A stretch of DNA of 39,227 nt, from assembly GCA_021846505.1 (NCBI GenBank), contig JAJZWV010000037.1:1-39227 (forward strand). The letters run 5' to 3'. The notes beneath the pieces were generated by a model that was not told where the DNA came from, did no database searches, and saw only the letters and a program-made list of their open reading frames with translations. The DNA is from Bacillota bacterium. GTDB taxonomy: Bacteria; Bacillota; Sulfobacillia; Sulfobacillales; JAIMBI01. The stretch's first letter is position 1. Each line of letters starts with the position of its first letter. Below, piece by piece: positions 1 to 39,227 of this stretch. The position numbers and the translations under genes are program-made.

Positions 1-286
<286 letters not shown>

Positions 287-561
287 ACGGCCTACGGCCG
301 CGCCACGGCACGGGGAGCTGCCCACTCAACACTGTGCGCGACCGCACCCCGACCCGGCGGCCCCCCGCCAGTCGCCGTCAGGGTTGCCGGGATCGTGTCC
401 GCCCGTTCGTTATGCCCGATCATGCGGGCACAGCTCCACTTGATGGGTCTTTGGCAGACCGGCATTTTGAGGAGTGTCCTTAGCTCTCTCCGCGCCCGCC
501 ACTCCTTTGCATACGCATGTTCTATTGTGTCCAGACACTGTCTCACAATCTCACGCCGCAC
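287..561. repeat. Direct repeat copy A (IS-derived, about 275 bp)
   Basis: This segment matches 1919-2184 in the same orientation. The core around 370-500, including the stretch ggtctttggcagaccggcat and the following bases, is nearly identical by eye, with a few substitutions and small indels. In both places the repeat lies on the 5' side (minus-strand sense) of ISKra4-like transposase fragments, so it is best read as the end of an insertion sequence present as two decayed copies. It ends 18 bases before the -35 box of the toxin-antitoxin operon. Confidence 0.85.
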
Positions 562-579
562 TCTAGAGCCCCGGTCCTG

Positions 580-608
580 TTGACACTGCGCATCACGTGG
601 GCTAATAT
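580..608 (+). promoter_or_regulatory. Promoter of the toxin-antitoxin operon
   Basis: A perfect -35 box TTGACA (580-585) is separated by exactly 17 bases from TAATAT (603-608), a good sigma-A -10 box. It lies 37 bases before the antitoxin start codon and just beyond the end of the IS-derived repeat. The AT-rich boxes stand out from the GC-rich background. Confidence 0.8.
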
Positions 609-618
609 GTTAGCTAAC
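609..618. promoter_or_regulatory. Palindromic operator candidate GTTAGCTAAC
   Basis: A perfect 10-base palindrome abuts the -10 box and would overlap the transcription start. Phd/YefM antitoxins commonly repress their own promoter through short palindromes at this position, so this is a natural candidate operator. Binding is inferred from position and symmetry only. Confidence 0.5.
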
Positions 619-645
619 TACTTCTCCGGGAGGCGGGCGTTCACG

Positions 646-879
646 ATGGCGGACATGGTGAACATGCACGAGGCCAAGACCCATTTGTCTGAGCTGGTGG
701 CTAGGGCGGCGGCCGGGGAGGACATCATAATTGCTCGGGACGGCAAGCCGGCCGCCAAGCTGGTGCCCATCACCGACGCACCGCGCCAGCCGGGCTTCTT
801 TAAGGGTCGGATTGTGGTGCAGCCGTCGTTTGACGATCCCCTGCCTGAAGAGTGGTTTGCCAAGTGGCCGAAGCAGTGA
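646..879 (+). CDS. Type II antitoxin, Phd/YefM family
   Basis: A 77-residue protein. The N-terminal half has the Phd/YefM pattern: MVNMHEAKTHLSELVARA, then a GEDIIIARDGKPAAKLVPI segment. This half forms the dimeric DNA-binding fold in the family. The C-terminal half (about residues 45-77) is the extended tail that would wrap around and neutralise the toxin. The ATG at 646 is chosen because the family begins close to the conserved AKTHLS motif; a GGGAGG lies about 12 bases upstream. The stop overlaps the next gene's GTG start (GTGA), giving translational coupling. A strong promoter and a palindrome sit just upstream, consistent with autorepression. Family assignment is secure; the partner toxin is assigned by adjacency. 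Confidence 0.9.
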   Translation: MADMVNMHEAKTHLSELVARAAAGEDIIIARDGKPAAKLVPITDAPRQPGFFKGRIVVQPSFDDPLPEEWFAKWPKQ

Positions 880-1262
880 AGCTGCTGCTCGACACGCACA
901 CGCTGCTGTGGTGGGCGCAAGACACCGATCGTCTGTCCGCGACCGCGCGCCGGGCGCTGATCAACCCGAGAAACCAGGTGGCGGTGAGCGTCGTGTCGGT
1001 GTGGGAGTTGGTCATCAAAGAGAGTCTGGGGCGCATTGCCATCGAAGGCGGTGCGCAGGCGCTGGCGGCGTCGATCATCGCAAGTCAGTTTGCGGAGATA
1101 CTGGATGTCACCTTGTCCGACGTCATGGAATGGGGCACCCTGCCGCCTGTCCACCGAGACCCTTTTGACCGCCTTCTGATTGCCCAGGCGGTAGGGCGCC
1201 GGTTGACCTTAGTGAGTTGCGACCGGGCGTTCACCGAGTATCCCGTCGGCCTGCTGTGGTAG
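876..1262 (+). CDS. PIN-domain toxin (VapC-like ribonuclease)
   Basis: A 128-residue PIN-domain protein, predicted to be an Mg-dependent RNA endonuclease toxin. It opens with KLLLDTHTLLWWAQ, which contains the first catalytic Asp. An acidic residue follows in SVVSVWELVIKE, and a further pair is in HRDPFDRLLIAQA. LTLVSCDRAF near the C terminus supplies the last conserved Asp. This PIN subgroup is the one typically paired with Phd/YefM-type antitoxins. The GTG at 876 is chosen because it overlaps the antitoxin stop and puts the beta-1 strand at the N terminus. The pair is intact although it lies between two decayed IS copies, which suggests it arrived with mobile DNA or stabilises the region. 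Confidence 0.9.
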   Translation: MKLLLDTHTLLWWAQDTDRLSATARRALINPRNQVAVSVVSVWELVIKESLGRIAIEGGAQALAASIIASQFAEILDVTLSDVMEWGTLPPVHRDPFDRLLIAQAVGRRLTLVSCDRAFTEYPVGLLW

Positions 1263-1359
1263 GATTGGGCTGAACTTGCGCCCGGCCCGGCTTGCGATCG
1301 CACGGGGCTGTGGCGTTTCTCCCTCCTACCCACCCCGCCGGCTTCATCAGAAGAGATCC

Positions 1360-1960
1360 TCAGGTGTGGCATGCTTTTGTGGGACAGAAAGTGGCGGCGG
1401 GACTCATGCGCCGCACCGCTGAGGGTGGGCGCCCAGAAGGCAGTCCACCGCGCGGATCGGGCCAGAGCCCGCAGGGGGCCATGACTGGTGCCCCGCCGCG
1501 GGGCCAGCGCATCCCACGTTGGCTAAGCCGAGGTGGGGCCAATGTGTTGCAGGCGCCTTCCACGCGGCCGGATCCAATGGGCAGGCCGCGCGGGATGTAC
1601 ATCGGGTGCTGCCTGCGGGTCTAGCGGCACGTGACATGCGCCGCTTCGCGCGCGACCACCGCCGGCACCGCGGGGGTGGGCGGCGCCAGGACCGCGCGCA
1701 CCGCGAGCAGCGGCGCGGGGCCCTCGGCCTTCAACGCGTGCAGCGTGGCGGTGCGCCACCTGCGGCGTCAGGCGATCCGTCGCCCTCCCCTCGCGTGGGC
1801 CAGCACGTCGGCGATCTGGTCGAAGGGCTGCTCCACCGCCAGGCGGCTGCCCCAGGCCGTCAGCGCGGGCGACAGGGTGGACGGCCCCAGCGCCCACCCT
1901 CCGCGGCCCACCGGACAGACGGCCAACGGCCGCGCCACCGCACGGGGAACTACCCACTCA
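1360..1960 (-). pseudogene. Degraded transposase remnant B (ISKra4-like)
   Basis: The minus strand carries broken pieces of one transposase. Near 1935-1790 it reads LAVCPVGRGGWALGPSTL, then a segment ending FDQIADVLAHARG, similar to the N-terminal zinc-ribbon and helical region of ISKra4 enzymes. Near 1590-1480, in another frame, comes LPIGSGRVEGACNTL followed by RGMRWPRGGAPVM. This matches the C-terminal family signature of the type PIGSG-x-VE-x-AC, then R-x-x-x-GMRW-x-x-x-GA. The catalytic middle is missing or scrambled by frameshifts and stops, so the element is dead. The bases between 1263 and 1360 hold no gene. Open minus-strand frames here are only fragments of this former gene. Confidence 0.65.
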
Positions 1961-2184
1961 ACACCGTGCGCGACCGGACCCCGACCCGGCGGCCCCGCCA
2001 GTCGCCGTCAGGGTTGCCCAGATCGTGTCCGCCCGTTCGTTACGCGCGATCATGCGGGCACAGCTCCTCTTGATGGGTCTTTGGCAGACCGGCATTTTGA
2101 GGAGTGTCCTTAGCTCTCTCTGCGCCCGCCACTCCTTTTCGTGCGCAGGTTCTATTGGATCCCAGACACAGTCTCACGCCGCAC
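1919..2184. repeat. Direct repeat copy B (IS-derived, about 266 bp)
   Basis: Second copy of the 287-561 repeat, in the same orientation. The shared part begins at the acggcc before a conserved acggccgcgcc and ends at cgccgcac. It again flanks ISKra4-like transposase fragments. Copy B stops about 20 bases before the -35 box of the tRNA-Pro gene, so the insertion boundary lies next to that gene. Confidence 0.85.
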
Positions 2185-2202
2185 CCGCCAGAGGGGCGGC
2201 CA

Positions 2203-2232
2203 TTGCCGACTTCCTCTCCGATGCGGTATAGT
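2203..2232 (+). promoter_or_regulatory. Promoter of tRNA-Pro
   Basis: TTGCCG (2203-2208) and TATAGT (2227-2232) are spaced by 18 bases, close to sigma-A consensus. The expected start point is a few bases before the mature tRNA 5' end at 2245. Confidence 0.7.
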
Positions 2233-2244
2233 AGACCGTGATAC

Positions 2245-2320
2245 CGGGCTGTGGCGCAGTAGGTAGCGCGCTACCTTGGGGTGGTAGAGGTCGTGGGTTC
2301 GAATCCCGCCAGTCCGACCA
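2245..2320 (+). tRNA. tRNA-Pro, anticodon GGG
   Basis: A complete 76-base cloverleaf. The acceptor stem CGGGCTG pairs with CAGTCCG (one G-U). The D arm is GCGC/GCGC, and the anticodon stem CTACC/GGTAG encloses the loop TTGGGGT. The T arm is GTGGG-TTCGAAT-CCCGC. The anticodon GGG reads CCC and CCU proline codons, and CCA is encoded at 2318-2320. It has its own promoter upstream and a strong terminator 5 bases downstream, so it is a single-gene unit. Confidence 0.96.
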
Positions 2321-2324
2321 ATTG

Positions 2325-2352
2325 GCTCCCGGCGAAGCGCCGGGAGCTTTTT
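2325..2352 (+). terminator. Rho-independent terminator after tRNA-Pro
   Basis: A perfect 9-bp stem GCTCCCGGC/GCCGGGAGC with the loop GAAGC is followed directly by TTTTT (2348-2352). This is the clearest intrinsic terminator in the window. Confidence 0.9.
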
Positions 2353-2377
2353 ATCGCTCGCGGACAGGCTAGCCGCA

Positions 2378-3190
2378 ATGAGCACGATGAGCATGACGAA
2401 CAGGCGGCACCGGCGCTCCGCGGCCAAGGCGGGCGCGGGCGCCGCCATCTGGCGGGATCAGGTGCGCGTGGGGCCCGACGAGCCGGCGCCGCCCGCCGGG
2501 TGGGCGCACGCGATCCTCGCCCTGTGGGCGGGCCCAGCGGCGGGCGAGTCGGTGATGGTCGCCTGGAGGGGCGCGCACGTCGTGAGCTGGCGGCCGCCGC
2601 AGCACCACTGGGCGCCGACCCGCGCGCACGCCGGAATGGGGGCGCACCGGCTGGCGGCGCGCCTGCTCCACTCCGTGCTGGATGAGCGCGACCGGCTCCT
2701 GGCGGAGTGGGATAAGGAAGAAGCCGCACTGGAGTCGCTCTTGGCGGCAGAGCCGCCCGAGAGCGTGCGCGACCGAGCCTTGGCACTGCGGCACCGTCTG
2801 CTGGCGGCACGGCGTGGCCTCGATTTGGAGCGCCGGACCGTTAGCCGGCGCTGGACGGAGGCGGGTGAGCACGCCGACCCGCTGGAGGTGGCATGCTGGG
2901 AGCGGGTGAGCGCGCAGCAGCAGCGCCTCGACAGTGCCCGCGAGCTGGTGGGCGGCGTCCTGGATGCTTATTTTTCCGGGGTCAGCGCCCGGCTCAACGA
3001 AATCGTCAAAACCCTCACCGCGGTGACGACCGTGATGCTGCCGGCCTCGCTGGTGGCCGCGCTGTACGGCATGAACTTTCGCTACCTCCCCGGCGCAGAG
3101 GCCCCGTATGGCTTTTGGATGGTGGTCGGCACCGTTGCCGCGCTGGCCGCGACGTTGCTCGCGATTTTTCGTCGGCGTGGCTGGATTTAG
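2378..3190 (+). CDS. CorA-like divalent cation transporter
   Basis: A 270-residue inner-membrane protein of the CorA Mg2+/Co2+ channel family. The first ~65 residues form a short soluble part. A long charged helical region (about 90-205) corresponds to the CorA stalk helix. Two transmembrane segments follow at the C terminus, near residues 208-230 and 243-263. The first ends in the family signature YGMNF, the selectivity-filter GMN. The periplasmic loop PGAEAPYGFW matches the usual acidic loop. It is shorter than standard CorA (about 310-370 residues) because the N-terminal alpha/beta domain is reduced. The gene starts only 26 bases after the tRNA terminator, so its promoter is unclear, and the ATG at 2378 has a weak ribosome site. 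ATGs at 2387 and 2396 are alternatives. The substrate is inferred from the family. Confidence 0.82.
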   Translation: MSTMSMTNRRHRRSAAKAGAGAAIWRDQVRVGPDEPAPPAGWAHAILALWAGPAAGESVMVAWRGAHVVSWRPPQHHWAPTRAHAGMGAHRLAARLLHSVLDERDRLLAEWDKEEAALESLLAAEPPESVRDRALALRHRLLAARRGLDLERRTVSRRWTEAGEHADPLEVACWERVSAQQQRLDSARELVGGVLDAYFSGVSARLNEIVKTLTAVTTVMLPASLVAALYGMNFRYLPGAEAPYGFWMVVGTVAALAATLLAIFRRRGWI

Positions 3191-3328
3191 GGCCAGAACC
3201 GTCGGGCAGGTCGCGCGGCCGGTGGCGCCGGTGCGCCACGGTGCCTGCAATGGTCGTATGATGATCGCAGGTGCGCCCGGCGGGCGGACCGCTCTGCCGG
3301 CGCCACGACTCAATGAGGGAGGGACCAC

Positions 3329-4600
3329 GTGCAAGATCCGCAGGCAGCGCCGGATTGGCTGGATCGGTTTGGCGCCACGATGAACCCAGGGTTGGCGCGG
3401 GTGCTTCGATTTATGGGTTTGGATGAAGTCGAGGTCACGGGGTCGGGCGCCGAGCTGATTGACCACGCCGGGCGCCGCTTCTTGGACTGCTCGGGGGGAT
3501 ACGGGGTTTTTCTGCACGGCTATCGCCACCCTCGGCTGGTGGAGGCGGCCAGGCGCCAGTTGGACCAGCTGGCCATGTCTTCGCGAGTGCTTTTGAATCC
3601 CCGCACCATTGAGCTGGCGGAGCTGCTGGCCGAGGTGGCGCCCGGGGATTTGCAGTACAGCTTCTTCACCAACAGCGGCACGGAATCGGTGGAGGCCGCC
3701 TTGAAGTTCGCGCGGGCCGCCACCGGGCGCAGCCGGTTCATCAGCACATGGGGCGCCTTCCACGGCAAATCCATGGGCGCCCTGGCGGTTTCGGGGCGCG
3801 CCCTCTACCAGGATCCGTTTCGGCCGCTCATCGGGGACGTCACACATGTGGCCTACGGATCGCTTGAGGAGCTGGCGTCCACTTTAGCGGACGACGTGGC
3901 AGCCGTGATTTTAGAGCCGATTCAAGGGGAAGGCGGGGTCATTGTCCCGCCTCCCGGATATCTGGCGGGGGCTCGGCGGCTGACCGAACAGCATGGCGCG
4001 CTGCTGATTGCCGATGAGGTGCAGACCGGGCTCGGCCGAACCGGCGATTTGTTTGCCGTGAATCACGAGCACGTGGTGCCGGACTTGCTGTGCCTGTCCA
4101 AGGCGCTGTCAGGCGGCATCGTCCCGGTGGGCGCCGTGATTGGGCGGCCGGGCGTATGGGAGTTTTTCAGCGAGGCGCCGCTGATTCACACGTCCACGTT
4201 TGGCGGCAACCCGCTGGCCACGGCGGTCGCAGCGGAAGCGATTCGGGTGGTGCGGGAGGAAGACTTGGTGGGGCAGGCGCGCGCCAAGGGGGCTTGGCTC
4301 CTTCCCGCGCTGCAGGAGGTGGCGCGCCGGTATCCTACCGTGTTGCGCGAGGTGCGCGGCCGCGGCCTCATGATTGGCATGGAAACCGCCACTGCCGGCG
4401 TCGGCGGTGCCTTAATGAGCGAGCTGTTTCATCGGGGTGTGGTGGCGGTCTATACGTATAACAACGAGCGCGTGCTGCGGCTGCTGCCGCCACTGGTCAT
4501 TCGCCCCGATCAGCTGGAGCAGGTGGTGGAGCGGCTGGACCAGGCCGCCCGGGCCGTGGCGGCAATGCACCTCGAGGAGGTGGGCCATGCCGCGCGTTGA
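3329..4600 (+). CDS. Class III PLP aminotransferase, putrescine/acetylornithine type
   Basis: A 423-residue fold-type I class III aminotransferase. FFTNSGTESVEAALKFAR binds the PLP phosphate. ILEPIQGEGGV and LLIADEVQTGLGRTG hold the PLP-ring Asp. LSKALSGG carries the Schiff-base Lys, and STFGGNPLA closes the site. The wording of these motifs is closest to putrescine aminotransferase (PatA/YgjG), which moves the amino group of putrescine to 2-oxoglutarate. Acetylornithine and 4-aminobutyrate transaminases share the fold and cannot be excluded. The GTG at 3329 is chosen for the GAGGGAGG just upstream. The 3' end overlaps the SRPBCC gene by 14 bases. Its place just before speD supports a polyamine role, as inference. 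Confidence 0.8.
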   Translation: MQDPQAAPDWLDRFGATMNPGLARVLRFMGLDEVEVTGSGAELIDHAGRRFLDCSGGYGVFLHGYRHPRLVEAARRQLDQLAMSSRVLLNPRTIELAELLAEVAPGDLQYSFFTNSGTESVEAALKFARAATGRSRFISTWGAFHGKSMGALAVSGRALYQDPFRPLIGDVTHVAYGSLEELASTLADDVAAVILEPIQGEGGVIVPPPGYLAGARRLTEQHGALLIADEVQTGLGRTGDLFAVNHEHVVPDLLCLSKALSGGIVPVGAVIGRPGVWEFFSEAPLIHTSTFGGNPLATAVAAEAIRVVREEDLVGQARAKGAWLLPALQEVARRYPTVLREVRGRGLMIGMETATAGVGGALMSELFHRGVVAVYTYNNERVLRLLPPLVIRPDQLEQVVERLDQAARAVAAMHLEEVGHAAR

Positions 4601-5030
4601 GGTGGAAACCCTGGTGCAGGCATCGGCCGCAGACGTTTACGCGGCACTGTCCGACATGGAGCGCTTCCCGGACCACATGGCCGACATCCAGTCAGTGACG
4701 GTGGTCGAGCGCGGAGCTGGCTATACCGTGACCGATTGGGTGGCGAAGCTCCGCGGCGTGACGGTGCGGTGGCGGGAGCGGGACGAGTTTCTACCGGGGC
4801 GGATTCAATACGAGCAAATCGCCGGCGACTTGAAAAAGTTTGCCGGCGAGTGGCGGATTGAAGCCGTGGGCCCTGACGTGGTGCGGGTGAGCCTGGTCAC
4901 CGAGTTTGAGTTTGGTGTGCCGATGCTGGCGGCACTGCTGAACCCCATCGGGGCGTATGTTTTGCGAGACAATGCGCGGTCGATGCTTGCCGCGGTGGGG
5001 GCGCTGGTGGACGCTGGGGCTTCGGGGTGA
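4587..5030 (+). CDS. SRPBCC / START-like ligand-binding protein
   Basis: A 147-residue single-domain protein of the SRPBCC superfamily (polyketide cyclase/COQ10-like). It opens with VEVETLVQASAADVYAALSD, then MERFPDHMADIQSVTVVE, the usual first strand, helices and strand of this helix-grip fold. It ends in a long C-terminal helix (IGAYVLRDNARSMLAAVGAL). Such proteins bind hydrophobic ligands such as quinones, polyketides or lipids; no specific ligand can be read here. The ATG at 4587 follows GAGGAGG and lies inside the end of the aminotransferase gene, so the two are coupled. The stop overlaps a GTG that could start the next frame. Confidence 0.8.
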   Translation: MPRVEVETLVQASAADVYAALSDMERFPDHMADIQSVTVVERGAGYTVTDWVAKLRGVTVRWRERDEFLPGRIQYEQIAGDLKKFAGEWRIEAVGPDVVRVSLVTEFEFGVPMLAALLNPIGAYVLRDNARSMLAAVGALVDAGASG

Positions 5031-5488
5031 GCCGGATGCGGCTCGCGGGGGTGCTGGGGCCAGGTCCTGAGATGGCGGGCGCTCTGGCAACAGCACAGGA
5101 GCATCTGGAGTCGGAGGGGTTCGAGGTGCAGGGGGCTGCCGGATGGGCCGCGCCGGCCGCTAGGGGCTCGTGCCCGCGGGGGGTCATCCCGTGGGCCGAC
5201 GTGGAGGTGGCGTGGGGCTGGGAGCGTTTGGGCGCCGTGGCGCCCCAGCCGGTGACGGCGTCGGTGCGGCGAGGCGACCCCCGCGTCCCCTCGCGCGCCG
5301 GTGGGAATATGCATGGGGGGTGGCGCGGCCGAGTGGCGCACCGCCACCGGCCCCCGGGGGCCGCTGCGGATGGTGCAGGCGTTTTGGCAGAAGCGATGGC
5401 GGTGCGCACCGGGCGATGCCCGCTCTGCCCCCCGCCCGAGAAGGCGCCGCTATTTGCGGCTGAGGCACGAGCGACCGAGAAAACATGA
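5027..5488 (+). CDS. Hypothetical ORF, possibly a decayed gene
   Basis: An open frame of 153 codons starts with a GTG that overlaps the stop of the SRPBCC gene (GTGA), which argues for a real start. The first ~35 residues (RLAGVLGPGPEMAGALATA and following) look like ordinary protein. After about residue 45 the composition drifts toward Gly/Ala/Arg/Pro. Other frames then look as plausible, for example one near 5345-5480 reading GPLRMVQAFWQKRWR and ending in an Arg-rich tail. This pattern suggests one or more frameshifts in a former gene. I recognise no family. A weak hairpin (CCGCC/GGCGG at 5495-5507) follows, before the speD promoter. Confidence 0.3.
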   Translation: MSRMRLAGVLGPGPEMAGALATAQEHLESEGFEVQGAAGWAAPAARGSCPRGVIPWADVEVAWGWERLGAVAPQPVTASVRRGDPRVPSRAGGNMHGGWRGRVAHRHRPPGAAADGAGVLAEAMAVRTGRCPLCPPPEKAPLFAAEARATEKT

Positions 5489-5567
5489 TTCCGACCGCCC
5501 TAGGCGGAGATTTTGGGCGGATCTCGCACCGCAGGCAGACGCCAGTCGAAATTACCGCGATATTTTG

Positions 5568-5595
5568 TTGACAGTCCATATCGGTTTGGTAGAAT
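5568..5595 (+). promoter_or_regulatory. Promoter of speD
   Basis: A perfect -35 TTGACA (5568-5573) and a near-consensus -10 TAGAAT (5590-5595) are separated by 16 bases. Transcription would begin near 5602, leaving a leader of about 80 bases before the speD start. This marks speD as the head of a transcription unit that can continue through ndk and the phosphodiesterase gene. Confidence 0.75.
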
Positions 5596-5683
5596 GAGCA
5601 TGGCCGTCGGGCCGGTGACGCGCATGCACTGGCGACACGACGCCATTTCCTATGAAACGGGGCAAAAGGGGGTTGGGAATGCG

Positions 5684-6061
5684 ATGAACGCGTTGGGACG
5701 GCACATCCTGGCGGAAGTCCACGGCTGCCAGGCGCGGGTGTTGAATGACATCGCCATGGTGGAGGACATCATGGTGAAAGCGGCCTTGCACGCTGGCGCG
5801 GAAGTTCGCGAGGTGGCCTTTCACAAGTTCAGCCCGCAAGGGGTGAGCGGTGTGGTGGTAATCTCGGAGTCGCATTTGGCCATCCATACCTGGCCCGAGC
5901 ACGGATACGCCGCTGTCGATGTGTTTACCTGTGGCGACAGCGTCGATCCCTGGCAGGCGTGCCGCTTCATTGTGGAGCGCTTTGGGGCCGCGCACTTTAC
6001 CGCGTCAGAAACCTTGCGTGGGGTGCTGGTGAGCAAGGATGCCGAGCGCGCCGCCGTTTAG
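5684..6061 (+). CDS. speD: S-adenosylmethionine decarboxylase proenzyme, prokaryotic type
   Basis: A 125-residue SpeD of the short bacterial class 1b type (about 125 residues in Bacillus and Thermotoga). It decarboxylates SAM to provide the aminopropyl donor for spermidine synthesis. [12 protein letters not shown] at the N terminus is typical. [20 protein letters not shown] contains the self-processing site: cleavage between Glu and Ser turns the Ser into the pyruvoyl cofactor. The downstream His and the Cys in [11 protein letters not shown] are the conserved processing and catalytic residues. The ATG at 5684 is chosen because homologs begin M-x-x-x-GRH and an AGGGGG lies upstream; ATGs nearer the promoter would add an unrelated leader. 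No spermidine synthase gene (speE) is present in the window. Confidence 0.95.
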
Positions 6062-6112
6062 ACCGCATGCGGCCGCCGCGATTCATGCGATTCAATCCGA
6101 GCTGCTGGGGGA

Positions 6113-6559
6113 ATGCCCGTGTCGCGAACATTTGTGATGGTCAAGCCTGACGGCGTGCGCCGGGGTTTGGTGGGTGCCATCGTGGGCCGCCTGGAGGCGA
6201 AGGGCTTATGTCTTAGGGCCATGAAGTTGGTGTCGGTCTCTTCCGCGATGGCGGCGCGCCACTACGAGGAGCATCGGGGGAAGCCGTATTACCCGGAGCT
6301 CGTCCAGTTCATCACCGCCGGGCCGGCGCTCGCCATGGTGTGGGAGGGCCGCGAAGCCGTAGCGGTGGTGCGCGCTCTCATGGGCGCGACGGACCCCGCC
6401 AAAGCTGCCCCCGGGACCATTCGCGGCGATTGGGCCCTGTCGATTACGGAGAACCTGGTGCACGGCTCTGACGGCGAAGAATCGGCTCGCCGCGAAATGG
6501 AAATTTATTTCTCCCCTGCCGAGCTGTCCGCCGGGCCAGGGTCGACCGCTAGCGCCTAG
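6113..6559 (+). CDS. ndk: Nucleoside diphosphate kinase
   Basis: A 148-residue NDK that transfers the gamma-phosphate of ATP to nucleoside diphosphates through a phosphohistidine. RTFVMVKPDGVRRGLVG is the family N terminus. HRGKPYYPELVQFITAGP and MGATDPAKAAPGTIRGDW are the nucleotide-binding segments. The active-site His sits in ENLVHGSD. The C-terminal 12 or so residues (SAGPGSTASA) extend past the usual end. The ATG at 6113 follows GGGGGA by a short spacer. It lies 51 bases after speD and 6 bases before the phosphodiesterase gene, so it probably shares their transcript. Confidence 0.95.
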   Translation: MPVSRTFVMVKPDGVRRGLVGAIVGRLEAKGLCLRAMKLVSVSSAMAARHYEEHRGKPYYPELVQFITAGPALAMVWEGREAVAVVRALMGATDPAKAAPGTIRGDWALSITENLVHGSDGEESARREMEIYFSPAELSAGPGSTASA

Positions 6560-6565
6560 CGGCCG

Positions 6566-7363
6566 GTGTGGGCCTGGTCTTCTCCATGGGTCTGGGTAAT
6601 CGTGGCGGCAGCCGTGACTGCCGCCTATGCTGTAGGGGTGGAGCCGTTTTGGATCCGCCCCGTGCAGTATCGTGTGTGGCACCCTAGCTGGCCGGCCGAA
6701 TTGGCTGGCTTTACGATTGTCCAGCTGTCGGATCTGCATGGGCGCGTGCAGGTGTTTCGGATGGCTCCGGTCCAGCAGTGGCTGGCCGAGGCGGACCTGA
6801 TTGCGATTACCGGGGACCTCTACAGCCCGATGCGGCCGCGCCGGCGGCTGGCTGCGGAGCTCGGCCGGCTGCCGGCGGCGCGCACCCGGTATGTGTCGGG
6901 CAATCACGACTATCGGAGGGGCGTGCTCCACATGGGCCCGTGGGCGCCGCCGCCGGCGGTGCTGCTGGACAATCGCGTGGAGCGGTACACCAGCCCCGCG
7001 GGCCGCCGCCTGCTGCTGGGCGGCGTGGCGGACTTGGGGCGCGGCCGCCCAGAGTGGGCCCAGGTGCCCGACGGCGAGCCGGCCGTGCTGCTGAGCCATC
7101 GGCCCGATGCCATCCTGGCCCCCGGCGCGGCGCCCTATGGGCTAGTGCTGGCCGGCCACACTCACGGGGGGCAGGTGGCACTGCCGTGGCTCGGGCCGAT
7201 CCTGCGGCACAGCCGACTGGCGCGGGGCGAAACCGCGGGCTTGGTCCCCTGGCACGACGGCCGCACGCTGGTCGTGTCTCGCGGGCTGGGAACCTCCGAG
7301 CTGCCGGTCCGGCTTTTCTCGCGCCCGGAGGTGGTGCAGATTGTGCTGAGCCCGGCGGAGTAG
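6566..7363 (+). CDS. Metallophosphoesterase, YkuE-like, membrane anchored
   Basis: A 265-residue calcineurin-like phosphoesterase. An N-terminal hydrophobic segment (about residues 5-22) is a likely signal anchor placing the enzyme outside the membrane. The metal-binding motifs follow in order: QLSDLHG, AITGDLY, SGNHDYR, LLSHRPD and LAGHTHGGQ. The arrangement matches the YkuE/YaeI group of phosphodiesterases. In this group, lipid-linked or cell-wall phosphate substrates have been proposed. The GTG start at 6566 is 6 bases after ndk, implying co-transcription. The exact substrate is unknown. Confidence 0.85.
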   Translation: MWAWSSPWVWVIVAAAVTAAYAVGVEPFWIRPVQYRVWHPSWPAELAGFTIVQLSDLHGRVQVFRMAPVQQWLAEADLIAITGDLYSPMRPRRRLAAELGRLPAARTRYVSGNHDYRRGVLHMGPWAPPPAVLLDNRVERYTSPAGRRLLLGGVADLGRGRPEWAQVPDGEPAVLLSHRPDAILAPGAAPYGLVLAGHTHGGQVALPWLGPILRHSRLARGETAGLVPWHDGRTLVVSRGLGTSELPVRLFSRPEVVQIVLSPAE

Positions 7364-7442
7364 CAGGGTGCTGCGGCGCTTCCCGGCCAATCGGTTAAAA
7401 TGAGCCCGTAGTCCCCAGGCGTCCAAAGGAGGAGTGCCAGGC

Positions 7443-8267
7443 ATGCACGCCAGCGAAGCGGCGCCAGTGGGTCTGATCGGTGGAACGGGCGTCTATGACC
7501 CGGAGCGGCTCCCAGGATTTTCGCGACACGGCATTCAGGCGGTGGACACGCCCTACGGTGCGGTCGCGCTGTTGGTGGGGGACGTGGGCGGCCGCCCGAT
7601 TTACTTCTTGAACCGGCACGGGCCAGGCCATCAGGTGCCGCCGCACCGCGTCAACTACCGCGCTAACGTCTGGGCGCTGTGGCGGGCGGGCGCTCGTGCC
7701 GTGCTGGCTACCGCAGCCGTGGGATCGCTTGAGACGGCGCTGGCACCCGGCACGCTGGTGCTGGTGGACCAATTTATGGATTTTGCCGGCGGCCGCGCGC
7801 GCACGTTTTTTGATGGCGAGGGCTCGCCGCTGCCCGGCGTGCGCCACACGGACATGACCGCGCCGTACTGCGCAGGGTGGAGGGCCGCCCTCATCGCCGC
7901 GGGTGAGCAGGAGTCCGCCAAATTGTCGCCCTCCGGCACCTACGTCTGCACCGCGGGCCCGCGCTTTGAAACGGCTGCGGAAATTCGCGCGTTTCACCGG
8001 CTGGGAGGCACCGTGGTCGGCATGACGGGCGTGCCGGAAGTGGTGCTGGCGCGCGAGCTGGGACTTTGCTACGCCGCCCTGTGCCTCGTCACCAATTTGG
8101 GGGCGGGGCTGTCGGCGGCAGCGCTGACGCACGAAGAAGTCACAGGGGTGGTAGCGGCGCAGCAGGAGCAGATGGCGCGCGTGCTGGCGCGTGCGTTGCT
8201 GCCGGGGAGGCCCACCGACTGCTTCTGCCCCCCGGGTCCGAACGCAGTGGAGGGAGCTGAGGGCTAG
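7443..8267 (+). CDS. mtnP: 5'-methylthioadenosine phosphorylase
   Basis: A 274-residue purine nucleoside phosphorylase family enzyme that splits 5'-methylthioadenosine (MTA) with phosphate into adenine and 5-methylthioribose-1-phosphate. GLIGGTGVYD begins the fold. NRHGPGHQVPPHRVNYRAN is the phosphate-binding His-rich segment. GPRFETAAEIRAF and VVGMTGVPEVVLARE contain the ribose- and base-contacting residues typical of MTAP and related 6-oxopurine enzymes. ATG 7443 is chosen because AAAGGAGG (7425-7432) is 10 bases upstream; GTG 7434 would be too close. A TAAAAT (7396-7401) may be a -10 box but lacks a clear -35. The last base is shared with the ahcY start. Inosine or guanosine phosphorylase activity is a less likely alternative. 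Confidence 0.85.
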   Translation: MHASEAAPVGLIGGTGVYDPERLPGFSRHGIQAVDTPYGAVALLVGDVGGRPIYFLNRHGPGHQVPPHRVNYRANVWALWRAGARAVLATAAVGSLETALAPGTLVLVDQFMDFAGGRARTFFDGEGSPLPGVRHTDMTAPYCAGWRAALIAAGEQESAKLSPSGTYVCTAGPRFETAAEIRAFHRLGGTVVGMTGVPEVVLARELGLCYAALCLVTNLGAGLSAAALTHEEVTGVVAAQQEQMARVLARALLPGRPTDCFCPPGPNAVEGAEG

Positions 8268-9514
8268 TGAGGGCAGACGCGGAGTTGGAGCGGTCATGGG
8301 GCCGCCGCAAGCTTCTCTGGGCGCGGGCATACATGCCGGTGTTGGGCGGCATCCGAGAGCGGTTTTTGCGCGAGCACCCACTGGCGGGCCAGCGGGTGGC
8401 GATGTCGCTGCATCTGGAAGCGAAGACAGCCATGCTGGCCTGGCTGCTGAAAGAGGGCGGGGCCGATGTCGCGATCACCAGCTCCAATCCCCTGTCCGCG
8501 CAGGATGACGTGGCGGCGGCGCTTCAAGAGACGGGCGTGGAAGTGCACGCCCGGCGCGGCTTGTCCGACGAGGAGTACGACCGGCTGCACCACCGGGTGC
8601 TGGACATCGAGCCGACCTTGATTGTGGACGACGGCAGCGAGCTGGTGTCGCGGCTCATCGGCGGCCGCCGGTCCCTGGCGGCAGCCATCCGCGGCGGCAC
8701 CGAAGAGACAACCACGGGCGTGACGCGCCTAAAGGCCCTGGCCGCGGCCGATGCGCTGCCCTTCCCGATGGTTGCCGTGAACGACGCCGCGATGAAGCAT
8801 TTGTTTGACAATCGCTACGGCACGGGGCAGTCCACCTGGGATGCCATCCTGCGCCATACCAACCTGACCGTGGCTGGCGCGACGGTGGTGGTGGCGGGCT
8901 ACGGCTGGTGCGGCCGCGGCGTTGCGGAGCGGGCACGGGGCTTGGGCGCTCGCGTGATTGTGACCGAGGTGGATCCGATTCGGGCCAATGAAGCCCTGAT
9001 GGATGGACACCGGGTGCTGCCGATGGCCGCCGCGGCGGCCGAGGCGCAATTTGTCGTGACGTGCACGGGCTGCCGGGATGTGGTGCGCTCCGAGCACTTC
9101 GCGGTCATGCCCGACGGCGTGGTGCTCGCCAATGCCGGCCACTTCGATGTCGAGGTGGATGTCCGGTGGCTGAAGGCTCACGCGGTGCTGGCCGAGCCCG
9201 GGCGCGATGCCGACGCCGTGCGCTACCAGCTGGCCGACGGCCGCACGGTGGTGGTGCTGGCCGACGGCCGCCTAGTCAACTTGGCTGCCGGGGACGGCCA
9301 TCCGGTGGAAATTATGGACTTGACGTTTGGACTGCAGGCACTGACGCTGGAGCGCTTGGCCGCTGGCTCACGGCCGCCGGGCCTCTATGCCGTGGACGGG
9401 GATGTCGATCGGGCCGTCGCCGAAGCCCGCCTGGAGGCGCGCGCGGTTGAGATTGACCGCCTGACTTCCGCGCAGCGTGCCTATCTGTCGGCGTTTGCAT
9501 GGACCCCGGCGTGA
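8267..9514 (+). CDS. ahcY: Adenosylhomocysteinase (SAH hydrolase)
   Basis: A 415-residue NAD-dependent enzyme that reversibly hydrolyses S-adenosylhomocysteine to adenosine and homocysteine, relieving product inhibition of methyltransferases. HLEAKTAMLAWLLKEGGA and ITSSNPLSAQDDVAAAL form the substrate domain. GGTEETTTGVTRL and FDNRYGTGQSTWDAI are signature segments. VVAGYGWCGRGVAERARGLG is the NAD-binding Rossmann loop. The length matches bacterial forms without the roughly 40-residue insert. The GTG at 8267 shares one base with the mtnP stop. The 3' end overlaps the deaminase gene by 16 bases. The three enzymes are therefore translationally linked. Confidence 0.95.
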   Translation: MRADAELERSWGRRKLLWARAYMPVLGGIRERFLREHPLAGQRVAMSLHLEAKTAMLAWLLKEGGADVAITSSNPLSAQDDVAAALQETGVEVHARRGLSDEEYDRLHHRVLDIEPTLIVDDGSELVSRLIGGRRSLAAAIRGGTEETTTGVTRLKALAAADALPFPMVAVNDAAMKHLFDNRYGTGQSTWDAILRHTNLTVAGATVVVAGYGWCGRGVAERARGLGARVIVTEVDPIRANEALMDGHRVLPMAAAAAEAQFVVTCTGCRDVVRSEHFAVMPDGVVLANAGHFDVEVDVRWLKAHAVLAEPGRDADAVRYQLADGRTVVVLADGRLVNLAAGDGHPVEIMDLTFGLQALTLERLAAGSRPPGLYAVDGDVDRAVAEARLEARAVEIDRLTSAQRAYLSAFAWTPA

Positions 9515-10806
9515 GTGGCGGGGCGGGGGCCGGGGTATTCAGCGTGGTGGCGAGCCACGTGGTGACGGGCGCCGAGGCCGGCACCATCTGGGCCCCGGGC
9601 GAAGTGGTGTGGGCCGGCGACCGAATTCAGTACGTTGGCCCCCCGCGCCGCGAGGCCGCGGAGCGGCGCGTGGAGGTGGGCGAAGGCGCCGTCTTTCCGG
9701 GCTTCGTCAATGGCCATGGCCATGCGGCCATGGCGCTGCTGCGGGGATTCGCCGATGACTCCCGCCTCATGCCGTGGCTGACCGAGCATATTTGGCCGAT
9801 TGAAAGCCGCCTCACACCCGAGGACGTGGAAGTGGGCACCCTGCTGGCCGCCGCGGAGATGATCCACGCGGGCGTGGTGGGATTTGCGGATATGTACTGG
9901 CACACCCCCGCAGTGGTGCGGGCGGCTAAATCTTCGGGGATGCGGGCCGTGGTGGGGCGAGGCCTCACCAGCGGACCCGACCAGCTGGAGGCGGTGGCGG
10001 AAGCGGTCGCCCTGGCTCGCGCCCTGGCGGCGGACGGGGGCCGCGTCGCGGGTTGGCTCGCGCCGCACGCGCCCTACACCGTGGAGCCCGCTTTAGCCAA
10101 GGCGGTGGCGGACGCCGCCCAGGCCCACCACCTCCGCATCCATGTCCACCTGGCGGAAAGCCAGGAGGAGATGCGCCAGCTCGGAAGCGCCCTGGGCCAA
10201 AGCCCCATCGAGTGGGCCGAGGCGGCGGGCCTGCTCACCCCCCGCACGGTCGCGGCCCACGGGGTGTACGTGTCGGAGGCGGACATCCGCCGACTGGCGG
10301 CGCACGGGGCGTCCGTGATTCACTGCCCCGCCTCCAACTTGAAGCTGGGCAATGGCATCGCCCCGGTCATTGAGCTGGAGCAGGCAGGGGTCACGGTGGG
10401 ACTGGGCACCGATGGCGCGGCCAGCACGAACCGACTGGACCCGTTTCAGGAGATGCGGCTGGCCGCCTGGCTCCAAAAGTCGCGCACCGGCGACCCCGCG
10501 GCCTTCACGGCCGCGAAGGCGCTAGCCCTGGCGACTCGCGGCAGTGCCCAGGCACTCGGCTGGCCCAGCGGCGTGCTGGCGAAAGGCCAGTGGGCGGACT
10601 TTGCCGTGGCCAGCTGGTGGGCGCCGCATGTGGTGCCCCATGCGGACCCACTCTCCGCACTGGTGTACGCGACACAGCCCAGCGACGTCCGCTACACGGT
10701 GATCGGTGGCCAAGTGGTGCTGGATGACGGGTTCATTACCACGTTTGACGAGGGGGCGGTGCTGCGCGAAGCGGCGGCGCGCGCCCGCCGTCTGACCGAA
10801 TCGTGA
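9499..10806 (+). CDS. mtaD: 5-methylthioadenosine/S-adenosylhomocysteine deaminase
   Basis: A 435-residue amidohydrolase of the MtaD/TrzA group. VFPGFVNGHGHAAMALLRGF gives the first metal-binding His pair and the family's ADD-x-x-L-M-x-W-L segment follows. Further ligands are in HVHLAESQEE and AAHGVYVSE. VIHCPASNLKLGNG and GLGTDGAASTNRLD contain the substrate contacts and the catalytic Asp. Family members convert MTA to 5'-methylthioinosine and SAH to S-inosylhomocysteine, releasing ammonia. Adjacency to mtnP and ahcY supports these substrates over guanine or other amidohydrolase roles. The stop overlaps the thioesterase GTG (GTGA). Confidence 0.9.
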   Translation: MDPGVSGGAGAGVFSVVASHVVTGAEAGTIWAPGEVVWAGDRIQYVGPPRREAAERRVEVGEGAVFPGFVNGHGHAAMALLRGFADDSRLMPWLTEHIWPIESRLTPEDVEVGTLLAAAEMIHAGVVGFADMYWHTPAVVRAAKSSGMRAVVGRGLTSGPDQLEAVAEAVALARALAADGGRVAGWLAPHAPYTVEPALAKAVADAAQAHHLRIHVHLAESQEEMRQLGSALGQSPIEWAEAAGLLTPRTVAAHGVYVSEADIRRLAAHGASVIHCPASNLKLGNGIAPVIELEQAGVTVGLGTDGAASTNRLDPFQEMRLAAWLQKSRTGDPAAFTAAKALALATRGSAQALGWPSGVLAKGQWADFAVASWWAPHVVPHADPLSALVYATQPSDVRYTVIGGQVVLDDGFITTFDEGAVLREAAARARRLTES

Positions 10807-11243
10807 CCGGAAAGGGCGCGGCCGAGAGGCCCAGCGAAAATCGCTGCTGGGTGTGTGGGCCCGATCACCCTGAGGGACTGCATGTGCAGTGGAGGGCGGG
10901 CAGCCCCGTCACGGCACAGCTGGCGGTGCCCGCACGCTATGAGGGCTTCACCGGCGTCGTGCATGGCGGCACCATCGCGGCGATCCTGGATGACGGCATG
11001 TGGCATGCCGTGTGGCACGCCACTCACCTGAACGCGGCGACAGCGGAGCTGTCGGTGCGCTACCGCCACCCGGTGCTCACGGAGGTGCCGCTCGCCGTGC
11101 AAGCTTGGGCGGACGCGGCGCACCACCGCCTGGTGGAGGCCCATGCGGCGCTGTGCGATGCGGACGGCCGCGTGCTGGCCCAGGCGCAAGCGCGGTTCAT
11201 GCCCGGGTCGTCCGTGCACCGGCCGGCGGCCGTGCCGCCTTGA
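10803..11243 (+). CDS. PaaI-family hotdog thioesterase
   Basis: A 146-residue single hotdog-fold protein. The N terminus NRCWVCGPDHPEGLHVQW is the C-x-x-C-G-x-x-x-P-x-GL variant seen in many PaaI-like thioesterases. The active-site stretch is VVHGGTIAAILDDGM, and the strand AELSVRYRHPV follows. Such enzymes hydrolyse acyl-CoA thioesters, often phenylacyl-CoA or dead-end adducts; the substrate here is unknown. The GTG at 10803 overlaps the mtaD stop and the end overlaps the next gene's TTG start, so it is embedded in the same coupled array. Confidence 0.85.
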   Translation: MTGKGAAERPSENRCWVCGPDHPEGLHVQWRAGSPVTAQLAVPARYEGFTGVVHGGTIAAILDDGMWHAVWHATHLNAATAELSVRYRHPVLTEVPLAVQAWADAAHHRLVEAHAALCDADGRVLAQAQARFMPGSSVHRPAAVPP

Positions 11244-12319
11244 GGGCGGATGGCGCCTGGCACGAAGTGAGCATGGTGCTGCATGTGCACTCGCGGCTGT
11301 CGGACGGGCGCGGCACCGTGGCGGAGATTATGGCGGCGGCTCAAGCCGCGCAGGTGGATGTGGTGTGGCTCACGGACCACGACACCCTGGCGGCGCAGCA
11401 GGATCCGGGCGAGGGCTACTGGGGCCGATCCCTGCTGCTGGTGGGGCTGGAGGTGACCCCAGCCCAGAGCCACTACCTGGCGCTGGGGGGCACGGGCGTC
11501 CCCGACCGGCACCGGCCGTTTGCCGAGTTCACGGCGGAGGCGGCCTCCATGGGCCATCTTGGGTTCGTGGCGCATCCCGACGACCCGGGCAATCCCGTGC
11601 TGAAGTTGCCGTCCTACCGGTGGGCCGACCGCGAGGGCACCGCCTACACGGGGCTCGAAGTATGGAATCACCTGTCGCAGTGGATGCGCGGGGTGCACGG
11701 GCTATGGAGCGGGATCGGGGCGCTCCGCCATCCGTTTCGGGGCAGCGAGCGCCCCACATCGGAAACCCTGGCGCTGTGGGACCGCCTAGGGCAAGAGCGG
11801 CGGGTGGTTGGTGTGGCCGGGGTGGATGCGCATGCGGTCGTCGTGGGACACCCACCGCTGGGCGCCGTGGTTTTTCCATACCCCGTCTCCTTCAACACGC
11901 TGCGCACACACGTGCTGGTGGCCGAGCCGCTGACCGGCGCGGACGTGCTCGCGGACCGCCGCCTGGTGCTCGAGGCGCTGGCCGCGGGGCGCGTGCTGGC
12001 CATGAGCGGCCAGGCGGGGGGATTTCCCAAGGGCTTTAGATTTTTTGCCGCCGCCGGCGCGCGGGTGTGTCCGATGGGCAGCGAGGCGGCCTGGGAGCCG
12101 GGGATGGCGCTCAGGATGGCGAGTCCCTGCCCGGCTCGCTTCACCGTCAAGCGGGACGGCGTGGCCGTGGCGAGCCACGAGGGGCAGGAGTGGGCGGTCG
12201 CGGCTCTGGGTCCGGGCGTCTGGCGGGTGGAGGCCGACAGGCCGTGCGGGCGCCGGTGGGTGCCATGGGTGGTGGCCAATCCCGTGTACCTGCGGGCGCC
12301 CGCCCATCCCGGGTGCTGA
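11240..12319 (+). CDS. PHP-domain metallohydrolase (CehA/McbA-like)
   Basis: A 359-residue protein. It opens with LHVHSRLSDGRG and DVVWLTDHDT, the first metal-binding motifs of the polymerase-and-histidinol-phosphatase fold. FVAHPDDPGN, LEVWNH and GVDAHAVV supply later ligands. Residues from about 255 to the end form an extra beta-rich domain, as in CehA/McbA-type metallohydrolases. The TTG at 11240 is chosen because it overlaps the thioesterase stop (TTGA) and gives a short leader before the PHP motif; ATG 11273 is the alternative. It is the last + strand gene of the array and converges with the gene at 12327. The substrate is unknown; a phosphoester is likely from the fold. Confidence 0.82.
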   Translation: MRADGAWHEVSMVLHVHSRLSDGRGTVAEIMAAAQAAQVDVVWLTDHDTLAAQQDPGEGYWGRSLLLVGLEVTPAQSHYLALGGTGVPDRHRPFAEFTAEAASMGHLGFVAHPDDPGNPVLKLPSYRWADREGTAYTGLEVWNHLSQWMRGVHGLWSGIGALRHPFRGSERPTSETLALWDRLGQERRVVGVAGVDAHAVVVGHPPLGAVVFPYPVSFNTLRTHVLVAEPLTGADVLADRRLVLEALAAGRVLAMSGQAGGFPKGFRFFAAAGARVCPMGSEAAWEPGMALRMASPCPARFTVKRDGVAVASHEGQEWAVAALGPGVWRVEADRPCGRRWVPWVVANPVYLRAPAHPGC

Positions 12320-12326
12320 CGCCGGC

Positions 12327-12686
12327 CTACAGGCGCCCGCCGGCCTCTTTGATAAGTTGCGCGGCGCGGGCCCGGTCTCCCTCGGGCACCACGGCAGTCA
12401 AAAGCGTGCCGCCCCCGATGTCAAGTCCCAGTGCATTGTCCCACGCCGCGGCCGAGGTCCACTTGTCGTCCAGGGCCCGGGCTTCATATCCGCAGCGGCC
12501 CCACTCCACCAGGGGCTCACCAACAGGATCCGGGCGGCCGGCGGCGGCCGCCACCTGCACCACGTCGAACCCGGCGCCGCGCAGGGTGTCGGCCGCGCGG
12601 CGCGCGTCCTCGGCAAAGTTGAAGCTGGCCAAGAGCGTCGCTTCCCGACTGCGGCTGGCTGCCGGGGTGTGCCCTATGTTATCCAA
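12327..12686 (-). CDS. Hypothetical protein (119 aa)
   Basis: A small minus-strand gene convergent with the PHP gene, only 7 bases away. The TTG at 12686 is preceded on its own strand by AGGAGGG with a 7-8 base spacer, which makes it a convincing start even though the open frame extends much further upstream. The protein reads as a strand-helix-strand unit (TLLASFNFAEDARRAADTL, then GFDVVQVA). A Gly-rich segment LGLDIGGGTLLTAVVPE and a final helix (ARAAQLIKEAGG) follow. This resembles small alpha/beta stress-type proteins, but I do not recognise a named family. No signal or membrane segment is visible. It is transcribed divergently from the helicase gene. Confidence 0.65.
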   Translation of the reverse strand: MDNIGHTPAASRSREATLLASFNFAEDARRAADTLRGAGFDVVQVAAAAGRPDPVGEPLVEWGRCGYEARALDDKWTSAAAWDNALGLDIGGGTLLTAVVPEGDRARAAQLIKEAGGRL

Positions 12687-12797
12687 GTCATTTCCCTCCT
12701 GCTGTCGGCTTAGCGTGCCCCAGCGGAGCCGAGCCATGCCGCAGGGTACAATCGAGGGGCATCGGGGAGATCCAGAGAGCCGACGGAGGTGCCGACG

Positions 12798-15668
12798 ATG
12801 ACAAGCCCGCCCAGCGGCGCCCTGGCGGTGGAGGCGCTGAATCTGCAGGACCTGCAGCTGCCGCCGGCCGCCGCTGTGGTGGCGCGGCCGATGGTGATCG
12901 TGGACCTGGAAACCACCGGCCTGGATGCGCAGCATGACGAAATCATCCAGGTAGCGGCGCTGCGCGTCGACCCCGACGCCCCGGGTGGGACCGTGGCACT
13001 GGCATCCAGCTTTGTGCGGCCCACCCGCCCGGTGCCGCGGGAAATTTTGCGGCTCACGCACCTGGACCCGGAGGTGCTCGCGGCGGCGCCCGCCTGGAGT
13101 GCGGTACGGCCGGCGCTCCAAGCGTTTGTGGGCGAAGACCCGGTGGCCGGGCACAACATCGCATTTGACCTGAAGTTTTTGGCCCAGGCTGGCTTGGCAC
13201 TGCCTCAGGGCCTTGATACGTGGGATTGGGCCCGCATCGCCTTTCCGGCGCGCCGCAACCACAAGCTGGCGGAGTTGGCGGCAGATTGTGACGTGCCGGG
13301 CAGCGCGCACGATGCGCGGACGGACGTGGTCGCATGCTACTTTGTGATGGCAGCCGTGCAGCGAAGGCTGTCTCGGCTGGGGCGCGCCACGTCTGCCCTG
13401 GTCCGCCACACGGTGGGGCGCGAAGGAGACTGGTGGCGCTGGGATTCGGTTCCGGGCGGTCCCGAGGCGGGACTGTTTCGCCCCGCACCCGAGCCCTCCA
13501 CAGTGCCCCTCGCCCCCCGAGCGGTGGCGCTGGGACCTATCCATGACTGGTTTGCGGAAGGCGGTGCGCTGGCCCGGCTGCATCCCGGATGGCAGGCACG
13601 GCCCGGTCAGGTGGCCCTCGCCGACGCGGTGGAAGAGGCCCTGGCCGACCACACCACCTTGGTGGCAGAAGCCGGAACCGGCGTCGGAAAGAGCTTGGCG
13701 TATCTTCTGCCCGCCGTGAGGCAGGCGGCGTGGGAAGGTGAGCGGGTGGTGGTGGCCACCCACACCGTGGCGCTGCAGGACCAGCTGTGGCACAAGGATT
13801 TGCCGGAAGCCCTTCAAGCACTGGGGCTGGAAGACGTGCCGCGTGCGCTGGTCAAAGGTCGGGCACGCTATGCGTGCCTGCTGAAGGCTGAAGAGGAAAC
13901 CGGGGGAGTGGACCTGGCTTGGACCTGGGACCAGCGGGCGGCGGCGGCCTCGTTGGTGGTATGGCTGGCGGAAACCGAGGCCGGCGAGCGCGATGAGTGG
14001 ACGGGCGGGCGGGTGCCCGGGGCTCAGGGCGTGTGGGAGGCCGTAGCGGCTGACCCCGATGCCTGCCTTGGCTCCCGCTGCAAGTTTGCCGGGCCGTGCT
14101 ACATGCGTCGGAGTCGCCGTTTGGCGGAGAGTGCCAACCTGGTGGTCACCAACCACTCCCTGCTGCTGGCCCATGCCGCCCAGGGGGGCGTCTTGCCCGA
14201 ATTTCATCATCTGGTCATCGATGAAGCGCACCATCTGCCCGAGGTAGCGGACCAGGCGCTGGGCCTGCGGATTGACCTGGTGCGGTCAAGTCGCCTGCTC
14301 GCGGAGTGGGCCAGGCCCACGGGGATTCTGGGCCACAGCTATCAGCTGCTGGGGGCACGCGCGGACTTGCTGCGCCAGGTGCTGCAAGGCAACGCGGCGC
14401 TGCTTCAGCAGGCCGCCGACGCGCTGGCAGCGCTGGGGCGTGCGTTGAAGCGGACGGAGTCGTCCGCATTCCGGCCGCGAGTGGAAACACTCCGGGTGGT
14501 GGGTGACGTGGCCCGGCGCTTGGAAGAGGGGCCAGCCGGCCCGGCGCTGGCCGAAGCCGCGGTGAGCTTGGACGGGGCGGCCCGCCAGCTGGCCGACGCC
14601 ATCGCGGCGACGGAGGAGGAAGGTTCGGAGCTGGAGCGGAAAAGCGCTCGGTGGCTGCAGCTGGGCCGCATGGAGCGGGTCATTCAGGAGCTGGCCGTGG
14701 GGATCGGCGCGTTCCAGAGCCGCTCCGACGACTGGGTCGATTGGTGGGAGTGGAATGGAGCCGGCACGCAGGTGACGATTCGGCGGGCGCCCTTGAATCC
14801 GGGAACCCTGCTGGCCGACACGCTGTGGAGCGCGGTGCCGGGCGGCACGGTGTTGACGTCGGCGACCCTCACGGCGGACGGGCGGTTTGACTATCTGGGC
14901 AGTCAGCTGGGGCTGCCGCGAGACATTGGGGTCACGGCATACCCGTCGCCTTTCGCGGCCCACAAGCATTCCCTGCTGGCGATCCCTTCGGACTTTCCGC
15001 TGCCGAATGATCCTGACCACCTGGGGCGGGCTGGGCAGTTTGTGGCGCAGCTGGCCGGACGGCTAGGCGGGCGCCTCATGGTGCTGGCGACCAGCCGCGC
15101 GGCGGTGGAGTCGCTGGCGGACGCCTTGGACGCGCCGCTGGCGGCGCTGGGATTGGAGCTGCTGGTGCAGGGGCCCGGCGGCAGCCCGCATCAGCTGGCG
15201 GCGCACCTGCGCACGCATCCGGCCACGGTGCTGGTGGGCACCAGTGGGCTGTGGGAGGGCGTGGACGTGCCGGGGCCGGCACTGGCCGCAGTGGTCCTCA
15301 CCCGCCTGCCGTTCGGGTACCCCGGGGAGCCGTTGGAGGAGGCCCGGGCGGAGGTGCTTCTCAGGCAAGGGCGCTCCCCGTTTGGCGCGCGCTCGCTGCC
15401 ACAGGCCGTGCTGAAGTTCCGGCAGGGCTTTGGCCGCCTGCTGCGAACGGAGGAAGATCGCGGCGCCGTGGTGGTGCTGGACCCCCGCATTCTCCCGGCT
15501 GGCCATGGCCCGCCGGGAGGTGTGCGCCGGCCCACCCGGTACGGCCGCGCGTTTTTGGCGTCGCTGCCCGGACCGCAGGTGGCGGTGGGCGACACCGGCA
15601 CGGTGCTGGAGCGGGTGGAGGCGTTTGCCGGAGGCGGCCGTGCCGTCGTCGGCCCAGCCAGCCGATAG
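12798..15668 (+). CDS. dinG: DinG-type ATP-dependent helicase/exonuclease
   Basis: A 956-residue fusion protein. Residues ~30-195 are a DEDDh exonuclease domain like the PolIII epsilon subunit: IVDLETTGLD, then GHNIAFDLKFL and HDARTDVVA. A linker of about 60 residues follows. The XPD/DinG superfamily 2 helicase core starts near 270. Walker A is AEAGTGVGKSLAYLLP (about 290-305) and the DEAH box is VIDEAHHLPE (about 475). Cysteines in RYACLLK and DACLGSRCKFAGPC suggest an iron-sulfur cluster between them. GTSGLWEGVDVPG and LKFRQGFGRLLR are motifs V and VI. This architecture is usual for Gram-positive DinG. The ATG at 12798 has GGAGGTG 8 bases upstream. The likely role is repair of displaced or R-loop DNA. 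Confidence 0.92.
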   Translation: MTSPPSGALAVEALNLQDLQLPPAAAVVARPMVIVDLETTGLDAQHDEIIQVAALRVDPDAPGGTVALASSFVRPTRPVPREILRLTHLDPEVLAAAPAWSAVRPALQAFVGEDPVAGHNIAFDLKFLAQAGLALPQGLDTWDWARIAFPARRNHKLAELAADCDVPGSAHDARTDVVACYFVMAAVQRRLSRLGRATSALVRHTVGREGDWWRWDSVPGGPEAGLFRPAPEPSTVPLAPRAVALGPIHDWFAEGGALARLHPGWQARPGQVALADAVEEALADHTTLVAEAGTGVGKSLAYLLPAVRQAAWEGERVVVATHTVALQDQLWHKDLPEALQALGLEDVPRALVKGRARYACLLKAEEETGGVDLAWTWDQRAAAASLVVWLAETEAGERDEWTGGRVPGAQGVWEAVAADPDACLGSRCKFAGPCYMRRSRRLAESANLVVTNHSLLLAHAAQGGVLPEFHHLVIDEAHHLPEVADQALGLRIDLVRSSRLLAEWARPTGILGHSYQLLGARADLLRQVLQGNAALLQQAADALAALGRALKRTESSAFRPRVETLRVVGDVARRLEEGPAGPALAEAAVSLDGAARQLADAIAATEEEGSELERKSARWLQLGRMERVIQELAVGIGAFQSRSDDWVDWWEWNGAGTQVTIRRAPLNPGTLLADTLWSAVPGGTVLTSATLTADGRFDYLGSQLGLPRDIGVTAYPSPFAAHKHSLLAIPSDFPLPNDPDHLGRAGQFVAQLAGRLGGRLMVLATSRAAVESLADALDAPLAALGLELLVQGPGGSPHQLAAHLRTHPATVLVGTSGLWEGVDVPGPALAAVVLTRLPFGYPGEPLEEARAEVLLRQGRSPFGARSLPQAVLKFRQGFGRLLRTEEDRGAVVVLDPRILPAGHGPPGGVRRPTRYGRAFLASLPGPQVAVGDTGTVLERVEAFAGGGRAVVGPASR

Positions 15669-15697
15669 GAAAACGCCGCGGGAAGTGGGGAGCGGGA

Positions 15698-16513
15698 TTG
15701 CGGATATTGGTGACGAACGACGATGGCATTGAGGCAGCAGGCATTCGGGCGCTGGTGCATGCGGTGGCGGCGCGGGGCGACGTGGTGGTGGTGGCGCCGG
15801 ATGCCAACCGCAGCGCGAGTGGGCACTCTATCACGCTGACGCGGCGCATCTCCGTGGCGCCGCGGGAGCTAGAGCCGGGAGTGGCGGGGTTTGCCATCGG
15901 CGGCACGCCTGTGGACTCCGTAAAGCTGGCGCTGGAGCAACTGTTGCCCGGCCCACCGGACTTAGTCTTATCGGGAATCAACCATGGATCGAATTTGGGG
16001 CGCGACGTATTTTACTCCGGGACCGTGTCCGCGGCCATGGAGGCCGCCTTTATGGGCGTGCCGGCCGTGGCGATTTCGCTGGCGGAGCGCGAATCGGCCC
16101 ATATGCCGGCGGCGGCCCGGTTTGTGGGGTGGTGGCTGGATCACGCTTATCGCCCGCTGCCGCGCGGCGTGTTTTACAATCTCAATATTCCCCCGCTCGG
16201 CGCGGTCGTGCCGCCGCGGCTCTCCCTCACGCGCTTGGGCGAGCGGCACTATCTGAACGAATTTCGGCGCCAGCGGCGCTGGGGCGGCCGCGATTGGTAC
16301 GTGATGGCGGGGTCTGCCGACGAGACCCAGGAGCCGGCGGACACCGATGTGGCGGCGGTGGCGGCGGGGCTCGTGTCGGTCACGCCGCTGTCCATCGACT
16401 TGACGGCGCGGGAAGGCCAGCGGGCGCTCCACGCGCTGGACCAGCTGCCCGTGCCCGCGGAGGTTTTCTGCATGGAGAGGGTCGCCCCGGATACGCTAAC
16501 GCGGACGGACTAA
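15698..16513 (+). CDS. surE: 5'/3'-nucleotidase SurE
   Basis: A 271-residue survival protein. The N terminus RILVTNDDGIEAAGIRAL carries the two metal-binding Asp residues. VVVAPDANRSASGHSITL and LVLSGINHGSNLGRDVFYSG supply the other Ser and Asn ligands. YSGTVSAAMEAAFMGVPAVA is the dimerisation segment. SurE removes phosphate from nucleoside monophosphates and short polyphosphate. The TTG at 15698 is chosen because SurE proteins begin directly at the beta strand before NDDG and a GGGGAGCGGG lies just upstream. It starts 29 bases after the helicase gene. Confidence 0.93.
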   Translation: MRILVTNDDGIEAAGIRALVHAVAARGDVVVVAPDANRSASGHSITLTRRISVAPRELEPGVAGFAIGGTPVDSVKLALEQLLPGPPDLVLSGINHGSNLGRDVFYSGTVSAAMEAAFMGVPAVAISLAERESAHMPAAARFVGWWLDHAYRPLPRGVFYNLNIPPLGAVVPPRLSLTRLGERHYLNEFRRQRRWGGRDWYVMAGSADETQEPADTDVAAVAAGLVSVTPLSIDLTAREGQRALHALDQLPVPAEVFCMERVAPDTLTRTD

Positions 16514-16536
16514 TCCATCTGAAAGGGCGTGTCGGC

Positions 16537-16785
16537 GTGAAAGCGGCGAAGCCAAAGACAAGGGGCCAGCGGCGCCGGGTCGCCCGCCGCCTGCCGGCCC
16601 AGCACGCGGGCGGCGAACTCACGGCCTTGAAGTTCGAAGTCGCGAAAGACCTGGGCCTCGAAGAGGATATCGCCCACCGAGGCTTTGCCAACATGACCAC
16701 GCGGGACGTGGGCCAAATCGGTGGGCAGATGGTGCGCCGCCTGGTGGCGCGGGGGAAGCGGAGCCTCCGCCGGCGGGGCCGCTGA
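16537..16785 (+). CDS. Small acid-soluble spore protein, alpha/beta type
   Basis: An 82-residue DNA-binding spore protein. The core LTALKFEVAKDLGLEEDI matches the first conserved helix, including the FEVA segment where the germination protease GPR cuts (LEIASE in Bacillus). ANMTTRDVGQIGGQMVRRLV is the second conserved helix region with the invariant GG. Alpha/beta SASPs coat forespore DNA and protect it from UV and heat. It is longer than the usual 60-70 residues, with an Arg/Lys-rich N terminus and an RRRGR tail, perhaps strengthening DNA contact. The GTG at 16537 follows GAAAGGG by 9 bases. It lies 23 bases after surE. It is strong evidence that the organism sporulates. Confidence 0.9.
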   Translation: MKAAKPKTRGQRRRVARRLPAQHAGGELTALKFEVAKDLGLEEDIAHRGFANMTTRDVGQIGGQMVRRLVARGKRSLRRRGR

Positions 16786-16849
16786 GCAGGGCGGCGAGAG
16801 GTGCTCTATCCGGGCGGCTACTGGCGTAAAGTGCGCCGGGGGGATCCGC

Positions 16850-17197
16850 ATGAGCCTCAGGGCGGTGGGATATGGCATTGGTGCGGGTACGCTGCTGGGA
16901 GCGTTCGCGGCACTCCTGCTAGCGGTGGTCTCTGACCGGGCGCCCGTGTCAGAGGGGATCCTGCGGCTGGCGCTCACCGTCGGCAGTTTGGTGGCGTGTG
17001 TCGGAGCGGGGTGGGTTGCCGGGCGCACCGCAGAGTCAGGCGGCGGCGTGCACGGGGCACTCGCGGGGCTGGGTTTGGCAGCAGGCGGCCGTGCGCTGGC
17101 GGCGGCCACCGGGCTGGCGGCAGGGGCACTCCCGATCTCCCTGGCGCTGGGCGTCGTCCTAGGCGCTGCGGGCGGTGTGTGGGCGGCCATGCAATAG
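16850..17197 (+). CDS. Small integral membrane protein, TIGR04086-like
   Basis: A 115-residue, highly hydrophobic protein with four probable transmembrane segments (about residues 8-30, 37-61, 68-86 and 90-114). They are rich in Gly and Ala (GYGIGAGTLLGAFAALLLA; ALTVGSLVACVGAGWVAG). The pattern resembles the YrzE/TIGR04086 family of small membrane proteins found in spore formers, whose function is unknown. The ATG at 16850 is preceded by a GGGGGG stretch. It lies between the two SASP genes and ends at a GC-rich hairpin. Confidence 0.65.
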   Translation: MSLRAVGYGIGAGTLLGAFAALLLAVVSDRAPVSEGILRLALTVGSLVACVGAGWVAGRTAESGGGVHGALAGLGLAAGGRALAAATGLAAGALPISLALGVVLGAAGGVWAAMQ

Positions 17198-17216
17198 GGC
17201 CGGGCAAGCCCGGCCC
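17197..17216. terminator. GC-rich hairpin between convergent genes
   Basis: GGGCCGGGC and GCCCGGCCC form a perfect inverted repeat around AA. It lies between the membrane-protein stop and the stop of the minus-strand SASP gene. There is no T run on either strand, so it is not a textbook terminator, but its position between convergent ends suggests a bidirectional stop. Confidence 0.45.
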
Positions 17217-17227
17217 CGAGGAAGCGA

Positions 17228-17445
17228 CTATTCGGAGGCATTGCGGTGGGCCAGCGACTCTTCGGCTTGGCGGATCAACACCTTCACCATGTTGCCGCCG
17301 ATGCGGCGAAGTCGCGAGTCGGCTGGTCCGCCCAACCTTTGGCATCAATATCGCCAAGCAGCGCGAGCTCCTCGGCGACTTCGTACTTAAATCGATCGCG
17401 CACTGGGTCCGGCAGCAACGTCTGTCCCCCGCTCCCCGGGGCCAC
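17228..17445 (-). pseudogene. Second alpha/beta-type SASP gene with a -1 frameshift
   Basis: On the minus strand a GTG at 17445, with GGAGGTG 5-6 bases upstream, opens a frame whose product continues TLLPDPVRDRFKYEVAEEL and KGWADQPTRD. This matches the first conserved half of alpha/beta SASPs. The second half, RRIGGNMVKVLIRQAEESL, continues immediately but in the next frame and ends at TAG 17228. The two halves join if one base is restored near 17309-17312. The span of 218 bases is one short of 73 codons. Either the gene is freshly inactivated or the read has a one-base error. The whole protein would be 72 residues, normal for the family. It converges with the gene at 16850. Confidence 0.8.
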
Positions 17446-17684
17446 GTTGACCACCTCCCCGCAGTGTGTGCCAGCGAGCGTCTCACCGCATTCACAGTGT
17501 GGGCAGTTGGGGTGTCTGCACGACCCGCTCGTGCATCGGGTTGCTGGATCGCGGGCCAGCGCAACGGTGGACGCTGTGCTGGAAAACCTCGATAATGGCG
17601 GGGGTGCGGCGCAGATTGGCTGCCAGTCGGCGGCGGACCGGCTGATGCGGCGGCCTGCGCCCAGTGTTCCCAGGAGGTGGCTTC
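17446..17684. other. Intergenic region between divergent genes
   Basis: About 240 bases separate the minus-strand SASP start from the + strand DUF4264-like gene. No confident promoter box stands out. One minus-strand frame in line with the SASP gene is unusually rich in Cys (NCPHCECGE then THCG, near 17500-17455), but it lacks a clear start codon and ribosome site. It is recorded as a curiosity only. Confidence 0.5.
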
Positions 17685-17882
17685 ATGACCGAAGTGCGGG
17701 CGGACCATGATGCTCTGCGTGTGTTAGGCGCTCGCTGGTTTGAAAACTTTGAGCCGAGCCACGTGGTCACGTTTTTGAATCAGGTGCTGTCAGAACGCGG
17801 GCTGGCCTTTGGCGTGCGGCTGCGCGACGAGGGGCACGAGCTCACCGTATATGACAGCGCGCCCGGCGAGGGTCCTCGTTGA
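17685..17882 (+). CDS. Small protein, DUF4264 (YpmA)-like
   Basis: A 65-residue protein. The segment SHVVTFLNQVLSERGLAFGV, followed by a strand ending LTVYDS, closely follows the pattern of the Bacillus YpmA/DUF4264 family, in which VVDFLN is followed by L-x-x-x-GLMFGL. The family's function is unknown. The ATG at 17685 follows AGGAGGTGG with a short spacer. Its stop overlaps the NUDIX gene's TTG start. The N-terminal 20 residues (including LRVLGARWFENF) are not conserved as far as I can tell. Confidence 0.65.
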   Translation: MTEVRADHDALRVLGARWFENFEPSHVVTFLNQVLSERGLAFGVRLRDEGHELTVYDSAPGEGPR

Positions 17883-18313
17883 GAGATCGGCGGCCGGAGG
17901 TGGGGATTGCCGCCATTGTGCGGGATGGCCAGGGACGTGTGCTGCTGGTCAAGCGGGGGCAGGCGCCGTATCCCCACGCCTGGGCCTTTCCCGGCGGCCA
18001 CCTGGAGTGGGGTGAAAGCGTAGCGGCGGGCGCGGTGCGTGAGGTGGCTGAAGAAACGGGCCTGGCCGTTGGCGCCTTGGGCCCACTGTTTGTGGGAGAG
18101 CTCCGCCCCTCGGCCTCCGCAGGCGGCCCGGATCGCCACTTCGTCATCGTGGACCTGGCTTGCGAGTGGAGCGGGGCGGGGCATCTAGCCGCCGGCAGCG
18201 ACGCCGCCGACGTGGCGTGGATGACACAGGGCGAGGTGGCGGCGGTTCCGCTCGCGCCCGGCATGGCAGAGTGCCTCGGTGATGCCGCAGTGCGCACGTT
18301 TTTGGGCTGGTAG
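17879..18313 (+). CDS. NUDIX hydrolase
   Basis: A 144-residue NUDIX protein. VGIAAIVRDGQGRVLLVKRG is the first strand pair. The NUDIX box starts GGHLEWGESVAAGAVREVAE and continues ETGL, with all the metal-binding Glu residues of the consensus G-x5-E-x7-REU-x-EE-x-GU. FPGGHLEWGE and the short length resemble the MutT/ADP-ribose pyrophosphatase and nucleotide-cleaning subgroups, but the substrate cannot be read. The TTG at 17879 overlaps the upstream stop (TTGA), so it is translationally coupled. The lipoprotein gene starts 3 bases after its stop. Confidence 0.9.
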   Translation: MRDRRPEVGIAAIVRDGQGRVLLVKRGQAPYPHAWAFPGGHLEWGESVAAGAVREVAEETGLAVGALGPLFVGELRPSASAGGPDRHFVIVDLACEWSGAGHLAAGSDAADVAWMTQGEVAAVPLAPGMAECLGDAAVRTFLGW

Positions 18314-18316
18314 CGG

Positions 18317-19075
18317 ATGCGGGCGCGCAGGGTAGGCAAAGTGCTGGCGGCAGCGGGAGCAGCCCTGGCGATGGCCGGCTTGGCGGGTTGCGGGCGCACC
18401 ACGCCGGCGCCCACGGCCGCGGCGTATGCCCAAGCGGGGCTCCAGCGGTGGCAGCGCGCCCGCTTCGACCTCACGCGGGCCGCCGCAAACCAGGAGCAAG
18501 TGGTGGCGAAAAGCCCTCGCTCGGCAGCCGGGTACGCGCGGCTGGGCCAAATTATGGCGGCGCTCTCGCACCCCCGGGCGGCCTTGGCACTGGCACAGCA
18601 CGCGCTGGCCCTGGACCCGCAATCCAGCACGCTTCAGGACAACGTGGGCCTGTTGGCCCTCACCGCAGGAAACTGGACGCTGGCGGAGGCGGCGTACGCC
18701 CATGCGGTCAAAGCGCATCCCGCCAACTGGCTTGCCCTGGATGGCCTGGCGGCGGTCGCGGTGCATCGGGCCGCGTGGCCACAAGCGGAGCGCGATTTGA
18801 GCCGAGCCGCGCTGCTGGGTGGGCCGCAAGGTGCCACTTATGATGAGTGGGGCCGGCTCCTGCTGGCGGAGCGCCAGCCGGCGGCCGCACGGGGATACTT
18901 TCAGTCGGCGCGGCGGGTGAGTCCGGGCTGGTGGCAGCCGCTGTATGATCTGGCGCGGGCGGACGTTTTGCTCCACCACCCGGCTGCGGCCCGGCGCGAG
19001 GCCGAGGCGGCACTGTCCCTGGACCCAGCGGCGGGTCCGGCCGTGGTGCTGCTGCTGGACCTGGGACACCCATAG
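18317..19075 (+). CDS. TPR-repeat lipoprotein
   Basis: A 252-residue exported protein. The N terminus has charged residues, a hydrophobic core and the lipobox LAGC (Cys near residue 25), so it should be lipidated and anchored on the outer face of the membrane. The rest is built of tetratricopeptide-type helical pairs, for example AAGYARLGQIMAALSHPRAA, then ALALAQHALALDPQSS, and again near LALDGLAAVAVHRAAWPQAE and ARREAEAALSLDPAAG. TPR proteins act as protein-protein scaffolds. No partner is evident from the neighbours (NUDIX upstream, hflX downstream). The ATG at 18317 is 3 bases after the previous stop. Confidence 0.85.
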   Translation: MRARRVGKVLAAAGAALAMAGLAGCGRTTPAPTAAAYAQAGLQRWQRARFDLTRAAANQEQVVAKSPRSAAGYARLGQIMAALSHPRAALALAQHALALDPQSSTLQDNVGLLALTAGNWTLAEAAYAHAVKAHPANWLALDGLAAVAVHRAAWPQAERDLSRAALLGGPQGATYDEWGRLLLAERQPAAARGYFQSARRVSPGWWQPLYDLARADVLLHHPAAARREAEAALSLDPAAGPAVVLLLDLGHP

Positions 19076-19092
19076 CGGGGAGGGAGAAGTCG

Positions 19093-20385
19093 TTGGACGG
19101 CCCGAGAAGCGCCGAGCGCACGCTGCTGGTGGGTAGTTTCGACAAGCGCCGCGCCGCCGCACGCATTGACGCGGAGGCGGACATGGACGAGCTGGCGGCC
19201 CTAGCCAAGAGTGCCGGCGCCGCCGTGGTGGGTGTGTGGCTCCAGGCGCGCGCCGGCGGCATGCCACTCGGGGCGGGCGCGCTGGACGCTGTGCGCGACC
19301 GGGTGGTGCGCGAGCGCTTGGATTTGGTGATTTGGGCGGATGAGCTGACGCCGCGGTGGGCACGGGAGTGGGAAGCGCACTGGGGCTGCCGAGTGGTAGA
19401 CCGCACCGAGCTGATTCTGGACATCTTCAGCCGCCGCGCGAACAGCCGAGAAGGGCGGCTGCAGGTGGAAGTGGCTCAGCTCACGTATCGCCTCCCGCGC
19501 CTGGCGGCTCGCCAGCGCGGCTTGTCCCGCACGGGCGGCGGCATTGGCACCCGGGGCCCGGGAGAAACCCGCCTGGAGGTGGACCGCCGGCGGGTGCGGC
19601 AGCGCGTCGCGGCGCTGCAGGAAGAGCTCGGCCGGGTGGACCGGGAGCGCCAAACGCGGCGGGAGCGCCGCGCCGCCGGGCTGATTCCCACGGTGGCCTT
19701 AGTGGGCTACACCAACGTGGGCAAATCCTCGCTGTTTCGGCAGATCACGCGGCGCGCCGCCCTGGTGGAAAACCAGCTGTTTGCCACGCTGGATCCTGGT
19801 GTGCGCCGTGTGCATCTGGAAAACTTCGGCCCGGTGCTGCTGGTGGATACGGTGGGGCTGGTGCGCCGTCTGCCGCACTCACTGGTCGCCGCCTTCAAGT
19901 CTACCCTGGACGAGGTGCGGGAGGCCGATCTGCTGCTGGTGGTGGTTGATGCGTCCCGCGGCGGTGAGCGCCAAGAAGCAGTCGTCGACGAGGTGCTCCG
20001 CGACGTGGGTGCCGCGCACATCCCCCGCCTGCTCGTGGAAAACCAGTGGGACCGCGTGGGAGCGGGGCAGCGGCCCCGGGGCATTCCGGTGTCCGCAGCG
20101 ACGGGCTGGAACCACCACGGGCTGGTTGCGGCGCTCGCAGGCCGGCTGGCGGAGGACCGCCCACCCATCCAGATGTTGGTGCCCTGGGGGGCGGGCGAGG
20201 TGCTGGGCTGGATTCGTGCCGAGGGCGCGATTTTGGAGCAAGACCCGGCGGAGTCGGGATATGAGGTGCGGTTCAGTGCGCCGGCGGGGGTGGCCGCTCG
20301 GGTGGCCGAGCGCGTGCGGGCGGAGGTGGCCGGCGCGCTTGAGAGTGCAGCGGGCTGGCACACGGGACCAGGGAGAGAGTCCTGA
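19093..20385 (+). CDS. hflX: GTPase HflX
   Basis: A 430-residue ribosome-associated GTPase that rescues or splits stalled ribosomes. The N-terminal domain is followed by the family signature segment TGGGIGTRGPGETRLEVDRR and a coiled coil (RVRQRVAALQEELG and following). The GTPase domain has G1 GYTNVGKSS (from residue 205), the switch FATLDP, G3 DTVG and the helix-strand LLLVVVDAS. G4 reads NQWD (residues 317-320) rather than the usual NKxD, and G5 is VSAAT. The Lys to Gln change at G4 is notable because this Lys normally packs on the guanine. The TTG at 19093 is chosen for the GGGAGGGAGA just upstream. Confidence 0.93.
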   Translation: MDGPRSAERTLLVGSFDKRRAAARIDAEADMDELAALAKSAGAAVVGVWLQARAGGMPLGAGALDAVRDRVVRERLDLVIWADELTPRWAREWEAHWGCRVVDRTELILDIFSRRANSREGRLQVEVAQLTYRLPRLAARQRGLSRTGGGIGTRGPGETRLEVDRRRVRQRVAALQEELGRVDRERQTRRERRAAGLIPTVALVGYTNVGKSSLFRQITRRAALVENQLFATLDPGVRRVHLENFGPVLLVDTVGLVRRLPHSLVAAFKSTLDEVREADLLLVVVDASRGGERQEAVVDEVLRDVGAAHIPRLLVENQWDRVGAGQRPRGIPVSAATGWNHHGLVAALAGRLAEDRPPIQMLVPWGAGEVLGWIRAEGAILEQDPAESGYEVRFSAPAGVAARVAERVRAEVAGALESAAGWHTGPGRES

Positions 20386-20528
20386 GGTGGTTTGCTGATT
20401 GGCCCGAGAGGCGAGGCGCGATCGGGATCGGAGCCTGCTCAGGGCCACTGCCGATCTGCGCGCCGCGCGTGATACGCTGTAGGAGCACAAGCGCGTGAGC
20501 CAATCGGCGGACGAAAGGAGGTGGCGGG
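20386..20528 (+). promoter_or_regulatory. hflX-miaB spacer with a weak promoter candidate
   Basis: A 143-base gap ahead of miaB. An extended -10-like TGATACGCT lies at 20470-20478, but no matching -35 box is clear. The strong ribosome site AAAGGAGG (20514-20521) belongs to miaB. The promoter call is weak. Confidence 0.3.
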
Positions 20529-21941
20529 ATGGCGGTGGCACCGCGCTACTATATTCGCACGTTCGGCTGCCAAATGAACGTGCGCGATTCGGAAATCATG
20601 GCGGGCGAGCTGGAGCAGATGGGATACCGGCCAGCCAGCGGCGACGCCGAGGCCGACTTGGTGGTCGTGAACACCTGTGCCGTGCGTGGGTCGGCGGAAG
20701 ATCATGCCTTTGGCTACATCGGGAACCTGAAGGCGATGAAGCAGGAGCGCCCCGGCCTCACCGTCGCGTTCGCCGGGTGCATGGCGCAGGAGCCTGGAAC
20801 GATAGCGTGGCTCCGCCGGCATGCGCCGCATGTGGACGTGGTGTTTGGGACGCACAACCTTCACGAGTTGCCGGCGCTGCTGGAGCGGGCCGCAGGCAGT
20901 CGGGAGATGGTGGTGGACGTGTGGGAAGCGTCCGAGGAAGTGCAGAGCAACCTGCCCTCGCGCCGGGCGGGCGGCGCCAGCGCGTTTGTCAATATCATCT
21001 ATGGCTGCGATAAGTTTTGCACGTACTGCATCGTGCCGTTTACGCGCGGCCGCGAGCAAAGTCGCCCGGTGGCGGACATCGTGGCGGAAGTGGAGGCGCT
21101 GGCGGCGCAGGGCTATCAGGATGTGACGCTGTTGGGGCAAAATGTGAACTCATACGGCCACGACCTGGAGCCCACCGCGGACTTGGCCGACTTGCTGGCG
21201 GCGCTCGAGCCAATCGACGGCATTCGGTGGCTCCGATACCTCACCAGCCATCCGAAGGATTTTTCGCAGAAGTTGATCGACACCATCGCGGCCGGCAGCA
21301 AAGTCACCCGCCATGTGCATCTCCCGGTGCAGGCCGGCAGCTCGGCGGTGCTGAAGAAGATGAACCGCAAATACACCCGCGAGCAGTATCTGGACTTGGT
21401 GGAGCGCGTGCGGAGGGCCATCCCCGATGCCGTGCTGACCACTGACATCATCGTAGGGTTTCCCGGCGAAACGGAGGACGAGTTTGCCGAGACCCTGAGC
21501 CTGGTGGAGCAAGTGCGATACGACACCGCCTTCACCTTCATTTACTCCCCGCGGGCGGGTACGCCGGCGGCGCGGTGGGAAGGGCGCAACCCCGTCCCGG
21601 AGATGGCGAAGAAAGACCGGCTCAACCGCCTGATGGCGCTGCAGTACCGGATTAGCCTGGAGAAGAACCAGGCGTGGGTGGGGCGCAGAGATGTGGTGCT
21701 GGTCGAAGGGGTCAGCAAGAAAGACCCCACCGTGTGGGCGGCGCGCTCAGGCACCAACAAGGTGGTGCTGCTGCCTCGGGAGCCGGGCCTCGACCTTCAG
21801 CATCGGTTTGTGCCGGTTCGCATCGCGGGCGCCCGCACATTTTTCCTGACGGCTGTGCGCACCGGCGACCCCCTGTCGCCGCCGCTGCCCGAGCGGGGGA
21901 GGCTGGCGCCGGCGCCTGTGCCGCTGGCACTGTCCCTGTAG
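20529..21941 (+). CDS. miaB: tRNA-2-methylthio-N6-dimethylallyladenosine synthase
   Basis: A 470-residue radical-SAM methylthiotransferase that adds the 2-methylthio group to i6A37 of tRNAs reading UNN codons. The N-terminal MTTase domain shows TFGCQMNVRDSE, VVNTCAVR and AFAGCMAQ, whose Cys residues hold one 4Fe-4S cluster. The radical-SAM motif is YGCDKFCTYCIVPFTRGRE (C-x3-C-x2-C). LLGQNVNSYG and LPVQAGSSAVLKKMNRKYTR follow. A C-terminal TRAM domain (about 375-445) binds tRNA. The tail after residue 445 is Pro/Leu rich and outside the family. The ATG at 20529 has AAAGGAGG seven bases upstream. Confidence 0.95.
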   Translation: MAVAPRYYIRTFGCQMNVRDSEIMAGELEQMGYRPASGDAEADLVVVNTCAVRGSAEDHAFGYIGNLKAMKQERPGLTVAFAGCMAQEPGTIAWLRRHAPHVDVVFGTHNLHELPALLERAAGSREMVVDVWEASEEVQSNLPSRRAGGASAFVNIIYGCDKFCTYCIVPFTRGREQSRPVADIVAEVEALAAQGYQDVTLLGQNVNSYGHDLEPTADLADLLAALEPIDGIRWLRYLTSHPKDFSQKLIDTIAAGSKVTRHVHLPVQAGSSAVLKKMNRKYTREQYLDLVERVRRAIPDAVLTTDIIVGFPGETEDEFAETLSLVEQVRYDTAFTFIYSPRAGTPAARWEGRNPVPEMAKKDRLNRLMALQYRISLEKNQAWVGRRDVVLVEGVSKKDPTVWAARSGTNKVVLLPREPGLDLQHRFVPVRIAGARTFFLTAVRTGDPLSPPLPERGRLAPAPVPLALSL

Positions 21942-21967
21942 CCGCTGAGCGCCGAGGAGAGCACGCA

Positions 21968-22309
21968 ATGAGCCTCACGGTCGGGCACGTACTGGGCATA
22001 GCGCTCATGACCGCGCTGGGGGCGGCGAGGGGGCGCGTGATCGCGTCGCGCTCGCCGCGGCTCTGGTATGTGAATGAAGGCGCCTGGGCCGCCCTGCTTC
22101 TGGTAGGTGCCACGCTGCCGGGCTGCTGGTGGCGGCAGTGGCTTGGAACAGGCGCCGATGGGCGGTCTCTATATCGGCGGGGTGTATGGGATGGTGGCTT
22201 CCGAGCCGCGCCGGGCGAACCCGGGGCCGGTGAGCGGCGAGCCGCCTGTGCCCGCCGAGCCCGAAAGCATGTGCAGCCGCGCGGGCATGGCCGGGAGCAA
22301 ACCGGATAG
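21968..22309 (+). CDS. Hypothetical membrane protein, possibly frameshifted
   Basis: An ATG at 21968 preceded by GAGGAGA opens a 113-codon frame. The first ~50 residues look real: a membrane segment VGHVLGIALMTALGAARG, a loop, and a second segment AWAALLLVGATLPG. After that the frame becomes Arg/Gly rich. The adjacent frame instead reads a hydrophobic MGGLYIGGVYGMVASEPRR near 22156-22212. This suggests one or two indels near 22120-22160, either true decay or sequencing error in G runs. No family is recognised. It lies 26 bases after miaB. Confidence 0.4.
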   Translation: MSLTVGHVLGIALMTALGAARGRVIASRSPRLWYVNEGAWAALLLVGATLPGCWWRQWLGTGADGRSLYRRGVWDGGFRAAPGEPGAGERRAACARRARKHVQPRGHGREQTG

Positions 22310-22329
22310 ACTGGCCGTGGGGGCACGAG

Positions 22330-22809
22330 GTGGCACGGTCGGTGTGGCGGGGGATTTTGCTCGGCGCCGGGGGATTGCTGGCGCTCCAAGGGGGATTGCT
22401 AGCGGCGGCGCTGTCCGCCGGGACCTTGCCGGTCACGGTGGCGGTGGCCACGCCCGCGGGCGGTGGGAGCGCACGCCCCGGGTGGGGTCCGCTGGTGGAG
22501 CGGATGGCCGCACCGGTGATTGACGGCGCGGTGCAGCAGCTGGTGCGGGGGCTGCCGGTATCAGTGGATGGGGTGCGCCTGCACCTGCCTCTCCCTGCGC
22601 AGATTCAGGTCGGGCGCCGCCTCGATGCCCGCATCGCGCGGGAGGTGGGCCGCCAGATTGCCCAATCTGCTCGTCGGCCGCCTCTCGATGCCCAGCTCAT
22701 GCGCGCGCTGAACGCTTGGCTGGCCCAGTGCACGCTGCGACTCGGCCTGGGTTGGCAGCAGCATGTGTGGATCCCCGTGCGCGTGCAGGTGGTGACGTGG
22801 GGGCGGTGA
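22330..22809 (+). CDS. Hypothetical exported or membrane-anchored protein
   Basis: A 159-residue protein from GTG 22330. Residues ~5-42 are hydrophobic (RGILLGAGGLLALQGGLLAA), a likely signal peptide or anchor. The rest is soluble, with paired strand-like segments (LPVSVDGVRLHLPLPAQIQV; HVWIPVRVQVVTW) and an amphipathic helical middle (RIAREVGRQIAQSARR). I recognise no family. Steady GC-rich third positions support coding. It ends 30 bases before the rpsB promoter. Confidence 0.55.
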   Translation: MARSVWRGILLGAGGLLALQGGLLAAALSAGTLPVTVAVATPAGGGSARPGWGPLVERMAAPVIDGAVQQLVRGLPVSVDGVRLHLPLPAQIQVGRRLDARIAREVGRQIAQSARRPPLDAQLMRALNAWLAQCTLRLGLGWQQHVWIPVRVQVVTWGR

Positions 22810-22839
22810 GCCGACGCGGACTCGGCTCGATTCGTGTGC

Positions 22840-22845
22840 TATACT
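22840..22845 (+). promoter_or_regulatory. Promoter of the rpsB operon (extended -10)
   Basis: TATACT preceded by TGC forms an extended -10 element (TGnTATACT). No good -35 box is present at the usual distance, which extended -10 promoters tolerate. It is the only AT-rich island ahead of rpsB and leaves a leader of about 110 bases. Confidence 0.55.
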
Positions 22846-22851
22846 ACCGGA

Positions 22852-22960
22852 GGCCAAAAGGCCATGCATTTCGCACGCCGGGAAGCTTCGGGCCGGTGCC
22901 CGCCAAGGCGGGTCACCCGAGCGATGAACCGGCGGCGGCAGCAACCGGAAGGAGATTGAG
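22852..22960 (+). promoter_or_regulatory. Structured 5' leader of rpsB
   Basis: The leader contains a short hairpin GGCC-AAAA-GGCC (22852-22863). A stronger stem follows at 22895-22917: GGTG and CCCGCC pair with GGCGGG and CACC around AA, with a bulged T. Ribosomal protein operons are often autoregulated through such leaders, so S2 binding here is a reasonable hypothesis. I cannot match it to a described S2 leader class or a riboswitch. Confidence 0.3.
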
Positions 22961-22962
22961 CC

Positions 22963-23709
22963 ATGCCTGTGATTTCCATGAAGCAGTTGCTGGAAGCCGG
23001 GGTGCACTTCGGCCACCAAACGCGCCGCTGGAACCCCAAGATGAAGCCGTATATATTCACGGAGCGCAACGGCATCTACATCATTGACCTGCAGAAGACC
23101 GTGCGCAAGGTTGAGGAAGCTTATGCATTCATGCGTGAGGTGGGCGCGGATGGCGGACACGTCCTGTTTATCGGCACCAAGAAGCAGGCCCAGGATGCCG
23201 TCAGCGAAGAATCTCAGCGCAGTGGCCAGTACTTTGTCAACCAGCGGTGGCTGGGGGGCATGCTGACCAACTTCGCCACCATCAAGCGGCGGGTGCGCCG
23301 CCTGACTGATTTGAAGCATCAGGAATTGGATGGCCAGTGGGAGCGGCTCCCGAAGAAGGAAGTGAGCGAGCTGCTCCGGGAAAAGAGCCGGCTGGAGAAG
23401 TATCTGGGAGGCATTGAAGGCATGCGGGAGCTGCCGCAGGCGGTGTTTGTGGTGGACCCGCGCAAGGAGCACATCGCCGTCACGGAAGCGCGCAAGATGG
23501 GCATCCCGGTCGTGGCCATCGTGGACACCAACTGCGATCCGGATGAAGCGGACTACGTGATTCCCGGCAACGACGACGCGATTCGCGCCGTGCGCCTGCT
23601 GACGGCACGCATGGCCGACGCCTTGATGGAGGGGCGCGAGGGCCAGTCGGAGGCGGCCGAGGCCGCACCGCCCTCAGCGGCGGCAACGCCGGCGGTGGTG
23701 GCGCAGTAG
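22963..23709 (+). CDS. rpsB: 30S ribosomal protein S2
   Basis: A 248-residue S2 protein. [20 protein letters not shown] is the typical start and [20 protein letters not shown] follows. [19 protein letters not shown] and [20 protein letters not shown] are signature segments. The last ~28 residues are an Ala/Pro-rich tail outside the conserved fold. The ATG at 22963 follows GGAAGGAGA. It starts the rpsB-tsf-pyrH-frr cluster found across Bacteria. Confidence 0.98.
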
Positions 23710-23754
23710 CGGCGCGGCCCGGCCCGGTCCCAACTCGTTCCCAACGGAGGCAGC

Positions 23755-24345
23755 ATGACCACAGCGAAGCAGGTAAAGGAGCTCCGGGAGATGACCGGGG
23801 CGGGAATGATGGAGTGCAAGCGGGCGCTGGAAGAGACCAATGGCAGCCCCGAAGCGGCCATGGAGTGGCTCCGCGAGCGCGGGGCCCTGGCCGCGAAGAA
23901 GAGAGCCGACCGCGAGGCGCGGGAAGGTGTGGTGGACAGCTACATCCATCCGGGCGGCCGCATCGGTGTGCTGTTGGAAGTCAACTGCGAGACAGACTTC
24001 GTGGCCCGCAACGAGCAGTTTAGAGCGCTGGTGCATGATGTCGCGCTGCACATCGCGGCGATGGCACCGCAGTGGCTGGACCGCGCCGCCGTTCCGGCCG
24101 CGGAGGTCAGCCGCCTGTCGGCCGCCTGGCAGGAGGAAGCATCCCAAGCCGGCAAGCCTGCGGCCATTGTGGAGCGCATGGTGGCCGGCCGGCTGGACAA
24201 GTTTTATCAGGAGCAGTGCCTGCTGGAGCAGCCCTTTTTGAAAAACCCGGACCAGACCGTGGAAGCCGCCATTGCCGAGCAAGTTGCCCGCCTGGGTGAG
24301 CACATCCGGGTGCGCCGATTTGTCCGCTTTGAGCGAGGACTGTGA
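23755..24345 (+). CDS. tsf: Elongation factor Ts, short form
   Basis: A 196-residue EF-Ts that exchanges GDP on EF-Tu. The N-terminal UBA-like domain contains VKELREMTGAGMMECKRALE. LEVNCETDFVARNEQF is the core contact segment. The length is that of the short Thermus and Thermotoga type form (about 196-200), which lacks one core subdomain present in the roughly 290-residue Bacillus/E. coli form. The ATG at 23755 follows ACGGAGG. It sits 45 bases after rpsB. Confidence 0.97.
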   Translation: MTTAKQVKELREMTGAGMMECKRALEETNGSPEAAMEWLRERGALAAKKRADREAREGVVDSYIHPGGRIGVLLEVNCETDFVARNEQFRALVHDVALHIAAMAPQWLDRAAVPAAEVSRLSAAWQEEASQAGKPAAIVERMVAGRLDKFYQEQCLLEQPFLKNPDQTVEAAIAEQVARLGEHIRVRRFVRFERGL

Positions 24346-24397
24346 GCGGTGAACGGCCGCCCATCCGTGGATCAGCAAAGGCGAGGGGGGCATCGCG

Positions 24398-25144
24398 CTG
24401 AACGAGCGGCATGAGGGTGCGGGCCCGCGCTATCGGCGCGTGGTCTTGAAAATCTCCGGCGAGGCGCTGGCAGGCCAGACCGGCTTCGGTATCGATCCCG
24501 GCACCGTGGACAGCATCGCCCGCCAGATTGCCGAAGTGCTGGCGCTGGGCGTACAGGTGGGCGTGGTGGTGGGCGGCGGAAACTTCTGGCGCGGGCTGGC
24601 CGGCAGCTCCCAAGGGATGGACCGGGCGACTGCCGACTACATCGGAATGTTGGCGACCGTGATGAATGCCTTGGCCCTGATGGATGCGCTGGAGCAACAT
24701 GGCGTGGCCGTCCGGGTGCAGACCGCCATCGAGATGAAGGAGGTGGCCGAGCCCTACATCCGGCGCAAAGCGCTGGCCCACCTCGAGCAGGGCCGGGTCG
24801 TGATTTTTGCCGCGGGCAACGGCAACCCGTACTTTTCTACCGACACCACCGCAGCCCTTCGGGCCGCGGAAATCGAGGCCGATGTGATGCTGAAAGCCAC
24901 CAAGGAGCCGGGCATGTTTGACGCTGACCCCAGGACCCACCCAGGCGCTAAGCTGCTGGACGAAATCGCCTATCTGGATGTGCTCAAGCAAAACCTGCGC
25001 GTCATGGACGCAACGGCCATCTCCCTGTGCATGGACAATCGCATTCCCATCATCGTGTTTGACCTGAACGTGTACGGCAACATCCGCAAAGTCATTCTGG
25101 GCGACAGCATCGGGACACTGGTGGGAGATGATGTGCATGCCTGA
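24398..25144 (+). CDS. pyrH: Uridylate kinase, probable CTG start
   Basis: A 248-residue hexameric UMP kinase (UMP to UDP). [15 protein letters not shown] is the ATP-binding strand, [10 protein letters not shown] binds nucleotide, and [15 protein letters not shown] and FFSTDTT-like [12 protein letters not shown] follow. The only ATG/GTG/TTG in this frame after the preceding in-frame stop is GTG 24440, which would cut the normal N terminus and has no ribosome site. CTG 24398 follows GAGGGGGG by about 6 bases and yields [17 protein letters not shown], the expected leader. CTG is therefore preferred, with GTG 24440 as the alternative. It overlaps frr by 8 bases. Confidence 0.93.
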
Positions 25145-25688
25145 CCACGCGGGGCTGCGCGGTGCCGAAGAAAAGATGACTCACACGATCGAGTATTTTC
25201 AGCGTGAGCTGCAGGGCATGCGGGCGGGCCGTGCGCACCCGGCGCTGCTGGACAAGGTGAGTGTGGACTACTACGGGACCGCGACGCCGCTGGCGCACTT
25301 GGGGCAGGTGTCGGTGCCGGAACCTCGGCTGCTCGTTGTGCAGCCGTTTGACAAGGGCGCGGTGCCCGCCATCGAGAAGGCCATCCAGAAGGCCGACTTG
25401 GGGCTGGGCATTCGGGTTGACGGGGCGATTATCCGCCTGTCGGTGCCACCCCTGACCGAAGAGCGGCGCCGGGACTTAGTCCGCCAGCTGAAGCGCCGGC
25501 TGGAGGACGAGCGGGTGTCGCTGCGCAATGTCCGGCGGGAGGCGCAGGACACCATCAAAGCGGACAAAGCGCTGCCGGAGGACGAAGGCCGGCGGCTGTT
25601 GGATCAGCTGCAAAAGCTGACCGACCGGTATGTGCGTGAGCTCGAAGAGTTGGCGTCGGCGAAGGAACATGACCTGCTCACCCCTTGA
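25137..25688 (+). CDS. frr: Ribosome recycling factor
   Basis: A 183-residue RRF that splits post-termination ribosomes with EF-G. It shows [20 protein letters not shown] and [18 protein letters not shown], then the domain II segment and the conserved C-terminal helix region [20 protein letters not shown]. Three nearby ATGs (25128, 25131, 25137) are possible. 25137 is chosen because GGGAG (25123-25127) is 9 bases away, but 25128 would add only three residues. The start overlaps the pyrH end, giving coupling. Confidence 0.96.
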
Positions 25689-25866
25689 CGCGAGCCCTCG
25701 GGTGGGGCAAGTGGTGAGCCTGGCGGGTGCACCAGCGAATTGGGCCGTGGTGCGCACGGGGGGCGGTTTGCCCAGCCGCCGGCTGGCGAGCCCGGTGTGG
25801 CGCGTGGTCCGCGTCGAGCCGCAGGCGGGCGGATGGCGGGTGGCGGTGGCGCCCTTTCGGGCGTGA
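25669..25866 (+). CDS. Small hypothetical protein (65 aa)
   Basis: An ATG at 25669, preceded by GAAGGA, lies inside the end of frr. The 65-residue product is mostly strand-like: VGQVVSLAGAPANWAVVRTG, then SPVWRVVRVEPQAGGWRVAV. It fills the frr-uppS gap exactly and its codon use looks coding, but I recognise no family and the start is close to the frr stop. It may be a real lineage-specific gene. Confidence 0.4.
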   Translation: MTCSPLDASPRVGQVVSLAGAPANWAVVRTGGGLPSRRLASPVWRVVRVEPQAGGWRVAVAPFRA

Positions 25867-25894
25867 CCGGACGGGGAGGAGGCAGCCGCGCACG

Positions 25895-26632
25895 GTGGAT
25901 TCAGTGACAAACGAGGCAGCCAGCAGGGATCGGGATTCCGCGAGCCATGTGGCCATTATCATGGACGGCAATGGCCGGTGGGCCGCGCGGCGCGGCCTGC
26001 CGCGCGAAGCCGGGCACCGCGCCGGCATTGAAGCGCTACGGCGCGTGGTGCGCGCGGCACCTAACCTCGGCGTCAGAATTTTGACCGTTTATGCCTTTTC
26101 CACGGAAAATTGGCGCCGGCCGGCGTCTGAGGTGTCGGCCCTGATGAGCCTGCTGGTCGAGTTTTTGGACAGCGAGACGCCGGAGCTTGTCGCGGAAGGC
26201 GTGGCACTGGGCACGATCGGAGACGTGACCGTGCTCCCGGAGGTGTCTCAGCAAGCGCTGCAGCGCGCCCTGGCGAAAACCGCCGGCGGCCATCGGCTGC
26301 TACTGAATTTGGCGCTCAACTACGGTGGGCGGGCAGAAATCGTGCGGGCCGCGAAGAAGCTGGCGTCGGGCGTCGCGGCCGGGGCCATCCGCTTGGAGGC
26401 TGTCACGGAAGAGCGCTTTGCCCAGTTCCTGGACACGGCGGGCTTGCCTGACCCCGACTTGCTGGTGCGGGCCAGCGGCGAGGAGCGGCTGTCGAATTTT
26501 CTGCTGTGGCAGTCGGCGTACACGGAGCTGTGGGTGACGAACACGCTGTGGCCGGATTTCGGGGCGGATCACCTGGAGGAAGCCCTGGCGGCGTACCGCA
26601 CAAGGGAGCGGCGCTATGGCAGCCACGCGTGA
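25895..26632 (+). CDS. uppS: Isoprenyl transferase (undecaprenyl diphosphate synthase)
   Basis: A 245-residue cis-prenyltransferase that extends farnesyl diphosphate with isopentenyl units to make undecaprenyl diphosphate, the lipid carrier for cell-wall synthesis. HVAIIMDGNGRWAARRGLP carries the catalytic Asp and the P-loop-like motif. GHRAGIEALRRVV, TVYAFSTENWRRP, NLALNYGGRAEIV and LVRASGEERLSNFLLWQSAY are the remaining conserved regions. The GTG at 25895 is 12 bases after GGAGGAGG. It overlaps cdsA by 17 bases. Confidence 0.97.
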   Translation: MDSVTNEAASRDRDSASHVAIIMDGNGRWAARRGLPREAGHRAGIEALRRVVRAAPNLGVRILTVYAFSTENWRRPASEVSALMSLLVEFLDSETPELVAEGVALGTIGDVTVLPEVSQQALQRALAKTAGGHRLLLNLALNYGGRAEIVRAAKKLASGVAAGAIRLEAVTEERFAQFLDTAGLPDPDLLVRASGEERLSNFLLWQSAYTELWVTNTLWPDFGADHLEEALAAYRTRERRYGSHA

Positions 26633-27434
26633 AGCCGGGCGCTGGGGCGCTCTGCGCCGCCGCTTCATCACAGCCGGTGTGGGCGGGCCGGTGCTGCTGG
26701 CGCTGGTGTGGCTCGGTGGATGGCCCCTGTGGCTGCTGAGCTGGGCCCTGGCCTTGGTCATGAGCTTCGAGCTGTCGGGTCTCCTGATGCGGCGGCGGCT
26801 GGAGCTGCCCGTGTGGGCGCTCGGCACACTGGTCACGGGGCTGCTGGCGGCGGCAGCTTTTCGGTGGCCGCTGTGGCCGGTTTTGGTGGGCCTGTTTTTC
26901 CTGGCGGCGCTGTTCGGGCTGGGCGGCGATGACAACCAGCGAGGGTTCCTGACCGGTCAGAGTGCGCTGTTTGGCGCCCTTTACATTGGGGGCCTCGTGT
27001 CGTTTCTGCCGCGGATTCGGGAATTGCCCCATGGATTGCCTCTCACCGTGTTTGTTCTGCTGACGGTGTGGGCCACGGACGCAGCGGCCTACTTTGTGGG
27101 CAACAGCTACGGCCGTCGGCGCATGGTGCCGCGGGTGTCGCCGGGGAAAACGTGGGAGGGCTCGCTCGCCGGCCTGGGCGGCGGCCTGCTGGCCGGGCTT
27201 TTGCTAGCTCCCTGGCTGATGGGGGCGCTCGGCCCCGGCTTGGTGGCGGCGCTGGGCATCGCGGTGGCCAGTCAGCTCGGCGACCTCGTGGAATCGAACC
27301 TCAAGCGCTTCGTCGATGCGAAGGATGCCGGGGGGATTCTTCCGGGTCATGGGGGCGTGCTGGACCGGCTGGACTCGGCCCTGTTTGCGCTCCCGGCTGC
27401 ATACTACTTGCTGAAAGGCTTGGGCCTCAGCTGA
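26616..27434 (+). CDS. cdsA: Phosphatidate cytidylyltransferase
   Basis: A 272-residue polytopic membrane enzyme that makes CDP-diacylglycerol from phosphatidic acid and CTP. Six or seven hydrophobic segments run through the protein. The C-terminal CDS signature SQLGDLVESNLKRFVDAKDA continues as GGILPGHGGVLDRLDS, with the metal-binding Asp pair. VSPGKTWEGSLAGL is the second conserved motif. The ATG at 26616 lies inside the uppS end. CDP-DAG feeds all phospholipid synthesis. Confidence 0.96.
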   Translation: MAATREAGRWGALRRRFITAGVGGPVLLALVWLGGWPLWLLSWALALVMSFELSGLLMRRRLELPVWALGTLVTGLLAAAAFRWPLWPVLVGLFFLAALFGLGGDDNQRGFLTGQSALFGALYIGGLVSFLPRIRELPHGLPLTVFVLLTVWATDAAAYFVGNSYGRRRMVPRVSPGKTWEGSLAGLGGGLLAGLLLAPWLMGALGPGLVAALGIAVASQLGDLVESNLKRFVDAKDAGGILPGHGGVLDRLDSALFALPAAYYLLKGLGLS

Positions 27435-27464
27435 TTGGCGGCCGGGATCCAGAAGGGGGAAGCC

Positions 27465-28511
27465 ATGGGCGCCGACAACCAGCGGTATGTCAAGGCACTG
27501 GCGACATGGGCGCTTTTGGTGGCGGCCTCCTTCGTGTTTTGGCGCTACGTGGTGCCCTACACGGTGCCGTTCGTGATTGCCGCCTTTCTGGCGGCCCTCA
27601 TCGACCCGGTCGTAGCGCTGGGCGAGGCGGCCGGCCTGCCGCGCTGGCTCGCGACCTTGGCGGCCATGGCGATCGTGCTGGGGGGGGCGCTGGCGGGCTT
27701 GGCCCTGCTGGTGAACGTGCTGGTCCGCGAGCTGGCCGCACTGACGGCGCAGCTGCCCGGCGTGCTCAAAAATGCCCAGCCCGTGCTGGACGGGTTGGTC
27801 CGGGACGTGGTGCAGTGGGGGCACTTCCAACTGCCCAGTGTGCAGTCGCTGGTGCACAGCCAGCTGACCACGGCCTACAAAGTTACGACGGCGGTGCTGC
27901 ACGCTTTGCTGGTGGTCCTGCTGGGGCTGCCGACTGTGCTGCTGGTAGTCGTCTTGGCAGTGGTGGCGGCGTTTTTTCTGATTCGCGACAAGCGGGTGGT
28001 GAGCGCAGTGCTGGAGTGGCTGCTGCCGCCCGGCATGCGCCATCGCCTGCCCACGCTGCGCACCGAAGTGGTGCGGGGGACACTGGGGTTCCTGCGCGCG
28101 CAGCTGTTCTTGGTAGCCACCACGGCGGCGGGCACGACGCTGGGACTCTTGCTGTACGGCTCTCACTACGCGGTGCTGCTCGGGCTGGTGGCTGGCTTGC
28201 TGGACTTAGTGCCGTTTCTTGGCCCCACGGCCCTGCTGGCCCCGTGGGCGGCCGTGATGTTTGTGATGGGCCAGCCGGTGGCGGGCCTAGAGCTATTGGC
28301 GATCCTGGCGGGCGTGGCCCTGGTCCGCCAGCTGATTGAGCCGCGGCTGCTGGGAGCCGGAACGGGTCTCCACCCGCTGGCGGCGCTGGTCGCGCTGTAT
28401 GTGGGGATCCAGCTCTTTGGCCCCATAGGGTTTATCGTAGGTCCCATCACAGCGGTCGTGCTGAAAGCCGCCGCCCGGGCCGCAGGGCTGCCGCCGTTTG
28501 CCAAGGTGTGA
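27465..28511 (+). CDS. AI-2E family (YtvI/PerM-like) membrane permease
   Basis: A 348-residue polytopic protein of the AI-2E transporter superfamily. Hydrophobic pairs lie near residues 10-45 and 60-85, a soluble amphipathic region at about 90-145, and five more membrane segments to the end. AGLLDLVPFLGPTALLAPWA holds the family motif P-x-x-G-P, and RQLIEPRLLGAGTGLHPL is the typical downstream segment. Members include efflux pumps and Na+/H+ antiporters; autoinducer-2 transport is proven for only a few and should not be assumed. The ATG at 27465 follows AAGGGGGAA. It is an insertion between cdsA and dxr relative to the usual order. Confidence 0.85.
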   Translation: MGADNQRYVKALATWALLVAASFVFWRYVVPYTVPFVIAAFLAALIDPVVALGEAAGLPRWLATLAAMAIVLGGALAGLALLVNVLVRELAALTAQLPGVLKNAQPVLDGLVRDVVQWGHFQLPSVQSLVHSQLTTAYKVTTAVLHALLVVLLGLPTVLLVVVLAVVAAFFLIRDKRVVSAVLEWLLPPGMRHRLPTLRTEVVRGTLGFLRAQLFLVATTAAGTTLGLLLYGSHYAVLLGLVAGLLDLVPFLGPTALLAPWAAVMFVMGQPVAGLELLAILAGVALVRQLIEPRLLGAGTGLHPLAALVALYVGIQLFGPIGFIVGPITAVVLKAAARAAGLPPFAKV

Positions 28512-28563
28512 GCGGCAGGGTCGCTTGACGAGCGGGGAGTGGGCGTGAAAGGAGGTGGCGCGG

Positions 28564-29722
<1,159 letters not shown>

Positions 29723-29730
<8 letters not shown>

Positions 29731-30757
29731 TGTGCTGGGGTTCATCGTCGTGTTCGGCGTCCTAGTGGCGGTCCACGAACTGGGCCATTTCATTGTGGCC
29801 AAGCTGGTGGGGGTGCGGGTGGAAGAGTTTTCTCTGGGGTTTGGCCCGGCGCTGGCGACGCGGCGCCGGGGGCAGACCCAGTACTCGGTCCGGGCCATCC
29901 CGCTAGGCGGCTACGTCCGGATGGCCGGGATGGACCCGGCGGCCGAGGGGGAATCCGTGGCGCAGGATCCCCATGCCTACCCCAACAAGCCGCTGTGGCA
30001 GCGGTTTTTAGTCATTTTGGCCGGGCCGACGATGAACTTGGTGCTGGCCGCCCTGCTGTACGTGATTATCTTCGGCCCCGTCGGCATGCCGGCGCCCACC
30101 ACCACGATTGGCGTCGCCATGGCGGGCTATCCCGCGCAGGCGGCCGGACTCCGCCCGGGGGACCGTGTGGTGGCCGTAGACCGGCAGCCCGTGCACTCGT
30201 GGAACGAGCTGGCTCGGGCGATCAGCCGGCACGACCACGCGGCGATGGCCATTACGGTGGCCCACGGCACGTTGCGGAAAACGGTGACCGTGCGCACGCG
30301 CTATGACCGGGCGGCGCATCAGCGCATCATCGGGATTGAGCCGGCGTATCGGCCGGTGCACCTGCCGATTTTCTCCGCCATCGCCCGGGGCGCCGGCGCC
30401 ACCATCGCCTTTACCGGCGCCTGGTTTTCCCAGCTGATTCAGCTGGTGACGGGCCGACTGGGCTTCGCCGTGTCCGGACCCGTGGGCATCGCGGTGCGGG
30501 TGGGCAAGGCGGTGGCCTCCGGATGGCTGGCCACGCTGCTGCTGGCGGCCGCCCTGTCGGCCAACCTCGGGTTGTTCAACGTCCTGCCCATTCCCGTGCT
30601 GGACGGGAGCCGGCTGTGGCTGTTGGTGGTGGAGGGCATTCGCCGCCGGCCGCTGGATCCCGTGAAGGAAAGCATGATCCACATGGTGGGGTTTGTGTTC
30701 CTGGTGCTGTTCGTGCTCTTCGTGACCTATCACGATCTGTTACGATTGGTCCACTAG
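29723..30757 (+). CDS. rseP: Site-2 intramembrane zinc metalloprotease RseP
   Basis: A 344-residue site-2 protease (RasP in Bacillus) that cuts anti-sigma factors and signal-peptide remnants within the membrane. The zinc site HELGH is at residues 18-22 in the first membrane helix. A PDZ domain follows (YPAQAAGLRPGDRVVAVDRQ). The second catalytic motif is NVLPIPVLDGSRL near residue 293, with the zinc-binding Asp. At least four membrane segments are visible. The ATG at 29723 lies inside the dxr end. It is 11 bases ahead of ispG, in the common dxr-rseP-ispG order. Confidence 0.96.
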
Positions 30758-30768
30758 GAGGTGGCGCG

Positions 30769-31851
30769 ATGACGCGGGCCGTGCGAGTGCGGGACTTACA
30801 GATTGGCGGCGGCGCACCCGTGGTGGTGCAGGGCATGACCAAGTGCGACACCCGGGACGTGGCGGGCACGCTGGACGAGATTCAGCGCTACGTCGACGTG
30901 GGCTGTGAAATCGCGCGGGTGGCGGTGCCGGACATGGAGGCGGCCCAGGCTGTGGGCCCGATTGTCAAAGGGTCGCCTATCCCGGTGGTGGCGGATATCC
31001 ACTTCGACTACCGCCTGGCGCTGGAAGTGATGCGGCAGGGCGTGGACAAGTTGCGGCTCAACCCCGGCAACATCGGCGAAAAGAGCCGCGTGGAGACCGT
31101 CGTCGACGAGGCGCGGACGCGCGGCATTCCGATTCGCGTCGGGGTCAATGCCGGCTCGCTGGAAAAGACGCTGAAGCTGGACCTGGGCCGGACGGCCGAG
31201 GCGCTGGTCAAAAGCGCGCTGAAGCATGTGCGCATCTTGGAAGACCACAACTTCGAAGACATCGTCATTTCACTGAAAGCCTCCGACGTGCCAACGACGC
31301 TGGCCGCCTACCGCCTGATGGCCAAAACCGTCGACTACCCGCTGCACGTGGGCGTGACCGAGGCGGGGACGCAGTTTGCCGGGGCGATCAAATCGGCGGT
31401 CGGCATCGGCACGCTGCTGGCAGAAGGGATTGGCGATACTATCCGCGTGTCGATGACGGGCCCCGGCGAGGAAGAAATTCGGGTGGCCTGGGAAATCTTA
31501 AAGTCCCTGAAGCTCCGCGAGCGCGGGGTGGATATCGTCGCCTGCCCCACCTGCGGGCGCATTCAGTTTGACATGTGGCCGGTGGTGGAGCAGCTGGAGC
31601 GCCGGCTCGCCACCGTGGCGGATCCCCTGACGGTGGCTATTATGGGGTGCGCGGTGAATGGGCCGGGCGAAGCCCAGGACGCCGATGTAGGGATCGCGGG
31701 CGGCAAGAACATGGGGCTGCTGTTCCGGCACGGCGAGCGCGTTCGCCGGGTGGAGCAGGCAACGATGGTGGAGGAAGTGTGGCAGGAAGTGCAAGACGTA
31801 TTGGAGGAGGCCCGCCAAGGTGGACCGGGTGATGAAGGACGTAACGCCTAG
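30769..31851 (+). CDS. ispG: HMBPP synthase (IspG, GcpE)
   Basis: A 360-residue 4Fe-4S enzyme of the MEP route that makes 4-hydroxy-3-methylbut-2-enyl diphosphate. The TIM-barrel domain shows VQGMTKCDTRDV, VADIHFDYRLAL and KLRLNPGNIG. The cluster Cys residues are in VACPTCGR and IMGCAVNGPGEAQDADVG. The length matches the short bacterial form without the plant-type insert. The ATG at 30769 follows AGGAGGTGG. Its end overlaps proS by 32 bases. Confidence 0.97.
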   Translation: MTRAVRVRDLQIGGGAPVVVQGMTKCDTRDVAGTLDEIQRYVDVGCEIARVAVPDMEAAQAVGPIVKGSPIPVVADIHFDYRLALEVMRQGVDKLRLNPGNIGEKSRVETVVDEARTRGIPIRVGVNAGSLEKTLKLDLGRTAEALVKSALKHVRILEDHNFEDIVISLKASDVPTTLAAYRLMAKTVDYPLHVGVTEAGTQFAGAIKSAVGIGTLLAEGIGDTIRVSMTGPGEEEIRVAWEILKSLKLRERGVDIVACPTCGRIQFDMWPVVEQLERRLATVADPLTVAIMGCAVNGPGEAQDADVGIAGGKNMGLLFRHGERVRRVEQATMVEEVWQEVQDVLEEARQGGPGDEGRNA

Positions 31852-33277
31852 ATCCGAAGACTTTTCCCAGTGGTACGTGGACGTGGTTACCAAGGCGGAC
31901 CTCATTGACTATGCACCGGTCAAGGGCTTCACTGTGCTGAAGCCCTACGGCTACCGGATCTGGGAGCTGATTCAGGGATTCATGGACAACCGCTTCAAGG
32001 CGACCGGGCACCAGAATGCATACTTCCCAGTGCTGATTCCCGAGAGCCTCCTGCAGCGGGAGGCCGACCACGTTGAGGGCTTCGCGCCCGAGGTGGCCTG
32101 GGTGACGCACGGCGGCGCCGAGGAGCTGGCCGAGCGGCTGGCGGTGCGGCCCACCTCTGAGGCCGTGATTGGCGCGATGTACAGCCGCTGGGTGCAGTCG
32201 TATCGGGACTTGCCGGTCCTGATTAACCAGTGGTGCAGCGTGGTGCGCTGGGAGAGAGCCACCCGGCCGTTTCTCCGGGCGCGCGAGTTCCTCTGGCAGG
32301 AGGGCCACACCGCCCACCGCACGTCCGCGGAGGCGGTGGCGGAAACGGAGCAGATGCTCCGCGTGTACCGCGAAACCATTGAACAGGAGCTGGCTATTCC
32401 CACGGTGGCGGGGCCGAAGTCCCCGGGCGAGCGCTTCGCGGGGGCGGTGGACACGCTCACGCTCGAGGGGCTGATGGGCGACGGGCGCGCCCTGCAGCTG
32501 GGCACCTCGCACTTTTTGGGGCAAAATTTTGCCCAGGCCTTTGACATCGGGTTCTTGGACGAGGATGGCGTGCGCCGGCACTGCTGGACCACGTCATGGG
32601 GCACGTCCTATCGACTCATCGGCGCGCTCATTATGCTGCACGGCGACGACCGAGGGCTCCGGCTGCCTCCGCTGGTCGCTCCGGTACAGGTGGTGGTGGT
32701 GCCGATTGGCAAGGGGGCCGAGCGCGAGCAGGCTGTCCTGGCGGCACATGCGCTGAAGGCCGAGCTGGCGCCGGCGGTGCGGGTCACGGTGGACGACCGC
32801 CCGGAGTACACACCGGGCTGGAAATACAGCGATTGGGAGATGCGGGGGGTGCCGCTGCGGCTGGAGCTCGGGCCCCGGGACTTGGCGGCAGGCACGGTGA
32901 TGGCGGTGCGCCGGGACACCGGCGAGAAGCAGAGCGTGGCCCGCACGGCGCTGGCGGGGCCCGAGGGCGAAGTGTCGCGGCTGCTGCGGGCGATTCAGCA
33001 AAATCTGTACGAGCAGGCGCGGGCCTTTCGGAACGGCATGAGCTATGCCGTGGATGATCTGGCCGTGGTCGAGGCGCACGGGACGCGGGGATTGTTTTGG
33101 AGCCACTGGTGTGGCGAGGCGGCGTGCGAAGCGCGCGTCAAGCAGGAGACAGGCGCCACGATTCGGTGCCTGCCCTTTGCCGGCGAGTGGGGGCCCGACG
33201 CCGCCCGCGAGGCAGGGCCCTGCCTAGGGTGCGGGCAGACTGCGCCGACGCCGGCCGTATTCGCACGAGCGTATTAG
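31820..33277 (+). CDS. proS: Prolyl-tRNA synthetase, type 3 (archaeal/eukaryotic-like)
   Basis: A 485-residue class II synthetase that charges tRNA-Pro. RPTSEAVIGAMYSRWVQS is motif 2 context, followed by FLRAREFLWQEGHTAH and QLGTSHFLGQNFAQAF. The C-terminal part contains WSHWCGEAACEARVK and CLGCGQ, the zinc-binding C-terminal domain of archaeal-type enzymes. The inserted editing domain of the longer bacterial type (about 570 residues) is absent. The GTG at 31820 follows GGAGGAGG by 9 bases and gives DRVMKDVTPRSEDFSQWYVD, the typical N terminus. Shorter ProRS forms like this occur in several Gram-positive and Deinococcus lineages. Confidence 0.95.
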   Translation: MDRVMKDVTPRSEDFSQWYVDVVTKADLIDYAPVKGFTVLKPYGYRIWELIQGFMDNRFKATGHQNAYFPVLIPESLLQREADHVEGFAPEVAWVTHGGAEELAERLAVRPTSEAVIGAMYSRWVQSYRDLPVLINQWCSVVRWERATRPFLRAREFLWQEGHTAHRTSAEAVAETEQMLRVYRETIEQELAIPTVAGPKSPGERFAGAVDTLTLEGLMGDGRALQLGTSHFLGQNFAQAFDIGFLDEDGVRRHCWTTSWGTSYRLIGALIMLHGDDRGLRLPPLVAPVQVVVVPIGKGAEREQAVLAAHALKAELAPAVRVTVDDRPEYTPGWKYSDWEMRGVPLRLELGPRDLAAGTVMAVRRDTGEKQSVARTALAGPEGEVSRLLRAIQQNLYEQARAFRNGMSYAVDDLAVVEAHGTRGLFWSHWCGEAACEARVKQETGATIRCLPFAGEWGPDAAREAGPCLGCGQTAPTPAVFARAY

Positions 33278-33292
33278 AAGGGTGGCCCAAGC

Positions 33293-33937
33293 ATGGCAGA
33301 CTCACGTGAGCGCGTGAGCTTGGTGATTCCGGCCTACAACGAGGCCGACACCATCGGGCCGGTGCTGGACGTGGTGGGCCACATGCCAGAAATCGACCAG
33401 GTCATTGTCGTGAGCGACGGATCCACAGATGACACCGCGCTCGTGGCGCGGCTGGCCGGGGCCCGGGTGGTGGAGCTGCCCACCAACCAGGGGAAGGGCG
33501 CCGCCATGCACATGGGGGTCGAAGCGGCCCAAGGCAGCGACGTCATTGTGTTTTTGGACGCGGATTTGGTGGGGCTGACCCCCGCGCATGTGCATGCCCT
33601 GTTGGACCCAGTGCTGTCTGGGGACGTGGAAGCAACCGTGGGCGTCTTTGAGGGCGGCCGCGTCTCGACCGACTTGGCGCTGGCGCTGGCGCCCTTTCTC
33701 TCGGGACAGCGGGCGCTGCGGCGCCACCTGCTGGAGAAGGTCGCCATTGGCGACAGCCGCTTCGGGGTGGAGCTGGCACTGAATCGGGCCTTGAAGCGTC
33801 GGGGGGTGTCGATTCGCGAAGTGGTGCTGCAGGACTTGTCGCAGGTCATGAAGGAAGAGAAAATGGGCTTGGCCAAGGGCCTCGCCGCCCGGATGCGCAT
33901 GTACTGGGAGATTATCCGCGAAATCCCCCGAATCTAA
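33293..33937 (+). CDS. Glycosyltransferase family 2
   Basis: A 214-residue GT-A fold protein. VSLVIPAYNEADTIGPVLD is the N-terminal strand with the sugar-nucleotide binding pattern. VIVVSDGSTDDT and TNQGKGAAMHMGVEAAQG follow. VIVFLDADLVGLTP holds the D-x-D metal motif. The C-terminal half has helices, some hydrophobic, but no clear membrane anchor. The sugar and acceptor are unknown; teichoic, lipid-linked or phosphoglycerate acceptors are all possible. It lies between proS and polC, an unusual insertion into the normal order. The ATG at 33293 follows GAAGGGTGG. Confidence 0.85.
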   Translation: MADSRERVSLVIPAYNEADTIGPVLDVVGHMPEIDQVIVVSDGSTDDTALVARLAGARVVELPTNQGKGAAMHMGVEAAQGSDVIVFLDADLVGLTPAHVHALLDPVLSGDVEATVGVFEGGRVSTDLALALAPFLSGQRALRRHLLEKVAIGDSRFGVELALNRALKRRGVSIREVVLQDLSQVMKEEKMGLAKGLAARMRMYWEIIREIPRI

Positions 33938-33967
33938 TCCGGTTGCGGATCCCGCACCCGCCCCACT

Positions 33968-34000
33968 GAGCTGGTGGCTGGGTGCCAGCAGGCTCTCTTT
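33968..34000 (+). terminator. Possible terminator between the glycosyltransferase and polC
   Basis: A hairpin of GAG, CTGGTGGC and GCCAGCAG, CTC (one G-G mismatch and one bulged G) encloses the loop TGGGT and is followed by TCTTT. The short mixed T tract makes it weaker than the tRNA terminator. If active it would separate polC from the genes upstream. Confidence 0.4.
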
Positions 34001-34037
34001 GAGCTGGCCGAGCCGATGCGCAAGGAGGATCCGATCC

Positions 34038-37000
34038 ATGCCAGCTGACACGCCCTGGAGCCGCTTTTTAGCCAGCCATCCCGGCCTGGTGTCGGTCGAA
34101 GCTGTGGCCTGGAACCACGACTTGGCCGACGTGGACGCCACGGTGCGGGTGGGCGACGGCTGGACGCCGGCGCTGGCGGAGCGGGCAGCGCGAGCGCTGG
34201 CGGAGAGCCTCCAGGCTGGGGTGCGGTTCACCGTGCTGCCCGGCACGGAAAGTTTGTCGGACCGGGTCCGGGCGGTGTTGCCCCGCGGGCTGGTGGATCA
34301 CCAGGGGGTTCGGGAAGCCGCGGATGGATCCGTGGTGCTGACGGTGTCCGGCAGCGGCGGGGAGGCAATGTGGGAGCAGTGGGGCGGCGAAGGCCGCCTG
34401 CGCCAGCTGGTCGGCGACCTGCCGCCTCTGGCCCTGGAGGTCGTGGCGCCCCCGGCGGAGGCCCCCAGCACCGTGGTCCTGCCCCCGGCCGCCCCCGGGC
34501 CCCCGCGGTATGGCGGCGCGCCGGAAGGGGACCCGATTCCGCTGTCCGAGGCGGCCGCCACGGCGGGTGCCCCCGGCGTGGTGTGCGTCGAGGGGAAAAT
34601 TTTTTCGCGCGAGGAGCGCCTGCTGCGGGAGGGACAGCGGCTTTTGCTGATGGGCCTGACCGACTTGTCCTCGTCGTTGGCGCTGCGGCTGTACTTTGGC
34701 CGGGACGACGACGCGCCAGCCAGCCCGTTCGAGGTGGGCGTGTGGGTGCGCGCTGAGGGGGCGGTCGACGTGGATCGCGCGGGGGAGCCGGTGATGAAGG
34801 TGCGCCGGCTAGAAGTGCGGCCGAGCCCTCCGGCGGATGACGGGGCGGAGGTGCCGCGCATCGAGTGGCATGCGCACAGCAAGATGAGCGCCATGGATGG
34901 GCTGGCGGATGTGTCATCCCTGGTGGCTCGGGCCGCCGCGCTGGGCCACCCCGCCATTGCGGTGACCGACCATGGGGTGGTGCAGGCGTTTCCGGAAGCC
35001 GCAGACCAGGCGCGGCGCCATGGCATTCGGGTGGTGTACGGGCTGGAGGCACACGTCGTGGACGACGCCGTGCCGGTGCTGACCGGCCCAGTGCCTCCTG
35101 GGCCCTGGCGCGACTGGCCGCTCGTGGCACTCGACATTGAGACGACCGGCCTGTCGCCGCGCACCCAGGACATCATTGAGGTGGGCGCCGTGCGGTGGGA
35201 GCACGGCGAAGTGGCGGGCCGGTTTTCGCGGCTCATTCGTCCAGAGCGCCGGCCCATGTCGGCCGCGTCGCAGGCGATCACCGGCATCCGCCCCGAAGAT
35301 CTGGCGGAGGCGCCGGCCGCCGCGGAGGTGTGGGAGGAATTCCGCGCCTTTTGCGCGGGCGCAGTGCTGGTGGCGCACAATGCCGGGTTTGACTACGGGT
35401 TTTTGGCACCCGGACTGGAGCCCGGCCATGGCCCATGGCCGCTGTTAGACACGCTGGCGCTGGCTCGGGCCGTGTTGCCGGTGCAGCGCCAGTACGGTCT
35501 GGAGCCGCTGTGCCGCGAGCTCAAAATCCCCCTGGATCAGCACCACCGAGCACTGGCCGATGCGGAAGCGTGCGGCCAGCTGGCGCTGGCCCTGCTGGCC
35601 CTGCCGGCGGGCACCGCGCTGGCGGATGCCGGCCTCACGGAGCCGGCGCCGATTCCGGTGGCTGCGGGGCGCCCCTATCCGGTGCTGGTATACCCCCGCC
35701 ACGCAGACGGCATGGTGGCGCTGTATCGCGCGGTGTCTGATTCGCACCTGGTCGACTTTCACCGCGTGCCTCGGATGCCGGCGTCGGTGCTAGCGGCCCA
35801 TCGGCAGGATTGGCTCTTGGGTGCGCCGGCTATCGATGGGGAAGTCACCTCGCTGCTGCTGCAGGGCCGGCCGGCCGAGGATTTGGGCCCCGTGGCGGCG
35901 CGCTACGACTTCTTGGAAGTTGTGCCGCCCGCTTGCGTGCAGGATTGGGCCGACGAAGGCTGGCTGGGTGACTCGGAGGCGGTGGAGCAGGTGCTGGCCG
36001 ACGTGGTGGCCGTGGGAGAGCGCTGCGGCCGCCCGGTGGTGGCTGCCTCAGACGTGCACTACCTGATGCCCGAAGACGCCGTGCTGCGGGATATTCTGGC
36101 GGTCACGGCGAAGACGGACGTGCATGCGCGCCGCGGCGCGCTGCACCTGCGCACCACCGGCGAGCTGCTGCAGGAGATGGCGTTCTTGGGGGCGGAGCGG
36201 GCAAGTCAGGTGGTGGTGCACAGCACGCGCGCGCTTCTGCAAGAGCTTCTGCCGCTGGAGCCGATTCCGGAAGGTTTGCACAGCCCGCGGCTGCCGGAGG
36301 CAGAGCCCACGATTTCCGCGCTGCCGTGGGAGCGGGCCCGGTCGCTGTTTGGCGACCCGGTGCCGCCGTTTGTGGCGGAGCGACTGGAGCGAGAGATTTC
36401 CGCCATTTTGGAGCACGGGTACGCGAGCGTGTACTATACCGCCCACCGCTTAGCGAAGAAAACGATCGAAGATGGGTATCTCGTGGGCAGCCGAGGCTCC
36501 GTCGGCTCGTCGCTGGTGGCCACCTACCTCGACATCACCGAGGTCAACCCGCTCCCGCCCCACTATCGCTGCCCGCACTGCCGGTGGTCCCGACGGGCGG
36601 AGGACCAGGACGGGCCAGTCTCCTCAGGCTTTGACTTGCCGCCGCGGGACTGCCCGGCGTGCGGCACGCGGCTCGTGGGCGACGGGCAAGATATCCCCTT
36701 TGAAACCTTCTTGGGCTTTCACGGGGAAAAGGTGCCTGATATCGACCTGAACTTCTCCGGAGACTACCAGGGCCAGATCCACCGCTACACCGAGGAGCTG
36801 TTTGGGGCGGGCCAGGTGTTTCGCGCTGGCACCATCGCCACCGTGGCCGAGCGCACCGCGTTTGGCTTGGTCAAGGCGTGGGCGCGCGAGACCGGGCGCA
36901 CACCGCTGGCCGTGGAGGTGGATCGCCTGGTGCTGGGGCTCACTGGCGTGAAGCGTACCACCGGCCAGCATCCCGGCGGGCTGATGCTGGTGCCCGACGG

Positions 37001-38159
37001 GGACGACATCCACCACTACACCCCGGTGCAGCGCCCGGCCGACGCCGCGATGACCGATGTGCGCACCACGCACTTTGACTACCACGCGATTGAGGGGCGG
37101 CTCCTAAAGCTGGACCTGCTCGGCCATGAAGATCCCACCACCCTCAGGCTGTTGACCGAGCTGACGGGCCAGCCGCTGGACGAGGTGCCGTTTCAGGACC
37201 CCGACACGATGGGCCTGTTTTCCGGCACCGAAACCCTGGGCCTTTCAGAAGAGCAGCTCGGGTCGGCGGTCGGCACCGTGGGCCTGCCTGAATTTGGCAC
37301 CCCGTTTGTGCGCCGAATGCTGGCAGACACGCGGCCGAAAACCTTTGGGGAGCTGGTGCGGATTTCGGGGCTGTCGCATGGGACCAACGTGTGGGCCAAC
37401 AACGCCGACGCGCTGATTCGCGATCGGGTGGCGACCCTTTCGGAGGTCATCGCCACCCGCGACGACGTGATGACCTATTTGATCCGCCGGGGCATGCCGC
37501 CGGCCGACGCCTTTCAAATTTCCGAGCATGTGCGGCGGGGGCGGGCGCTGTCCGACGGCGAGCGCCAAGCCATGCGGACCGCAGGCGTGCCCGCCTGGTA
37601 CATCCAATCGTGCGACCGCATCACCTACCTGTTCCCCAAAGCGCATGCCGCCGCGTATGTGACGATGGGCTGGCGCATTGCGTGGTTCAAAATGCACTTC
37701 CCGGTGGAGTACTACGCGGTGTACTTCACGCTCCGCCGCGATGACTTCCTGCCGGAGCCAGCTTTGGGCGGCCTCGCCGCCGTTCGGCAGGAGCAAGGGC
37801 GCCTCGACGCGCTGGGGAATGAGGCCACGCCCAGGGACAAGGCGCGCAGTGCGGTCCTGGAGGTGATGGGGGAAATGCTGCTGCGGGGATTTAGCTTTCA
37901 GCCCGTGTCCCTCGAGGACTCACTGGCGGATCGATTTGCGGTGGTGGCCCCGGGCGCCCTGCTGATGCCGTTTGAGGCGCTCCCCGGCCTCGGCCGAACG
38001 GCCGCCGCGCACATTGTTGAGAGCCGGGCGGACGGGCCGTTTGCCTCCATCGAGGACTTGCGCGAGCGGGCGCGCCTCACCAAGCCGGTGCTGGAGCTCC
38101 TGCGCCAGCACGGGGCGCTGGACCACCTGGGCGAAACACGCCAGCTGGCGCTCTTTTAG
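34038..38159 (+). CDS. polC: DNA polymerase III PolC-type, alpha subunit
   Basis: A 1373-residue replicative polymerase, near the usual ~1430. In order: an N-terminal domain; an OB-fold region (about 170-270); the first part of PHP (HAHSKMSAMDG from residue 278); an inserted DEDDh 3'-5' exonuclease (DIETTGL from 366, HNAGFDYGFLAPG, then HRALADAEA); the rest of PHP; and the polymerase core. A zinc motif (CPHC and CPAC) lies near 850-880. PDIDLNFSGDYQ (catalytic Asp 901 and 903) and KLDLLGHEDPT hold the active-site Asp residues. An HhH motif (LPGLGRTAAAHIV) and the final QLALF, a beta-clamp motif, close the protein. The ATG at 34038 follows AAGGAGGAT by 8 bases. PolC occurs mainly in low-GC-type Gram-positives, which anchors the phylum call. 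Confidence 0.98.
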   Translation: MPADTPWSRFLASHPGLVSVEAVAWNHDLADVDATVRVGDGWTPALAERAARALAESLQAGVRFTVLPGTESLSDRVRAVLPRGLVDHQGVREAADGSVVLTVSGSGGEAMWEQWGGEGRLRQLVGDLPPLALEVVAPPAEAPSTVVLPPAAPGPPRYGGAPEGDPIPLSEAAATAGAPGVVCVEGKIFSREERLLREGQRLLLMGLTDLSSSLALRLYFGRDDDAPASPFEVGVWVRAEGAVDVDRAGEPVMKVRRLEVRPSPPADDGAEVPRIEWHAHSKMSAMDGLADVSSLVARAAALGHPAIAVTDHGVVQAFPEAADQARRHGIRVVYGLEAHVVDDAVPVLTGPVPPGPWRDWPLVALDIETTGLSPRTQDIIEVGAVRWEHGEVAGRFSRLIRPERRPMSAASQAITGIRPEDLAEAPAAAEVWEEFRAFCAGAVLVAHNAGFDYGFLAPGLEPGHGPWPLLDTLALARAVLPVQRQYGLEPLCRELKIPLDQHHRALADAEACGQLALALLALPAGTALADAGLTEPAPIPVAAGRPYPVLVYPRHADGMVALYRAVSDSHLVDFHRVPRMPASVLAAHRQDWLLGAPAIDGEVTSLLLQGRPAEDLGPVAARYDFLEVVPPACVQDWADEGWLGDSEAVEQVLADVVAVGERCGRPVVAASDVHYLMPEDAVLRDILAVTAKTDVHARRGALHLRTTGELLQEMAFLGAERASQVVVHSTRALLQELLPLEPIPEGLHSPRLPEAEPTISALPWERARSLFGDPVPPFVAERLEREISAILEHGYASVYYTAHRLAKKTIEDGYLVGSRGSVGSSLVATYLDITEVNPLPPHYRCPHCRWSRRAEDQDGPVSSGFDLPPRDCPACGTRLVGDGQDIPFETFLGFHGEKVPDIDLNFSGDYQGQIHRYTEELFGAGQVFRAGTIATVAERTAFGLVKAWARETGRTPLAVEVDRLVLGLTGVKRTTGQHPGGLMLVPDGDDIHHYTPVQRPADAAMTDVRTTHFDYHAIEGRLLKLDLLGHEDPTTLRLLTELTGQPLDEVPFQDPDTMGLFSGTETLGLSEEQLGSAVGTVGLPEFGTPFVRRMLADTRPKTFGELVRISGLSHGTNVWANNADALIRDRVATLSEVIATRDDVMTYLIRRGMPPADAFQISEHVRRGRALSDGERQAMRTAGVPAWYIQSCDRITYLFPKAHAAAYVTMGWRIAWFKMHFPVEYYAVYFTLRRDDFLPEPALGGLAAVRQEQGRLDALGNEATPRDKARSAVLEVMGEMLLRGFSFQPVSLEDSLADRFAVVAPGALLMPFEALPGLGRTAAAHIVESRADGPFASIEDLRERARLTKPVLELLRQHGALDHLGETRQLALF

Positions 38160-39047
38160 TGCGGCGGCCTCAGATGGTCGCGGTTTGCGGACGCAGGCCG
38201 TGCCTGGGCTGGCCTTGCCAGGTTGCTGTCTGCATTGTTCCTTGCATGGGCGGGGCTGGCGCTGCCCTGGCTTGCTCGGTGGCGGCGGCGCGCGCAGGCC
38301 ATCCCGCCCAGCTGGCGATGGGTCGCTCGTCGGAGCGCGGGTGCCGCCGCCAGGTTCTGGGCGGGACCTGCTGCTGGCCGCGATCGGCACGGCAGCGCTG
38401 GCGGGCGCGGTGGCCGCGTGGGGGCTGCGCGGAAGGCCCCCCGGCGGGTGGGGTCGCCACCACAGCGGCCAGAGCGCGTGGGGCGCCGCCGCCGGCTGCC
38501 GGTCCATGCCAGCTTGGTCGGCCCCTTGGGCGTGCATGACGCGGCCTGGACCGTGTCCCGGCGCGACCCGGATTGCATCGGCTTGTGCAGGACGCCGCTT
38601 TCCCTCCCACTGCTGCGGATGAGCCTGGCCGCCAGCGGTGGTGGAGGGCACGGGCTAAAATGCGCGGGTAGCTGTGGGCTACGGCGTGGGCACCCGTCGG
38701 GCTGTCGGTGGTGGAGGCGTCTGTGATGACCATGATTGGGGCCAGATTCAACGTGTGGCTGATGGAGGGCGCCGCGGATCGCAAGCGCGGGGCGCGGTGG
38801 AGCCGACCGCCCACGGCCAAGTCAGAGCCAGCGAGCCGACCGTGCTCGACGCCTGAGTGCGCGGGCCATTTTGTGGGCGCGGCCGTGCTGGCCGGTTGCG
38901 CGACCTGGCTGCCCGCCGATCGCCCCCCGCGCGCTAGCGACCCAGCACGGCTCTATGATGAAACCTGTGGGATGGGCAGGCAGGAGAGAAGCGGCAGCAC
39001 GTCCCATTCGTTGATAGCTGACATCGACGAAGGAGGGTGCTCCCGCT
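38160..39047. other. Gene-poor region after polC
   Basis: About 890 bases without a convincing gene. On the + strand a membrane-like start MLSALFLAWAGLALPWLAR (from 38223) is followed, in another frame near 38365-38440, by DLLLAAIGTAALAGAVAAWG. Joined by a frameshift this would be a small two-helix membrane protein, so a decayed gene is possible. The usual partners after polC (rimP, nusA) are absent. TATGAT (38954-38959) and TAAAAT (38657-38662) resemble -10 boxes without -35 partners. The region borders a transposase gene, so it may be scarred by insertion. Confidence 0.5.
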
Positions 39048-39227
39048 ATGAAGGAGTGTACCGCAGAGTTGACGACGGTGCTGGGGTTGGCGCACGAACA
39101 GGTGACGGCGGTGGTGGAGACGGCGACGGGGTGGCGCGTCCCGGTTGAGAGCCCGCAGCCGGCGGCGTGTCCGGTGTGCGACGGGACGCGCTGGCATCGG
39201 CATGCCCGACTCGATCCGCGGGTGGTG
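39048..39227 (+). CDS. Transposase N terminus, ISL3-like (truncated by window end)
   Basis: The first 60 codons of a gene that runs off the window. The ATG at 39048 has GAAGGAGGG ten bases upstream. The protein begins with a short helical part (LTTVLGLAHEQVTAVVE) and then ACPVCDGTRWHRHARLDPR. That gives C-x2-C with a nearby His/Arg pattern of the type found in the N-terminal zinc finger of ISL3-family transposases (C-P-x-C-G-x-x-x-x-x-x-H-x-R). Only this finger can be seen, so the family is provisional. No terminal repeat could be confirmed upstream. Confidence 0.6.
   Translation, partial: MKECTAELTTVLGLAHEQVTAVVETATGWRVPVESPQPAACPVCDGTRWHRHARLDPRVV

Follow-up and report, generated by a model that had tools for sequence, protein, structure and literature searches.

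Small acid-soluble spore proteins (SASPs) are forespore proteins that coat and protect DNA and are cut by GPR at germination, and the same role is predicted for the intact form of the gene considered here, SASP2. Intact SASP2 orthologues resemble the alpha/beta-type members of the family (PF00269; SspA-SspD, SspF and Ssp4), sharing with them the EVA protease site and the GGNMVK motif, while in the order Sulfobacillales SASP2 has a doubled IGGxIGG and a longer stretch between its helices than SASP1 (34 residues in SASP2 orthologues and 30 in SASP1 copies, measured between the EVA glutamate and the final GG). Both duplication and loss come easily to SASP genes (PMC3533761), and a disruption of sspA by a frameshift has been reported, in one clause, for Kyrpidia tusciae (PMC3533761). 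That case and the present one are alike in that a frameshift-disrupted SASP gene is accompanied by other, retained SASP copies; they differ in organism and locus, and possibly in subfamily (PMC3533761). Another parallel is the SASP2 loss in a genome of a sister genus (G004), which concerns the same locus with the same neighbours and likewise leaves no functional gene, but there no trace of the gene was found, as opposed to the two halves described below. In contrast to the PF00269 family, SASP2 is here split over two frames, and it is probably an ordinary pseudogene, a spare component lost recently, for which precedents exist.

The features on which the comparison is based lie in the middle of the window, by which we mean the whole 39,227-nucleotide stretch of DNA that was analysed:

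16537-16785, plus strand: SASP1, intact paralogue on the strand opposite to SASP2 (Pfam SASP, E 1.5e-13, 50.9 bits)
16850-17197, plus strand: TIGR04086/DUF3792-like membrane protein, conserved neighbour, with matches slightly below the curated cut-off
17228-17445, minus strand: SASP2, putative pseudogene, a disrupted alpha/beta-type small acid-soluble spore protein gene (intact syntenic orthologues; two halves in adjacent frames)
17228-17304, minus strand: SASP2 downstream half, shifted in frame relative to the upstream one (IGGNMVKVLIRQAEESL..., TAG stop; Pfam SASP and S. thermotolerans match)
17293-17312, minus strand: SASP2 lesion zone, 13 bases fewer than in orthologues (DNA alignment and comparison of deletion models)
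17310-17445, minus strand: SASP2 upstream half, in the frame of the GTG start (RDRFKYEVA...KGWADQPTRDF), with the GPR-site-like EVA motif retained (profile and Pfam SASP)
17452-17460, minus strand: SASP2 ribosome-binding site GGGGAGGTG, conserved with the congeners (sequence and alignment)
17664-17882, plus strand: DUF4264 protein, the neighbour beyond SASP2, conserved and also kept in G004 and G005
17879-18313, plus strand: NUDIX hydrolase, conserved neighbour (E 4.5e-24)

Wherever it was checked in relatives, the gene order was dinG, surE, SASP1 (+), TIGR04086 (+), SASP2 (-), DUF4264 and NUDIX. SASP1 and SASP2 thus lie on opposite strands and face each other across the TIGR04086 gene, a pair that is conserved across the order and whose members differ in the stretch between the helices by four residues, a constant difference.

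The upstream half of SASP2 begins with the GTG at 17445, ahead of which the ribosome site lies at about 17460-17452, and reads VAPGSGGQTLLPDPVRDRFKYEVAEELALLGDIDAKGWADQPTRDF before leaving the register of the family and running to a stop at 17284. The downstream half, RRIGGNMVKVLIRQAEESLAHRNASE, is one frame off the upstream one and ends with the TAG at 17230-17228, the two frames overlapping at 17335-17284. When the halves were searched separately, Pfam SASP matched the upstream one with E 0.036 (14.5 bits) and the downstream one with E 0.00026 (21.3 bits), so that neither alone reaches the cut-off of 22 bits, above which intact SASP2 orthologues score 50.9 and 50.8 bits against PF00269. A profile built from the three congeneric orthologues recognised the upstream half (17448-17305) with E 1.4e-18, and one single SASP of S. 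thermotolerans matched both halves, in two frames, with 77% identity over 22 residues in the downstream one. The germination protease site, of E-[IV]-A type, reads FKYEVA in the window and in most orthologues, and FKYEIA in the others. The orthologues have a single open frame of about 60-95 residues, the norm for SASPs, which the window, with its two frames, does not. The first-pass annotation, made from the sequence without database searches, had described both halves of an alpha/beta SASP on the minus strand, in adjacent frames and preceded by a ribosome site, together with an intact SASP gene nearby, and the Pfam and profile matches bear this out at 17445-17228, the intact gene being SASP1. 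No clear sigma-G promoter, and no convincing -35, could be recognized by eye in the alignment of the region upstream of SASP2, where a CACACTA common to the three congeners is altered in the window.

Each of the other three genomes in the genus (G001, G002 and G003), with 75-77% DNA identity at the locus, has an intact SASP2 frame of 79 residues counted from the upstream GTG, and G006, which represents a sister genus, likewise has an intact SASP2; in the four of them the orthologues are syntenic, with the same neighbours SASP1, TIGR04086, DUF4264 and NUDIX. The three-orthologue profile matched 35 of the 42 genomes of the order at E <=1.7e-26. The seven without a strong match comprise four less than 90% complete, the window's own genome (G000, upstream half only), G004 and G005. 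In G004 no trace of SASP2 was found between TIGR04086 and DUF4264 (locus L102, contig C37, about 6905-6995), and its absence is a clean, independent loss. In G005, of the same family and 97% complete (locus L105), no SASP, gpr or spoIIIAE was found, while spo0A was present; it is probably an asporogenous lineage next to spore-forming relatives. The motif [IV]GGxIGGNMV[KR]V was kept in each of the 33 SASP2 orthologues inspected (33/33), whose first unit may read VGG.

When the DNA is aligned with the four nearest orthologues, the window lacks 13 bases relative to every one of them, in the part coding for GRIGGxIGGNMVKV. This qualifies the proposal that one missing base would restore the gene: one base does join the two frames, and the deficit of a single base was found at about 17309-17310, within the 17309-17312 interval first indicated, but the joined protein would be without four residues that all the inspected orthologues keep. 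Likewise the relatives, whose locus had been suggested as a check, do carry an intact SASP frame there, with thirteen more bases and not one. On the alignment, the lesion is best explained by the loss of one 12-base IGGx repeat unit and of one further base. Across the aligned segment this model leaves 7-9 mismatches, while a single 13-base deletion results in 10-13; the latter fits more poorly and was rejected. The loss of the 12 bases alone stays in frame and yields the SASP1 spacing, hence the single base is the frame-breaking step. Gene conversion from the inverted SASP1 was set aside by inspection, the DNA of SASP1 and SASP2 being dissimilar around the break.

A frameshift in a draft genome may also be an error of base calling or assembly, in which case the true gene would be open, shortened by the in-frame 12-base unit only, and functional. 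The genome is indeed a draft (3.58 Mb, 96% complete) in 119 contigs, and the congener records are low-coverage MAGs (2.5-7.8x); moreover the frame is intact save for one base, both halves look constrained, and the 12-base variant by itself would have the spacing of SASP1. To set against this, the reading frames of S. thermotolerans (a complete genome, with 52% GC in the portion used) were used as queries for genes split over two frames: among the 35 frames matched in the window, amounting to 10,157 residues, SASP2 was the only one split. The same queries gave 0/36 split genes in G001, 0/42 in G002, 1/30 in G003 and 0/48 in G006 (1/156 in total). The split gene of G003 (locus L062, contig C10, 2544-3494), matched over two frames by one S. 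thermotolerans protein, is possibly a pseudogene or an assembly error. A count based on all the long frames of the congeners was discarded, as the shadow frames of DNA with 69% GC swamped it. The lack of any other split among the matched frames, across about 30 kb of compared coding sequence, indicates an assembly free of frameshifts in this stretch; the break site is not in a long homopolymer, and the neighbouring loss of a 12-base repeat is a real indel change at the site. Because SASP2 is the sole split, and because an error would not explain the loss of a repeat unit, a wrong base call appears unlikely, and less likely than a true lesion; the chance that the gene is in fact open is, in our judgement, small. 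Of the two outcomes that the first-pass annotation had left side by side, a gene just lost or a wrong base call, recent loss is therefore the one that fits better.

Programmed -1 ribosomal frameshifting, by which full-length SASP2 would still be made, could draw on the overlap of the frames and on the conservation of the downstream half. By inspection, however, the overlap (GACTTCGCCGCATCGGCGGCAACATGG) holds no slippery heptamer of the X XXY YYZ type, and no orthologue has the two-frame arrangement; with the slippery site absent, this explanation was rejected as very improbable. That the halves are a chance resemblance, or the shadow of overlapping frames on the plus strand, is scarcely credible: long shadow frames are common in the window, whose DNA has 69% GC, but the E-value of the upstream half, the conserved ribosome site and above all the intact syntenic orthologues, which already refute it, speak against such an origin.

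We therefore return to a true lesion, and consider it quite probable, from the comparison of sequences, that what remains at the locus is a pseudogene of recent origin, derived from a minor alpha/beta-type SASP already present in the ancestor of the order Sulfobacillales and lost through a repeat contraction plus one base, the loss being tolerated given the other SASPs. Within the genus the lineage of the window stands furthest apart, with a dS of about 1.0 to each congener across the other genes. For SASP2, dN was 0.17-0.22 and dS 0.6-1.1 in both halves, which corresponds to a dN/dS of about 0.2-0.4, a rough value for such short sequences. With dN well under dS in both halves, the frame seems to have been kept for most of the branch, and since both halves still look conserved the break would be late. 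Two near-invariant residues of the upstream half are changed (G14A and M27Q); being matched by like departures in several intact orthologues, they do not prove decay and can at best hint faintly at relaxed constraint. As to the mechanism, the IGGx-IGG tandem repeat would have lost one 12-base unit, probably when replication slipped between its two arms, which resemble each other, as suggested by the 12 bases making up one IGGx period. One more base would have been lost nearby, so that translation would end early and the DNA-binding second helix would not be made. This order of events (12-base and single-base step) is one that we infer, and the in-frame part of the deficit could be a harmless older variant. 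A broader idea, that the doubled IGGxIGG of SASP2 in Sulfobacillales is a contraction hotspot able to convert the longer SASP2 into the shorter SASP1 form, with slippage both diversifying and destroying SASP genes in the order, strikes us as improbable.

With two major SASP genes and SASP1 still present, the loss of SASP2 would have been tolerated, making it a presumably dispensable gene. The two strong SASP genes lie side by side near gpr (contig C14), and with these, SASP1, spo0A and spoIIIAE retained the SASP system is still in place. Judging from this gene content, spore DNA protection is not lost as a function, contrary to what a reading of the lesion as the loss of that protection would imply. 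The locus adds a further example of a minor SASP disappearing from a genome that retains its major ones, here in an order of acidophilic spore-formers whose SASPs have received very little study, and it documents the conserved SASP1/SASP2 pair flanking the TIGR04086 gene; its practical use is small, namely to alert annotators to the pseudogene at this site. Among the congeners, the draft genome G001 was observed to hold two gpr copies and extra SASP genes (contigs C174 and C19), arising either from duplication or from a mixed MAG bin.
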